Part shown: one piece after another, positions 1 through 53,257 of the stretch | Layout: every line of letters starts with the position of its first letter | Numbering within the stretch: position 1 is the stretch's first letter | Origin: Sorangiineae bacterium NIC37A_2 | GTDB lineage: Bacteria > Myxococcota_A > Polyangia > Polyangiales > Polyangiaceae | Direction: 5' to 3' | NCBI GenBank assembly: GCA_002085155.1 | Contig: NASX01000032.1 | Location: 1-53,257 of the forward strand | Length of the DNA: 53,257 nucleotides | Translations under genes and position numbers: made by a program | Notes under the pieces: generated by a model | The model's input: the letters and a program-made list of their open reading frames with translations, nothing else | Databases searched by the model: none | What the model was told of the DNA's origin: nothing

Positions 1-5
1 TCGCG

Positions 6-407
6 TCACCGTCTGGAAGCCGAGGCTGAAAGGTACGAGCGCAGCGTAAGAATCAGGGCAATCACGCCCAGACTGAGCCAGCCTCCGGCGGCCGGCGAAC
101 GAGCCGGCGAAGTCCAAGAACAAGATCGGAAGTCCGGACATCCGCCCGGATCGTGGCGAACGAGCTGAGTTTGTAGGGAAGTGGGAGCCGATTTGTTCCC
201 GGCGCGATCATAGAGCGCTACGGTTACATCGAGGGGCTCGTCGGTCGGGGAAAGGGGGAGCGGGGCTGAGCCCCAGCAACGGCCGGCATTCGATTCGTCG
301 GAAGATGCAAGGAGAGCTCTAAAGCCGTCCTTGCCCTTGCGGCCGTCCACGAACAGGACCGTCCTTTGGTCTTTTCCTTCCATGACGACTTCACGAGGTG
401 AGCGCAA
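6..407 (-). CDS. Exported protein with MYXO-CTERM-like C-terminal anchor, 5' end uncertain
   Basis: The reading frame opens at a TTG (405-407), with an in-frame ATG at 381-383, and ends at TGA 6-8. The middle contains VALYDRAGNKSAP, typical of beta-sandwich surface domains. The last 40 residues hold a Cys (SCSW), a Ser/Pro/Ala stretch, a hydrophobic segment (GGWLSLGVIALILTL) and a basic end, which resembles the MYXO-CTERM sorting tag although no diagnostic motif is complete. No signal peptide is present in this frame. One does occur just upstream in a different frame (391-492), so a single frameshift would give a complete exported protein. Function is not recognised. It could be a pseudogene or a sequencing frameshift. 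Confidence 0.5.
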   Translation of the reverse strand: MRSPREVVMEGKDQRTVLFVDGRKGKDGFRALLASSDESNAGRCWGSAPLPLSPTDEPLDVTVALYDRAGNKSAPTSLQTQLVRHDPGGCPDFRSCSWTSPARSPAAGGWLSLGVIALILTLRSYLSASASRR

Positions 408-492
408 GAGCGGCGAGTGATACGAAGCCGAACCGAGCGCTCGGAGTTCGATGGGACCGCTTGAGGCACGGATGCGACGGGGTCTCGTTCAT
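391..492 (-). pseudogene. Possible detached signal-peptide start of the 6-407 gene
   Basis: A 33-codon frame starts at ATG 490-492, overlapping the stop of the upstream frame as ATGA. It encodes a basic N-terminus followed by the hydrophobic run FGFVSLAALALTS, which looks like an export signal, and then stops at TGA 391-393. The next frame over continues into the 6-407 product. I infer that this is the true 5' end of that gene, separated by one frameshift. Chance overlap is possible because the frame is short. Confidence 0.35.
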
Positions 493-680
493 TTGATTGG
501 TCTCGCGTCTGACTTCGCATTCATATTCTGAAACAACTCTTCGGCGAGTGCTTGGGGCTCGCCGAGCGCAGCGCCCGTTCTGAGGTCCGGGCCGGCTAAC
601 TCGGTTTCGAGATCGAGCGCTGCTTGCTCGAGGACCGGGTCGCGGTCCCGTGGCTGGTTTCCTGAGCAATAGGACTTCAT
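489..680 (-). CDS. Small hypothetical protein, perhaps the frameshifted tail of the upstream lipoprotein
   Basis: A 63-codon frame begins with MKSYCSGNQPRDRD and ends RPIK. Its ATG (678-680) overlaps the stop of the 677-862 lipoprotein as ATGA, and its own stop overlaps the ATG at 490-492 in the same way, so the three frames look translationally coupled. The centre is a predicted amphipathic helix rich in Leu, Glu and Ala. No family is recognised. The alternative is that this is the C-terminal part of the lipoprotein after a frameshift, since it directly continues the Gly/Ser linker. Confidence 0.35.
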   Translation of the reverse strand: MKSYCSGNQPRDRDPVLEQAALDLETELAGPDLRTGAALGEPQALAEELFQNMNAKSDARPIK

Positions 681-862
681 GGCGGGTCGAGCTGGCCGCC
701 CGTGGCGCTCCGTCCTCCGCTTCCGACGCTCGTTCGCCCTCCGGTGCATTCGGACTCCACACCACCCACGCCAGCGCGCTCGCTGGGCTCGTTCGAGCAG
801 GAGACGAAGGTCCCCAGCGTGAGGACAGTAACCAGCGAGAGGCGGCGAAGCGGGGAGGGCAT
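677..862 (-). CDS. Short lipoprotein (possibly truncated)
   Basis: The 61-residue product starts with a basic N-terminus and a hydrophobic stretch ending in TFVSCSNE, a plausible lipobox (V-S-C), followed by the Gly/Ser-rich linker style seen in the other lipoproteins of this window. It then stops after GGQLDPP with nothing after the linker, so the mature protein would be only about 40 residues. That makes truncation or frameshift likely; the adjacent frame at 489-680 may supply the missing part. Function unknown. Confidence 0.45.
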   Translation of the reverse strand: MPSPLRRLSLVTVLTLGTFVSCSNEPSERAGVGGVESECTGGRTSVGSGGRSATGGQLDPP

Positions 863-944
863 GGAACGTACCTATCGGACCCTTGGGCCCTTCGCGGAGG
901 GTCAAGAAAGGAGACCGACACCGAAGCGTACCTCGAGCGCGCCT

Positions 945-1778
945 TCAGTTGCAGTCGCGGCTTTGCATGACAATGAAGGTTTCGCCGAGGATGTCCGCGT
1001 TTTGGACCGCGGTGCGCGCGGCGGAAGCCGAGTTCATCGCGGGGGACAAATTCGCGTCGCCGAGGGCGTAGAGACGATGTTCGTAGACGTTGCCGCAAGC
1101 GCCCGACCCGAAATAGCTCGCGCCAGCGAAGGAGACTTGTTTCGCGCCAGCAGGATCTTGAAGCGGGCTTCCGGACGGCAAACCTTTCGGCAGCATCGTG
1201 ACGGAAGCGGGAATGTCGTAGAGGACCCAGTGAGCCATGCCGTTCGTGAGGTCTGAGAGAACGAGCGCGAAGCTCATGGTTCCTTCGGGCACGCCGCTCC
1301 AGCTGATCTCGGGCGAGACGTTCTTCTGAGGTGAGCCGAAGTTCGTGCTCTCGAGAGGATAAGTCGGGCAAGGCTCCGGGGTCTCCGGCGTACAGTCGTC
1401 ATTGTTCACGCCTTCCCACGCGGGGCCGCTCAAAAGGAACTCATCACTCTGCGATCCCCCCGAACCCTGGGCGCCGCCGCCCGTGCTCGGTGCGCCTCCT
1501 GCGGGAGCGCCTCCCGCGCTCACCTCGCCGCCACTTGCGCCGCTGTTGTCGCCGCCCGTGTTATTTCCTCCGATGGACGGCGCGCCTCCTGCGGGAGCGC
1601 CCCCGGAGGTCGGTGCACCTCCTGACGCTTCCGGGGTTCCACCGACGCCTGCACCTCCCGTGGCTGGGTCTCCTCCCGCACCGGGACTTCCTCCAGAGCC
1701 AGAGTCGGGGCCCGCTTCGCTACAGGCGATGAGCCCGAGTGAGAAGATCGACAGAGTAGTCAGAAGTCGCGAGCGCAT
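945..1778 (-). CDS. PEBP-family (YbhB/YbcL-like) lipoprotein
   Basis: I place the start at the ATG 1776-1778, giving 277 residues; the open frame reaches back to 1913, but this ATG begins right at a signal peptide (MRSRLLTTLSIFSLGLIACSE) with lipobox LIAC. A linker of about 110 residues rich in GG, GGAP and SGG repeats follows. The C-terminal 160 residues match the phosphatidylethanolamine-binding / Raf kinase inhibitor fold: FLLSGPAWEGVNND, NVSPEISWSGVPEGTMSFAL, HWVLYDIPAS and the closing YEHRLYALGDANL with a following helix. YbhB-type proteins bind small ligands or anionic phospholipid heads; the ligand here is unknown. It should sit in the outer or inner membrane facing the periplasm or surface. 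The linker length is strongly expanded compared with enterobacterial relatives. Confidence 0.85.
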   Translation of the reverse strand: MRSRLLTTLSIFSLGLIACSEAGPDSGSGGSPGAGGDPATGGAGVGGTPEASGGAPTSGGAPAGGAPSIGGNNTGGDNSGASGGEVSAGGAPAGGAPSTGGGAQGSGGSQSDEFLLSGPAWEGVNNDDCTPETPEPCPTYPLESTNFGSPQKNVSPEISWSGVPEGTMSFALVLSDLTNGMAHWVLYDIPASVTMLPKGLPSGSPLQDPAGAKQVSFAGASYFGSGACGNVYEHRLYALGDANLSPAMNSASAARTAVQNADILGETFIVMQSRDCN

Positions 1779-1991
1779 TGGGGAGACGATAGCTCCATCT
1801 TGCTCCGCCTCGGGACGCGCAGTGATTCGAGCCCGCATGCTTTTCCTCCGGTAGCCCGCGAGACCAGGCAGGAGGGAACGAGAGCGTGCGTCGATTGCGG
1901 AAGGAGCGAGCAACGCGTGGAGAAATTTTCAGGACACGTTAGAGGCGATCGGCGAACGCGAAAAATGGGTCAACTTTTCGACGGCAGGGGC

Positions 1992-2285
1992 TCAATTTTC
2001 TCGCGACGGCCTCTCGTCGTCCTCAAGGGAAGCCCGGAGCGCGGCTTCGAGATCGATCGCGGGTTCTGAGGGCTCGGTGACCTCGCGGCCGCCATATTTC
2101 GGCTCGAGGACGCGATTCACGAAGCCACCTTTGCTCGGAATCTTCATGAACCACTGATGAACGGAGGCGGGGACACCTTCGTAGACGTAAACCCGCCCCG
2201 TACGAAACTCGATCTCGAGCGTCTCGGTCGCCGGATCGTATCCGACGCTCCGGATCGCTTGTGAGTCGATCTCCGTCCGCTCCAC
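1992..2285 (-). CDS. KTSC domain protein
   Basis: A 97-residue soluble protein starts at GTG 2283-2285. The N-terminal 65 residues carry the KTSC pattern: a short strand with SQAIRSVGYDPATETLEIEF, then YVYEGVPASVHQWFM and a GGFVNRVL end. KTSC domains are found alone or fused to tRNA synthetase-like proteins and have been proposed to bind nucleic acid; no enzymatic role is established. The C-terminal 30 residues are acidic and probably disordered. It stands alone between two exported-protein units with gaps of 60 and 213 bp. Confidence 0.8.
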   Translation of the reverse strand: MERTEIDSQAIRSVGYDPATETLEIEFRTGRVYVYEGVPASVHQWFMKIPSKGGFVNRVLEPKYGGREVTEPSEPAIDLEAALRASLEDDERPSREN

Positions 2286-2345
2286 TGTTTGATCGTAACA
2301 TTCCGGGTCCGACGCGCAAAGCTGCGGCGAAGAACTGAGCAGGCT

Positions 2346-3269
2346 TCAGCGTGCGAGACCGAGAGTGAAGGCGAAGTAGTTGAGCTCGGGGTTCCCTGCG
2401 GAGGCGAAGGCGAAGTTGTAGCGGACGCCGAGCGCGAGCCGGCCGGCTCCGGTCGGAATTTGGACGCCGAGCTCTGGCGCGAGGGCGAGGTGGACGCTGA
2501 AGGAGGAGAGAGTGAGGAAGCCGACCTCTGCGCGCCATTGACTCGGAGCGATGCCGATTCCTGCGCCGAGGTAGGGGAAGATCACTCCTTCGCGGCCGAG
2601 CGGGAAGAAGCGAGCGGAGGCGAGGAGCGGGAAGATGTTGAGGTGACGGAGCTGAGTTCCGGTGATCGTGAGGTCTTCGCTCACGAGGGTCCCGTGGGTC
2701 TTTTCGTAGAGGACCTGCCAGTTGAATACGACGCCGAGCGAGATATGAGCCGTCATTTGACGGTGCCAATCGAGCTCGAAGCCGGCGAAGCTGAAATTCG
2801 AAGCGAAGTCGCGCGTGGCGTCGAGGCCGATCGCCGTCGAGTAGGCGATCGTGAGCTCGGAGGGGTGCTCCTCGTAAAGAGCGCGCTTGCCGAAGCGGTC
2901 CTGCAGCGTCAGCTCCCGGCCATCGTCCACGGTGGTAGAGCGAGGGGGCCCTTCGGGCGCGGCGCTCCGTACCTCTGGTGAGGTCTCGCTGGCGGCGGGA
3001 GGGGCAGCGCTCTCGGTGGAAGAGGTTTCCTCGGTGGGTTGTCGTTCCGCGGGAGATTCCGTTTCCGCAGCGTCATCCGAGGGAGGAGCGACCGTGGCAG
3101 GCGCGCCTTCTGCAGGCGAGCTTTCGGCGCCCGGGGGTGTTGCGGAGGCTTCTGAGGGCGCCGCCGGAGCGAGGCTTTCGGCCGGCGTGGTCTGGGCTGA
3201 GGCCACGTTTGCGAGGAGCGCATTCGAGAGCGTGACGCCGAGCGTTAAGGAAAGGAGCGACAATTTCAC
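2346..3269 (-). CDS. Outer-membrane beta-barrel protein
   Basis: The 307-residue product starts at GTG 3267-3269 and has a clear signal peptide (LSLTLGVTLSNALLANVASAQ). Residues 27 to about 105 form a Pro/Ala/Glu/Ser-rich linker. The remaining 200 residues alternate hydrophobic and polar residues in the manner of an eight-stranded barrel (for example FFPLGREGVIFPYLGAGIGI, GRLALGVRYNFAF) and end with an aromatic-containing strand FAFTLGLAR. Its start overlaps the stop of the DUF4136 lipoprotein gene by four bases (GTGA), so the two are translated together and probably work in the same envelope process. Ligand or transport role cannot be told. Confidence 0.75.
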   Translation of the reverse strand: MKLSLLSLTLGVTLSNALLANVASAQTTPAESLAPAAPSEASATPPGAESSPAEGAPATVAPPSDDAAETESPAERQPTEETSSTESAAPPAASETSPEVRSAAPEGPPRSTTVDDGRELTLQDRFGKRALYEEHPSELTIAYSTAIGLDATRDFASNFSFAGFELDWHRQMTAHISLGVVFNWQVLYEKTHGTLVSEDLTITGTQLRHLNIFPLLASARFFPLGREGVIFPYLGAGIGIAPSQWRAEVGFLTLSSFSVHLALAPELGVQIPTGAGRLALGVRYNFAFASAGNPELNYFAFTLGLAR

Positions 3270-4018
3270 TCTTCACCTCGCTCGAGGTAGGGGGACTGCA
3301 GGAAGGCCTGATCGATGTTCGCGGCGATGCGCTCACGCATCTCGGAGGGAGGCGTCGCGGGCGCGATGATGCCGCGGATGGTCGCGACCCAGGCGGAGGG
3401 GATCTCCTTCTTGGCTTCGTCGATTTCGGACAGGGAGAGCATGTCGAGGACGATCGTCCCGGTCGGATAGGCGACGGCGGCTACGCCTCGATACCCGACG
3501 CCCCAGCCGGGGCCGAAGCCACCCCAACCCCAATCGTATCCGTAGTACCACCAGGGGTAGGTCTGGTAGACGAACCAGATCCGAGACGAGACGATGCCCG
3601 GCAAAATCACCACATCTGGCTCCTCGCCATCTTCGAAGGGCACCTCCTCGAAGCCGCGAAGATTCATATTCTCGCGCACCGCGGCGAGGATCGTTTCGTC
3701 GTAGCGGTGGTCGGCTTCGATGCAATTTCTCGGTCGTTCGCTCTCCTGAGCCGTCGCGCCCGCGAAGCCGAAGGACGGAAGTTCTCCTTCGTCGCCAGCG
3801 CAGAGATCCGCCACGGTGTTCGCTAAGGCGTAGGTTCGCGGAGCGGAGAAGTCGGTGGCCGGGCTGCGCCAGGTCAGGACGGTGTCGTATTCCTGCGTGT
3901 TATTATACCCGAGGGGATAGCAGGACGCGGTCCAGAGCCCGAAGAGTGCGAGGCCGTGGACTGACGCTTTTCTCATAGGAGCGCGGGGAGGCGAGTGCCT
4001 CTGCATTGGGCTCATCAT
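3266..4018 (-). CDS. DUF4136-family lipoprotein
   Basis: The frame opens with MMSPM at 4018, but the ATG at 3974-3976 (MRKASVHGLALFGLWTASC) is the likelier start because it directly precedes a lipoprotein signal with cysteine at residue 19. The mature part shows the DUF4136 layout: an opening YDTVLTWRSPATDFSAPRTYAL strand, a central PDVVILPGIVSSRIWF strand pair, an aromatic YPWWYYGYDWGWGGFGPGW loop, a GTIVLDMLSL strand and a helical end for the predicted membrane anchor region. Function of the family is unknown. It is coupled by a four-base overlap to the beta-barrel gene downstream. Confidence 0.8.
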   Translation of the reverse strand: MMSPMQRHSPPRAPMRKASVHGLALFGLWTASCYPLGYNNTQEYDTVLTWRSPATDFSAPRTYALANTVADLCAGDEGELPSFGFAGATAQESERPRNCIEADHRYDETILAAVRENMNLRGFEEVPFEDGEEPDVVILPGIVSSRIWFVYQTYPWWYYGYDWGWGGFGPGWGVGYRGVAAVAYPTGTIVLDMLSLSEIDEAKKEIPSAWVATIRGIIAPATPPSEMRERIAANIDQAFLQSPYLERGEE

Positions 4019-4057
4019 GATACCCGCGGCACCCTCTGTCCACGAGAAGGGGCGGCT

Positions 4058-4588
4058 TCAGACAGACTTCGCTTGTGTCTTGAGATAGTCGTCCCGACGA
4101 AGTTCGTACACCATACAATGGTCGAGACCGAAGGTGCGCGGGCCGACAGGCTGGAACCCGAAGCGCTCGTAGAAGCGGCGAGCGCGCACGTTCTCCTCGA
4201 GCGGATCGATGAGGACGCCTTGCACGTTCGGATCGGCGAAAATGCGCGCGAGGGCGAGCTGCATCATCGTGGTGCCATAGCCGCGCCCGAGGTCTTCGGC
4301 CTCGCCGAGCCAGATATCGAGCGCTCGCCAGTCGGGGGAACAGTCGCCCCAATAGTGGGTTTCTTCGAGCGCCGGATCGATGATCTGAAGGAAGCCGATC
4401 GGACGCCCGTCGAGCTCGGCCATGAGCTGCTCCCGCCAGGGGGGCGTCTCGGCGAGCTCCTTCTCCCACTCCCAATCGTCGTTCGGATCGGCGGCGATGT
4501 TGTGGGGCTGTTCGTCCCATTTGCGGAGAAGCTCGATATCGCTGAGCTCTGCGCGACGGAGCGTGATCTGACCCTTCGTGACACTCAT
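4058..4588 (-). CDS. GNAT acetyltransferase, AAC(6')-like
   Basis: The start is ATG 4586-4588 (MSVTKGQITLRRAEL), which overlaps the stop of the upstream MATE gene as ATGA; a longer open frame to 4864 lies inside that gene and is rejected. The 176-residue product has the GNAT core: WLGEAEDLGRGYGTTMM is the acetyl-CoA loop (motif A, Q/RxxGxG/A pattern), followed by GVLIDPLEENVRARRFYERFGF, the motif B region. The fold and order resemble aminoglycoside 6'-N-acetyltransferases and related siderophore or small-molecule N-acetyltransferases. The acceptor is not predictable. Coupling to an efflux pump suggests that both handle the same small molecule, which is inference. Confidence 0.8.
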   Translation of the reverse strand: MSVTKGQITLRRAELSDIELLRKWDEQPHNIAADPNDDWEWEKELAETPPWREQLMAELDGRPIGFLQIIDPALEETHYWGDCSPDWRALDIWLGEAEDLGRGYGTTMMQLALARIFADPNVQGVLIDPLEENVRARRFYERFGFQPVGPRTFGLDHCMVYELRRDDYLKTQAKSV

Positions 4589-5961
4589 GCGAGAACCTCC
4601 TCTCGATTCCCCAGGAGCGCGATCTCCTTCCACGCCCCCGAGCGATAACGGTAGCTGAGAACTGCGGCGACGGCAGCAATATAGAGAATCACCGAAACCA
4701 TCAAAGTTGTCGGGCCGCCATCGAAAACGAGCACCAGGGTCCAGGCGATCGGCGTAAACACGAACCAAGCCAAGATGATGCGCGCGATCATGGGCCAGGT
4801 GGTGTCGCCGGCGGCGCGCAGGATCTCCATCATGGTGAGGCCAATAGCGTCGAACACCTGCCAAAGACCGCTCAAGCCGAGCATCAAAGCGCCGATTTCG
4901 AAGAGCTCCTGGGACGTTTCACCGTTCGTCGCAAACAGCGAGATGAAGAAGCGGGGGAACAAGAGGTAAAGGATGCCGACCGAGAACATCCAACCCACGC
5001 TGTAGCGCAGGGTGAGCTTCGTGAGGGCTCCGACGCGCTCAGGCTCTCCCCGTCCGATTGTCTCGCCGGTCAAGATGGCGCCCGCGGAAGCGACTCCGAG
5101 AGCCGGCATGAAGGCGAGGGAGCTCCACTGAAAGACGATGTTGAAGGCGGCGAGGACGGTCGTGCCGAGGTGACCGACGACGACGTTGATGAAGAGCGCG
5201 AAGGCCGAAAACTCGAGGAAAAAGTTCAGCCCATTCGGCGTGCCGAAGCGCAGCATGCGGCGGAGCTCTGCGAAGGAGAAGCCACGGCTGAAGCGGGGGG
5301 TGTCATGGCCAATGCCCAGCCAGAGACAGCTCTGGATCACGAGGTAGCCGAACACTGAGGCAATAGTGCTCGCGAGCGCCGCGCCGGCGACGCCATATCC
5401 TGGTAAGCCAAGACGCGGCTCGATGAGGGCGTAGTTGAGCCCGACGTTCACGATCAGGACCAGAACGCCGACGAACATCGCGATGCGGGTATTGCCGAGC
5501 CCGCCGTACCAGTTGTTCAGGGCCTCGGTGGCGATGACAAACGGAACCGAGAGCAGCCGAATCGCAAGATAAGTCTGCATTCCCTCGCGCACGTCGGGTG
5601 CGTAGTCGACGAGACCGAGCAGCGTTCCCAGCGCGGGGAGGACGGCGAGGACGGGCAGAATCGAGAGGCCCGCGACGACAAGGCCATAGTCGGCGTAGCG
5701 GCGAGCGCTCACGAGATCGCCGCGTCCCCAGAGCTGGGAAGAGAAGCTCTGCAGGATGAAGCAGATGCCCATCGGGAGCATCACGAAGGTCAGCACGTCG
5801 AGGGCGCCCGTCGTGACGGAGGCGAGCGCAGCCTCGCCGAGAGGCGTCACCATCAGCGCGTCACAGAAACCAACAATGGATTGTGTGGCGCGCGCGAGGA
5901 TGACTGGCCAGGCCAGTGTAAGGAGCTGTTTCTCTGGAGAAATATCGGCGCGGGGTTCCAT
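4585..5961 (-). CDS. MATE family multidrug/toxin efflux protein
   Basis: The 458-residue protein matches the usual MATE length and its two-fold repeat of six membrane helices. The first half contains LAWPVILARATQSIVGFCDALMVTPLGEAALASV, a classic MATE opening helix pair, and the second half repeats the pattern with FLEFSAFALFINVVVGHLGTTVLAAF. MATE pumps export cationic or aromatic compounds using sodium or proton gradients across the inner membrane. The start at ATG 5959-5961 is near the expected N-terminus. The gene lies 47 bp after the DsbA-like gene and overlaps the GNAT gene. Confidence 0.9.
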   Translation of the reverse strand: MEPRADISPEKQLLTLAWPVILARATQSIVGFCDALMVTPLGEAALASVTTGALDVLTFVMLPMGICFILQSFSSQLWGRGDLVSARRYADYGLVVAGLSILPVLAVLPALGTLLGLVDYAPDVREGMQTYLAIRLLSVPFVIATEALNNWYGGLGNTRIAMFVGVLVLIVNVGLNYALIEPRLGLPGYGVAGAALASTIASVFGYLVIQSCLWLGIGHDTPRFSRGFSFAELRRMLRFGTPNGLNFFLEFSAFALFINVVVGHLGTTVLAAFNIVFQWSSLAFMPALGVASAGAILTGETIGRGEPERVGALTKLTLRYSVGWMFSVGILYLLFPRFFISLFATNGETSQELFEIGALMLGLSGLWQVFDAIGLTMMEILRAAGDTTWPMIARIILAWFVFTPIAWTLVLVFDGGPTTLMVSVILYIAAVAAVLSYRYRSGAWKEIALLGNREEVLA

Positions 5962-6008
5962 AAGCGGAAAGAAAAAGGTCTCGGGGGCCCCGCCCGCCGG
6001 CCGCCGGA

Positions 6009-6707
6009 TCAGCAGCCGCGCACGTCGCAGGCATCCCCCTGTTGGGGAGTAGTGGTCGAGGAGTCCTCCGGCGTCTCAGAGCGCACCCGCCTGAGGACGT
6101 CCACGAAGAGCTCGCTCTTCTGGGCGCCGGAAATTCCATAGCGACCGATGACGAAGAAAGGTACCCCGGAAATTCCGAGCTCCCGGGCCGTCGCCTCGTC
6201 ACTGCGGACTTCGTCCGCGAAGCGATCGGTGCCGAGCACCTCGTCGACGGCGTCCTGGGGCAGTCCGACCTCACGACCGAGGGTCCGGAGCACTTCACGA
6301 TCACCTACGTCGAGAGCTTGCTCGAAATGGGCCTGAAAGAGGCGCTCTTTCATGGCGTCCTGCTTGCCGGATTCGGCGGCGAGGTGGACAAGACGATGGG
6401 CGTCGAAGGAGCTCCGCGTCTTGCCGTCCTTGAGGTTGAAGGAGATGCCCTCGGGGCGGCCCGTCTCTGCCATCTGCTCCATCATCGCCAAGGCGCGCTC
6501 AACGGGCATGCCGAGCTTCTTCGCGAGGCGCTCGGGCGCGCTGGCTGAAGAGCCGCCGAGGCTCGTCTGGTGAGGATCGAGCTCGAAGGAGTGCCAGGTG
6601 ATCTCGACGGGCTCACCGAAATCTTTGAGCGCCCGTTCGAAGCGCCGCTTTCCGACGAAGCACCACGGACAAACGATGTCGGACCAAATGTGCACTTGGA
6701 TGGCCAT
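6009..6707 (-). CDS. DsbA family oxidoreductase, FrnE type
   Basis: The 232-residue protein has a thioredoxin fold with the redox site C13-P-W-C16 in SDIVCPWCFVGKRRFE, an alpha-helical insertion domain (about residues 55-165), and the cis-proline loop GISGVPFFVIG near residue 190. This is the arrangement of the cytoplasmic FrnE/2-hydroxychromene-2-carboxylate isomerase-like branch; no signal peptide is present. FrnE-type proteins act in disulfide chemistry in the cytoplasm, often linked to oxidative stress. The C-terminus has two extra cysteines (CDVRGC) after a Ser/Thr stretch, which could form an additional redox pair. Confidence 0.9.
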   Translation of the reverse strand: MAIQVHIWSDIVCPWCFVGKRRFERALKDFGEPVEITWHSFELDPHQTSLGGSSASAPERLAKKLGMPVERALAMMEQMAETGRPEGISFNLKDGKTRSSFDAHRLVHLAAESGKQDAMKERLFQAHFEQALDVGDREVLRTLGREVGLPQDAVDEVLGTDRFADEVRSDEATARELGISGVPFFVIGRYGISGAQKSELFVDVLRRVRSETPEDSSTTTPQQGDACDVRGC

Positions 6708-6728
6708 TGGTGCCGAGCCTACAGCGCC

Positions 6729-7352
6729 TCAACCGATCAACCTAAAGCCCATTTGGGCCCGCTCAGCGGCGAGCCCATCGGCGTCCGTCCGGTCCCCGAT
6801 CACGAGGCATTGTTCCGGGGGGATCCCGAGGCGGGACGCCGCGAGCAGGTAGCCATCGGGGGCGGGCTTGAGTCGGGTCAGGCCATCCGTCTCGCCGTTG
6901 GCGACCACGAGATCGAAGACGTCCCGCTCGCCGAGGGCGGCGAGCTTCTGGGTCGCGGGGTAGTCGCTGACGAGGGCTGTGCGCCCGCCCTGGGCCCGGA
7001 AGGAGCGGAGCTCGGCGAGGAGGGGCTCGTTGCGGGCTCGCTTCAGCCACTTTCCGGGGCGCTCGAACATCCAGCTCATCACGACGCGCTCGAGTTTCTC
7101 CTCGGACACTCCGAGCTTCTCCGCTGTGCGACTGAGCTGGGCGCGGAAGGGAGAGGGCTCGAAAGCGGCCCCTGTCTCGCGCGCCTCATGACGGATCTTC
7201 TCGTGCTCTTTCCGGAAGGCGCGCAGCCAGGGGATGCGATGAATTCCGAACAAGATGAGCTCGAGGGCCATCGCGAGCTGGACGGGCTTCTGGCGGTAGA
7301 GAGTTCCGTCGAGGTCCACCAAATAGGCCTTGTATTCTGCCGGCTGGGTCAT
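6729..7352 (-). CDS. HAD-superfamily phosphatase
   Basis: The 207-residue protein carries all HAD motifs: D13-L-D15-G-T-L (motif I, nucleophile and acid/base aspartates), ALVSDYP (motif II serine), RLKPAPDGY (motif III lysine) and CLVIGDRTDADGLAA (motif IV acidic pair). The helical cap lies between residues 25 and 105. It probably dephosphorylates a small phosphorylated metabolite, substrate unknown. It is 23 bp downstream of the Rossmann protein gene and 21 bp upstream of the FrnE gene, consistent with one transcript. Confidence 0.88.
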   Translation of the reverse strand: MTQPAEYKAYLVDLDGTLYRQKPVQLAMALELILFGIHRIPWLRAFRKEHEKIRHEARETGAAFEPSPFRAQLSRTAEKLGVSEEKLERVVMSWMFERPGKWLKRARNEPLLAELRSFRAQGGRTALVSDYPATQKLAALGERDVFDLVVANGETDGLTRLKPAPDGYLLAASRLGIPPEQCLVIGDRTDADGLAAERAQMGFRLIG

Positions 7353-7375
7353 AGATCAGGTTCGGGTGGTCGCTT

Positions 7376-8149
7376 TCAGGAACGACGAGAGATGATGTGA
7401 GTGTGAGCGAGGCCTTCGAGCAGCGGTGCGCGGAGCCCGAGGCGCTCCGCGTGCGCTAGAGTTCGCTCGAGGCGCCGGAGGGCGGTGCGTCCTCGCGTCG
7501 CGTGAGCGGGCTCCGCCAAGATGGCTTCTTTTAGGTTGGACCAAGCGCTCTCCTTGTCGAAGCTGTGCCCGAACAGGGCTTCCTCGATGGTGAGCAGCTC
7601 TTCAAATAGGGGCCGAAAGGAGAGCTCATGGGGTCCCATCAAATCCCCTGCGGCACCGCCGAGCTCGAGCCCGGCGAAGTTCAGTCCGAGGACGTAGAGG
7701 TTCTTCAAGCAGAGCTCCGCATCAAGCTCCTCCCGGGGGACGACGCGACTCGGGATGTCCATCTCTTCGAGCGCGGTCTTGACGAGCTCACTCTTCGGAC
7801 CCGACAGGACCGAGGGCAGGACCACCGTCGGCCGAGCGCTCTGTTTTCGCTCGAACCACACGATGCACACCGTCGGGTTTGAGACCGGCGCCCAAGCAAC
7901 GGGGCGAAGCTCATTTTGAAGAAGCAGGACCCGGTCATGCCACTTCTCGGGCAGCGCTTCGAGCACGCCCCGAAGATCGTCTTCGCCGACCGCGACGATC
8001 ACGAGCTCGGGATCTTCTGCCACAGACTCCGCTTCCTGAAACGCGGAGCGGCGGAGCAGGGGGATGACAGGATGACCCAGCCGAAGCAGGGCCTCTGCGA
8101 AGAAGGTACCGAGTTGGCCGAGGCCGACGACGACGACAGGGCGTTTCAT
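7376..8149 (-). CDS. Ketopantoate reductase-like NAD(P)-binding protein
   Basis: The 257-residue protein begins with a Rossmann dinucleotide fold: PVVVVGLGQLGTFFAEALLRLGH gives the GxGxxG loop at residues 9-14. The middle includes ELVIVAVGEDDLRGVLEAL and VLLLQNELRP, as in the ketopantoate/6-phosphogluconate reductase superfamily, and KNLYVLGLNFAG near residue 168 corresponds to the catalytic lysine helix. The C-terminal half is all helical. It is shorter than PanE (about 300) and sequence identity to PanE cannot be claimed, so the substrate is open. It is the first gene of the minus-strand run and diverges from the Nif3-family gene by 84 bp. Confidence 0.75.
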   Translation of the reverse strand: MKRPVVVVGLGQLGTFFAEALLRLGHPVIPLLRRSAFQEAESVAEDPELVIVAVGEDDLRGVLEALPEKWHDRVLLLQNELRPVAWAPVSNPTVCIVWFERKQSARPTVVLPSVLSGPKSELVKTALEEMDIPSRVVPREELDAELCLKNLYVLGLNFAGLELGGAAGDLMGPHELSFRPLFEELLTIEEALFGHSFDKESAWSNLKEAILAEPAHATRGRTALRRLERTLAHAERLGLRAPLLEGLAHTHIISRRS

Positions 8150-8233
8150 GGGGCGCGGCTTTCCGGGCCAAGATCACCAAAGATCTGCGCAAAGTAAAGG
8201 CGCGCCTGGTGAATCCTGTATGATCACGGCCCC

Positions 8234-9025
8234 ATGACGACTCGAGCTGCTTTGGGAGCCTTGATGGATGAACTTTCGCCCCTGCGACTCGCGGAAGCGT
8301 GGGACAACGTCGGTTGGATTGTCGATCCGAATCCGGAGGAGGAGGTGCGCGGGGTCTTCCTCACGATCGACTTGACCCAGGAGACATTTGAGGAAGCGAT
8401 CGCGGCCGGCGTCAATCAAATCATCGCCTACCATCCGCCGATCTTCTCAGCGCTCAAGCGGCTCCGGGTGAGCGAACCGAAAGAAGCGCTCATCGTCCGA
8501 GCCCTGGCCGCCGGCATTGGCATCTTTTCGCCGCACACGGCGCTCGACGCGGCGGCCGGCGGCATGACCGATTGGCTCTCGGAAGCGTTCGGGACTGGCA
8601 CGCGCACGCCCATCATTCCCTCGGAGCCCGGCGCCCTGACGGGCGCCGGGCGGCTCGTGACTCTCGACACTCCGATCCTCTGGGAGGACACAATCGAGCG
8701 CCTCAAGGCGCACCTCGGCGCGCCGGCCCTTCGAGCATCGCGCTCACCGCGGGGCGCCGAGCGCATCCGTGAGATCGCCTTCTGTCCCGGGGCCGGCGGG
8801 AGTCTCTTCGAGAAAGTGCCCCGCGCGGATCTCTTCGTCACCGGGGAGATGCGCCACCATGATGTGCTCAGCCGCAAGAACACCGGCTGTCACGTCATCC
8901 TCACCGAGCACACGCGGAGCGAGAGGGGCTACTTGCCCAGGCTCGCGGAGCGGCTTCGCCAAGCTGGGCTCGAAGGACCCATCCTGGTCAGCCAGACGGA
9001 TGCCGATCCTTTGGATTACGTGTGA
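8234..9025 (+). CDS. Nif3-like (DUF34/YbgI) dinuclear metal centre protein
   Basis: The 263-residue product matches the family in length and motifs: EAWDNVGWIVD at the N-terminus, NQIIAYHPPIFSALKRL (metal-binding His), GIFSPHTALDAAAGGMTDWL (the HTxLD metal site), an insertion, FCPGAGGSLFEKVPRADLFVTGE and the closing ILTEHTRSERGYLPRLAERL. Members form hexameric rings with two metals per subunit; proposed roles include GTP cyclohydrolase-like or metal-insertion functions, none settled. The start at ATG 8234 follows the divergent promoter region shared with the Rossmann gene. Confidence 0.92.
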   Translation: MTTRAALGALMDELSPLRLAEAWDNVGWIVDPNPEEEVRGVFLTIDLTQETFEEAIAAGVNQIIAYHPPIFSALKRLRVSEPKEALIVRALAAGIGIFSPHTALDAAAGGMTDWLSEAFGTGTRTPIIPSEPGALTGAGRLVTLDTPILWEDTIERLKAHLGAPALRASRSPRGAERIREIAFCPGAGGSLFEKVPRADLFVTGEMRHHDVLSRKNTGCHVILTEHTRSERGYLPRLAERLRQAGLEGPILVSQTDADPLDYV

Positions 9026-9150
9026 GCGGCGCCCGACCTTCCCTGGGGTGCGGCCTTCGCTTTCGGAAACGCGGACCGGCTTCCGGTACGCGCGCGGCTC
9101 GCCGAGCCTACTGAGACTTCGTCCAGCGAGGCCGCTTCGAAGAGAGGAGC

Positions 9151-9224
9151 GAAGCGGGAGGCGGCGAGTTCAGATGAAGGCTCGGTGGGGCTCGGGCGGA
9201 TGTGATGGACCGGGGCCAAAAAGA
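9151..9224 (+). repeat. Interspersed repeat, copy A
   Basis: This is one of three copies of the same element in the window (others 32439-32520 and 46645-46717). All contain a GCGG(C/T)GAG block, then GAAGGCTCGG, then GTGATGGACCGGGGCCA followed by an A-rich tail. Copy A fills most of the 207-bp gap between the convergent Nif3-family and serine acetyltransferase genes and ends 8 bp before the stop codon of the latter. Confidence 0.75.
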
Positions 9225-9232
9225 AGGTTAGT

Positions 9233-10186
9233 TCAGCCGACTTCTTGGCGGTCGGACTGCTCTTCGCGCGCTCGACCGAACAGCTTCGTTCCCGGAAGGA
9301 CCGAGTCGACGAGCCACACGTTGCCGCCGATGACCGAGTCGGAGCCGACGATCGTTTGGCCACCGAGGATCGTCGCGCCTGCGTAAATCGTGACTCGATC
9401 ACCGATCGTCGGGTGGCGCTTTTGGACGCCGTTACGGCTCGAGCCTCCGCGCTTGCCGCTGAGCGCGCCGAGGGTGACGCCTTGGTAGAGGCGGACATCG
9501 CTGCCAATCTCGGTGGTCTCGCCGATCACGATGCCGGTGCCGTGGTCGATGAAGAAGCGGCGACCGATCTGCGCTCCCGGGTGAATGTCGATACCGGTTT
9601 GGCTGTGGGCGTGTTCGCTGATGATGCGCGGGATCATCGGCACGTTGAGCTCGTAGAGGACGTGCGCGACGCGGTGCGCAGTGATCGCTTTGAGCGTCGG
9701 ATAGCTGAAGATCACTTCCTCGAGGCTCTTGGCCGCGGGATCATTTTCGTATGCGGCGACGGCGTCTTCGTTCAGAGCTTCTCGAAGCGCCGGGAGCTTG
9801 TGAAAGAGCTCCAGGGTGGCGTTCGTGGCGAAATCCTCGGGGTGGCGAGAGTGGCCCGCGTGTTCTTCGTAGCTGACCGCACGGCGAATCTGCTCCGCCA
9901 GGGTGTCGAAGGCGGCGTAAGCGTGTCGGCTGAGTCGCTCCCGGAGGCTGCCGCGCTCAATGCGGCTCGTGGCGTAGTAGCCGAGGTAGATGAGCGGAGC
10001 GATGTTCTCGTAGGCGGCGATCACCTCGCGACGGTTCGGCAGCGCGGCGCTGTCGAGGTTGTTGATCGCGAGGGGCTCTGAGTAGCTCGCCTCGATCCCG
10101 TCCAGGGCGCGTTCGAGTTCTTCTCTGGACGAAGGGGACATGTGCAAGCGATCTACCGCTTTCGGATTCTTCGGCAAGCGGAGCAC
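9233..10186 (-). CDS. cysE: Serine O-acetyltransferase
   Basis: The enzyme makes O-acetylserine from serine and acetyl-CoA, the first step of cysteine synthesis. The C-terminal third is a left-handed beta-helix of hexapeptide repeats: [43 protein letters not shown], then a loop with [20 protein letters not shown] and the final strand. His and Asp of FIDHG are the expected catalytic pair. The N-terminal 150 residues are helical, longer than in E. coli CysE and closer to the EpsC-type arrangement; total 317. The frame starts at GTG 10184-10186, with an alternative ATG at 10139-10141. It stands alone, with no sulfhydrylase next to it. Confidence 0.9.
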
Positions 10187-10232
10187 CTTCGAGCGAGCGC
10201 GAAAATCTTGCTTGCTTGGGGCTCCGGTGAGG

Positions 10233-12044
10233 TCAGGGAGAGCTTCTCGGAGCGGGGCCGTTTTCTTCTTCGACGAAGGCGATTTCGAGGACCCGAGCGA
10301 GCTCGGAGTGGGTCATTTTCTCAGCGGCGAGCTCCTTCACGTCCGTCCGGACGGCGCCGCCTTGGCGCCAAAGGAAGCGCGCGGCACCAACCAAGGCGTT
10401 CCGCATGTCGTCGTCGGTCGCTACGTTCTTGTTTCGGACGAAGAACTCACGGACGTGTTTCGCTTCGGCGCTGCCGCCGAGGGCGAGCACAGCGTTCATG
10501 ACCGAAAGCGCGTCGGGGCCTGAGAGGTTTGCAACCACGAGCGCCTGGGCCAAAGGAGCCGCGGCCTGTCGCTGCTCTGCTCGGGCGAGGGCCTCGGCGA
10601 GGCTGGCGAAGGGAGTTGGCCTCTGGGCCTCGGCGCTGAGCTCGGCGGACACTCCCGCCTGGAGCGCGCGGATCATCACGTCGTAGCCGACGGTGCGTGC
10701 CTTGAGGCCGCGGCGAGCGGCCGCCACCAAGGTGCTCGAAGACAGAGGATCGAGTGTGATGTTGATGAGAGCAGAGGTCGCCGCGTCGCTCTCGAGGGTC
10801 GTGAGCTTTTCGATCAGGAACTGCTGGAAGGTGGCCATGCTCGGGCCCGTCGAGCGAATCGCCTTCACGATGCGGGTTTCGACGGGTTCCGGCTCGTGGC
10901 TATCGATCGACAGGTCGCCGGCCTCGACGACGCAGGCGGAGAGGCGGGTGTCGAGGGTCCCAACTTGTTCCTTCGTTCCTGAGAGCCAATCGAGGGTGTG
11001 CAGCGTCCCGTCTTCGAGACAGACGAGGGCGCCGGTCGCGCTCGTATCGATGCCCGAGATGGCGCGTGGGAACGAGTTTGCCCAAAGGGGCTTGCCGTCT
11101 GGGTCGGTGCCGAAGGCGGCCACGAGCTGGAAATAGGTGGCGATGAAGCGATGGTGCTGGAACTTCGCGGTGCCTTCGTCGCTCGTCGGCTCAGCGACGA
11201 CAGCGATCGGCGTGGCGCGGGCGATGCGCGGCTTCGAACCGTCCACGGGCCACTCGGGTTCTCCGGGGAAACCTCGCACGCTGAAGTTCGCGCCGGGCAA
11301 GTCCGGATTTCTTGCCAGCTCGGGGCCGAGAGGAACAAGGCCACCGCCTCCCGAGAGAAAGAGTCCGCTCGAGTTCTCGAGGACGCGGTTCGGCGCAGAG
11401 CGGGCGAGGAAACGCCCGACGTAAACGCCGGTGTCGAGATCGATGGCGCTGATGTACTGGTTCGCCCAGGGGATCAGGCCGATGCCGCCGCCGACCCAGG
11501 GAGTCCCGACCCGCTCAAGGGTCGTCGTCTCACTCTTGATGCGCCCGGAGCGGTCGGTCACAAGGACCAAATCAGGGCGCGCGTCGTGCTCATCGACGAG
11601 CAGGAAGATCGCATGGGCCTCGTCACTCGCGTAGGCCTCGAGCCGACGGTTTGCGCTCGGGAGCTCGAAGCGAGGCTGACCCGTCTTGAGGTCGAGGACG
11701 ATGACCTTGGGACCCGACGTGAAGGCGACGGTGCCCCCGGAGATGGAGGGGAGGACGTTCGGTTCTGCGGCGTACTTCCAGATTTCACCGTGCTCGAGGT
11801 TGAGTCCGACGAGCTCTCGGCCCGAGAGGCCGACAACAGCGGGCGCTTGCACACGGGGGCCCCGGGCGTCGAGTCTCGACAGAATCTCAAGGCCTTCACG
11901 GCCCTCCTCGTGATGCCAGCGCTTGCTAAACGCAGCGTCGAGGTTCTTGGTTCCGGCGCAACCGAGCGCGAGCGCACTGACGAGGAGCGCCTTGACAGAG
12001 GGGGCATACCTCGAGAGCGAGTACATGGCATGAGGTGTAGTCAT
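10233..12044 (-). CDS. Beta-propeller lipoprotein with helical C-terminus
   Basis: The open frame begins at 12083, but that would overlap the start of the divergent Nudix gene. The ATGs at 12042-12044 ([10 protein letters not shown]) and 12024-12026 directly precede a signal with lipobox LALGC. Residues 30-370 hold repeated strands of a PQQ-like propeller (for example [73 protein letters not shown]). The last 200 residues are helical, with HEAT-like spacing around [24 protein letters not shown]. Such proteins usually act as scaffolds at the membrane, and the specific role is unknown. Confidence 0.7.
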
Positions 12045-12076
12045 CTTCCCCCGGTCTGTGCAAGCATGGCTCAAGG

Positions 12077-12790
12077 ATGACATCGCCAGTCCGCCCGGGG
12101 TTTCGGGATCGGCTCCACGCCCCTCGGGCCGTTTTGCTCCGGGTCCTTTCGGAAGAGGGACGCGAGGGCAAAGGCTTCCTTCGGCGCATCTCCAGGCGGC
12201 TTGTGATCGAAGATCCCGAGCTCCCTGAGGCCGCTCGCGTGCCGTTTGTTTATGATGAAGTGGATCGGGCGCGGCTCGATGCCGTCGTCGTTGTCCCTTA
12301 TTTCCTGGCGCTTGGGCCGGACGGCCTTGAGGTTCCGTTCGTGATCTTTCGCAGCGCGGCCCGTCCCCCTGTCCTGCTCCGGAGTCGTGAGCGGTTTCGG
12401 GGGATCCTCGCAGGACAGAGCGAGCCGCTTTGGGAGGTGCCGGCCGGGTTGGTTGAGGCGGACGAAGAAACGGAGGAGGGACTCCGCCGAGCCGCGGCGC
12501 GGGAGCTCCTCGAGGAGACAGGGTTCGAGGTGGCGCCGGAGGAGCTCGTGGCGCTCGGGGCTCCGGGGTACCCCTGTCCGGGCGTGATCGCCGAGAAACA
12601 GTACTTTTTTGCGGCTCGGGTCTATCCCGAAAAGCAAGGGGAGATCGTCTGTGATGGCAGCCCTCTCGAAGCCGCCTTTGAGTTAGCGCAGGTGCCCCTC
12701 GAGAGCGCTCTCGACGAGCTCGCCCGTTTCTCGGCGATCGATCTCAAGACGGAAGTCGCCCTCCATCGCCTGAAGCAAAGGATCGGATGA
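12077..12790 (+). CDS. Nudix hydrolase (ADP-ribose pyrophosphatase-like)
   Basis: The 237-residue product contains a Nudix box beginning at G124 (PAGLVEADEE) and closing with ARELLEETGFE at 141-151. The stretch between the first glycine and the REL motif is about four residues longer than the consensus, a small insertion before the catalytic helix. The GLVE and REL..EETG signature suggests a nucleoside diphosphate-sugar substrate such as ADP-ribose or NADH, which is inference. The stop overlaps the start of the NAD kinase gene by four bases, which favours a role in pyridine nucleotide turnover. Confidence 0.87.
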   Translation: MTSPVRPGFRDRLHAPRAVLLRVLSEEGREGKGFLRRISRRLVIEDPELPEAARVPFVYDEVDRARLDAVVVVPYFLALGPDGLEVPFVIFRSAARPPVLLRSRERFRGILAGQSEPLWEVPAGLVEADEETEEGLRRAAARELLEETGFEVAPEELVALGAPGYPCPGVIAEKQYFFAARVYPEKQGEIVCDGSPLEAAFELAQVPLESALDELARFSAIDLKTEVALHRLKQRIG

Positions 12791-13713
12791 GCACGAAACT
12801 CGCGCGCCCTCACGTCATCGTCGTCGCAAAACGCTCACAGCTCGCCCGTTTGCACGAAGGGTTGCTCGACGCTCGGGCTCAAAGGCTCATTCGTACGGGT
12901 CACGAAGCCGTCAAGAAGTGGATCCCGGCTCATGACGAGCACGAGCGAACTCTCGAGACCGTCATGCAGAAGCTCGAGCGACTTGGCGCGAATGTGCTCC
13001 TGTTGCGCGGGGCGAGCGCAGCCTTCGACCCTGCGGGAACGGAGCTGATCGTGACCGTGGGCGGTGACGGAACTCTGCTCGCCGCGTCGCACTCGATCGC
13101 GGACTTGCCTGTGCTCGGAGTGAACAGCGCGCCGCGTTATAGCGTCGGGTTCTTCTGTGCCGCCAAGCCGCGCACTGTCGGCCGAATGCTCGCCCGCGCC
13201 CTCGAAGGAAACCTGCCCCATATGGAGCTCGCTCGCATGCAGGTCACCGTGGGAGGGCAGGTGCGCGCGAAGCGCGTCCTGAACGAGGCGCTCTTCTGTC
13301 ACAAACAACCGGCCGCCACCTCGAGTTATGTTCTCAAGGTTGGCCGCAAGCGCGAGGAACAGAAGTCGAGCGGCCTCTGGATCGGCCCTGCTGCGGGCTC
13401 AACCGCTGCTCTCCTCTCCGCGGGGGCAAAGGTACTCCCGCTCACCTCGACCGATCTCCAGTACATCGTCCGGGAGCCGTACATAGGAGACGGGCGCCTC
13501 TACAGGCTCGTCTACGGAAAGCTCACGAGTCGCCAAGAGCTCGTCTTGGTGAGCAAGATGGATCAGGGCGCCGTTTACCTCGACGGGCCATACCGCGTCC
13601 TACCTGTGAAGCTCGGCGAGGACGTGCGTTTCTCCCTGAGTGACGAGCCGCTTCGCGTGCTGGGGCTCAGCGAGCGCGCTCGTTTTGCCGGGAGGAAGCC
13701 TCCGAAGCGCTGA
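12787..13713 (+). CDS. NAD kinase family protein
   Basis: The 308-residue protein has the family signature GGDGT at residues 92-96, preceded by TELIVTV, then LPVLGVNSAPRYSVGFF, KRVLNEALF (the NE motif) and a GLWIGPAAGSTAALLSAG segment corresponding to the GSTA(Y) loop. NAD kinases phosphorylate NAD to NADP in the cytosol. The N-terminal 75 residues are longer than in bacterial NadK and the spacing resembles the group that includes mitochondrial NADK2, so substrate preference could differ. ATG overlaps the Nudix stop (ATGA). Confidence 0.85.
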   Translation: MSTKLARPHVIVVAKRSQLARLHEGLLDARAQRLIRTGHEAVKKWIPAHDEHERTLETVMQKLERLGANVLLLRGASAAFDPAGTELIVTVGGDGTLLAASHSIADLPVLGVNSAPRYSVGFFCAAKPRTVGRMLARALEGNLPHMELARMQVTVGGQVRAKRVLNEALFCHKQPAATSSYVLKVGRKREEQKSSGLWIGPAAGSTAALLSAGAKVLPLTSTDLQYIVREPYIGDGRLYRLVYGKLTSRQELVLVSKMDQGAVYLDGPYRVLPVKLGEDVRFSLSDEPLRVLGLSERARFAGRKPPKR

Positions 13714-13737
13714 GGTGAGGCGCAGCAGGAGCCAGAG

Positions 13738-14538
13738 GTGCGGCAAGAGGAGCGGGAATCGATACCGGGCGGAGACGGCGAGTTCCCGCCGGTCTTCCTG
13801 TGCGCGACCTGCGGTCGCGGCAGCTGCCCCGCTTGTGAATCGGAGCTCGAGGCTCCCCGAGAATTGACCATCGCCTTCGAGCGAAGCCTCTCCCCGAGCG
13901 CGCTCTGGGAGACGGCGCTGGTTTGTTCGGTCGACAGTGAGAGCTTCTTTGGGAAGAACTTGGTCGGGTCTGGACTCTTGCGCCCTCTGGTTTTCGCGAT
14001 CTTGTGTGAGACCTTCGCGCTTGGGTCGATCGTGCTTACGCTGGCGAGCGCGCTCGTCCTTTCCTTGCCCGGGGGAGGCGTTCTCTTTGCGCAGCCGAGC
14101 GCCGTGAGTTTGGTGCTCTTCCTTTGGCTCGCGGCGGTGTCGCTCTTACTCGCGGTCCACGTCATCGCCGGGCTCGCCCTCTATCCGGTCCTCGATCGCA
14201 AGCCGTCCGGCTCCTTTCGGTGGGCGCTGCGCTTCGGTCTCTATTCGGCAGGTTGGGATCTTCTCACGTCGCCGGCGGGGCTGATTTTGCTTGGTCTCTT
14301 TGGTCGGAGCCCGGAACGTTATCGGCCGATCGTCGCCGCTGCCCGCGCGCCGCGGCTGGCCCTGCGAGGGTTCCTGCTCGGTGCGATTTCGGTGCCGGAG
14401 GGGGAGCTCGAGCGCGCGACGAGTCGCGTCGTCAGGGCGACGATTTTCTCCTTTGGAGCGATGTTTGTTGCCGTGCTCGCCGCGGCGGTCCTGTGGGTCC
14501 TTCGGGGCGAGGGCCTCGAAGTGATGATGCGCTTGTGA
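13738..14538 (+). CDS. Yip1-like membrane protein with zinc-ribbon N-terminus
   Basis: The start at GTG 13738-13740 has AGGAG eight bases upstream. The N-terminus holds C22-x2-C25-x4-C30-x2-C33 (CATCGRGSCPAC), a B-box-like zinc-binding cluster. From residue 80 on there are five hydrophobic segments, including PLVFAILCETFALGSIVLTLASALVL and ATIFSFGAMFVAVLAAAVLWVL, and the spacing with a FFGKNLVGSGLLRPLVF amphipathic entry resembles Yip1-domain proteins that are frequent in myxobacteria. Function unknown. It follows NAD kinase by 24 bp and may share its transcript. Confidence 0.65.
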   Translation: MRQEERESIPGGDGEFPPVFLCATCGRGSCPACESELEAPRELTIAFERSLSPSALWETALVCSVDSESFFGKNLVGSGLLRPLVFAILCETFALGSIVLTLASALVLSLPGGGVLFAQPSAVSLVLFLWLAAVSLLLAVHVIAGLALYPVLDRKPSGSFRWALRFGLYSAGWDLLTSPAGLILLGLFGRSPERYRPIVAAARAPRLALRGFLLGAISVPEGELERATSRVVRATIFSFGAMFVAVLAAAVLWVLRGEGLEVMMRL

Positions 14539-14653
14539 TACCAGACGCGGAGCGGGCGGCCACGAGTTCCCGGCGCTCTAGCGGCCGCTTCTTATGGGGC
14601 GCGCCCGCGCAGGGGAATCGTACCCTGAGTGAAAGGGGCGTGCGCCCGCGCCC

Positions 14654-14980
14654 TCAGACGGGCGCGACCTCGGTCAGGTCGCTGATGATGAGCAGTTCCG
14701 TCGGAACGGAGCTGCGATTCGCTGCGCGATGCCGTGTCCCGGGAGTGAGCCGGACCACCTCGCCCTTCTCCGCGGTGAGGACCTCTCCATCGAGCTCGAT
14801 CGAGAGCGTGCCTTGCTCGACGAGGATGACGTGCCCTCGCTCACAGACGTTCGGGTCTTCGAAGCCGGGCTCGAACCTGAGCCTGAGGACCTTGGGGTCC
14901 GCACCGAGCTGCTTCTTCTCGAGGGGATGGCCCCCTGGGACAAAAGGCACTCCCTCCAGGCGCGTGTGATAAGCGGGCAT
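14654..14980 (-). CDS. Small cupin domain protein
   Basis: I choose ATG 14978-14980 (MPAYHTRLEGVPFVPGG), since an upstream frame to 15016 adds only basic residues. The 108-residue product is a single cupin barrel: FEPGFEDPNVCERGHVILVEQGTLSIELDG is motif 1 with G...H...E-type metal ligands, and GEVVRLTPGTRHRAANRS is motif 2 with a P-G-x-x-H. Substrate unknown. It is convergent with the Yip1-like gene and divergent from the repeat-rich gene at 15107, which leaves about 115 bp on each side. Confidence 0.8.
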   Translation of the reverse strand: MPAYHTRLEGVPFVPGGHPLEKKQLGADPKVLRLRFEPGFEDPNVCERGHVILVEQGTLSIELDGEVLTAEKGEVVRLTPGTRHRAANRSSVPTELLIISDLTEVAPV

Positions 14981-15106
14981 AGGGGCGAGTGTTCGGGAGC
15001 CCCGGCGCCGTCTCAAGGGCGAATCGAGGGGACGTTCGCCGCAAACCCCCTTTCATGGGTGCGATTTTCGTCTTGTGCGCCCGAAAGCCCGCCATATACT
15101 GAACAC

Positions 15107-15940
15107 ATGGCTAGACCTGCGCAAATGCGCAAGCATCGCTCTTCCCCTTCCCGGGCGTCGTCCGACGCCCTTCCGCTTCCCCTCGAGGCACCGGCGTCTG
15201 TTGCCGCTGAGGCGACCCCCGATCTCCGACTCGTCATGCCCGAGGAGTCGGCGGAGACTCTTTCGGCGCGCACCTCTGGCGCCACGCCGGCGCGCACCTC
15301 TGGCGCCACGGTGCCGGCGAGCACGGAGGTGTCTGTTGCTGAAGCTCCCGTGAGCTCCGAGATCGTCACCGCCGTACCGGCGAGCGCAGACGCGCCTGAC
15401 ATTCAGGCTACGGTGCCAGCGAGCGCGGACGTGTCTGTTGCTGAAACTCCCGTGAGCTCCGAGATCGTCACCGCCGTACCGGCGAGCGCAGACGCGCCTG
15501 ACATTCAGGCTGACGCGACGGCGAATGAGTCCCCTGAGCCCGCGGCGGAAACGAAGACGGAGGCCTCGTCGCCTGCAGCGGACTCGTCCGAGCTCGCATC
15601 GCTTGTCAAGGAGCCGAAGGCGGAGAGCGCGCCAGTTTCTGAGTCGGCGAAGTTCGCAAAGGCGGTGGCTCCGCCGTCGGTCGTCGAAGAAAGCTCAATC
15701 AACTACGACGATGAAGGGCTCCTCGAGCTCGAGCTCGACGATATGCAGTATCGCTTCGACGCCGGGAAACAGGGCACGGCGCTCTGTCTGTCGGTGCGTG
15801 AGGTCGGAACCTATCGTTGGAGCTCTCTCGGCGAGCTGAAGTGGGACGGGCGTGACCTTCGGAGTAAGGCGGTCGATCGAAAGCTCCTCGCTCGCTTGTC
15901 GCTGGCCCTGCGCGAGTATAGCCAAGCACAAGGCGAATAG
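15107..15940 (+). CDS. Repeat-rich protein with small C-terminal domain
   Basis: Start ATG 15107-15109 gives 277 residues; a longer open frame to 14729 runs antisense to the cupin gene and is rejected. The N-terminal 200 residues are a low-complexity Ala/Ser/Glu/Pro/Val region with a near-perfect 34-residue repeat (VPAS..VSVAE.PVSSEIVT). The last 75 residues look folded: GLLELELDDMQYRFDAGKQGTALCLSVREVGTYRWSSLGELKWDG and a helical end. No signal peptide is seen, so it is probably cytoplasmic. The C-terminal domain is not recognised. Confidence 0.7.
   Translation: MARPAQMRKHRSSPSRASSDALPLPLEAPASVAAEATPDLRLVMPEESAETLSARTSGATPARTSGATVPASTEVSVAEAPVSSEIVTAVPASADAPDIQATVPASADVSVAETPVSSEIVTAVPASADAPDIQADATANESPEPAAETKTEASSPAADSSELASLVKEPKAESAPVSESAKFAKAVAPPSVVEESSINYDDEGLLELELDDMQYRFDAGKQGTALCLSVREVGTYRWSSLGELKWDGRDLRSKAVDRKLLARLSLALREYSQAQGE
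15311..15511 (+). repeat. Two tandem copies of a 102-bp coding repeat
   Basis: The unit starting GTGCC(G/A)GCGAGC at 15311 recurs at 15413, exactly 102 bases (34 codons) later, with few substitutions. A shorter duplication of GCGCACCTCTGGCGCCAC lies just before it (15270-15308). All of this stays in frame inside the gene at 15107-15940, so it is protein-coding repeat expansion. Confidence 0.85.
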
Positions 15941-15961
15941 TCAGATTCGTCCGGGGTTCGG

Positions 15962-17479
15962 GTGCGCCAGGCAGCCCGCCGAGCGCGGAAGGCCCCGGGC
16001 TTTACTCCCACGATCTCCTGTTCGACGCTCGCCCGGGTGATCGTCTCGCCCTGGGGGGAAAGCTTCGTGATCGGCCTCGCCCTTTTGCTCTTCTTCGGGG
16101 TTCAGGTTGCGCTCGGTCTCTACGCGGCGAAGAGAAACTCGTCCCTCGAGCAGTATTTCGTCGCGGGGCGGAGGCTCGGGCTCCCGCTCGTCTCGATGTC
16201 GCTATTTGCGACTTGGTTCGGGGCCGAGACCTGTTTGGGTGCTGCAGGAGCGATTTATGAGGGAGGGCTCTCCGCGGGACGAGCTGAGCCTCTTGGCTAT
16301 GCGTTGTGCCTCGTGCTTGCGGGGCTCTTCTTGGCGCCGCGGCTCGTGCGGGGCGGGTACCTGACGCTCGGGGACGTGTATCGGCGCAGCTTTGGACGGG
16401 GCGCGGAGCGGCTCGTTGTTTGTGTTTTGTTGCCCTCGGGGCTCGTCTGGGGAGCGTCGCAGGTGCGCGCTCTCGGCCAGATCCTCGCCCATATGACGGG
16501 GATGAGTGTAGAGGGCGCGATCCTGCTCGCGGCCCTCGGTTGTGTCCTTTACACGGGCGTAGGAGGCCTGTTCGGAGATGTCCTGACCGACTTCTTCCAA
16601 GGGCTGATTTTGGCGTTCGGTCTAGGGGCGGTCTTCTATGGAGTGATGAGCGAGTGGCCGAGCTCAGAGGCGCTCGCCGAAGTTCTCACAGAGGAGCGCC
16701 TCACGCTGTTTCCCCGCGGGGAGCCGGTCTCGATCCAGCTCGACCGGTTCGCGCTCCCGATCTTTGGCTCCCTCGTCACACAAGAGGTTGTGGCTCGTCT
16801 GCTCGCGTCCGACTCCGTGGCGACGGCGAAGCGCGGAGCTTACGTCGCTGCGCTGCTTTACGTGCTCGTAGCCACCGTGCCGGTGATCCTCGGACTCATC
16901 GGGCCCGCCTTGGTTCCAGGGCTAAAGGAGCCTGAGCGCCTCCTGTCGATGCTTGCGGAGCGCACCCTCGCGCCCGTCGTCTACGCCATCTTCAACGCAG
17001 CGCTCCTCGCAGCCATCCTCTCGACCGTCGACAGCATCCTCCTCTCCGCCTCCGCGCTCACCCTCAAGAACCTATTCGGGAGCGCCCTCGAAGGCATGTC
17101 CGATCGGTCTCAGGTGCGCTGGAGTCGAATCTCCGTCGCCTTGGCTGGCCTCGTCTGTTTTGTGGTGGCCGTGAGCGCCAGGGGTATCTACCAGCTCGTC
17201 GAGGTCGCTTCCGGGCTCGGGACCGCGGGGCTCGTCGTGACCACGATCGCGGCCCTCTACGATCCGAAGCCGAGTCGCCTCGGAGCGATCGCTGCGCTTC
17301 TGCTCGGGCTTGTCTGTCCTCCGGTTCTCGAGGCCCTCGACCTGAGCGCGCCCTTCCTCGGGGGAATGTTGGCCGCGCTCATCGCGTACGTAGGATTTCG
17401 TCTCATGAATTCGGGAGGGCCTCGAGTGGTCGCGGCGAGCTCTGTGGTCGACGAGGCGCCTTCGGCGCCGAGCGCTTAG
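15962..17479 (+). CDS. Sodium:solute symporter family protein
   Basis: The open frame starts at GTG 15962, but GTG 16067-16069, preceded by GGGGGGAAAG at seven bases, is the best-supported start and places translation at the first membrane helix (VIGLALLLFFGVQVALGLYAAKR). The protein has about 13 hydrophobic segments. Family marks include SLEQYFVAGRRLGLPLVSMSLFATWFGAET near the N-terminus and ILSTVDSILLSASALTLKNLF in the later half, the sodium-site helix of the SSF/LeuT fold. It imports a solute with sodium across the inner membrane; the solute is not predictable. Its stop overlaps that of the convergent histidine kinase by three bases. Confidence 0.88.
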   Translation: MRQAARRARKAPGFTPTISCSTLARVIVSPWGESFVIGLALLLFFGVQVALGLYAAKRNSSLEQYFVAGRRLGLPLVSMSLFATWFGAETCLGAAGAIYEGGLSAGRAEPLGYALCLVLAGLFLAPRLVRGGYLTLGDVYRRSFGRGAERLVVCVLLPSGLVWGASQVRALGQILAHMTGMSVEGAILLAALGCVLYTGVGGLFGDVLTDFFQGLILAFGLGAVFYGVMSEWPSSEALAEVLTEERLTLFPRGEPVSIQLDRFALPIFGSLVTQEVVARLLASDSVATAKRGAYVAALLYVLVATVPVILGLIGPALVPGLKEPERLLSMLAERTLAPVVYAIFNAALLAAILSTVDSILLSASALTLKNLFGSALEGMSDRSQVRWSRISVALAGLVCFVVAVSARGIYQLVEVASGLGTAGLVVTTIAALYDPKPSRLGAIAALLLGLVCPPVLEALDLSAPFLGGMLAALIAYVGFRLMNSGGPRVVAASSVVDEAPSAPSA

Positions 17480-19251
17480 GCGGTGTCGGTAGAGCCTGGT
17501 CCTTCAGCGAGGAGAGCCTCAATGGCCTCTCGGACTGCTTGAGGTGTCGCCGGCTTCGGCAGGAATGCGCGGGGGCCGCGCAGGGTAGAGGGGGAGGGGC
17601 TCCGGTTTCCGCTGATCAAGAGAACCGGAAGAGACGGCGCCACGCTCTGGATCCGATCGGAGAGCTGCTCTCCGTCGAGGCGTGGCATGTTGATGTCGGT
17701 GACGACGACGTCGAGATCCTTTGCCGTCTGGATGAGAGCGAAGGCTTCCTCCCCATCGGCGACCGCGATCACGTCGTAGCGCTCTTGTTCGAGGCCGCGG
17801 ATCAGGGAGCGTCGAACGAGCGGATCGTCTTCGACGAGGAGCACACGCGTGGGGCGGGGGCGCGAAATGGCTCCGTCCGGAGTTGCGATGCCGAGCAGGC
17901 GATCATGGGCAGCTCCCGCGTCGGTGCGCGGGAACTTCAAGATGAACGTCGTGCCACGGCCGGGTTCACTCTCGACGTCGATGGACCCGCCAAAGTGCTC
18001 CATGAGCTGACGAACCGTGGCGAGGCCGAGCCCAGTTCCCGTGGTCTTGGTCGTGAAGAAGGGCTCGAAGATGCGACGGCGCACGTCGGGACTCATTCCG
18101 GAGCCGGTGTCTGAGGCACGGAGGATGACCTCGGAGTCCGTCGCATCGAGGGCAAAGGTGAGCGTGCCGCCGGTGGGCATCGCGTCGCGGGCATTGACCG
18201 CCAGGTTCAAGAGCACCTGCTCGAGGCCCGCGCGAGAAGCTTCGGTCCAGAGTTCTTTCTCCCCCGTGACGCGCACCACGATCATCGAGCCGAGCAAGCG
18301 CGGGAGCATTCTTCCCATAGAGCGAACGAGTGCGCTCAAGTTCACGGGGCCGACTTCGGTCGTCGGCGGACGTCCAAAGGAAAGCAGCTGGCTCGCGATG
18401 AGCGCGGCGCGAGAGCTCGCTCCCTCGAGGTCTTCGAGGAGGCCCTCGGTTTCCCGATCGTCTGGATCGGCTCGCCTTTTCAAGACGCTTGTGGCGCCGA
18501 CGATGATCGTGAGGAGATTATTGAGGTCGTGAGCGATGCCGCTGGTCAGATTTCCGACCAGCTCCATCTTCTGACCCTGGATCGAGCGTTGGAGAGCTTC
18601 GTCTCGTTCTTGCGCCGACTTTTGTGCTTCCGCATGGGCGCGACTGAGGGATTGGAGCGAGACCTGGAGCAAGATCGCCGTGAGACACACGATGATGGTC
18701 ATGGCGGTCCAGGCGTTGAACGGTGAATAGTGTCCGAGCTGGGGCGGGAGTTTGTCGTTCACCTCCAGGTAGACGACGAAGCCGCACCAAAGGGAGCTCG
18801 CGAGCGCGACGCCGAGGGCCGCCCGCGCACCGACGAGGGTCCCGATCAGGAGCGTGGCGGCCGCAAAGTTCGAGGCGATTTGGCCCTGCATTCCCCCGAA
18901 ATAGAGCGTCGCGAAGGCGATCAGCACCGAGAAGAAAATCGAACAACACCAGGCGGCCAAGATGACGCGCCCGGAGCGCACAATGAGCGCGACGCTGCCG
19001 AAGACAGCGAGAACAGCCCCGTAGAAGGTGAGGGTCAGGCCGGGTCGATTGCTCGGCTCGAAGAGCGCGGAGGTTGCCCCGAGGATGGCCAGAGCGGTCA
19101 TCGAGGCGAGCAGGCGGTAAAGGAGGTGCGCCTTCCGAGCGGTCTCGCGCTCAAGGGCGGCAGAGGAGGGCGAACGAGAAGGGACACCCCCCTGCGAGCT
19201 CGAGGGTGTAGGTCTCCGCTCTGCCTCGGTCTCTCCCCGCTGAAAATCCAT
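17476..19251 (-). CDS. Hybrid histidine kinase with C-terminal receiver
   Basis: The 591-residue protein has an N-terminal cytoplasmic tail, about six membrane helices (residues 45-200), a short coiled linker, an HisKA domain with phosphorylatable H241 in GIAHDLNNLL, an HATPase domain (N353 of LAVNARDAM, D381 of DTGSGM, G-box GTGLGL) and a receiver domain with D519 as phosphoacceptor (VVVTDINMPRLDG) and the conserved lysine in FLPKP. The membrane part has no periplasmic sensor domain, so it probably senses a membrane-embedded or small signal. No separate response regulator lies nearby. It is convergent with the symporter gene. Confidence 0.92.
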   Translation of the reverse strand: MDFQRGETEAERRPTPSSSQGGVPSRSPSSAALERETARKAHLLYRLLASMTALAILGATSALFEPSNRPGLTLTFYGAVLAVFGSVALIVRSGRVILAAWCCSIFFSVLIAFATLYFGGMQGQIASNFAAATLLIGTLVGARAALGVALASSLWCGFVVYLEVNDKLPPQLGHYSPFNAWTAMTIIVCLTAILLQVSLQSLSRAHAEAQKSAQERDEALQRSIQGQKMELVGNLTSGIAHDLNNLLTIIVGATSVLKRRADPDDRETEGLLEDLEGASSRAALIASQLLSFGRPPTTEVGPVNLSALVRSMGRMLPRLLGSMIVVRVTGEKELWTEASRAGLEQVLLNLAVNARDAMPTGGTLTFALDATDSEVILRASDTGSGMSPDVRRRIFEPFFTTKTTGTGLGLATVRQLMEHFGGSIDVESEPGRGTTFILKFPRTDAGAAHDRLLGIATPDGAISRPRPTRVLLVEDDPLVRRSLIRGLEQERYDVIAVADGEEAFALIQTAKDLDVVVTDINMPRLDGEQLSDRIQSVAPSLPVLLISGNRSPSPSTLRGPRAFLPKPATPQAVREAIEALLAEGPGSTDTA

Positions 19252-19419
19252 TTTTCGCCAGCGTCATAGACTCCGTCATGAATGACGGGCAATGGCGAAT
19301 GGTGAGAAACGGCCAAGAGGCTCTGGCATGGCTCGGGGGAACCCGCGGGGAACTGGGCAGGGCCCCTTGGGCCTTGGGAGCGCTGACTCTCCCCTAGCTC
19401 ACGGGCTACCTCAGATGAG

Positions 19420-20493
19420 CTATGCGACCGTGATCTGGCTTTCCAGGTAGACGTCCTGGATGGCGTGGAGGAGCGCCGCGCCCTCCGCCATGGGCCGCTG
19501 GAACGCCTTTCGGCCGCTGATGAGACCCATGCCCCCGGCGCGCTTATTGATGACGGCGGTCGCGACCGCTTCGGCGAGGTCATTGGCCCCGGATGCGCCG
19601 CCGCTGTTGATGAGGCCGGCACGGCCCGAGTAGCAGTTCAGAACTTGGTAGCGCGTCAGATCGATCGGATGGTCGCTGGTGAGCTTTTGATAGATGCGCT
19701 CATCGAGCTTGCCGTACGAGGAGCTGCCGGTGTTGAGCGCCTTATAGCCGCCGTTCACCTCCGGGAGCTTCTGCTTGATGATATCAGCGCAGAGCGTGAC
19801 GCCGAGGTGATTGGCTTGGCCCGTGAGGTCCGCGGAGACATGGTAGTCGACGCCGCCCGTCTTGAAGGCGGGATTTCGGAGGTAACACCAGAGGATGGTC
19901 GCGAGGCCGAGGTCGTGGGCCTTGTGAAAAAGTTTCGAGACCTCGACGATCTCGCGCGTCGCGTCCTCTGAGCCGAAATAAACTGTGGCCCCGACCGCAA
20001 CGGCGCCGAGCTCTCGCGCCTGCGCGACGGTTCCCCAGGTGATCTGTTCGGACTTGTTTGGATACGTGAGGAGCTCATTGTGATTGATCTTCACAATGAA
20101 TGGGATCTTATGGGCGTACTTGCGCGCTACGGCGCCGAGCACCCCGAAGGTGCTCGCTACGGCGTTGCAACCGCCTTCGATGGCGAGCTTCACGATATTC
20201 TCCGGATCGAAGTAGGCAGGGTTCTTTGCGAAAGATGCGCCCGCGGAGTGTTCGATGCCCTGATCGACGGGGAGAATGGAGAGGTAGCCGGTACCGGCGA
20301 GACGACCGTGGTTGAAGAGGGTCTGGAGACTGCGAAGGACCGTCGGCTTCCGATCGGAGGCAGCGAAGACCTCATCGACGAAGTTTGGTCCGGGGAGGTG
20401 AAGGTTTTCTTTCGGCACCGTTTGGCAGCGGTGGTCGAGGAGGTACTCCGCCTTGTTCCCCAGAGCTTCGACGATCTTCGGATAGTTGCTCAT
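19420..20493 (-). CDS. fbaB: Class I fructose-bisphosphate aldolase (FbaB/DhnA type)
   Basis: Start ATG 20491-20493 ([11 protein letters not shown]) has AGAGGAG about six bases upstream, so the longer open frame to 20613 is rejected. The 357-residue enzyme cleaves fructose 1,6-bisphosphate to the two triose phosphates using a Schiff-base lysine. The N-terminal [26 protein letters not shown] and the [30 protein letters not shown] segments are the DhnA-type signature, and [13 protein letters not shown] together with [15 protein letters not shown] fall on barrel strands. [18 protein letters not shown]-like end (residues near 320) binds the phosphate. It is metal-independent and used mostly in gluconeogenic or slow-growth conditions in other bacteria. 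Confidence 0.92.
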
Positions 20494-20609
20494 GATGCTC
20501 CTCTTCTGATCCGGATTGTGCTTTCGGCGCCCCGAATCGCGTGCAGCGCCTCGAGACAACGGAAAGGATAGGACGGAGAGAATGCGAGTGAATCGGTAGA
20601 GAGAAAGCC

Positions 20610-21509
20610 TCACCGATCACAGATGAGCCGCAGTTCTTCAGCCAGAATGTCCCAGACGCGGGCGACGCGGGGCGTCTTTCGGATCACATCGTGAGCTGTC
20701 AGCCAGACGGGCAAAGATGGGATCCCGAAGTCGATCTCGAGCTCGACGAGCTCCGGATCGCGCGCCCCGATCACTCTTTGCATGAATCCAATGCCACAGC
20801 CTGCCTTCACCAGCGCAAAGTGTGCGCTGTAGTCGTCACAGCGCACCTTGAACCAGTCACGGTCGACCGCAAAACCTGCTCGTTCGAAGCCTTGGATGAG
20901 GATCGGACTTCGGTCGAGGCCGACGACATCGTGCTCGATGAGCTCGGCGCGCGTTTTCGGTAAACCGCGCCGTTCTACGTAGGATCTTGCCGCGAAAGCG
21001 GCGAAGGAGAGATCGCCGATGTGAGAAGCGATCAGGTCGAGCTGGGTCGGCCGGTACATGCGGATGGCGATGTCGGCCTCTCGAAAGTGGAGCTTTGATG
21101 TGTCATCGCGTGGGTCGAGCTCGATAGCGAGCCAGGGTTCGGTACGCCTGATCTTGGCGATGATAGGCGGGAGATGATGGGTAGCGACTGCGACGCTCGC
21201 GGTGAGGCGCACTGTTCCTTTGAGGCGCTCGGCGCCGCCGGCCGCCCGCAGCTCGAGCTCGTGAGCGGCGGTTTGCATCGAGCGCGCTGCACCGAGCAGG
21301 TCCTGACCCGCTTCGGTGGGCGTGAGTCCTTTCTCATGTCGCCTGAACAGCTCGCTGCCGAGCTGGTCTTCGAGCTCTTTGATCTTCCGGCCAAGGGTGG
21401 GCTGACTCTGACCGAGGAAACGCGCCGCCTTCGAGAGGCTGCCATGTTCGACCACGGCCAAATAGGTTTGCACGAGGGACCAGTCGAGACGGGAAGGGGC
21501 CACAGCCAT
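20610..21509 (-). CDS. LysR-type transcriptional regulator
   Basis: The 299-residue protein has the LTTR winged helix-turn-helix at residues 8-66 ([40 protein letters not shown]) and an effector-binding domain made of two Rossmann-like subdomains (residues 95-295). It is divergent from the oxidoreductase gene at 21596, with 86 bp between the start codons, the usual geometry for an LTTR that controls its neighbour. The start at ATG 21507-21509 agrees with family alignments. A dyad in the intergenic DNA could be its operator. Confidence 0.92.
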
Positions 21510-21535
21510 ACAAAATTGAATAGCGTATGTGCGAA

Positions 21536-21553
21536 ATTCGGCAATTCCCGAAT
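21536..21553. promoter_or_regulatory. Dyad between LysR gene and oxidoreductase gene
   Basis: ATTCGG-CAATTC-CCGAAT is a perfect 6-bp inverted repeat with a 6-base spacer, in the 86-bp divergent intergenic region. It is placed where an LTTR operator would be expected, although it does not fit the T-N11-A consensus exactly. Confidence 0.4.
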
Positions 21554-21595
21554 GGCGGAGCGCGAGTCACTCTGAGCCCAGGAGACAGACCCACC

Positions 21596-22465
21596 ATGAC
21601 CAAGACAGCATTGATCCTCGGTTCTTCAGGAAAAATCGGAAAACACTCGGCGGTCGCCTTCGCCCAGGCGGGCTACGAGGTTCGGCGCCATGACCGCAAG
21701 AGCGGCAACCTGATGCGGGACGCCGAAGGGGCCACGGTCATCGTCAACGGCTGGAACCCCCCGGGCTACCACGACTGGGCGAGCTTGGTGCCCGAGATGA
21801 CCGAGCAGGTGATCGCGGCGGCGCGGGTGAGTGGCGCTACGGTGATCCTCCCCGGCAACGTCTACAACATGGACGCCGAAGGCGGGGAGTGGTCCGAAAG
21901 GACGGTGCACAGGCCCCCGACCAAGAAGGGAACGATCCGTGAGAACATGGATCGCGCCTACGAAGCGAGCGGCGTTCAGACCATTGTGCTCCGGGCCGGG
22001 AACTTTATCGATCCGGACGGACAAGATGACGTGATGAGTCTCTTGTTCTTGCGCTCCCTCAAAAAGAACAAGCTCACCCTCACGGGCGATCCGACTGCAC
22101 TTCAAGCCTATTGCTACGTTCCCGACTGGGCGCGGGCGGCGGTCGGGCTCGCGGAGAAGAAGGAAAGTCTCGCGAAGTTCGAGGACGTTCCTTTCCCCGG
22201 TCACGCCTTTACCGCCGAAGAGCTCGAGGCGCGCCTCGAAAAGGAACTCGGCCATCCCCTCAAGACAACGAACTTTCCCTGGGGCCTCTTCGTCGCCCTA
22301 TCTCCCTTCTGGGAACTGGCCCGTGAGATGCTCGAGATGCGCTACCTTTTTAGCCTGTCGCACTCCCTGTCCGGAGAAAAGCTAGCGAGATTGCTCCCAG
22401 ATTTTCAGGTGACGCCCCTCGATGAAGTGATTCGTGCTTCGCTTCGTGCGGTGGCCGGACGGTGA
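21596..22465 (+). CDS. NAD(P)-binding oxidoreductase (atypical SDR / NmrA-like)
   Basis: The ATG at 21596, 14 bases after AGGAG, starts directly at a Rossmann fold (MTKTALILGSSGKIGKHSAVAFAQAGYEVRRHDR), so the earlier frame from 21527 is not used. GxxGxxG reads GSSGKIG. The mid-region (VILPGNVYNMDAEGG, RENMDRAYEASGVQTIVLRAGNFIDP) follows the extended/atypical SDR pattern with no obvious YxxxK pair, similar to NmrA-like sugar-nucleotide or redox-sensing proteins. Product 289 residues. Its LysR neighbour suggests inducible expression. The substrate is unknown. Confidence 0.8.
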   Translation: MTKTALILGSSGKIGKHSAVAFAQAGYEVRRHDRKSGNLMRDAEGATVIVNGWNPPGYHDWASLVPEMTEQVIAAARVSGATVILPGNVYNMDAEGGEWSERTVHRPPTKKGTIRENMDRAYEASGVQTIVLRAGNFIDPDGQDDVMSLLFLRSLKKNKLTLTGDPTALQAYCYVPDWARAAVGLAEKKESLAKFEDVPFPGHAFTAEELEARLEKELGHPLKTTNFPWGLFVALSPFWELAREMLEMRYLFSLSHSLSGEKLARLLPDFQVTPLDEVIRASLRAVAGR

Positions 22466-22549
22466 AAATCCGGCGCTTGTGCGAGCGATATCACTTCGGG
22501 CGTTCCGTTTGAGCAACGCCCGGAGTGATGGGCCGACATAGGGCGCTGT

Positions 22550-23671
22550 ATGCGTCCGTCCTCATTGGTTTGCTGGCCGGCTCTTGTGAGTGTGCTCTTG
22601 CTCTTTGCGGGCGCGTCGGCTGCTCGGGAAACGAGCGAGCCGCAGGTGCCTTCGGAGAGCGGCGACTCGGAGGAGCAGGGGAAAGACGAGAGGGGCGCGG
22701 AGGAGAGAGAGATGTCCGAGGAGGACATGGAAGACGCAGCGGGCGGACAAAAGAGCGAAGAGGATGCGCCGCTGGGCGAGGACTTACGCGAGGTGTCCAT
22801 CGACGACTTCGATGTGCCCGATGAAGCGTCCTTCGAGCCCCTCTGGGACGCGGACTGGGACCCCAACCTGGCCTTTCGTACGAGCGGTTGTGTGCTCGAT
22901 CTTGCGTCGGGGGCGAAGGCCGATGCGATCGGGGAGGGTTACTATTTCTTCGCGAGTCTGACGATCCCGCTGCAGGGTTGCCGGCCGCTCGGAATGGAGA
23001 GGCGCTTCGAGAAGCCACGCGCGAAGGTGATGGCAGTGGCTCACGAGGAGCGCGACCTGGGCCTCGTCGAGGTACGAGAAATAGCTGAACCCGCCTCGGG
23101 CGCCGCGGCGAGCAAGGGCGAAACGAAGCAGACAGGGCTCTTGCCGCTCCCGAGAGGCTTCTTGGCCGAATTTCGGCGGCGAGTCCTCGAAGCGCGCGGA
23201 GTGAAGCGGGCTGAGGAGCGAATTGATAGTTTGATTCGGCGGGAGCGGACGAGTGGGCTCTTGCCTGAGCTGCGGTTGCGCGGAGCCCACGGGTTCGATC
23301 AGTCGCTCGCGCTGGCGAGTGTCGGCGCGGTTCCGGGCCAGAGTACGACGCGGGATGGTTCGGACTTGCTGCTCGAGGCGCGGCTCACCTTTCGCTTGAA
23401 CCGTCTCGTTGTCGGAGATAGCGAAGTGGCCCTCGAGCGCGCCCGGCAGACCCTCTTCGATAAGGCGGAGGACGCGGTGAAGGACGCTCTCGGACAACTC
23501 CTCATCTTTCGGAAAGCGAGCGTCCTGGCGAAACAAGACGACAGGTCGGACGATGAGAAGCTGGAGGCCGAGCTTCAGGCAGAGGGCGCGAGAATTCGTC
23601 TGCACATGCTGACCGGCGGCTGGTTTCCCCTCGAAGGCCCGCTCCCTTCCGGGAACTCCGGAGCCAATTGA
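22550..23671 (+). CDS. Exported protein of unknown function
   Basis: The 373-residue product starts at ATG 22550 with a signal peptide (LVSVLLLFAGASAAR). Residues 27-75 are strongly acidic and low complexity. The rest has alternating strand-like segments such as LLPELRLRGAHGFDQSLALASVG and LLLEARLTFRLNRLVVGDSEVALER, then a long amphipathic helix with conserved-looking Arg, Glu and Leu spacing. The pattern recalls myxobacterial exported proteins distantly related to the TolC helical barrel, but this is weak. It ends 44 bp before tRNA-Arg. Confidence 0.55.
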   Translation: MRPSSLVCWPALVSVLLLFAGASAARETSEPQVPSESGDSEEQGKDERGAEEREMSEEDMEDAAGGQKSEEDAPLGEDLREVSIDDFDVPDEASFEPLWDADWDPNLAFRTSGCVLDLASGAKADAIGEGYYFFASLTIPLQGCRPLGMERRFEKPRAKVMAVAHEERDLGLVEVREIAEPASGAAASKGETKQTGLLPLPRGFLAEFRRRVLEARGVKRAEERIDSLIRRERTSGLLPELRLRGAHGFDQSLALASVGAVPGQSTTRDGSDLLLEARLTFRLNRLVVGDSEVALERARQTLFDKAEDAVKDALGQLLIFRKASVLAKQDDRSDDEKLEAELQAEGARIRLHMLTGGWFPLEGPLPSGNSGAN

Positions 23672-23715
23672 CCGAAGGCCAGGCCCGGCCTAGATGGCGA
23701 GTCCCGACAATCTTT

Positions 23716-23792
23716 GCACCCCTAGCTCAGCTGGATAGAGCATCGGACTTCGAATCCGAGGGTCGTAGGTTCGAATCCTACGGGGTGCGCCA
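23716..23792 (+). tRNA. tRNA-Arg, anticodon TCG
   Basis: The cloverleaf folds with acceptor arms GCACCCC/GGGGTGC, a D-arm containing AGCTGGATAGAGC, an anticodon stem CGGA-CTTCGAA-TCCG that presents TCG, and a T-arm with GGTTCGAATCC. Discriminator G and an encoded CCA (23790-23792) follow. TCG reads CGA and, with wobble, other CGN arginine codons. Confidence 0.97.
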
Positions 23793-24344
23793 GCCCAGCG
23801 CGGAGCTCTCGAAGAGAGCGGAGCGCAGGGCTCGAGCGCGTTGTAGGTTGGTACTACCTGGTAGGCTCGAGCCGGAGTGCAATCGTCGGAAGCGAAGTGA
23901 ACGGTACGTTCACGGAGCCCGAGGATTGCGCGGAGGACCACGACCGTCGCGAAGCGAGGGGGCGGCGAAGCCGCAGTGCATCCTACGGGGTGCGCCATCG
24001 CGCAGACGAGTGAGCTCTAAGGAGCCGAGTGGCGGTGCGGGTTCGCGAGGCCCTTCGGGCTCGCGGAGGACCAAGCGTTGGGTTGAATGGGAGTGAGGGT
24101 CAGCGGAAGCGCAGTGAGGGGCGCAAGGTTCTCCCGGCGGGGGCCGGATGAGAGTGTGCCATCGGGCGAGGCGACTGAGCCCGAGGTCGTCGCGGCGCGC
24201 GCGGGTGTACGATGCGCCGATGGAGGGACGCGTCCTTCAGCGGGGGCCTCAGTGCGTTCGTCAGAGAGTTCCTTACAAAACGGCGGTGACGAGACGTCGA
24301 CCGAGAGTCTGCTGATTGCTCAGGGGGCAGCCTACTGGCATGAT
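23793..24344. other. Gene-poor stretch downstream of tRNA-Arg with repeats and hairpins
   Basis: No gene is supported here. An exact 18-base copy of the tRNA 3' end (ATCCTACGGGGTGCGCCA) lies at 23980-23997, 205 bases after the original. Between them are a perfect GTGAACG-GTA-CGTTCAC palindrome (23897-23913) nested inside GCAATC...GATTGC (23879-23929), and GGCTCGAGC...GCTCGAGCC flanking TACTACCTGGTAG. Sequence after the second copy repeats pieces of the first interval (GAGCTCT, GCGGAGGACCA), suggesting a degraded tandem unit. Confidence 0.6.
23980..23997 (+). repeat. Direct repeat of the tRNA-Arg 3' end
   Basis: ATCCTACGGGGTGCGCCA is identical to 23775-23792, including CCA. Such repeats are left at the far end of elements integrated into tRNA genes, but the enclosed 187 bp carries no integrase. 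It may also be part of an amplified downstream-of-tRNA repeat unit. Confidence 0.8.
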
Positions 24345-24707
24345 ATGGAGGTTGTGATCGGTTTCTCAGGTCCCGCTCTTGCGTCTCCGCGCCTCTCGAA
24401 GCTCGCGCTGCTTGCGGCCGTTGGGATTTGGGCAGGGGCATTTGTGGCCTGCTCGGGCGGCGAGGCGCCGCCTTATGTGCCTCCGAAGGGGAGTGGCGGG
24501 GCCGGTGGCGAGAGCGGTTTGGGGGGCGCGGCTGGCGCAGGGCCTCGTCCGCAATGCCGAGAGAATGCTCAGAAAGAGTGCACCGTCTACGTCGAGCTCG
24601 CGAACGGTATTACGTCCTGTTGGTACGGGACGAAGTACTGCGTGGATGGGCGCTGGAGTGAGTGTCTGGAAGATGGCGCTGATCCTAGGACCGAGGGTGC
24701 GCGGTGA
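24345..24707 (+). CDS. Short lipoprotein, paralogue of the N-terminus of the next gene
   Basis: ATG 24345 is chosen because it precedes a lipoprotein signal with cysteine at residue 36 (AGAFVACSGG); the longer frame from 24087 runs through the tRNA-downstream repeats. The 120-residue product then has a Gly-rich linker and a Cys-containing module (residues 74-110: C..NAQKEC-TVYVELANG-TSCWYGTKYC-DGRWSEC). The neighbouring 1273-residue lipoprotein carries the same module (ACGLTLEVNGDSMTCYRGTQVCEGGVWSPC), so this looks like a partial duplication that stops where the larger protein continues. Confidence 0.6.
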   Translation: MEVVIGFSGPALASPRLSKLALLAAVGIWAGAFVACSGGEAPPYVPPKGSGGAGGESGLGGAAGAGPRPQCRENAQKECTVYVELANGITSCWYGTKYCVDGRWSECLEDGADPRTEGAR

Positions 24708-24966
24708 CTCATTCCGTCGGTTTCCTCCTGGGCGAGATGCGAAGGGGGGCCCGGCGCCCTGAAATAAATTCTAGCACGAACGTTGCTACAATGGTGTTTG
24801 GCTGGGCTGCCCATGGGGACAGTCCTTCTCCTTCCGTGTAAAAAACTGCGATGGCGCTTCCTTATTGGCTTTCTTGGGACGACGTCGGGACCGCTTGGGT
24901 CCCGAGAAAAGGTTGCAGACCGCGCAACTTTGTTCGAGCTGGAGTCGCCCTGATCCAGAGGGGGGC

Positions 24967-27900
24967 GTGGACGTGACAAAACGATCAGACAAACAAGGCT
25001 TCCTTCGCAGTCGCGCGGCCGCTTGGCTTTTCCTGACGAGCGCCCTCGTCGGCATCATGTTGGCCTGTTCAGGGGAGGGCGGAACCTACCTTCCTGCCGA
25101 CGGTGGCGCGGAGCCGAGTGTGGGCGGACCCTGTGTGGAGGAGAGTGAGCGCGCCTGTGGTCTGACCCTCGAGGTGAACGGCGATTCCATGACCTGCTAC
25201 CGCGGGACGCAGGTGTGCGAAGGTGGCGTTTGGTCTCCCTGTCGCGACGGCTCCGTGACCCGTGAGCCTCTGCCGAGTTTAGGTTTCGATCCAACGAAGC
25301 GGCGCGTCTACGCGAATCCTTCGCTCAGTGATCCGGTCGCTTGCGGCAACGGTCAGGGAACGGGAGGCAGCGGCTCAGGGGGCGGACCTTCGACCGCGGA
25401 TTTCGCGAACCCCTGCGATCCCGGCTGCATGCATTTTGAAGAGAACCCCGCCGACCTGAACGCCAACGGCGGCTCCTCCGCGGGACCTCCGCTTGAGTTT
25501 CCGCCGAGGGGATGCGGTCAGAGTCTCTGCATTGCTTCAAACGGCTGGATCAATCCTACATGTGATCCCTGCGCGGCGAGCGTGATTGCGGCTCACCCAA
25601 GCTGCCAGGAGAACTGGAACGAACAGTGTGTTTTTTTGGCGACGACCTCCTGCAAAAACGTAACCCCGCCGACCAATATCTGCGACTTCGGTTTGTTCGC
25701 TGAGACAAAGCTCACCGTCAGTAACGAAGCGTCGGCAAACGCGACGATCGGCGCCTACGGCGATGTCGAGATCAAGGCGGGGGCAAGTACGTTCGGGTCC
25801 ATCTATTCGAACGGCAACGTGACAGTCGCGAGCCTCAACAACGCGCCCATTACGATGAAGCCCGCCGGTGGCATCTTCGCCAACGGAAGCATTTTCTTTC
25901 AGAACGGGGCCGGAGCAGACATTACGGGAAGCCTGCACGCTGGCACTACCGTGACCATGGATGGAATCGATGTCCTGCAAGGCAATGTGTGGGCGGGAAC
26001 CAACATTCTCGGCAACGGTACGGTCTCCGGGGGCGGCGAAGCCCGAGCAGTAGGTACCATTGGCGGGTCAATTACTGTGAATCCCGGGGCCAATAAAAAG
26101 GCGTCCTATGGGACTGCTCCTCCGGCGGTCAGCCTTCCACCCAAGACATCTGGAACGTCGATTCCCATTCTCCCAATGACATCATGTCCGATGAGTGCCG
26201 GGATGGAGCGCACGGGAAACCAGGTGCTCTCTCCGGGTGTCTACGGGGCAGTCAACGCCAACAATGTGGAACTTGATGGCCAAGGGACCTACTACTTCTA
26301 CTCACTTAAAGTAGCCCAATCGCTGGTCGTCAACATGAAGAACCAGCCCTACTCGACCGGATTCGACGTGCGAGTGTGCAACGCCCCGGCGGGCGAGACT
26401 GCTCAGACCGCGATGTTCAACAGCGGCGCAAAGGTGGTGGGAAAGAATGGGGCTACCAATGACGGTAATGGTGTCCTGCTGAATCCGAAATATCTCACTC
26501 TCTACTATCAGAGTGCGGTTAAGGTAACGATGCAGCCTGACGTCTACTGGACGGGAATTTTCATTGCACCCAATGCAAAGGTCGAGAAGGCGGCAATGAA
26601 CACCTGCACCGTCGGGAATCCCGGATGTCCCGTCGCATCACCGCCGCCGAACCCTGCCATTCTGAACGGGACACGAGCCGCTCCTATTAACGGTGCAATC
26701 TGGGCCAAAGAGGTTCAAGTGGAGCCCAAGGCGCTCACCCGAGCGATCACCTCTGCGGATTGCAATGAGATCGAACATCTCCCGATCGTCAGTCCTCCAG
26801 CATGTCCGCTCGAAGACGGGGCCCGCGGCCTCAAGAACGAGCCTTGCGGATCCGGTCAAGACTGTCAGGCGAACTCGCACTGCTTCCGTCCGAAGACGGG
26901 TATGTCTTGTGGGCACTCGAAGTGCGTGACGGGGACCCAGCTCCCCGCGAATTGTGATCCATGCGTGGCGCGCATCTGCAAGACTATGCCAGCCTGCTGT
27001 ACCGGTAGCTGGAGCGCGGATTGTGTTGCGGCCGTCTCCACGATTTGCGACGCGGTCTGCCAGGAAGGTGACTGCACTCAGGATCCCTGCGTGGCCAGCA
27101 CCCAGCCCATCCCGAAGACCTGTCAGGACAACATCGGCGCCGACTGCATTCGGAAGACCTGCGATGCGATGCCTTCCTGCTGCACGACGGCGTGGACGAG
27201 CGCCTGTGTGAACAAGATGATGGAGCCAGCGATTTGTGGCTCGATCAGCACTCAGAAGCGACTCTGTGATCTCGCGGTGTACGCGACGAATACGTACACG
27301 AACGGGGGAGCCACCATCACGGGCCTCACCGGGACCGCTGCGACCCTCGACCCCGATCCGATTTTTGCGATCAATAACGCGTTTATTCCGTGCTCCACAG
27401 GGGCCACCACTGCGTCCCACGGTCCTGGAGGAGGAGATCTCACGGCCAGCCAAACGGAACAGTACGGCACTGTCCACATGGGAGTGGGTACGACGCTCAG
27501 GTTTCAGACGTCGGGCTCCTATTACATGAGGCAGCTCATCCTCGACGGAAACAACACCATCCAAGTCGGCAACGGTGCGTCGGTGGACCTTGTGGTGTGC
27601 GGTCAGATCCGAATCGGAGCCAACGTCAGGATGACAGGCCTCGGGACTGCGGGCGGGGCACCGGTCCGGCTTCGTATTTACTCGAACCACGCCGGCAACG
27701 ACGCGATCTGGTTCGTGGAGTCCTCGCCGGCTTTCCCGACGAGTGCAGATGAGAATATTCGGTACGGTGGCCTCTTCGCTCCCAACGGGCAGATCCGCTT
27801 TGGCGCTAACATTCAGCACCACGGCTTTGCTTGGGGTCGCGAAGTGACCTTCTTAGGCCCCTCATCGCTGACGTTCTCCTCGGACGCTCAGGCCAGTTGT

Positions 27901-28788
27901 CGTAGCTATCCTCTGGACGCAGGGCCTGTCGCTGGCGGGGCAGTCTGCGCGCTCCAGCTCGTCCCGACCCCCGTCACGGGGGCCGCCGAGTGTGTCGATA
28001 ACGCGACGAACTACAAAGATCCAACGTGTTCTGGTTACGACCTCGCGCTTGGAACTCCTTGCAAGATCGACGCAAACATCACGCAGATCCCGGTCTGCAA
28101 TCACGGTACGGGGCCGTTCCCTGCGACGGGCTCATTGCCCGTGCGTATCGCCTATTACCAGGAGAGCCTGGGTCAGCTGGCGATTGATGAACCGACTGTT
28201 CTCCCGAGTGGAATGTGCCCGCAGGTTTCTATCTCCAGCATGTCTCCAATAGCGCCGGGCACGTGCAGGATGATCAACTGCGAGATTCCGGCGGGGCGCC
28301 ACACATTGTTCCTCGATCCTATGAATCCTCCGACCAAGGTTCTCTCCGAGTGCAACAACCGTCGCCTCGACAACTGGTCAGCGACGGACGGGCGAGAGTG
28401 CATTCCCTTCAGCCAGCCGCGGACGGTCGAATACGAGTACGAGGCGGAGTGCCCGGAGGAGTCGAAGGCCCTCTGGGGGAGCTTGACCTGGAATACGACG
28501 ACCCCCGGCGACTCGCGCGTCGTCTTCTCCCTGAAGGCGGGCGACAATGAGGCTGAGCTCGACGCGGCGACCTACGTCGAGGCAGGGATCGCGCAGCGCG
28601 CTCCCGAGGACACCCAGGTCTGCGTGTTCAAGGACACAACCCCCTGTTACGCGGACGTCACCGCGACCCTCGACCTCGGCCGGAACCAACCCCAATTGCT
28701 TCGTCTCAAGGCTGATCTGCTCCCGGGGAACGGAAGCCCGGTTTTGAGGGACTGGGGGATTAGCTACAGTTGCGTCTATGACGAGTGA
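24967..28788 (+). CDS. Giant deposition-domain lipoprotein with Cys modules
   Basis: Start GTG 24967 (AGAGGGGG just upstream) gives 1273 residues; GTG 24973 is also possible. A lipoprotein signal ends at C34 (LVGIMLACSG). Then come the Cys module shared with the preceding gene, a first beta-rich region of Gly/Asn/Val repeats (GSIYSNGNVTVASLNN, GSIFFQNGAG) resembling DUF7305/polymer-forming deposition domains, two cysteine modules with the spacing C-P-x-C-C-x3-W-x4-C (for example MPACCTGSWSADC and MPSCCTTAWTSAC), a second deposition-type domain (from about 770), and a C-terminal beta-sandwich (about 1080-1270). It is probably exposed on the cell surface. Its stop lies 11 bases inside the next gene. 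Confidence 0.75.
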   Translation: MDVTKRSDKQGFLRSRAAAWLFLTSALVGIMLACSGEGGTYLPADGGAEPSVGGPCVEESERACGLTLEVNGDSMTCYRGTQVCEGGVWSPCRDGSVTREPLPSLGFDPTKRRVYANPSLSDPVACGNGQGTGGSGSGGGPSTADFANPCDPGCMHFEENPADLNANGGSSAGPPLEFPPRGCGQSLCIASNGWINPTCDPCAASVIAAHPSCQENWNEQCVFLATTSCKNVTPPTNICDFGLFAETKLTVSNEASANATIGAYGDVEIKAGASTFGSIYSNGNVTVASLNNAPITMKPAGGIFANGSIFFQNGAGADITGSLHAGTTVTMDGIDVLQGNVWAGTNILGNGTVSGGGEARAVGTIGGSITVNPGANKKASYGTAPPAVSLPPKTSGTSIPILPMTSCPMSAGMERTGNQVLSPGVYGAVNANNVELDGQGTYYFYSLKVAQSLVVNMKNQPYSTGFDVRVCNAPAGETAQTAMFNSGAKVVGKNGATNDGNGVLLNPKYLTLYYQSAVKVTMQPDVYWTGIFIAPNAKVEKAAMNTCTVGNPGCPVASPPPNPAILNGTRAAPINGAIWAKEVQVEPKALTRAITSADCNEIEHLPIVSPPACPLEDGARGLKNEPCGSGQDCQANSHCFRPKTGMSCGHSKCVTGTQLPANCDPCVARICKTMPACCTGSWSADCVAAVSTICDAVCQEGDCTQDPCVASTQPIPKTCQDNIGADCIRKTCDAMPSCCTTAWTSACVNKMMEPAICGSISTQKRLCDLAVYATNTYTNGGATITGLTGTAATLDPDPIFAINNAFIPCSTGATTASHGPGGGDLTASQTEQYGTVHMGVGTTLRFQTSGSYYMRQLILDGNNTIQVGNGASVDLVVCGQIRIGANVRMTGLGTAGGAPVRLRIYSNHAGNDAIWFVESSPAFPTSADENIRYGGLFAPNGQIRFGANIQHHGFAWGREVTFLGPSSLTFSSDAQASCRSYPLDAGPVAGGAVCALQLVPTPVTGAAECVDNATNYKDPTCSGYDLALGTPCKIDANITQIPVCNHGTGPFPATGSLPVRIAYYQESLGQLAIDEPTVLPSGMCPQVSISSMSPIAPGTCRMINCEIPAGRHTLFLDPMNPPTKVLSECNNRRLDNWSATDGRECIPFSQPRTVEYEYEAECPEESKALWGSLTWNTTTPGDSRVVFSLKAGDNEAELDAATYVEAGIAQRAPEDTQVCVFKDTTPCYADVTATLDLGRNQPQLLRLKADLLPGNGSPVLRDWGISYSCVYDE

Positions 28789-30493
28789 GCGAGCCCGAGC
28801 TCGAGTCCTACCGCGCGTGCTCGCGGTCGGGTTCGCCTTTGCCCTGACTCCTTCCGCTGGCTGCTCCGGCTCCGGAGACAGCTCCGACTACTACACGTCG
28901 GGAGGTCGCAGCGGGAGTGGAGGACGAGGGGACCCGCTCGGAGGAGAGGGAAACCTCGGCGGCGAACCGTCCGGCGGAGGCTCCGGGGGACGCTCGAGCT
29001 CCGGAGGCGGGAGCGGTGGAGGCTTTACGCCGGAGCCGCTCACTTGTGAGACTCTCGTTTGTCAGGCGGGAACCTGTCGTGAGCGCGAAGACGGTGCGCG
29101 GTGTGATTGCCCCAGCGGGTTCGACGGCATCGACTGCACGGATACGAACGAATGTGGAGACCCTCTCTACTGTGGCGGCTTCCCCTGCCATAACGGATTT
29201 GGCGCTGTCGCTTGTTCGTGTGACACGATGACCGTGAGCGGGGGCTCGCCGCGCGATTGTGTCGACCTCGACGAGTGTGAGCTGTCCCCCTGTCACGAGG
29301 ACGCTGAGTGCGACAACATGTCGCCCGGGTATGCCTGTTCCTGTAAGTCCGGTTTCTTCGGGACGGGCTGGGATTGCGTCGATACAGACCCCTGTGCGGG
29401 CGATCCGTGCGGCGAAGGGACCTGTATTGCAACGAGCGAAGGAGCCGTCTGTCAGTGCCCTCTCGGGACCGGAGGGCCCGATTGCAGCGTGAACTGTGAT
29501 TCGCTCCCGCTCGCTGATGAAAGGCTCCAGGCGGCGGTGTTCAACGCCACGAACCTCTATCCGACGAGCATTGTCCCGGCTCGCGACCTCGCGAGCCTCA
29601 AGACCCTCGATCTGAGCGAGTATCTGGTTGAGAGCCTCGACGGTCTCGAGTGTTGGCCGACTCTCGAGCGTCTCGACGCGCGCATGCTCCGCCTCGATAC
29701 GGGGGCCGATGCGACGCCCCTCGAAGCCCTGGCAAGTCTGACGAACCTTCGCGAGCTCGATCTGAGCTGCAGCACGGGGCTCGACCTGAGCGTCCTCAAA
29801 GGGCACCCGACCCTTACCTCGCTCCGTCTGCATCAAGGGGACTGTGGCCCTGGGGATTTCTCAGTCATGGGTCTCGAAGCGCTCGGGACTTTGCCACGCC
29901 TCGAATCTCTCAACCTTGCCTATGTGTCCCTCGGTTCTGCCGCTGAACTTGGCGGACTCCGAGCTCTTCGCTCCTTGATTCTCGAGGATACAGACCTCGA
30001 CAGCACAGACGGCCTCGAGTCACTTCGATTGCTCTCGGACCTGTCCCTTACGAACAACGACATCACGGACGCTTCCGGTCTCGCAGCACTGACGAACCTG
30101 CGCAATCTGGGCCTCGGCGGGAACAGTCTCCCCAATATCGACTTCGTCACGTCGCTTCGGGAGCTCGAGGTCCTCGACGTGAACGACACGGGCATCGAGT
30201 CGCTCCCCGATCTCTCGAAGCTCTCGCGGTTACGTTGGCTCCGGGGGGGGGGCAACGAGCTCCGAGACCTGACGCCGCTGCTCAAAGCGCCCTCCTTGAT
30301 CCTCTCCGATCTGTCTTCGAACCGCATCGACAGCCTCGAGCCTCTCCGTGGCCAGAACCTGCGCGGCGATCTCACCCTCGACGACAACGCTCCCCTCGAG
30401 GAGGACTGCGACGAAACCCTCAAGATCGAGGCAGAGCTTCGCGTGAGCGGTCTTCGGGTGGTCTCGACCTGTGACGTGCCGGCGGAGGAGTGA
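28778..30493 (+). CDS. Lipoprotein with EGF-like and leucine-rich repeats
   Basis: The 571-residue protein has a signal ending at a likely lipobox (TPSAGCSG), a Gly/Ser-rich linker (residues 35-85), then about four cysteine-rich EGF-like modules (for example DTNECGDPLYCGGFPCHNGFG and DLDECELSPCHEDAECDNMSPGYACSCKSG, the calcium-binding EGF pattern) and eight to nine leucine-rich repeats from residue 260 (LASLKTLDLSEYLVESLDGL, LTNLRELDLSCSTGLDLSVL and so on). Both modules are typical of eukaryotic cell-surface proteins and suggest contact with another protein or cell. It overlaps the upstream lipoprotein gene by 11 bases and meets moeA by one base. Confidence 0.8.
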   Translation: MTSERARARVLPRVLAVGFAFALTPSAGCSGSGDSSDYYTSGGRSGSGGRGDPLGGEGNLGGEPSGGGSGGRSSSGGGSGGGFTPEPLTCETLVCQAGTCREREDGARCDCPSGFDGIDCTDTNECGDPLYCGGFPCHNGFGAVACSCDTMTVSGGSPRDCVDLDECELSPCHEDAECDNMSPGYACSCKSGFFGTGWDCVDTDPCAGDPCGEGTCIATSEGAVCQCPLGTGGPDCSVNCDSLPLADERLQAAVFNATNLYPTSIVPARDLASLKTLDLSEYLVESLDGLECWPTLERLDARMLRLDTGADATPLEALASLTNLRELDLSCSTGLDLSVLKGHPTLTSLRLHQGDCGPGDFSVMGLEALGTLPRLESLNLAYVSLGSAAELGGLRALRSLILEDTDLDSTDGLESLRLLSDLSLTNNDITDASGLAALTNLRNLGLGGNSLPNIDFVTSLRELEVLDVNDTGIESLPDLSKLSRLRWLRGGGNELRDLTPLLKAPSLILSDLSSNRIDSLEPLRGQNLRGDLTLDDNAPLEEDCDETLKIEAELRVSGLRVVSTCDVPAEE

Positions 30494-31713
30494 TGCTCGA
30501 CTTCGATGAGGCCCTCCGGATCTGTCGGGAGCTGGGCCAGGAGCTTGCGCTCCGCGACGCGGAGGAGGTCGACCTGGCAGAGGCTGCGGGCCGCGTCCTC
30601 GCGGAGGACGTGACGGCGCTCTTGCCTGTCCCGCGGGAAGACTACAGCGCGATGGACGGCTACGCGGTGCGATTGGCGGAGGTCGCTCTCGAGCGTCCGA
30701 TGAGGGTGTCCGGGGAGTCGCGCCCGGGGCGTCCGCTCCCGACCTTTGAGCCCGGGGCTGCGATCCGGATTTTTACGGGCGGAGCCGTGCCCTCCGGAGC
30801 GGACGCCGTGATCATGCAGGAGAACGCCCGGCGCGAGGGAGATCAGGTGACGTTTACGAGCCTGCCGCGTCCGTTCGAGAACGTTCGACGGGCGGGCGAG
30901 GACCTCAAGGTCGGAGAGCTCGCTTTGGGCCGAGGCGCGCGGCTCGACGGCGCGAAGTTGAGCCTACTCGCGATGCTCGAGCGCAGGCGCGTGCGGGTCG
31001 TGCGGCGGCCGAAAGTCGCGATCTTGTGCACGGGTGACGAACTCCGACCGCCCCTCGACCTCCGCGAAGTGACGCCGCCTTCGGAGGTGTCTGGACTCGC
31101 GGAGAGCAATAGCTTCGGGCTCAGGGAGCTCTTGCGTCACGCGGGCGGAGCGCCTCTCGAGCGCGTCCTTGTTGCCGACGAGCCGGAGGCGCTCCAGGGA
31201 GAGCTCAAAGGAGCGCTGGAGACATGTGATGCCATTGTGACGGTCGGTGGCGCGAGTGTCGGCGACCACGACTGGGCGAGGCCCGTCCTCACGGGGCTCG
31301 GCGCGCAAATTCTGGTTCCGAAGGTGCGCATGAAGCCGGGCAAGCCCTTCTTCTTGGCGAACTGTCGCGGCGTTCCCATCGTTGGCCTCCCGGGCAACCC
31401 GAGCTCCGCGCACATCACCTTCGCGCTCCTCGGCGTACCTTTTGTGAGGGCCCTGTCCGGAGCGACAGAGAGTGAACAGGAGCTCCTCAAGGTCCGCCTT
31501 CCCCTTCTGACCCCCTTTCGCCAGAAGCCCGGCCGCCGCAACTTTCTTCGAGCCCGTGTCGGCGCGTCGGGCGTCGAGATCCTCGAAAACCAGGCTTCGG
31601 GCGCCGCGACCTCCCTTGCCTGGGCGAACGCGCTCGTAGTGGTGCCCGAAGAGGTGAGTCAGCTTGCCGCCCGGGATCTGGTCGAAGTGGTTCTGCTGGG
31701 AGGGCTCGGGTGA
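30493..31713 (+). CDS. moeA: Molybdopterin molybdenumtransferase
   Basis: MoeA inserts molybdate into adenylylated molybdopterin, the last common step of molybdenum cofactor synthesis. The start is ATG 30493 with GGAGGAG three to nine bases upstream. Motifs: YSAMDGYAV near residue 50, FTGGAVPSGADAVIMQE, CTGDELRPP (residue 180), VGGASVGDHD, MKPGKPFF and GLPGNPSSA. Length 406 is standard. It touches the LRR lipoprotein stop, so co-translation occurs even though the functions seem unrelated. mobA follows after 58 bp. Confidence 0.95.
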   Translation: MLDFDEALRICRELGQELALRDAEEVDLAEAAGRVLAEDVTALLPVPREDYSAMDGYAVRLAEVALERPMRVSGESRPGRPLPTFEPGAAIRIFTGGAVPSGADAVIMQENARREGDQVTFTSLPRPFENVRRAGEDLKVGELALGRGARLDGAKLSLLAMLERRRVRVVRRPKVAILCTGDELRPPLDLREVTPPSEVSGLAESNSFGLRELLRHAGGAPLERVLVADEPEALQGELKGALETCDAIVTVGGASVGDHDWARPVLTGLGAQILVPKVRMKPGKPFFLANCRGVPIVGLPGNPSSAHITFALLGVPFVRALSGATESEQELLKVRLPLLTPFRQKPGRRNFLRARVGASGVEILENQASGAATSLAWANALVVVPEEVSQLAARDLVEVVLLGGLG

Positions 31714-31771
31714 GCAGCTTCGAGCAGACGACAGGCGGCCGAGGGCGAGGCGTACGCTTTGAGGCGCTGAA

Positions 31772-32428
31772 ATGACGCTCCTGGTCGGAATCTTCATCGG
31801 CGGCGGGTCGACGCGCATGGGGAGGACCAAGGGGCTCCTGGTCGCGACCCAAGGGAGCGCGGCGGAGCCGCGCGGGGACTCTTCGCGCTCGTCGGCCCCT
31901 TCCGGGCACTGGGGCTCCAGGGAAGGGGAGACGATCGTCGAGCGTACATTTCGGATTGTGCAGTCGGCGCTCCCGGCGGTGCCCGTCGTCCTCGTCGGAG
32001 ATCGAGACGAGTTCGATGGGCTTTGTCTCGAGCGCATCCGCGATGCCCAGCCGAATACGGGACCGCTCGGCGGACTGGTCGGGTTGCTCCGGTCCGCGAA
32101 GGAGCGCGGAGTTTCGCACATCCTCGCGCTCGGCTCGGACTTTCCCTACCTCACAGAGAGCTTACTTGTCCGGCTCGCGACGACACAGTCGAATGCCGCC
32201 GTGCTCGCGCCCTTTTTAGATAACCGCTACCAGCCGCTCGTCGCGCGTTACGCGGTCACGACGCTCGGGCATTTTGAGGCCTGTCTCGAAGCGACGAGCT
32301 ATGGCCTCCAGAGGCCTCTCAGGGAGCTCGATGCGGCCATGTTCGAACTCGAGGCCGTCGATCCAGAGGCGCTCGTCGACTGGGATACACCGGAGGACGT
32401 GCTGAGAGGGCGCTCAGGGGACGGTTGA
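31772..32428 (+). CDS. mobA: Molybdenum cofactor guanylyltransferase
   Basis: MobA joins GTP to Mo-molybdopterin to make the bis-MGD form used by DMSO-reductase-type enzymes such as nitrate reductases. The protein (218 residues) has the GTP-binding loop GGGSTRMGRTKGLL at the N-terminus, LGSDFPYLTESLL (substrate-binding Asp) and the closing VDWDTPEDV. A 30-residue Ser/Gly/Arg insertion follows the G-loop. It belongs with moeA, and its presence implies a bis-MGD enzyme in this organism. Confidence 0.9.
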   Translation: MTLLVGIFIGGGSTRMGRTKGLLVATQGSAAEPRGDSSRSSAPSGHWGSREGETIVERTFRIVQSALPAVPVVLVGDRDEFDGLCLERIRDAQPNTGPLGGLVGLLRSAKERGVSHILALGSDFPYLTESLLVRLATTQSNAAVLAPFLDNRYQPLVARYAVTTLGHFEACLEATSYGLQRPLRELDAAMFELEAVDPEALVDWDTPEDVLRGRSGDG

Positions 32429-32438
32429 GCGTGACGCC

Positions 32439-32520
32439 AGGCGGGCTTCGGTGAGGCGGTGAGGGCGGGCGAAGGCTCGGTTGGGAGTTTTTGGAGGTGA
32501 TGGACCGGGGCCACAAGAAG
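32439..32520 (+). repeat. Interspersed repeat, copy B
   Basis: Contains GCGGTGAGG, GAAGGCTCGG (32471-32480) and GTGATGGACCGGGGCCA (32497-32513), in the same order as copies at 9151 and 46645. The spacing between blocks differs by a few bases. Confidence 0.7.
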
Positions 32521-32552
32521 AAAACGCCGTTTCATCGAGTCTTCGCTTGAGC

Positions 32553-32690
32553 CTCGATTGTGAGCTAAAAGTTACAAGTTTTCGGTTAGCTCTCGATTGT
32601 GAGCGAAAAGGCACAAGGGAGCGCGGGGGCGGGCACTTTGTTCCAGCCTCGAATGTGAGAGACAGGTTACAAGGGAGCGCGGAGGCGGGG
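32553..32690 (+). repeat. Three imperfect direct repeats, TCGATTGTGAGC type
   Basis: Units start at 32553, 32592 and 32648. The core TCGA(T/A)TGTGAG is followed by an A-rich stretch and (T)ACAAG. Copies 2 and 3 continue into GGAGCGCGG(G/A)GGCGGG. Spacing is 39 and 56 bases, so this is not a CRISPR array. It could be a set of protein-binding sites or a decayed tandem repeat. Confidence 0.7.
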
Positions 32691-32811
32691 AATGCGCCGG
32701 ATGGTGACTTTGCCACCGGCGCCTGAGGCGACGCCGCGTCCCATCTCGTGCGGACCGAAGACGGCGACCCGGCTGAACTCGCCTTTCGCAAGACAGAAGG
32801 TGGCATGAACT

Positions 32812-33957
32812 ATGCTCTCTCGGACGAGTATGAGCACTTGGGGAGCGAATGGGGAGTGTCGTCGGGGCAAGCGGGTCGTACTGTTGGCACAGATTGGCAC
32901 ACTGGCCTTGGGGTTGGCCTTTGCGGGCTGTGGCGGTGGGGGACCGGCGGCAGGAGACGGGGATCGGGAGCAAGACAGCGGGAGCGGCGGCAAGTCGAGC
33001 GGCGGCGCGCCGGGCTCGGGAGCGAGCGGGGGAGAAGGCGGACGCGCCTCAGGAGGCGCGGGTGGTGGCGGGGGAGACGCGGCGGACGGGGCCGGCGCAG
33101 GGGGGAGCGGGACGGGCGGCGGGGAGAACTCCTTTCGGGCCTGTCCGGGGACTCCGGAACCTGTTGAGCCGGTCGCGGGCTGTCGCCGCCATCAGGAATG
33201 CATGTTTGGAGAGTGCCGGGAGGAATACGTCGACAACAGTGGAGTGTGCGGCGCGTGTTTCAGTGTTCCGAACGCTTGCAGTTCGAGAGCTCAGTGTGCC
33301 GAGGGGATGGCGTGTGTGCCCGCTTCATCCGACTCCGAGACTTGCCCGTGTCCGGGACAGAAGCATTGTGTGCTTGGCTGCACGAGCGGCTCGTGCGCGC
33401 CCGGTTATGTCTGTGGGAGTGAGCTTCAGTGTGTTCCGGGTTCGTGCGTCACAGACGGATATGTTTGTCGAGAAGGCGAAGTTTGTGACCCTGAGCGCTC
33501 GACGCAGCCTCACGGATGTTTGCCCGCCTCGTGCGTGACGGACGACTACGAGTGCGCGGCGGACCGGGTTTGTGACGAGGGAGCGCCGGGTGCGGATATT
33601 CATGGATGCCGCATTCGTGCCTGCAGCGAGGGCACAGAGTGTTCTCCGGAGCGCACTTGCGATCCGGGGGCGGCGGGCGTGGACCAGTATGGCTGTCGAG
33701 AGCGGTTTTGCGAGGGGGAAGGATACAAGTGCGCTGAGGGGTACGTCTGTGAACCGGCGCATCAGGATGCGGATAAGAAGGGGTGCAGGAAGATCCTCTG
33801 TACGGAGGGGGCAGAGTGTCCCGTGAACATGGATTGCCCCGAGAGCGGTCATTGTACCCGGCGGTCCTGCGAGGTGGACTCGGAGTGTGAGTGTGGCGCC
33901 TGCGTTCTGGGTCATTGCCACGAAAGGCTCTTCTACTGTGTGAGTTTGCCTTCGTGA
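32812..33957 (+). CDS. Cysteine-rich lipoprotein
   Basis: The 381-residue product has a long basic N-terminus before the lipoprotein signal (QIGTLALGLAFAGCGG); a start at ATG 32830 is equally possible. After a Gly/Ser/Ala linker (residues 45-100) there are about 40 cysteines in repeated short modules of the form SCVTDGYVCREGEVCDPE, SCVTDDYECAADRVCDEG, ACSEGTECSPERTCDPG and FCEGEGYKCAEGYVCEP, each about 35 residues with conserved GC. These knot-like modules look disulfide-bonded and extracellular. No enzymatic domain is visible. An adhesion or stalk role is inference. Confidence 0.7.
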   Translation: MLSRTSMSTWGANGECRRGKRVVLLAQIGTLALGLAFAGCGGGGPAAGDGDREQDSGSGGKSSGGAPGSGASGGEGGRASGGAGGGGGDAADGAGAGGSGTGGGENSFRACPGTPEPVEPVAGCRRHQECMFGECREEYVDNSGVCGACFSVPNACSSRAQCAEGMACVPASSDSETCPCPGQKHCVLGCTSGSCAPGYVCGSELQCVPGSCVTDGYVCREGEVCDPERSTQPHGCLPASCVTDDYECAADRVCDEGAPGADIHGCRIRACSEGTECSPERTCDPGAAGVDQYGCRERFCEGEGYKCAEGYVCEPAHQDADKKGCRKILCTEGAECPVNMDCPESGHCTRRSCEVDSECECGACVLGHCHERLFYCVSLPS

Positions 33958-34229
33958 GTCCGAGCTCCGTGGGAATGCGTGAACGAGCTCGGGGGCGGCT
34001 GTGAGCTCGGGGGATGCGTGTGAGCTCAAGGGGCGCGTTGGGTGAGCTCGGGAGCGCGGGGGTCTCGGGAATGAGAAAGAAAGGCGCGCCGCCGTGAGAA
34101 GGCGCGCCGACTGATGCGTGAGCGGGGGAGCGTGAAGCTGGCTTCGTTCACCTGTCGGGCGTGTGAAGCCGGCTTCGGGTTCGCCGGGGGAGCGTGAAGC
34201 CAGCTTCAAGCGGGGGAATAGCGCGCCTC
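33958..34229. repeat. Palindrome-rich gap between convergent lipoprotein genes
   Basis: Four degenerate copies of GTGAGCTCGGGGG open the region. Two GGCGCGCC palindromes (34083-34090 and 34101-34108) follow, then three 12-base elements: GAAGCTGGCTTC (34134-34145), GAAGCCGGCTTC (34165-34176, self-complementary) and GAAGCCAGCTTC (34196-34207). The first and third are exact reverse complements and could pair into a long hairpin. It may serve as a two-way terminator. Confidence 0.6.
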
Positions 34230-35948
34230 TCAGAGCCAGATGCTGAAGAAGTAGGTCTTTCCAAGGTCGGTTCCGTAGGCGATGAGCCGGTTGGCTTTTT
34301 TGTCCCAGACAGGTTCCTCCCAATGGAAGCGATCGAATGCGGGCAAAGGAGCGTAGTAGGCGTCGCTGAGGGCGCTGACGTTGGCGGCGCCGGACTCTCC
34401 GAAAGAGGAGATCGCCTGACCTTCGCGGTCAAACATGCGGAATGTAGTGACAGGATGGCGACTGTTATCGTCTTCGATTGTGAGGAGGCGGTCGCCCTCG
34501 AGCACTTGCAAGGCGCGGATGCGAGGAGGGAGCGGGTGATAGGTCATGATGCCCTCAGGGTCAGCATCAGACGGGGTCCAGACCGCCAAGGTCACTTCGA
34601 GAGAGCTACCCCGCAGCAGGAGGACGAACCCATCGTCACTCAGCACGTCGAAATCGATGACGGTCGTGTCGCCGAGGTGCAGATCGCCTTCCTTCGCGAA
34701 GCTCGCATCGACGCTGCCATCGGGGAGCAGACGACGGACCTTGGGGAGATACTCTTCGCGGACGTAGATGACGCGCCCCTGGGAATCGATTCGAGCATGA
34801 GTCGGCTCGTAGCTATGGAAGTGAAGGTTTCTCTCACGGAAGGAGGTGATAGCGGGGCCGCTCGCCTCGAAGAGCTGGACGTGGCTTCCGGGGTCCTCCC
34901 AGAGCGCGGTGATGAGGACTTGGTCGCCGCGGCGGTAGAAGGCCTGAGGGTCAGTCGGCTCGAGGGGGACGTAATCGATCTCGACGATTCCGGTCCAAGC
35001 TGCGTTGCGCGCACCTGAGCCGCGGATGTGGAGGAACGAAGAATAAGGTGCGAACTCGGCCGGCTGCGCGGCGAGGACGCCATCCTCCATCCCGATCATC
35101 GGACCGATGAATTGGAGCTTGGGCAACGAAAAGGACTCATCCAGCCTTCCCTCGTGATCGAACCGAATGAGGGTCTTTTCGTTCCGGAAGTAGACAAACC
35201 CCGCGTCATCGACAGCGGCCCTCGCTTCGTACCCGGTGCCCATCCAGGGCGACTCCCGATCTCCGAACGTCAAATCGCGCGTCCCGGGGGCGCCGCGTAC
35301 GCGGAAGGTCACTGGAATTTCGACGCTGAGGGAGCCATCGCTGCTCTCGGCGAGGATCGTCGCGTCGTAGTAGCCCTGCTCGAGGTCAAAGGCCGCCGCG
35401 ACCTTGAGGGAGACTTCGTCCTCCTTCGGTGCGGCGAAGAGGCGTGCGCCCGTGAAATCGTCGGAGTCCTTCAAACTCACGATGACGGTTCCTTCGAAGG
35501 CGCCCTGGCGCTCGATGAGCACGTTCACATCGACAGTGCCGCCGGGCAGAACATCGAAGAGCGTGCCCTTCACGCGCCCCTCGATCGCGCCGGGATCGGG
35601 CTCAGCTTCTGGCTGTCCGCCGCTTCCGTTGGCTTTCTTCCCGCCGCTTCCGGAATCGCCGCCTGCTGTGCCGCTCTTGCCGCCGGAGCCGAGGTTGCCC
35701 CCAAGGCCGCCGGAGCCCTTTCCGGAGTTCTTGCCGCCAGAGCCCTTGCCCCCTGAGCCTTTTCCACCGGACGCGCCGTCATCGTCGTCAGCTCCGGGCT
35801 CGCCGCCGCCATCGTCGGCGCAGCCGCCTTCGGTGCAGAAGTCGCTGTCTTCACAGGCAACTGTCACGAGGGCGGAGGCGAGGAGCGCTGCGAGAACTCC
35901 GGACTGAGAACGGCGGATCAGTTTTGAGAAACGGTTTTCAAGATTCAT
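34230..35948 (-). CDS. Lipoprotein with Gly/Ser linker and beta-propeller
   Basis: The 572-residue protein has a signal with lipobox TVAC (ALVTVACEDS), a short Cys-containing acidic stretch, a linker of many SGGKGSGGK repeats (residues 55-115) and then beta-rich sequence. Residues 120-215 look like a beta-sandwich (GTVDVNVLIERQGAFEGTVIVSLKD). The rest reads as a propeller of the delta-60/NHL type (YFRNEKTLIRFDHEGRLDESF, RRLLPDGSVDASFAKEGDLHLGDTTVIDFDVLSDDGFVLLLRG). Surface scaffold is the likely role; no ligand is known. It faces the Cys-rich lipoprotein gene. Confidence 0.65.
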   Translation of the reverse strand: MNLENRFSKLIRRSQSGVLAALLASALVTVACEDSDFCTEGGCADDGGGEPGADDDDGASGGKGSGGKGSGGKNSGKGSGGLGGNLGSGGKSGTAGGDSGSGGKKANGSGGQPEAEPDPGAIEGRVKGTLFDVLPGGTVDVNVLIERQGAFEGTVIVSLKDSDDFTGARLFAAPKEDEVSLKVAAAFDLEQGYYDATILAESSDGSLSVEIPVTFRVRGAPGTRDLTFGDRESPWMGTGYEARAAVDDAGFVYFRNEKTLIRFDHEGRLDESFSLPKLQFIGPMIGMEDGVLAAQPAEFAPYSSFLHIRGSGARNAAWTGIVEIDYVPLEPTDPQAFYRRGDQVLITALWEDPGSHVQLFEASGPAITSFRERNLHFHSYEPTHARIDSQGRVIYVREEYLPKVRRLLPDGSVDASFAKEGDLHLGDTTVIDFDVLSDDGFVLLLRGSSLEVTLAVWTPSDADPEGIMTYHPLPPRIRALQVLEGDRLLTIEDDNSRHPVTTFRMFDREGQAISSFGESGAANVSALSDAYYAPLPAFDRFHWEEPVWDKKANRLIAYGTDLGKTYFFSIWL

Positions 35949-36079
35949 GACGACTCCGTGAGTGCTTCGAGGAGGAAGAACGAAGGGGCCTCTTCAGAGA
36001 TTGCCCCGAGGTGCGGCGTGGTTCGGCCGGAGCTCCCGCCCGTTGCGCAAAAAATAAGAGAAGGCCGCAAGCCGAGGGG

Positions 36080-36110
36080 CGAGGACAAAGAAGGGGGTTA
36101 CCCCCGGGCT
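36080..36110 (-). terminator. Probable Rho-independent terminator after moaE
   Basis: On the minus strand, GGGGG-TAA-CCCCC (from 36105 to 36093) is followed by TTCTTTGT. The hairpin lies about 73 bases past the moaE stop and would end the moaC-moaE transcript. The T-tract is interrupted, so strength is uncertain. Confidence 0.45.
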
Positions 36111-36177
36111 CTCCTCCCGCCCCGGAGCTCGACGGCGCGGAAGCTATCACGGCATTTTCGTCGCGCCAGACGCTCGA

Positions 36178-36699
36178 TTACTGCTCAGAGCCGCGGTGAG
36201 CGTGAGGATGTTCGTCGTTTCCAGAGAAATCGGAATTATCCCCGGATGACGAGGAATGATCGTGTCCGCCATGGCCGCAGCGAGCATCTCTCCACCCGAC
36301 CCAGTAAGGCCCGTCGGGCCCATGCTCCCGCTTCCAGATCGGCACGTCGTGTTTGATGCGGTCGATGAGCAGACGACAGGCGCGGAAGGCCTCCGCCCGG
36401 TGAGGCGCGGCGGCGACGCAGATGACGGCGGCTTCACCGACTTCGAGGGAGCCGAGGCGATGGGCCGCTGCCACGCGCACGCCAGGGATCTCTTGTTCGA
36501 TGCCTGCTCCGATGCGCGCGAGCTGCTTCTCCGCCATCGAAGGGTAACCGTGGTACTCGAGCAGCGTCACAGGGCGACCGTCCTCATGATTGCGCACCAC
36601 GCCGAGGAAAAGATCGACGCCTCCGAACTCAGGCGCTGCTACGAGGGCGAGCAGTCGGGCGACGTCGAGGGGCTCGGTTTGAACAATGAAACGGCTCAT
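36178..36699 (-). CDS. moaE: Molybdopterin synthase catalytic subunit with His-rich tail
   Basis: MoaE holds cyclic pyranopterin phosphate while MoaD delivers sulfur to make molybdopterin. The core (residues 1-140) shows GVDLFLGVVRNHEDGRPVTLLEYHGYPSMAEKQL, AAAHRLGSLEVGEAAVICVAAAPHRAEAFRACRLLIDRIKHDVPIWKREH, including the catalytic lysines of the HDVPIWKRE segment. After it comes an unusual 30-residue tail rich in His, Ser, Asp and Gly (GHGGHDHSSSS...HPHAHRG). Its ATG overlaps the moaC stop by four bases. No moaD is in the window. Confidence 0.93.
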   Translation of the reverse strand: MSRFIVQTEPLDVARLLALVAAPEFGGVDLFLGVVRNHEDGRPVTLLEYHGYPSMAEKQLARIGAGIEQEIPGVRVAAAHRLGSLEVGEAAVICVAAAPHRAEAFRACRLLIDRIKHDVPIWKREHGPDGPYWVGWRDARCGHGGHDHSSSSGDNSDFSGNDEHPHAHRGSEQ

Positions 36700-37604
36700 G
36701 GGTCCTCGGCGCGCACGAAGAAATCACTTTGTCCCCCCGACTTGGAGATGAGGCGTGTGGGCCCGAGGGTCATCGCTCGGTCGATGCCTTTGAGCATGTC
36801 GTAGATGGTCAGGGCGGCAGCGGAGGCGCCGACCATCGCCTCCATTTCGACGCCGGTCCCGGCTCGAACCTCCGTTTCGCACAAAATCCGCAGGGTGTTC
36901 TTTCTGTTCTCAGCGGGGCTGAAGGAGATGTTGACGTGGGAGAGGGCCAGCGGATGACAGAGCGGGATCCAGTCGGAGGTCTTCTTCGCGCCCATGATTC
37001 CGGCCAAACGCGCCACCTCGAGCACATTCCCTTTCGGGGCATCGTTGCGCTCGAGAGCGCTGAAAGCGACCTCAGACATTGTCACAAAAGACTCAGCGAC
37101 TGCGCGACGTTTGGTCTCGGGTTTGTCGGTGATGCGCACCATGCGCAGCGCTCCGTCGTGACCGAGGTGTGTCGAGAGCGCGGTGGCTCCGACGATCTCT
37201 TCGTAGGCGAGATGAAGTCGAAAAAGGTCGGAGCGGGCGCGCCCCCGCGCTTCACACTTGACCAGCGCGTAGCGATCGAGCGGGCTCAGGCTCTGCCAGA
37301 CTTTGGGCGCGAGGGGGCGCTCGGGGCCGAGGGCTTCGAGGAGGTGGTCGGGGGCGACGCTCGGGGAGGGCTCTGGGATCTTGTCGAGCGACTCCGTCGT
37401 GGCGCCTTTCAGGAGCTCGCTGACGGCGCGTTCGTCGACGAGGGGCGCCTCGCCGAGCTCCGAGAGGGAGCGGCGCGTTTCCAGCGGCAACGCTTGGTAT
37501 GAAGGGAGGGAGAGCTTGAGTCCCGCGCGATCGAGGGCGCGCCGGGCGCTCAGGGACATGAGGGAATCCCCAGCTTCGGGACCTTCAAACTTGTACACCT
37601 TCAC
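36696..37604 (-). CDS. moaC: Nitrate reductase associated domain fused to MoaC
   Basis: The 302-residue protein starts at GTG 37602-37604. Residues 158-300 are MoaC (cyclic pyranopterin monophosphate synthase): VRITDKPETKRRAVAE, AGIMGAKKTSDWIPLCHPLALSHV, GVEMEA at 251-256, AALTIYDMLKGID and KSGGQS. MoaC with MoaA makes the pterin intermediate. Residues 1-140 are an extra domain: KFEGPEAGDSLM, ALDRAGLKLSLPSYQALP and VWQSLSPLDRYALVKCEARG. The order of KFE..DSL, the LD.(C/A)GIKLSL segment, a proline-rich spacer and W..L(T/S)PL(Q/D)R(F/Y)ALxK resembles the cyanobacterial nitrate reductase associated family (NarM). That domain match is my recollection, not a search. Four-base overlap with moaE. 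Confidence 0.85.
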   Translation of the reverse strand: MKVYKFEGPEAGDSLMSLSARRALDRAGLKLSLPSYQALPLETRRSLSELGEAPLVDERAVSELLKGATTESLDKIPEPSPSVAPDHLLEALGPERPLAPKVWQSLSPLDRYALVKCEARGRARSDLFRLHLAYEEIVGATALSTHLGHDGALRMVRITDKPETKRRAVAESFVTMSEVAFSALERNDAPKGNVLEVARLAGIMGAKKTSDWIPLCHPLALSHVNISFSPAENRKNTLRILCETEVRAGTGVEMEAMVGASAAALTIYDMLKGIDRAMTLGPTRLISKSGGQSDFFVRAEDP

Positions 37605-37767
37605 GCGCTGACGATAGCGGAGCGCGCGGAAGGGCGCAGCCTCGGACGCCAGTCCGGCGGTGTTGTTTCGTGGGTTTCGAGGCTGAGCGGCTGTCGGCTG
37701 AGGCGACCTTTCGGCTTGGAGGAAACAGGGCCGTGCGAGCAGAGGGCGCGCGAGCTAACGTTGGCTC

Positions 37768-38781
37768 GTGGCGATGCTGCTGGATCGGCTGGGCCGACCG
37801 CTGTCCGACTTGCGTTTGAGCGTCACGGACAGGTGCAACTTTCGCTGCCCCTATTGCATGCCACGGGGGGCACCGGGGTCATCGTCGTTCCTGCCGAGGA
37901 AAGAGATCTTGAGCTTCGAGGAGCTCACTCTCGTCGCGAGAGTGTTCCGAGAGCTGGGCGTGCGGAAGATCAGGCTGACGGGAGGTGAGCCGCTCTTACG
38001 CCGGGACTTGCCGCGGCTGGTCGAGCGCTTGCGCGCGCTCGATGTGGAGCTTGCCCTCACGACGAACGGCGTGCTCCTGCCGCGCTTTGCGCGCGAGCTC
38101 CGGCAGGCGGGGCTCGATCGGGTGACGGTCAGTCTCGACGCGCTCGACGGGCAGGTGTTTCAGGCGATGAGCGACGCGCCGGGGTTCGGGCCCGCAGATG
38201 TCCTCGCGGGGATCGAGGCGGCGGAGCGAGCGGGGTTCACGGTGCTCAAGATCAACTGTGTGGTGCGCCGGGGTGTGAACGATAGCGAAGTCCCTCGGCT
38301 CATCGAACGCTTCGCTCACACTCCGCATGTCCTTCGCTTCATCGAGTATATGGACGTCGGGACGCAGAACGGCTGGCGGAGGAGCGAAGTTCTCCCGACA
38401 GCCGAGCTCCAGCGAAAACTCGAAGAGCTCGGCGAGCTGATCCCGTTGCCGCGGGAGCGAGCGAGCGACGTCGCCGAAGAGTACCAATTTCGCGGCGCGC
38501 GCCTCGGGTTCATCTCGAGCGTGAGTGCGCCTTTCTGTGGGAGCTGCAGTCGAGCGCGGGTGGCCGCGGATGGCGGGCTCTTCGGATGTTTGTTTGGGCC
38601 TCGTCTGGTCGATCTGAAGCCAATTCTTCGCGGAAGCGCTGACTCAGAACGAGAACTCGCGGACACGATCGCGCGGTATTGGCGCGCGCGCGCCGATCGC
38701 TACTCGGAAGAGCGGAGCAAGCAGAGGCGACTCCCTCTCGCATGGGGAGCTCGCGCGGAGATGTCCCGGCTCGGCGGGTGA
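37768..38781 (+). CDS. moaA: GTP 3',8-cyclase
   Basis: MoaA is a radical SAM enzyme that rearranges GTP to the first pterin precursor of molybdenum cofactor. It binds one 4Fe-4S cluster through C23-x3-C27-x2-C30 (DRCNFRCPYC) and a second through FCGSC...GLFGC in the C-terminal third. The protein ends in LGG, the conserved double glycine needed for activity. Start GTG 37768 or ATG 37774. It is divergent from moaC-moaE, giving a shared 163-bp control region. Confidence 0.94.
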   Translation: MAMLLDRLGRPLSDLRLSVTDRCNFRCPYCMPRGAPGSSSFLPRKEILSFEELTLVARVFRELGVRKIRLTGGEPLLRRDLPRLVERLRALDVELALTTNGVLLPRFARELRQAGLDRVTVSLDALDGQVFQAMSDAPGFGPADVLAGIEAAERAGFTVLKINCVVRRGVNDSEVPRLIERFAHTPHVLRFIEYMDVGTQNGWRRSEVLPTAELQRKLEELGELIPLPRERASDVAEEYQFRGARLGFISSVSAPFCGSCSRARVAADGGLFGCLFGPRLVDLKPILRGSADSERELADTIARYWRARADRYSEERSKQRRLPLAWGARAEMSRLGG

Positions 38782-38791
38782 TGAGAGCACC

Positions 38792-41032
38792 CTAACCCTC
38801 GTCTCGTCCACCTGGCTTGCGATAAGGCATGGGGTAGACACTCGTCGCGCGCGGGGCGGGGCGGAGGCGCTGCGTCTTGAGGGTGGTTTGGGAGCCGCGG
38901 GAGAGGGCGCGCGCGTCTTCGATGAACTGAGACTGGCTCCGGCGCGGGGGCTCTCCTTCTTCGACAGGGACGCGGCGATAACTCCCGTCGGGCTCGAGCT
39001 GCCAGGTCTTCTGGTTGTCGGTGAGCATCAGCTCGAGGATTTCGTGACGGACGCGATGCTGGAGCTTTGGGTCGAGGATCGGAAAGACAGTCTCGACCCG
39101 GCGCCTGAAGTTCCGCGGCATCCAGTCGCTGCTGCCCAGGTAGACCTCGGGGCTCCCGCCGTTTTCGAAATAGAAGATGCGCGCGTGCTCGAGGAAACGG
39201 TCCACTTGGGCTAGGACGCGGATGTTTTCGCTGAGGCCTGGGACACCGGGGCGAAGACAACAGATGCCCCGCACGAGCAGGTCAATGCGCACTCCGGCGT
39301 TCGAGGCGGCATACAGGCCCGCGATGATGTCCGGATCGACGAGAGAGTTCATCTTCGCGATCACGTAAGCGGGGCGCCCGTTTTCGGCGTGGGTCTTCTC
39401 ACGATGCAAGAAGCCGAGCATTGCTTCGTGGAGCCCGAGGGGCGCGAGCAGGAGCTGGCGCCAGCGAGCGGGCGCGGAGTAACCCGTCAACAGGTTAAAA
39501 AGGCTCGTGACGTCTTCGCCGATGTCGTCCCGGGCGGTGAAGAGCGACATGTCCGCGTAGAGGCGCGCCGTTTGTTGGTTGTAGTTTCCGGTCGAGAGGT
39601 GAACGTAGCGGCGGAGCACGTCACCTTCCCGGCGCACCACGAGCAGCACCTTGGCGTGGGTCTTGAAGCCGAGCAGCCCGTACATCACGTTCACGCCCGA
39701 GCGCTCGAGGGCGCGAGCCCATTGGATGTTCGAGGCCTCGTCGAAGCGCGCCTTGAGCTCGACCACGGCGGTGACTTGTTTTCCGAGCTCGGCCGCGCGC
39801 TGGAGCGCGCGGACGAGTGGTGACTCACCACCGGTTCGATAGAGCGTCTGTTTGATGGCGAGGACGTCCGGGTCTTCCGCCGCCTGCATGACAAAATCGA
39901 TCACCGCCTCGAAGGACTCGTAGGGATGGTGCAAAAGGACGTCTCCGGCGCGGATCGTCTCGAAGAAGTCCTCGCTGTCCCGGAGCGGAGGGACGTAGAC
40001 CGGGCTAAAGGGCGGGTCTTTGTACTCGGGCAGATCTTCGCCGCGGGTGAGCGCGGCCATGGCGTCGAGCATGAGCGGGGCCTGGGACGTGTAGACGTCG
40101 AGCTCCGGATTCAGCTCGAGCTCATCACAAAGCCACTGGACCGACTCGCGAGGCGCCTCGCCGGAGATCTCGAGACGTACGGCCTGACCGCGCTCTCTCT
40201 TCCTGAGCTCGGTCTGGATCGTGAGGAGCAGGTCTTCGCCCTCGTCTTCGTCGACGTCGATGTCGAAGTTACGAGTGACGCGGAAGGCGAAGTAGCCGAG
40301 CAGCGGTTGGTTCGGGAAGAGGCGCGCAGCCTGGCGGAAGATGACCTCTTCGAGGGTCACGAAGGCCGTGCGCATGTTCGGCATCGTGACCGGGACCAGG
40401 CGCGGCAAGCTCGCGGGAAGCTGGACGATGCCGAAGGCGGGTTCGGCTCGATCGCGCTGCTCAAAGCGGAAACAGACGTTGATGTTCTTGTTGCGCAGGT
40501 GGGGGAAGGGGTGCGCCGGGTCGATGGCGATCGGCGTCAGGACCGGGAAGACGTTCGCCTCGAAGGTCGTCGACAGCGAGCTCACTCCCTCAGGGGAGAG
40601 CTCGTCAGGCGAGACAGTTCCGAGCCCGGCGGCGCGGAGCGCCGGGTGGACTTGGTTCAGCCAGATCGACGAGTGCGTCTCGCAGAGGTCATGGGCTCGG
40701 CGCGCGATGAGGGAGAGCTGCGCTTCGGGGGACAGTCGGTCGGGGGATTGTTCCGTGACGTTGCCGTGGCGTTGGGCCTGGAGCCCCGCGACGCGCACCA
40801 TGAAGAACTCATCGAGGTTCGAGGCGAAAATCGAGAGGAACTTCAGGCGCTCAAAGAGCGGTACTTCATCAGAGGCAGCCTCGGCCAAGACGCGCGCGTT
40901 GAACTCCAGCCAGGAGAGCTCCCGGTTGATGTAGGTCTCGGTGCCCTGGACCGGCGGAAGTTTTCCTCCGACGAGCGGGATATGGTCCGGGAGACTGACT
41001 CGCGAGACCTTCTGTCGCGCCTTAGAAGCCAT
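38792..41032 (-). CDS. ppk1: Polyphosphate kinase 1
   Basis: The 746-residue enzyme polymerises the terminal phosphate of ATP into polyphosphate. Landmarks are INRELSWLEFNARVLAEA at the N-terminus, the head domain with FLSIFASNLDEFFMVRVAGL, the autophosphorylated histidine in GLLGFKTHAKVLLVVRR, and YLGSSDWMPRNFRRRVE, which holds the second catalytic histidine-loop region. ATG 41030-41032 (MASKARQKV) is the chosen start; the frame stays open to 41134, where 23-base direct repeats lie. The C-terminal tail of 60 residues is basic and probably disordered. Confidence 0.95.
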   Translation of the reverse strand: MASKARQKVSRVSLPDHIPLVGGKLPPVQGTETYINRELSWLEFNARVLAEAASDEVPLFERLKFLSIFASNLDEFFMVRVAGLQAQRHGNVTEQSPDRLSPEAQLSLIARRAHDLCETHSSIWLNQVHPALRAAGLGTVSPDELSPEGVSSLSTTFEANVFPVLTPIAIDPAHPFPHLRNKNINVCFRFEQRDRAEPAFGIVQLPASLPRLVPVTMPNMRTAFVTLEEVIFRQAARLFPNQPLLGYFAFRVTRNFDIDVDEDEGEDLLLTIQTELRKRERGQAVRLEISGEAPRESVQWLCDELELNPELDVYTSQAPLMLDAMAALTRGEDLPEYKDPPFSPVYVPPLRDSEDFFETIRAGDVLLHHPYESFEAVIDFVMQAAEDPDVLAIKQTLYRTGGESPLVRALQRAAELGKQVTAVVELKARFDEASNIQWARALERSGVNVMYGLLGFKTHAKVLLVVRREGDVLRRYVHLSTGNYNQQTARLYADMSLFTARDDIGEDVTSLFNLLTGYSAPARWRQLLLAPLGLHEAMLGFLHREKTHAENGRPAYVIAKMNSLVDPDIIAGLYAASNAGVRIDLLVRGICCLRPGVPGLSENIRVLAQVDRFLEHARIFYFENGGSPEVYLGSSDWMPRNFRRRVETVFPILDPKLQHRVRHEILELMLTDNQKTWQLEPDGSYRRVPVEEGEPPRRSQSQFIEDARALSRGSQTTLKTQRLRPAPRATSVYPMPYRKPGGRDEG

Positions 41033-41059
41033 GGAATCTAAGGTTTTTATGTCATGGCG

Positions 41060-41142
41060 CGCCCTGTCCACCAAGGCGGAGAGAAAACGATCTCTCCTGG
41101 GTCTCCAGGACGACGCCCTCGCCCTGTCCACCAAGGCGGAGA
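41060..41142. repeat. Two 23-bp direct repeats, exact 60-bp period, upstream of ppk1
   Basis: CGCCCTGTCCACCAAGGCGG plus AGA occurs at 41060-41082 and 41120-41142. The period of 60 bases is 20 codons, and the minus-strand frame open upstream of ppk1 would read VDRAR twice. Either it is a repeated site in the promoter region or the ppk1 reading frame starts further upstream than chosen. Confidence 0.75.
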
Positions 41143-41256
41143 CGAAACCGCGGAGACGCTCCGAGAAACTGGTGGGAGAAAGTGCGCGCGGAAGAACGTC
41201 GACCGGATGCGGAAGTCGACGCTCTTCGCGAAATGGTCAGAGGAGCCCTGACGCCA

Positions 41257-41964
41257 TCAGAAGGGCAGAATCTCTCCGTCCTTCACGAACTGACCGGTGA
41301 CGCTGGAAGGGAGCAAAATCGTCTTGAGCAGCCCCGCGGCGGAGTCTTCGGGGACGCCGGGGGCCTTTGGACCACCGAGGTCGGTCCGGACCCAACCGGG
41401 ATCGAAGGCAAGCACCGAGATCTTCCCGGCCCACTCTTTCGCTTGGAGCATCGTGAGTCCATTGAGAGACCATTTGCTCAAGCGATAGGAGGCGATTTTC
41501 GGCTCGAGCATGCCGGAAAAAGTTCCAGCGCCCGAGGAAACGTTGATCACGCGCGGCTCAGTGCCCAGTTCGAGCAACGAAAGCAGAGCGCGTGTGATGC
41601 GGAAGGGGGCGAGCAGGTTGATGGCGAGGGTTTCTTCGAGCTTTCCCTCGGGCTCGGCGGTCAGTTCAGGCTCGTGGGAGAGCATGACTCCTGCATTGTT
41701 AACGATCACATCGAGGCCATCGAAGATCGACGCGACACCTTTCCGGATCGTTTCCGCCGCAGTGTCACTGGCGAGATCTGCGCAGATGCCGTGGTATTCG
41801 CCGAGCCCCGAGAGCTCAGCGCGAACGCTCTCGAGCCGAGCAGGATCGCGCGCAACACCAATCACTCGAGCACCTTCGCGAAGGAGAAGTCGAGCGCTGG
41901 CGAGACCTACGCCGCGGGAGACGCCTGTGAGAAGAATTCGACGATTTCTGAGAAGACTGGACAC
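41257..41964 (-). CDS. SDR family oxidoreductase
   Basis: A classical short-chain dehydrogenase of 235 residues. It has the NAD(P) loop TGVSRGVGLASARLL (TGxxxGxG), NNAGVML (the NNAG motif), the active-site serine in INVSSGAG and the YxxxK pair (SYRLSKWSL). The substrate cannot be predicted. It is the same strand as the Mla-like genes, with 69 bp after the MlaF-like stop, and may be on their transcript. Confidence 0.9.
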   Translation of the reverse strand: MSSLLRNRRILLTGVSRGVGLASARLLLREGARVIGVARDPARLESVRAELSGLGEYHGICADLASDTAAETIRKGVASIFDGLDVIVNNAGVMLSHEPELTAEPEGKLEETLAINLLAPFRITRALLSLLELGTEPRVINVSSGAGTFSGMLEPKIASYRLSKWSLNGLTMLQAKEWAGKISVLAFDPGWVRTDLGGPKAPGVPEDSAAGLLKTILLPSSVTGQFVKDGEILPF

Positions 41965-42033
41965 GGCGTGTCCATATCAGCAGAAACCGAGAACTGGAAG
42001 CGCTTTCAGATGCGCACTTTTCCGAATTCTTTC

Positions 42034-42855
42034 CTATCCTGGGTGCCAGCTTCCCGAAACCGGGCTCGGCGGGACGAGGGAGTGTACTTCAGTTCGGGTG
42101 GTGAGTTGACCCCCGGCGAGGCGGAATCCGGGAACCCCGAGTCTTTCCATTAAAATTCCACGGTTTGTGCCGACCACCAGGGTGACCTTGGGGTCGTCGC
42201 GGAGCTTGCAGAGCAGCTCGTGGATGACGAGGGCCGTGCGCTGGTCGAGGCCGACGTCCGGGTCGTCGAAGAAAAAGAAGGTCGGCTCGATGGCCATGGC
42301 CCGGGCCAGGGCCACCCGTTTCCGGTTCCCGAAGGACATGTGGGCCGGGAGCTCGCTCCAGTCCTTCCGGTCAATGCGGCAGAGCTCGAGCACCTCGGTC
42401 GTGCGGTCTTCGATTTGCGCCTCGGTCATCCCGAGGACGTCCGCGTGATAGTGGAGTGCGAGGGAGACGTTCGCGCGCGCGCTCAAGTTCGCGAGCAATC
42501 CGCCTTCCTGAAAGACGAAGCCCACGCGGAGACCATGACGGAAACGTTCGCTCGGCAGGAGCGGAGTGATCGGAAAGCCGGAGAGGAGAACTTTCCCTTG
42601 CACAGGCGCGAGCAATCCCGCGCAGAGATAGAGGAGCGTCGACTTGCCGCTGCCGACGCCGCCTGTGACGACCGCGGACTCTCCTTGTAAAAGTTCCCAG
42701 CTCGTATCGACCAAGATCTTCTGGCCGCCCGGATAGCTGAAGTGAACCCGGTCGAGGGTGATGCCCGGTTCAGAGGGTTCTGTGCGAGCGCTCCGAGTAG
42801 ACTGGGGCGCAGAATGCCGTGCGATCACGCCCGGAGGCAGAGGCGGCTCGATCAT
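42034..42855 (-). CDS. MlaF-like ABC transporter ATPase, altered Walker B
   Basis: Start ATG 42853-42855 overlaps the permease stop as ATGA; an earlier open frame to 43005 runs inside the permease gene. The 273-residue ATPase has Walker A GGVGSGKST, an ABC signature-like HMSFGNRKRVALARAM, and Walker B FFFFDDPDVGLD. The position that is normally catalytic glutamate (DEP) is aspartate (DDP) here, so hydrolysis may be weak or altered. With the MlaE-like permease it forms the membrane core of a lipid transporter that moves phospholipid between membranes. Confidence 0.85.
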   Translation of the reverse strand: MIEPPLPPGVIARHSAPQSTRSARTEPSEPGITLDRVHFSYPGGQKILVDTSWELLQGESAVVTGGVGSGKSTLLYLCAGLLAPVQGKVLLSGFPITPLLPSERFRHGLRVGFVFQEGGLLANLSARANVSLALHYHADVLGMTEAQIEDRTTEVLELCRIDRKDWSELPAHMSFGNRKRVALARAMAIEPTFFFFDDPDVGLDQRTALVIHELLCKLRDDPKVTLVVGTNRGILMERLGVPGFRLAGGQLTTRTEVHSLVPPSPVSGSWHPG

Positions 42856-43682
42856 GCGAGACGGGCTCCCGAGACCCAGTAGAAAAGGACGGTCGCAACT
42901 GCGTTGAAGATGATGCAGGCGAGGAGAGTCTGAACCACGGCGCGGCTCGCTTTGATCGGAACTTCCGTCGGAGAGGTTCCGACGTCGAGACCATAATAGG
43001 AGCAAAGCCAGCCGACGATCCCGCCCATGCCCACGGCCTTCGTCAGAAAGAGCGGAAGGTCGACGGGAGTGAGTCCGGCGCTGATGCCCGCGAGCCAGTC
43101 GGGCGCGCCGTGAGGATCCATAGCGAAGGCGGCAATCGAGCCACCGACGACGGCCATGGCCGAGAAGTAAACGGTCAGAATTGGCAGGCTCACGATGGTC
43201 GCGACGATGCGCGGCCAGACCAAAAAGCGCGGCGGATCGATGCCGAGGGAAGCCAGCGCGAGCACCTCAGAGTTCACGCGCATCACGCCGAGCTCGGTCG
43301 CGATGGCGGTGCCACTCCGGCCGGCGACGAGGATCGCCGTCACGAGAGGGGCGAGCTCTCGGAGCACAATGGCAACGAGCACGCGGCCAGCGGTCTCCCG
43401 TTCGAAAGCCCCCGCGAGCAGCTCCGTCTGCACGATCAAGGTCGCGCCGATGAACATGGCGACGACGCTGATCAGGCCGAGCGCCTGGAAGCTCGTATAA
43501 AAAATCTGGCGGAGGGCGATCCCGCGACACACAGCGCGCGCGCCCGCGCCGGGCGCGCGCGCGGCGCGGAAGGCTGAGATCCAGGTGACCCCGAGCCCTC
43601 CGGCGACGCGCATCAAATGCAGCGTCGTAGCCCCGATCTCTTCGAGCGTAGAGGTGCGTCGGGGCTCGGCGTCTGAACTCAT
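42852..43682 (-). CDS. MlaE-like permease
   Basis: The 276-residue protein matches the MlaE/YrbE family: about five hydrophobic helices, with FIGATLIVQTELLAG, VLRELAPLVTAILVAGRSGTAIATELGVMRV (the conserved ELGPV-type coupling helix), and ATIVSLPILTVYFSAMAVVGG near the middle. It carries the membrane part of a phospholipid transporter. MlaD, MlaC and MlaB partners are not in the window, so the substrate-binding MCE protein must be elsewhere. Confidence 0.9.
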   Translation of the reverse strand: MSSDAEPRRTSTLEEIGATTLHLMRVAGGLGVTWISAFRAARAPGAGARAVCRGIALRQIFYTSFQALGLISVVAMFIGATLIVQTELLAGAFERETAGRVLVAIVLRELAPLVTAILVAGRSGTAIATELGVMRVNSEVLALASLGIDPPRFLVWPRIVATIVSLPILTVYFSAMAVVGGSIAAFAMDPHGAPDWLAGISAGLTPVDLPLFLTKAVGMGGIVGWLCSYYGLDVGTSPTEVPIKASRAVVQTLLACIIFNAVATVLFYWVSGARLA

Positions 43683-43701
43683 GAGGTCGGGAGCGCGCGG
43701 C

Positions 43702-44694
43702 TCAGTTCGCGTTCTTCGGAGCGCGCGTCGTCTTCCGGTGCATGACCTCGAGGGGCATCGTCTCGCTCTTCACTTCCTTGTACGGGTCCGCGATCAGTGC
43801 GGCGACCGCGCGAGCGCCCCAGGTTCCGAACTCTTGCATCGGCTGCTTGATGGTCGTGAGTCCCATGACATCCATGAGCGGCTGATCGTCGAAACCGACG
43901 ACCTGAATTTCTTCAGGGACCTTGCGTCCGAGCTTCTGCAGTTCGCGGACGATCCCGACCGCGAGCGTATCACAGGTGCACGCGATGCCATCGACGTTCG
44001 GCACCTCGCGGAGCAGGTGCTCCACCATGCTCGCGCCAGCTTCGATATCGAGCGCGTCGGCCTCGAAGACGCGGCTCGATGGCGGGCTGGCCTCGAGGAA
44101 ACCCTTTTCCCGGTCCAACAGGACGCGGGACTTGCGCGTACCGAGCACGAGCACCTGATTCTGAGAACCTCCCTCGGAGAGGGTGCGGCTCAGGATGCGC
44201 CCGCCTTCCACGTTATCGACGCGGGCGTGGGGAACTTTCGCGCGATCGCAGTCGAGGGCGATGATCGGAATTCCAAGGTTTTCGAACTGAGCCTGGCGCT
44301 CGTCGCTCAGCTCCACGGAGCAAAGGAGCACACCTTCGCAGCCTCGCTCGGTGAGCAGTCGCTCCAGCTGACGATCGGCATCTTCGCTATCGCGCACGTT
44401 AACAAGCACGAAATCCACGCCTGCTTGGCGCAGCTCGCTTGTCATCGGCTTGCACACGTTGAAGTAGAACGTAGAGGTAAAGAAAGGAGCCAGGGCAGCA
44501 ACCCTCGGGCGGCTGGGTGCACCAGCCGCGAGCCGCCGTGCGGCGGCGTTCGGGCGGAAGCCGAGTTCGTTCATTGCTGCTTGAACCTGGGCACGTGTGC
44601 GGTCCGAGACTCTGGAGGATCCGTTGATGACGCGGCTGACGGTGGCGATGCCGACCCCGGCGCGCTCGGCGATGTCGTAGATTGTAGAGGCCAT
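43702..44694 (-). CDS. LacI family transcriptional regulator
   Basis: The 330-residue protein has a LacI helix-turn-helix (TIYDIAERAGVGIATVSRVINGSSRVSDRTRAQVQAAM, residues 3-41) followed by a periplasmic-binding-protein-like effector domain. It is on the same strand as, and 62 bp downstream of, the gluconokinase gene, so it probably responds to gluconate or a related sugar acid as GntR does. That assignment is inference from context. Confidence 0.92.
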   Translation of the reverse strand: MASTIYDIAERAGVGIATVSRVINGSSRVSDRTRAQVQAAMNELGFRPNAAARRLAAGAPSRPRVAALAPFFTSTFYFNVCKPMTSELRQAGVDFVLVNVRDSEDADRQLERLLTERGCEGVLLCSVELSDERQAQFENLGIPIIALDCDRAKVPHARVDNVEGGRILSRTLSEGGSQNQVLVLGTRKSRVLLDREKGFLEASPPSSRVFEADALDIEAGASMVEHLLREVPNVDGIACTCDTLAVGIVRELQKLGRKVPEEIQVVGFDDQPLMDVMGLTTIKQPMQEFGTWGARAVAALIADPYKEVKSETMPLEVMHRKTTRAPKNAN

Positions 44695-44756
44695 GAAAGA
44701 TCGTGGAAGCGAAGAAATTCCGCGTCAAATGGAGTAGTCAGGCTTTTCGATCAGAG

Positions 44757-45317
44757 TCAAGGGACGAATTTGTCCCTCAATTTGGGGGGATCCGCTTCCA
44801 TTGTGAGTGCGTGTATGACGGCCATACACAAATCTTCGACAGATAACCTTCCGTCGAGCACCAGGGCCTCCTCGGGAGTCGGTCGCTCGAGGGTGGCGAG
44901 CTGAGAATCGAGTAAATTAGCTCCGGCGAAATGTTCTGTTCTCGATTCAAGACGGAGGGAGAGTTCGTCTCTCGGGACGTCGAGATAGATGAAGCGGACG
45001 TCCCCCTCGGAGCTCCCCTCGGGACCGGCCAGCACCTGCCGGTACCGCCTCGTGAGCGCCGAGCAGGCGAGGATGAGCGGACCTCCTTGTGAGGTGTCAT
45101 GGGCCTCGATGAGGGAGCGGAGGCGAGCGAGCCAGGGGGCGCGATCGGCGTCGTTGAGCGGAGTGCCCGCGGCCATTTTCGCCTTCGCCTCCGCGGAGTG
45201 GTGATCGTCCGCGTCGACGAAAGGGACTCCTAAATAAGTACTGAGACGCTGCCCGAGCGTTGTCTTTCCTGCGCCGGCCGGACCCATCACCACCCACGCG
45301 CGGTACTTCTTCTTCAC
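44757..45317 (-). CDS. gntK: Gluconokinase (GntK/IdnK type)
   Basis: The 186-residue kinase phosphorylates gluconate to 6-phosphogluconate for the pentose phosphate or Entner-Doudoroff routes. It has the P-loop GPAGAGKTT, VPFVDADDHHSAEAKAKMAAGTPLNDADRAPWL (the family signature), ACSALTRRYR and the HF..ANLLDSQLATLE segment. Start ATG 45315-45317. It sits beside the LacI regulator. Confidence 0.93.
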   Translation of the reverse strand: MKKKYRAWVVMGPAGAGKTTLGQRLSTYLGVPFVDADDHHSAEAKAKMAAGTPLNDADRAPWLARLRSLIEAHDTSQGGPLILACSALTRRYRQVLAGPEGSSEGDVRFIYLDVPRDELSLRLESRTEHFAGANLLDSQLATLERPTPEEALVLDGRLSVEDLCMAVIHALTMEADPPKLRDKFVP

Positions 45318-45460
45318 GACGCCCGATCGATAGACCGACGCGCTCAGGTCGTCACCTCGGACCTTTGGCTACACCGCTTCTTGCCTCACACTCCTCTTCT
45401 GAACCGGAGCTCGTTCGCTTCCACCCCTGCTTCAGGTAGCATACCCTGAAGTACCTCGAG

Positions 45461-46465
45461 ATGACTCGCTTTCGATTTGTCGCGGTCCTTCTGATCGCAG
45501 AGCTCGCTTCCCCGGCGTGGATGGTGCCCATTGCGCGCGCCGACGAAGCCGCCGAGCTCACCGCCGCGCGCGCGAAGTTCCAGAGGGCGATCGAGCTCAA
45601 GCAAGCGGGAGATTTTGCCGGAGCGCTGAGCCTTTTCCGAGAGGTGGGTCAGTTCAAAATGACGCCTCAGGTCCGCTACCATATCGCTGGGTGTGAGGAG
45701 GGACTTGGTAAGCTCGTCGCCGCCTATGGCGGCTACGAGCTCGCGCGCGCTCAGGGACAAGACATGCCCCCGGACTTTCTGGCGGAGGTCGACGCGGCTC
45801 TCGAGCGACTCGGCGAGCGGATCCCGAAGCTCGTGATCACTCGCGGCAAAGGTGCCGCTGCTGCGAAGATCGAACTCGACGGCGTCTCGCTCGGCGCTGC
45901 TTCGATCGGGCGCGATGTGCCCGTCGATCCCGGCCCTCACGCCATCACCGCGACCGCCCCCGGATATGAAGATTACTCAGGAACCGTCGAAGCGACGGAG
46001 TCCTCGACGGTGACAGTCGTGGTCGACATGGTGCGCCTCCCGACGGTCGAACCGCCGAAGTATGAGCCGCCTCCGGAGGAGCCGCCGAAGGGCTACGGAA
46101 TCACTCCTTACATCGTCGGAGGCGTCGGACTCGGTCTCGCGACGGTGGGCGTGATCCTTCTCCCGGTCAGCCAAGCTTCGATCGGCGATGCGAACGATAT
46201 TTGTCCGGATCAGGACTGCACCGGAAAATCTGCCGCCGATCAGGCGCGGGTGCGCGACATCTTGAGCGGCGCCCAGACGACGGAGGCCGTAGGCTGGTCT
46301 CTGATCGGCGTCGGTGTTGCGGCGGTCGCCGTGGGGACGACGCTCTACTTCATCGACCCGACGCGTAAGAAACAGCCGGACGCCGCCTTCGAGCGCGGGC
46401 CGTTTGCTCTGATTCCGAGCGCCCCGCGGACCGAAGCTGGCCTCTCGCTGCGCGCAACGTTCTGA
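45461..46465 (+). CDS. Exported TPR/PEGA-like protein with membrane helices
   Basis: The 334-residue protein has a signal peptide (VAVLLIAELASPAWMVPIARA), a TPR-like helical repeat (residues 35-110, AGDFAGALSLFREVGQFKMTPQVRYHIAGCEEGLGKLVAAYGGY), a PEGA-like beta unit (IELDGVSLGAASIGRDVPVDPGPHAITATAPGYEDYSGTVE), a proline-rich spacer and two membrane helices. This layout recurs in myxobacterial envelope proteins of unknown function. The PEGA unit often contacts peptidoglycan or other surface proteins. Start ATG 45461. Confidence 0.75.
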   Translation: MTRFRFVAVLLIAELASPAWMVPIARADEAAELTAARAKFQRAIELKQAGDFAGALSLFREVGQFKMTPQVRYHIAGCEEGLGKLVAAYGGYELARAQGQDMPPDFLAEVDAALERLGERIPKLVITRGKGAAAAKIELDGVSLGAASIGRDVPVDPGPHAITATAPGYEDYSGTVEATESSTVTVVVDMVRLPTVEPPKYEPPPEEPPKGYGITPYIVGGVGLGLATVGVILLPVSQASIGDANDICPDQDCTGKSAADQARVRDILSGAQTTEAVGWSLIGVGVAAVAVGTTLYFIDPTRKKQPDAAFERGPFALIPSAPRTEAGLSLRATF

Positions 46466-46644
46466 CCCTCACTGTGCGTCGAAGGCGCTCGGGGGCCGGT
46501 AGCATGCGAGCGCTTCGCGCGAGCGAGGGTGTACCTCTGCTTCGTAGGCGAACTTCTCCGGGAGCCAGGTGTGTGCCCGGGGAGCGGCTCCGCGCTTCCG
46601 AGGGCGGTCGACGTTCAGTGGACGAGACGGCGGCGCAGGGCAGC

Positions 46645-46717
46645 GAAGCGGTCGGCGGTGAGCTCAGCTGAAGGCTCGGCTCCGCTCAGCCTTTTGTGAT
46701 GGACCGGGGCCAAAAAA
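46645..46717 (+). repeat. Interspersed repeat, copy C
   Basis: GAAGCGGTCGGCGGTGAG, then GCTGAAGGCTCGG (46668-46680) and GTGATGGACCGGGGCCA (46696-46711) with an A-run. The AAGGCT...AGCCTTTT arms can form a hairpin followed by T, so this copy may also terminate the upstream plus-strand gene. It lies 8 bp from the stop of the convergent kinase gene, matching copy A. Confidence 0.75.
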
Positions 46718-46724
46718 CGGCCGC

Positions 46725-48377
46725 TTAAAATCCCGAGTCGTAGCGCCAGTCCTTTTGAGCGGGCTGGGACGGGGTCGCGGGTTTCTGGGGCGTGGTCGGC
46801 TTTTGGGGGGCCGGAGTCGTCGCGGCGCCCGTGGCGGGCTTCTCGGGCTTCTTCGCGTCCTCTTTGTCCTCGCTCTCGGCGGCGAGACTCTCGAGGGTCG
46901 CGGGCTTCTTCGGCTCCTCGATAACGGGCGGGGGCGCGGGTTGTGCCGCAGGGCGGGTCTCGGGGACTTCAATCACACGCACCTCACGGGGAGTGTCCGT
47001 GCGACTCAAGAAGGCCTGGAACAGGATTCCTCCTGAGAGCGCGAGCGCGATCAAGCCTGCGATGCCGACAGCGCGATTGCGCGAGCGGCCCATGCCTTCG
47101 GGCAAGCCGCTCACCTCTTGGCTTCCGGTGAGCGTCCCGTAGGTCCCGCGACCGCCCCAGCCAGGAGGTCCGTCGGAGTTCACGCCCCAGGGGTTCGTGT
47201 CTCCGCCCGCTTCGGCGCGCGCGATCGCCGCTTCGAGGCGCTGTTTCTGTTCGGCGCGCCGATCACCCATCAGGTTCGTCACGAAGGTCGCGACGTCGGC
47301 GTCTGAGCTGGCTCGGAGGTGCGAGGGGAGGGCGTCGAGGGCCCTCAGCATTTCATCACAAGTCGAGAAGCGCTTGTTGCGATCCTTCTCGAGCGCACAG
47401 AGAACAATCTGCTCGAGCTCGGGCGGGTAGTCAGGGACGACCTTGCTCGGAGGCACGACGGGATCCGGCGAACAGATCGCAAACATCGTGCCGGCCTCGG
47501 ATTCCCGGCGAAATGGGTGTTTTCCGGTGGTCAGCGCGTAGAGCACGATGCCGAGCGCAAAGACATCCGCGCGTCGGTCGAGGCCTTCGCCGTTGACCTG
47601 CTCGGGAGCCATGTAGCTGACCTTGCCTTTGACTTGTCCAGCGACGGTCGCCCCTCCTCCGAGAGCCGTCGCTTTTGCGACCCCGAAGTCGACGACCTTC
47701 GTCACGCCGTCGTAAGTGACGAGCAAGTTTTGCGGCGAAACGTCGCGATGGACGAGGCCGACGGATTGACCTTTGTCGTCCTTCAGCTCGTGCGCGGCGT
47801 GGAGGCCCGCGCAGGCGTTGATGGTGATACGTGTCGCTACCTTGTGGGGAATTCCGCCGACGGGCTTCGCCGCCTTCATGAGTTGATTCAGGGGGACACC
47901 CTCAATCCACTCCATGACGAGGTAGAGCACGCCGTCCTGGTCGCCCAGGTCCAAAATTTCGACGGCGTTGGGATGACGAACTTGTGAGGCGAGGGACGCC
48001 TCATCGAGAAACATCTGCTCGAACTGAGCGTCGTCGCTCAGCTTCGGAAGCATCGTCTTGACCGCGACGATCTTCTGGAACTGACGAGCACCTCTCATGC
48101 GCGCCGCCCACACCTGAGCCATGCCTCCGGCAGCGATCGGTACGAGGAGTTCGTAGCGACCGAGCACGAGGCCGGCGCGGACCTCAGGAGGTCCGTCGGC
48201 GGGCAGAGCGTTCTCGTCGAGGTGCAAGCTTCCGGATCGTGGCAGACGGCCCCTAACCTCACAAGAATTTAGCGGTTCGATGCCGCTCAGGCGCGCAGAT
48301 TCCTGGTCCGCTCCCCCCGAACCACCACGAGGGGGGGCGATGTAGCCAAGAATACGCGCCAGGGCTTGTCGACTCAT
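46725..48377 (-). CDS. Ser/Thr protein kinase with C-terminal membrane anchor and tail
   Basis: The frame opens at TTG 48437, but ATG 48375-48377 (MSRQALARIL) is preferred. The kinase domain (about residues 70-340 of 550) has LGRYELLVPIAAGGMAQVWAA (glycine loop), VAVKTM (lysine), HRDVSPQNLL (catalytic loop), DFGVAKA and MAPEQ. This is the Hanks/PknB type common in myxobacteria. A single membrane helix at about 445-465 precedes a Pro/Ala/Lys/Glu-rich tail of about 85 residues that ends in DWRYDSGF. The kinase lies in the cytoplasm; the tail should lie outside. Targets unknown. Confidence 0.92.
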   Translation of the reverse strand: MSRQALARILGYIAPPRGGSGGADQESARLSGIEPLNSCEVRGRLPRSGSLHLDENALPADGPPEVRAGLVLGRYELLVPIAAGGMAQVWAARMRGARQFQKIVAVKTMLPKLSDDAQFEQMFLDEASLASQVRHPNAVEILDLGDQDGVLYLVMEWIEGVPLNQLMKAAKPVGGIPHKVATRITINACAGLHAAHELKDDKGQSVGLVHRDVSPQNLLVTYDGVTKVVDFGVAKATALGGGATVAGQVKGKVSYMAPEQVNGEGLDRRADVFALGIVLYALTTGKHPFRRESEAGTMFAICSPDPVVPPSKVVPDYPPELEQIVLCALEKDRNKRFSTCDEMLRALDALPSHLRASSDADVATFVTNLMGDRRAEQKQRLEAAIARAEAGGDTNPWGVNSDGPPGWGGRGTYGTLTGSQEVSGLPEGMGRSRNRAVGIAGLIALALSGGILFQAFLSRTDTPREVRVIEVPETRPAAQPAPPPVIEEPKKPATLESLAAESEDKEDAKKPEKPATGAATTPAPQKPTTPQKPATPSQPAQKDWRYDSGF

Positions 48378-48442
48378 GAGAGGTATTTCGTAGAGATGGA
48401 GGTCCGTCGGGGGGGCCAACTGCGCGTCATCGATCAAGACGC

Positions 48443-49210
48443 ATGAACGGTCGAAGAGTTTTCGGGGAGAATCAAAAAGAAAGGACGGGTGCGAGGCGCG
48501 GCAGGTTCGGAAGAGTGGTAGTCTCCTCCCTCACCTTGGCTTGTTTGGTTCGTCGCCCTGCCCCATTAGGATTGTTACTCTTTTTTGCGGCCAGCGCGAC
48601 CTTTGCTTGCCAAGCATGCGAAGCAAAGTCACTTCCAAGGGCGGGCGAGGAGCTCAGAGAGCATCCGAAAACTCGGATTTCCAGTGCGCTTGTTCGAGCT
48701 CCCCTCGGAGCCCGGGAGGCTCGTCCGGTGGTGGTAGCGCTCACCGCTACGGAAAAGGGCTGTGAACGCGCGGAAAGGGCGCGTGGGTCGGCGTTTTTCG
48801 TATGCCTATGGGGGCCGCCTTCCGGACCTTACGCGGAGCGGCTCCGTGAGGGATTGAAGGAGTTGAAGCGACAATTCCCGGAACATGTGGCGCCGTGGCC
48901 TGTGGTGCTCTTTGGAGAGAAAGAGCGGACGGCGGACGTGATGAACTTGGCGGCGGAAGAACCTGGGTTCTTTTCGGCGCTGGTGCTCGAGCGCGCTGAT
49001 CGAGTCCTCGTTTCGAACACTCGCCTCTATTCTTACGGGCAGAAGGGCGGGAAACGGGTGGCCTTGGTGGGGGTGCCGAAGGAAGAGGAGCTACGCGCGC
49101 GGGGCCTATCGGCCTCAGCGCATCTCGCAGTGGAGGGATTCCCCGCTTCTTCGGAGGGGCTCGCGGGAGCGTTTCGCTTCGCGCTCGTCGACGCAGATGG
49201 GCCGAAGTGA
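48443..49210 (+). CDS. Exported or membrane-associated protein of unknown function
   Basis: The 255-residue frame starts at ATG 48443. A hydrophobic segment with Cys residues (PLGLLLFFAASATFACQAC) begins only at residue 41, so a downstream start is possible. The mature portion is a single mixed alpha/beta domain with VVVALTATEKGCERAERARGSAFFVCLWGPPSGPY and VALVGVPKEEELRARG. No family is recognised. It is divergent from the Ser/Thr kinase (65 bp) and precedes the str operon by 267 bp. Confidence 0.55.
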   Translation: MNGRRVFGENQKERTGARRGRFGRVVVSSLTLACLVRRPAPLGLLLFFAASATFACQACEAKSLPRAGEELREHPKTRISSALVRAPLGAREARPVVVALTATEKGCERAERARGSAFFVCLWGPPSGPYAERLREGLKELKRQFPEHVAPWPVVLFGEKERTADVMNLAAEEPGFFSALVLERADRVLVSNTRLYSYGQKGGKRVALVGVPKEEELRARGLSASAHLAVEGFPASSEGLAGAFRFALVDADGPK

Positions 49211-49420
49211 GCTAGCCTGAGCTAGCCCGTCTGGGCGGTTCGGCTGCGCCTGGCTCGCCCTCGAGGAGGCCCGAGGAGGGCCGAGGAGCCGAGGAAGAGA
49301 AGGGCAGTTGGCGGCCGGGCGATTTCAGGCTGGTCTGATCTCGACGCTTCGGGCGGCCCTTTTCAGCGGCGCTGCGCAAAGGTACAGTTTAAATTCCCTA
49401 TTTTCTGCGAGGCTTCGAAC

Positions 49421-49448
49421 TTGACAGGGGGTTGGCCGTAAGTACCCT
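49421..49448 (+). promoter_or_regulatory. Candidate str operon promoter
   Basis: TTGACA (49421-49426), a 16-base spacer and TACCCT (49443-49448) fit a housekeeping sigma promoter, with an AT-rich stretch (49386-49404) upstream that may act as an UP element. It lies 30 bases before the rpsL ATG. Confidence 0.6.
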
Positions 49449-49477
49449 CCCGTTCCCCCGAAACGGGATACGCCCTC

Positions 49478-49876
49478 ATGCCCACTATCCAACAGCTCAT
49501 TCGATCCGGCCGGCAGCTGCAGAAAGCTCGCACCGACTCTCCTGCGCTCCGCTCGTGCCCCCAGAAGCGCGGCGTGTGCGTGCGCGTTTACACCACGACC
49601 CCGAAGAAGCCGAATTCGGCTTTGCGCAAGGTGTGTCGCGTTCGTCTCACGAACACGATGGAAGTGATTAGTTATATCCCGGGTGAAGGGCATAACCTCC
49701 AGGAGCACAGCGTTGTTCTGATCCGCGGCGGCCGCGTGAAGGACCTCCCCGGCGTTCGGTATCACGTCGTGCGCGGTACGCTCGACTCCTCCGGCGCGGC
49801 GGGCCCGAGCAGCACCAACAAGGCGACCCGGAACCGGAAGCGTTCCAAGTACGGCGTGAAGCGCCCGAAGAGCTAA
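49478..49876 (+). CDS. rpsL: 30S ribosomal protein S12
   Basis: The 132-residue protein is a near-standard S12. It keeps the decoding-site residues: K43 in [14 protein letters not shown] and K88-D89 in [13 protein letters not shown], so the common streptomycin-resistance substitutions are absent. It is the first gene of the str operon. No strong Shine-Dalgarno precedes the ATG. Confidence 0.98.
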
Positions 49877-49900
49877 CCTCTCGCGAAAGTACGAATAGTC

Positions 49901-50371
49901 ATGTCCCGCAGGCGCGAAGTCCCCAAACGAGTCATCACCCCGGACCCCAAGTACCGCGACAAGCTCGTCGCCAAGTTCGTCAATTCGCTGATGATCGGCG
50001 GAAAGAAGAGCACCGCAGAGGGAATCCTCTACGGCGCTTTCGACATCATCGAGCAGCGCTTCAAGGAGGAGCCGCTTGAGGTCTTCCGCAAGGCTCTCGA
50101 CAACGTGAAGCCGAAGCTCGAGGTGAAGAGCCGTCGTGTTGGTGGTGCGAACTACCAGGTCCCGGTCGAGGTTCGTCCGGAGCGCCGCGTCGCGCTCGGG
50201 ATGCGCTGGCTGGTGAGCTACTCGCGCTCGCGCGGTGAGAAGACGATGCGTGAGCGTCTCGCTGCCGAGATCGTCGACGCGTCGCAGCTCCGCGGCAATG
50301 CCGTGAAGAAGCGTGACGATACGCACAAGATGGCCGAGGCGAACCGCGCCTTCGCTCATTATCGTTGGTAA
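49901..50371 (+). CDS. rpsG: 30S ribosomal protein S7
   Basis: The 156-residue protein nucleates assembly of the 30S head by binding 16S rRNA. It shows [15 protein letters not shown] at the N-terminus, [42 protein letters not shown] and the closing [11 protein letters not shown]-like end. It is 24 bp after rpsL. In E. coli S7 represses its own operon by binding between rpsL and rpsG; here the unusual structured gap lies after rpsG instead. Confidence 0.98.
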
Positions 50372-50785
50372 ACAGGCGCGGGCATCAAGCCCGGCCTCGA
50401 ACCCGCGAACCGAATGCTGAAGGAATAGTCCGAACGAAGAAACGATAAGGATGAACGACCTGACATAAGGATCGGGTGATGAAGACCGCGGGGACCAAGA
50501 GAGTCCCCGCCCGCGCGAAGAGCGCGGAGACGGCTGTCATCCCCCGACCCCTTCCGGGCAACCCGGTCTCCCTTGAGACCGGCGTCTCTCCAAAAAGCGG
50601 AGAAACGATACGAGGCCCCGGGAGGGGTTTCGTGCATCTTGGCCCCTAGAATCTGATGTCCCACCCCGCCTCCGCTGCACGAGAGGCAAGCTCCCCCCAC
50701 CCCGCCTCCGCTGCGCGAGGGTGAGTGAGCCCGAAAAGTTTCCGACCGAACACTCTGATCCCTACGTCCCCCGAAGTAACTCCCC
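50372..50785 (+). ncRNA. Hairpin-rich region between rpsG and fusA
   Basis: The DNA holds several perfect stem-loops on the operon transcript: GCGGGGAC-(CAAGAGA)-GTCCCCGC at 50488-50510, CGCGC-GAAGA-GCGCG at 50512-50526, and CCGGTCTC-CCTT-GAGACCGG at 50563-50582. It also contains a 56-codon open frame (50479-50649) and two copies of a C(C)ACCCCGCCTCCGCTG(C/G)-type motif at 50661 and 50697. No family of structured RNA is recognised. It may be an RNA leader for fusA, an autoregulatory site for S7 or an insertion. Confidence 0.45.
50479..50649 (+). CDS. Small open frame, doubtful
   Basis: ATG 50479 opens 56 codons with AAGGAT ten bases upstream and TAG at 50647-50649. The predicted product begins MKTAGTKRVPARAKSAET and is rich in Pro, Gly, Arg and Lys. 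Because the region is dominated by perfect hairpins, chance coding is likely. No family is recognised. Confidence 0.2.
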   Translation: MKTAGTKRVPARAKSAETAVIPRPLPGNPVSLETGVSPKSGETIRGPGRGFVHLGP

Positions 50786-50821
50786 ATGGCCACCCGTGAA
50801 ATCAGTCTCGAGCGCACCCGG
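50694..50821 (+). repeat. Upstream copy of the duplicated fusA start region
   Basis: These 128 bases match 50881-51008 at all but two positions (G50725 versus T50912, C50792 versus T50979), with an offset of 187. The unit contains the whole fusA upstream stretch, its ATG and the first 12 codons. Confidence 0.95.
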
Positions 50822-50869
50822 CTGTTTTCGTTGAGGGGTCTGGGGCAGACCCCTCCCCCAGGGAAGTGA
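50786..50869 (+). CDS. 27-codon upstream frame resembling the EF-G N-terminus
   Basis: ATG 50786-50788 lies in the upstream copy of the fusA start region and therefore has the same upstream sequence as fusA. It reads [12 protein letters not shown], matching EF-G ([12 protein letters not shown]) except for residue 3, then diverges ([15 protein letters not shown]) and stops at TGA 50867-50869. It is out of frame with fusA (offset 187). Its stop lies in the loop of the second hairpin, so it could act as a leader peptide or a decoy start. Whether it is translated is unknown. Confidence 0.45.
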
Positions 50870-50880
50870 ATTCCCTGGGG
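50834..50880 (+). promoter_or_regulatory. Two adjacent strong hairpins between the duplicated fusA starts
   Basis: AGGGGTCTG-GGG-CAGACCCCT at 50834-50854 and CCCCAGGGAA-GTGAA-TTCCCTGGGG at 50856-50880 are perfect stems of 9 and 10 base pairs. They lie in the 59-base segment that separates the two copies of the fusA start. There is no T-run after them, so they do not look like a plain terminator. They resemble REP-like repeats. Confidence 0.65.
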
Positions 50881-50972
50881 CCCCCACCCCGCCTCCGCTG
50901 CGCGAGGGTGATTGAGCCCGAAAAGTTTCCGACCGAACACTCTGATCCCTACGTCCCCCGAAGTAACTCCCC

Positions 50973-53096
<2,124 letters not shown>

Positions 53097-53157
53097 GGAT
53101 CGGACCCGCGGCAGCCAGCGACCGTTAGAGATTTAAGAAAGAGAGAATAAAGAGAAC

Positions 53158-53257
53158 ATGGCAAAAGGGAAATTCGTACGAAGCAAACCTCACTTGAACG
53201 TGGGAACGATCGGCCACATCGATCACGGCAAGACGACGTTGACGGCGGCGCTCGTGA
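53158..53257 (+). CDS. tuf: Elongation factor Tu (5' part)
   Basis: ATG 53158 begins [15 protein letters not shown], followed by the G1 loop GHIDHGKTT, clear EF-Tu. The window ends in the gene. It follows fusA by 61 bp in the usual str operon order. Confidence 0.97.

Follow-up and report, generated by a model that had tools for sequence, protein, structure and literature searches.

A MoaC protein with an N-terminal NarM domain in a relative of Polyangium, and a possible adaptor role for NarM in supplying bis-MGD enzymes

MoaC, a hexamer in E. coli, makes cyclic pyranopterin monophosphate (cPMP), several steps ahead of the bis-MGD cofactor. NarM is known from a different setting: Maeda and Omata are said to have reported in 2004 that a cyanobacterium requires it for nitrate reductase activity. 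Why should the two be joined in a single protein? The question is raised by a 53,257-nucleotide stretch of DNA from Sorangiineae bacterium NIC37A_2 (contig NASX01000032.1, positions 1 to 53,257; hereafter the window), in which a minus-strand gene at 36696-37604, with a GTG start and a TGA stop at 36696-36698, encodes 302 amino acids that hold both domains. The features of the locus are as follows:

36696..37604, minus strand: NarM-MoaC fused gene (open frame, Pfam and NCBIfam)
37185..37604, minus strand: NarM (PF09655) domain, residues 1-140 (all-helical model, apparent internal repeat)
37155..37184, minus strand: inter-domain linker, residues 141-150 (pLDDT <50 at 142-148)
36732..37142, minus strand: MoaC domain, residues 155-291 (Pfam; counterparts of the E. 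coli active-site residues conserved)
36178..36699, minus strand: moaE, its ATG overlapping the stop of the fused gene (ATGA)
37768..38781, plus strand: moaA, divergent (TIGR02666, 344.2 bits, cut-off 284.05)
30475..31710, plus strand: moeA (open frame with approximate start)
31763..32425, plus strand: mobA-like NTP transferase gene (open frame with approximate start)

The C-terminal half of the protein matched the Pfam MoaC profile PF01967 over residues 155-291 (E 4.7e-49, 166.3 bits, cut-off 27) and reached the cut-off of the NCBIfam model TIGR00581 (168.6 bits, cut-off 141.5). The N-terminal half matched PF09655 (Nitr_red_assoc) over residues 16-122 with E 4.3e-7 and 30.9 bits, reaching the cut-off of 25, and scored 40.3 bits (E 4.6e-10) with the NCBIfam NarM model TIGR02664, below its cut-off of 110. 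By these profile scores the protein is a member of PF09655 that lies outside NCBIfam's narrower NarM subfamily. Its likeness to NarM consists of the profile match, the length and a set of invariant residues (PL..R..LD..G.KLSL..W and W..L....R), and canonical NarM proteins aligned with a profile of ten fused relatives and the free-standing L040, the window protein left out, at an hhalign E of 5.5e-20 over 136 columns. The GTG start agrees with the script-chosen starts in relatives (VKLY.F, MKIYAF). The initial annotation had read the N-terminal unit as a NarM-family domain fused to MoaC; the family assignment proved right by the PF09655 score and the hhalign match, and the fusion by the presence of both domains in the 302-residue frame, with the qualification that the profile check of the N-terminal unit succeeded for PF09655 and failed for TIGR02664. 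It is highly improbable that the PF09655 match is spurious and the N-terminal half an unrelated helical domain. Such a reading would account for the missed NCBIfam cut-off, for the excess of just 5.9 bits over the Pfam cut-off, and for three related proteins with degenerate or altered MoaC halves (L069, L072 and L070) that score 23.1 to 24.4 bits, slightly below Pfam's cut-off, but all 38 of the 38 genome matches counted exceed that cut-off, and both the profile-profile match and the shared near-invariant residues argue against it.

The MoaC half has counterparts of all of E. coli K51, H77, E112, E114, D128 and K131, and the active-site residues are retained in 20 of 23 aligned NarM-MoaC-type proteins. 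We presume that K51, H77, D128 and K131 have catalytic roles; K51 and D128 variants are named in PDB titles among the MoaC structure matches. A predicted full-length model (pLDDT 88.5, pTM 0.54) gave a MoaC half that matched MoaC structures, the best being 4pyd (4pyd_C; Z 22.5, rmsd 1.9, 153 residues). Because the active-site residues are intact and the model matches MoaC structures, the MoaC half should be catalytically able. It is the sole MoaC match in the window's genome, which is given as 97.99% complete. Linker residues 142-148 are of low confidence, and the mutual placement of the two halves is not predicted (pTM 0.54). The protein thus resembles MoaC (TIGR00581; E. coli 1ekr, 4pyd) over the whole domain, in its active-site residues and in its predicted fold, and differs from it by the extra 140 N-terminal residues. 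It also resembles the bifunctional MoaC/MoaB (PRK03604), MoaC/MOSC (PRK14499) and MoaC/MobA (PRK14500) proteins in that MoaC is joined to another cofactor-related domain, but here the partner is NarM, on the N-terminal side, and none of the three cut-offs was reached (for PRK14500, 107.7 bits against 606).

What surrounds the fused gene is consistent with cofactor synthesis. In addition to moaE and moaA, the moeA and mobA-like genes are found at a distance of roughly 4 to 6 kb, so that the nearby mobA mentioned in the initial annotation is indeed there, accompanied by moeA. Four ThiS/MoaD-type matches in the genome are all on other contigs, and no molybdoenzyme was found beside the fused gene in the window's genome (contigs C3 and C63 compared). 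The annotation had also proposed looking for nitrate-reductase-type genes elsewhere in the genome, and two turned up, one NasC-like and one that we call enzyme X. Both have Cys-Met at what we take to be the place of the metal ligand in molybdoenzymes; NapA-like proteins are also Cys-Met, and the formate-dehydrogenase-like enzyme of genome G254 is Cys-His. Enzyme X (L074, 6819-10699, contig C63) is an Fdh/NasA-like catalytic subunit with a DmsB-DmsC-like partner gene; it falls below the cut-off of every NCBIfam model among the best 25 matches listed, and is possibly an undescribed nitrate-reductase-type enzyme. At a related locus, L084, the genes stand in the order DmsB-DmsC-like gene, Cys-Met enzyme X, NarM-MoaC and moaE, with the first possible starts of X and of NarM-MoaC each 15 bases past the preceding stop and moaE overlapping the end of the fused gene by ATGA. 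A homologue of the L084 enzyme X is present in the window's genome (1183 bits).

Across the phylum, PF09655 was present in 38 of 377 sampled genomes, and among 14 named control genomes it occurred in Synechococcus elongatus only. The neighbourhoods of the 37 PF09655 genomes other than the window's were retrieved. The fusion is real and more than chance, with no read-through, because NarM and MoaC are read in a single frame in 21 of these 38 genomes (the window's included, and G041, whose MoaC half is altered, counted in) and at 42 of 63 distinct NarM loci; a read-through or assembly artefact was rejected on the count of 21 genomes. All 21 belong to the family of Polyangium, which is also that of the window, locus L041 of genome G370 being equal to L111 of Polyangium sp. 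15x6. Named genomes were scanned with a single motif that derives from this group and so reaches no distant NarM proteins; this gave 37 loci, including Polyangium fumosum DSM 14668 and Polyangium sp. 6x1, 15x6 and y55x31; the named Polyangium strains with the fusion are represented by L109-L112.

Merging near-identical copies reduced 75 loci to 63 distinct NarM domains. By a first search these comprised 42 NarM-MoaC, two NarM-MoaC-MoaE, one NarM-MoaE, two NarM-MobA and 16 partnerless loci, and Pfam resolved the last group into two MobA-NarM proteins, two with a degenerate MoaC and 12 without a second domain. The Pfam run covered the NarM frames of 30 relatives, out of the 63 loci: 12 free-standing, eight long NarM-MoaC, and ten unusual (two MobA-NarM, two NarM-MobA, two NarM-MoaC-MoaE, one NarM-MoaE and three with degenerate or altered MoaC). 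At E 0.01 the only partners in these 30 frames were MoaC, MoaE and MobA-type NTP transferase; one further weak Pfam match, below cut-off, lies inside a MoaE domain, and Pfam found no third domain in the eight long NarM-MoaC frames. In four NarM-MoaC proteins (L063, L092, L094 and L102) some 84 to 150 residues separate the domains, and in L063 and L094 the intervening stretch abounds in proline, serine and arginine. In a tree of the 63 NarM domains the NarM-MobA (support 95/91) and MobA-NarM (100/100) proteins form separate groups and the two NarM-MoaC-MoaE triples lie apart; the deep order of NarM-MoaC is poorly resolved, and that label requires 10 changes. Because the two MobA arrangements form separate supported groups, we conclude that NarM was fused with MobA on two or more occasions, once on either side, as well as with MoaC and MoaE.

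Some relatives keep NarM beside a MoaC half that has changed. In genomes G006 (L069, 7218-8300) and G349 (L072, 2982-4187), NarM is followed by a degenerate MoaC scoring 31.8 and 26.8 bits (cut-off 27) and devoid of the residues of K51, H77, E112, E114 and K131. Both fusions have a strongly hydrophobic C-terminal stretch, averaging 2.4 and 2.6 in hydropathy across 19 residues, that is probably membrane-spanning. Each of the two genomes contains a pair of MoaC matches, and the better one, at about 1e-49, we take to be a normal second MoaC. In G041 (L070, 2077-2949) there is a single MoaC match, in which P, Y and D take the places of K51, H77 and E112; this genome nevertheless carries enzyme X. 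Since NarM is kept while MoaC residues are lost, NarM seems to persist where MoaC activity has probably gone, suggesting that it has an independent role. In one genus, the near-complete genomes G036 and G089 have a NasC-like gene of >760 bits and no MoaC match.

The NarM half by itself was modelled with high scores (pLDDT 95.5, pTM 0.89) as a nearly all-helical domain. With this model Foldseek gave no PDB match at E <= 0.001 and VIA-align a top Z of 3.1 among 116 chains, and a PDB sequence search with a profile of 29 NarM domains returned nothing credible (two matches, E 0.44 and 0.95). NarJ/TorD and FdhD are system-specific molybdoenzyme chaperones; NarM would resemble them in type of proposed role, serving bis-MGD insertion, and none of them was among the PDB search matches of the domain. 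The NarM domain looks like a tandem duplication of a helical unit. Profiles of residues 14-60 and 82-128, windows picked by eye, aligned with an hhalign probability of 85.7, or 72.2 on gap-free columns. In a first shuffle test (n=60, gap columns kept; mean 11) the maximum of 130.7 exceeded the observed 26.4, and because we took this high maximum for an effect of the gap columns, the test was redone on gap-free columns, where none of 200 shuffles reached the observed score of 23.4; 14 MoaC stretches used as a control scored 6.6 to 15.0. The motif W-x2-L-x4-R is present in each half, the first W being Y in the window protein. Over 46 sequences, the paired positions are occupied as W36 in 43 and W103 in 45, L39 in 41 and L106 in all 46, and R44 in 45 and R111 in all 46.

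Which molybdoenzymes accompany the fusion? We compared 35 genomes of the family, 21 with the fusion, two with the degenerate form and 12 without PF09655, by co-occurrence tests that were chosen post hoc and that ignore relatedness. PF01568 at >=40 bits was found in 20 of the 21 fusion genomes, and the remaining one, G337, has enzyme X. If either feature is taken to mark an enzyme of the DMSO reductase family, all 23 genomes with the fused or degenerate form have one, against six of the 12 without PF09655 (p 0.0006), with the 40-bit line drawn by us to exclude low-scoring matches in frames some 1,100 residues long, which we take to be cofactor-free ActB-like proteins. At Pfam's own cut-off the counts are 22/23 and 9/12 (p 0.11), or 23/23 when G337 is admitted by enzyme X (p 0.03).

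Nitrate-reductase-type enzymes, defined as NasC at >=650 bits, NapA-like, NarG, enzyme X or Cys-Met NasA-like, occurred in at least 15 of 21 fusion genomes and at least five of the 12 family genomes without PF09655 (Fisher p 0.14), both counts being lower bounds. These types were assigned from the NasC, NapA, NarG and X searches, from Cys-Met in chosen enzymes and from FdhF/YdeP rather than gene by gene, and the NasC search scored the two best candidates per genome. When FdhF/YdeP enzymes are admitted alongside the nitrate type, the counts become 18/21 and 5/12 (p 0.016). In the phylum as a whole, broad Fdh/Nas-like matches showed no enrichment (14 of 38 genomes with PF09655 vs 120 of 339 without, p 0.86), while NasC at >=650 bits, again a line of our own, was found in 7/38 vs 14/339 (p 0.002); the NCBIfam NasC cut-off of 1100 was reached in none of the 377 genomes, and no NapA match reached its NCBIfam cut-off. 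Enzyme X at >=60% identity was present in four of the 35 family genomes, all among the 21 with the fusion.

Outside the phylum, a protein search returned seven plasmid records with a NarM relative, six from acetic acid bacteria and one from Agrobacterium. In six of the seven, NarM lies directly upstream of a gene annotated as an FdhF/YdeP oxidoreductase, and the one such product that was checked scored 928.5 bits (cut-off 582). The three Komagataeibacter plasmids also carry moaA, moaD, moaE and fdhD, joined on one plasmid by a gene for an NTP transferase, and the Kozakia plasmid has an NTP transferase gene and fdhD, so that fdhD is near NarM in four records and moaA, moaD and moaE in three. 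The Gluconobacter stretch stops at the end of its record. For the Agrobacterium gene, no cofactor gene or FdhF/YdeP is listed within 8 kb in a gene table that is incomplete. Plasmid-borne sets made up of NarM and FdhF/YdeP, in many cases accompanied by cofactor genes, occur in the acetic acid bacteria (NZ_CP036405.1, NZ_CP023037.1, NZ_CP041350.1, NZ_CP015170.1 and NZ_CP014675.1), and come after cytochrome bd oxidase genes in the Acetobacter and three Komagataeibacter records. NarM is free-standing on plasmids and at 12 of the 63 loci, unlike the MoaC-fused domain of the window, and it extends beyond genomes with a nitrate-reductase-type enzyme. For cyanobacteria, a published co-occurrence module comprises the nitrate reductase associated protein, nitrate reductase, cofactor proteins A and C, MoeA and 'MoeE' (PMC5862535).

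The initial annotation held that the fusion would physically tie the making of the cofactor precursor to the maturation of nitrate reductase, a reading under which NarM would be a dedicated nitrate reductase chaperone, in keeping with its name. Several findings suit this reading: the NasC-like enzyme and enzyme X in the window's genome, both Cys-Met; the commoner occurrence of NasC at >=650 bits with PF09655; the order of genes at L084; the presence at L037 of a NapA-like gene 1.4 kb away from NarM; and the cyanobacterial module. We nonetheless consider it unlikely. Six of the 21 fusion genomes have no NasC-, NapA-, NarG- or X-type match in the searches made, three of those six have an FdhF/YdeP enzyme, PF09655 is missing from 14 of the 21 genomes with NasC at >=650 bits, and six of seven plasmid NarM genes precede FdhF/YdeP. 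The specific tie to nitrate reductase is therefore not supported, given 15/21 vs 5/12 genomes with a nitrate-type enzyme and the plasmid neighbours, and on the same grounds a nitrate-only role was rejected; we infer that a connection with bis-MGD enzymes at large is the better explanation.

Two further readings of the fusion were considered. That it merely secures co-expression of two pathway genes whose halves are independent would agree with the overlapping or abutting genes of these clusters, with the MoaC/MoaB, MoaC/MOSC and MoaC/MobA proteins already in NCBIfam models, and with the tolerance of linkers of about 84 to 150 residues; it strikes us as improbable, in that NarM is variously arranged with partners of three kinds, every one a cofactor enzyme, and the fusion persists across a family. 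Slightly less probable still is a role for NarM in the MoaC step, for example in docking MoaA for product transfer or in regulating MoaC. MoaC is the usual partner, at 44 of the 63 distinct loci when the two triples are counted, and moaA lies in many of the fetched neighbourhoods, but NarM is also fused to MobA or MoaE without MoaC, stands free beside mobA-like or molybdoenzyme genes, and is kept in G006 and G349 although the MoaC half has lost residues of the active site.

The reading that we favour, at a confidence just short of even, is that the window encodes a working MoaC carrying a NarM adaptor for the supply or insertion of cofactor to enzymes of the bis-MGD (DMSO reductase) family, and not to nitrate reductase alone. 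Because MoaC acts too early in the pathway for a direct hand-over to an apo-enzyme, a scaffold or adaptor role is favoured. The protein would be a cyclic pyranopterin monophosphate synthase with NarM on a linker, and NarM a protein-protein adaptor that may bind the client enzyme or another cofactor enzyme and so serve cofactor supply to, or insertion into, the apo-enzymes. Since MoaC forms oligomers, several copies of NarM would sit on the same particle, and the fusion could hold an early step of cofactor synthesis beside later ones and the client enzyme, perhaps with channelling; moaE would be translationally coupled to the fused gene. The repeated fusion of NarM to MoaC, MoaE and MobA, the gene order at L084, the DMSO-reductase-family enzymes in 23 of 23 against six of 12 family genomes and the position before FdhF/YdeP on six of seven plasmids speak for such an adaptor. 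Against it speak the shrinking of that enrichment at Pfam's own cut-off, the distance of the fused gene from any molybdoenzyme in the window's genome, the six of 12 family genomes that have bis-MGD enzymes without PF09655, the lack of phylum-wide enrichment with broad Fdh/Nas-like matches, and the Agrobacterium neighbourhood. A broader version of the adaptor reading is conceivable, though we are doubtful of it: PF09655/NarM would be a general scaffold of bis-MGD cofactor assembly, built from a duplicated helical unit and fused lineage by lineage to MoaC (early), MoaE (middle) and MobA (late), with the MoaC half decayed in one genus, maybe into a membrane-anchored oligomerisation platform, and with a name that reflects its discovery only.

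NarM and MoaC are each known domains, and MoaC has been described in fusions before. In searches of open-licence literature we did not find the NarM-MoaC fusion, the range of NarM partners or the non-nitrate neighbourhoods, some of which InterPro's architecture lists may show. The repeated fusion to three cofactor-synthesis enzymes shows where to seek the action of NarM, which can be tested with purified proteins and with the named Polyangium strains. If the adaptor reading is true, the NarM family would serve bis-MGD enzymes beyond nitrate reductase, and its present label would mislead annotation.
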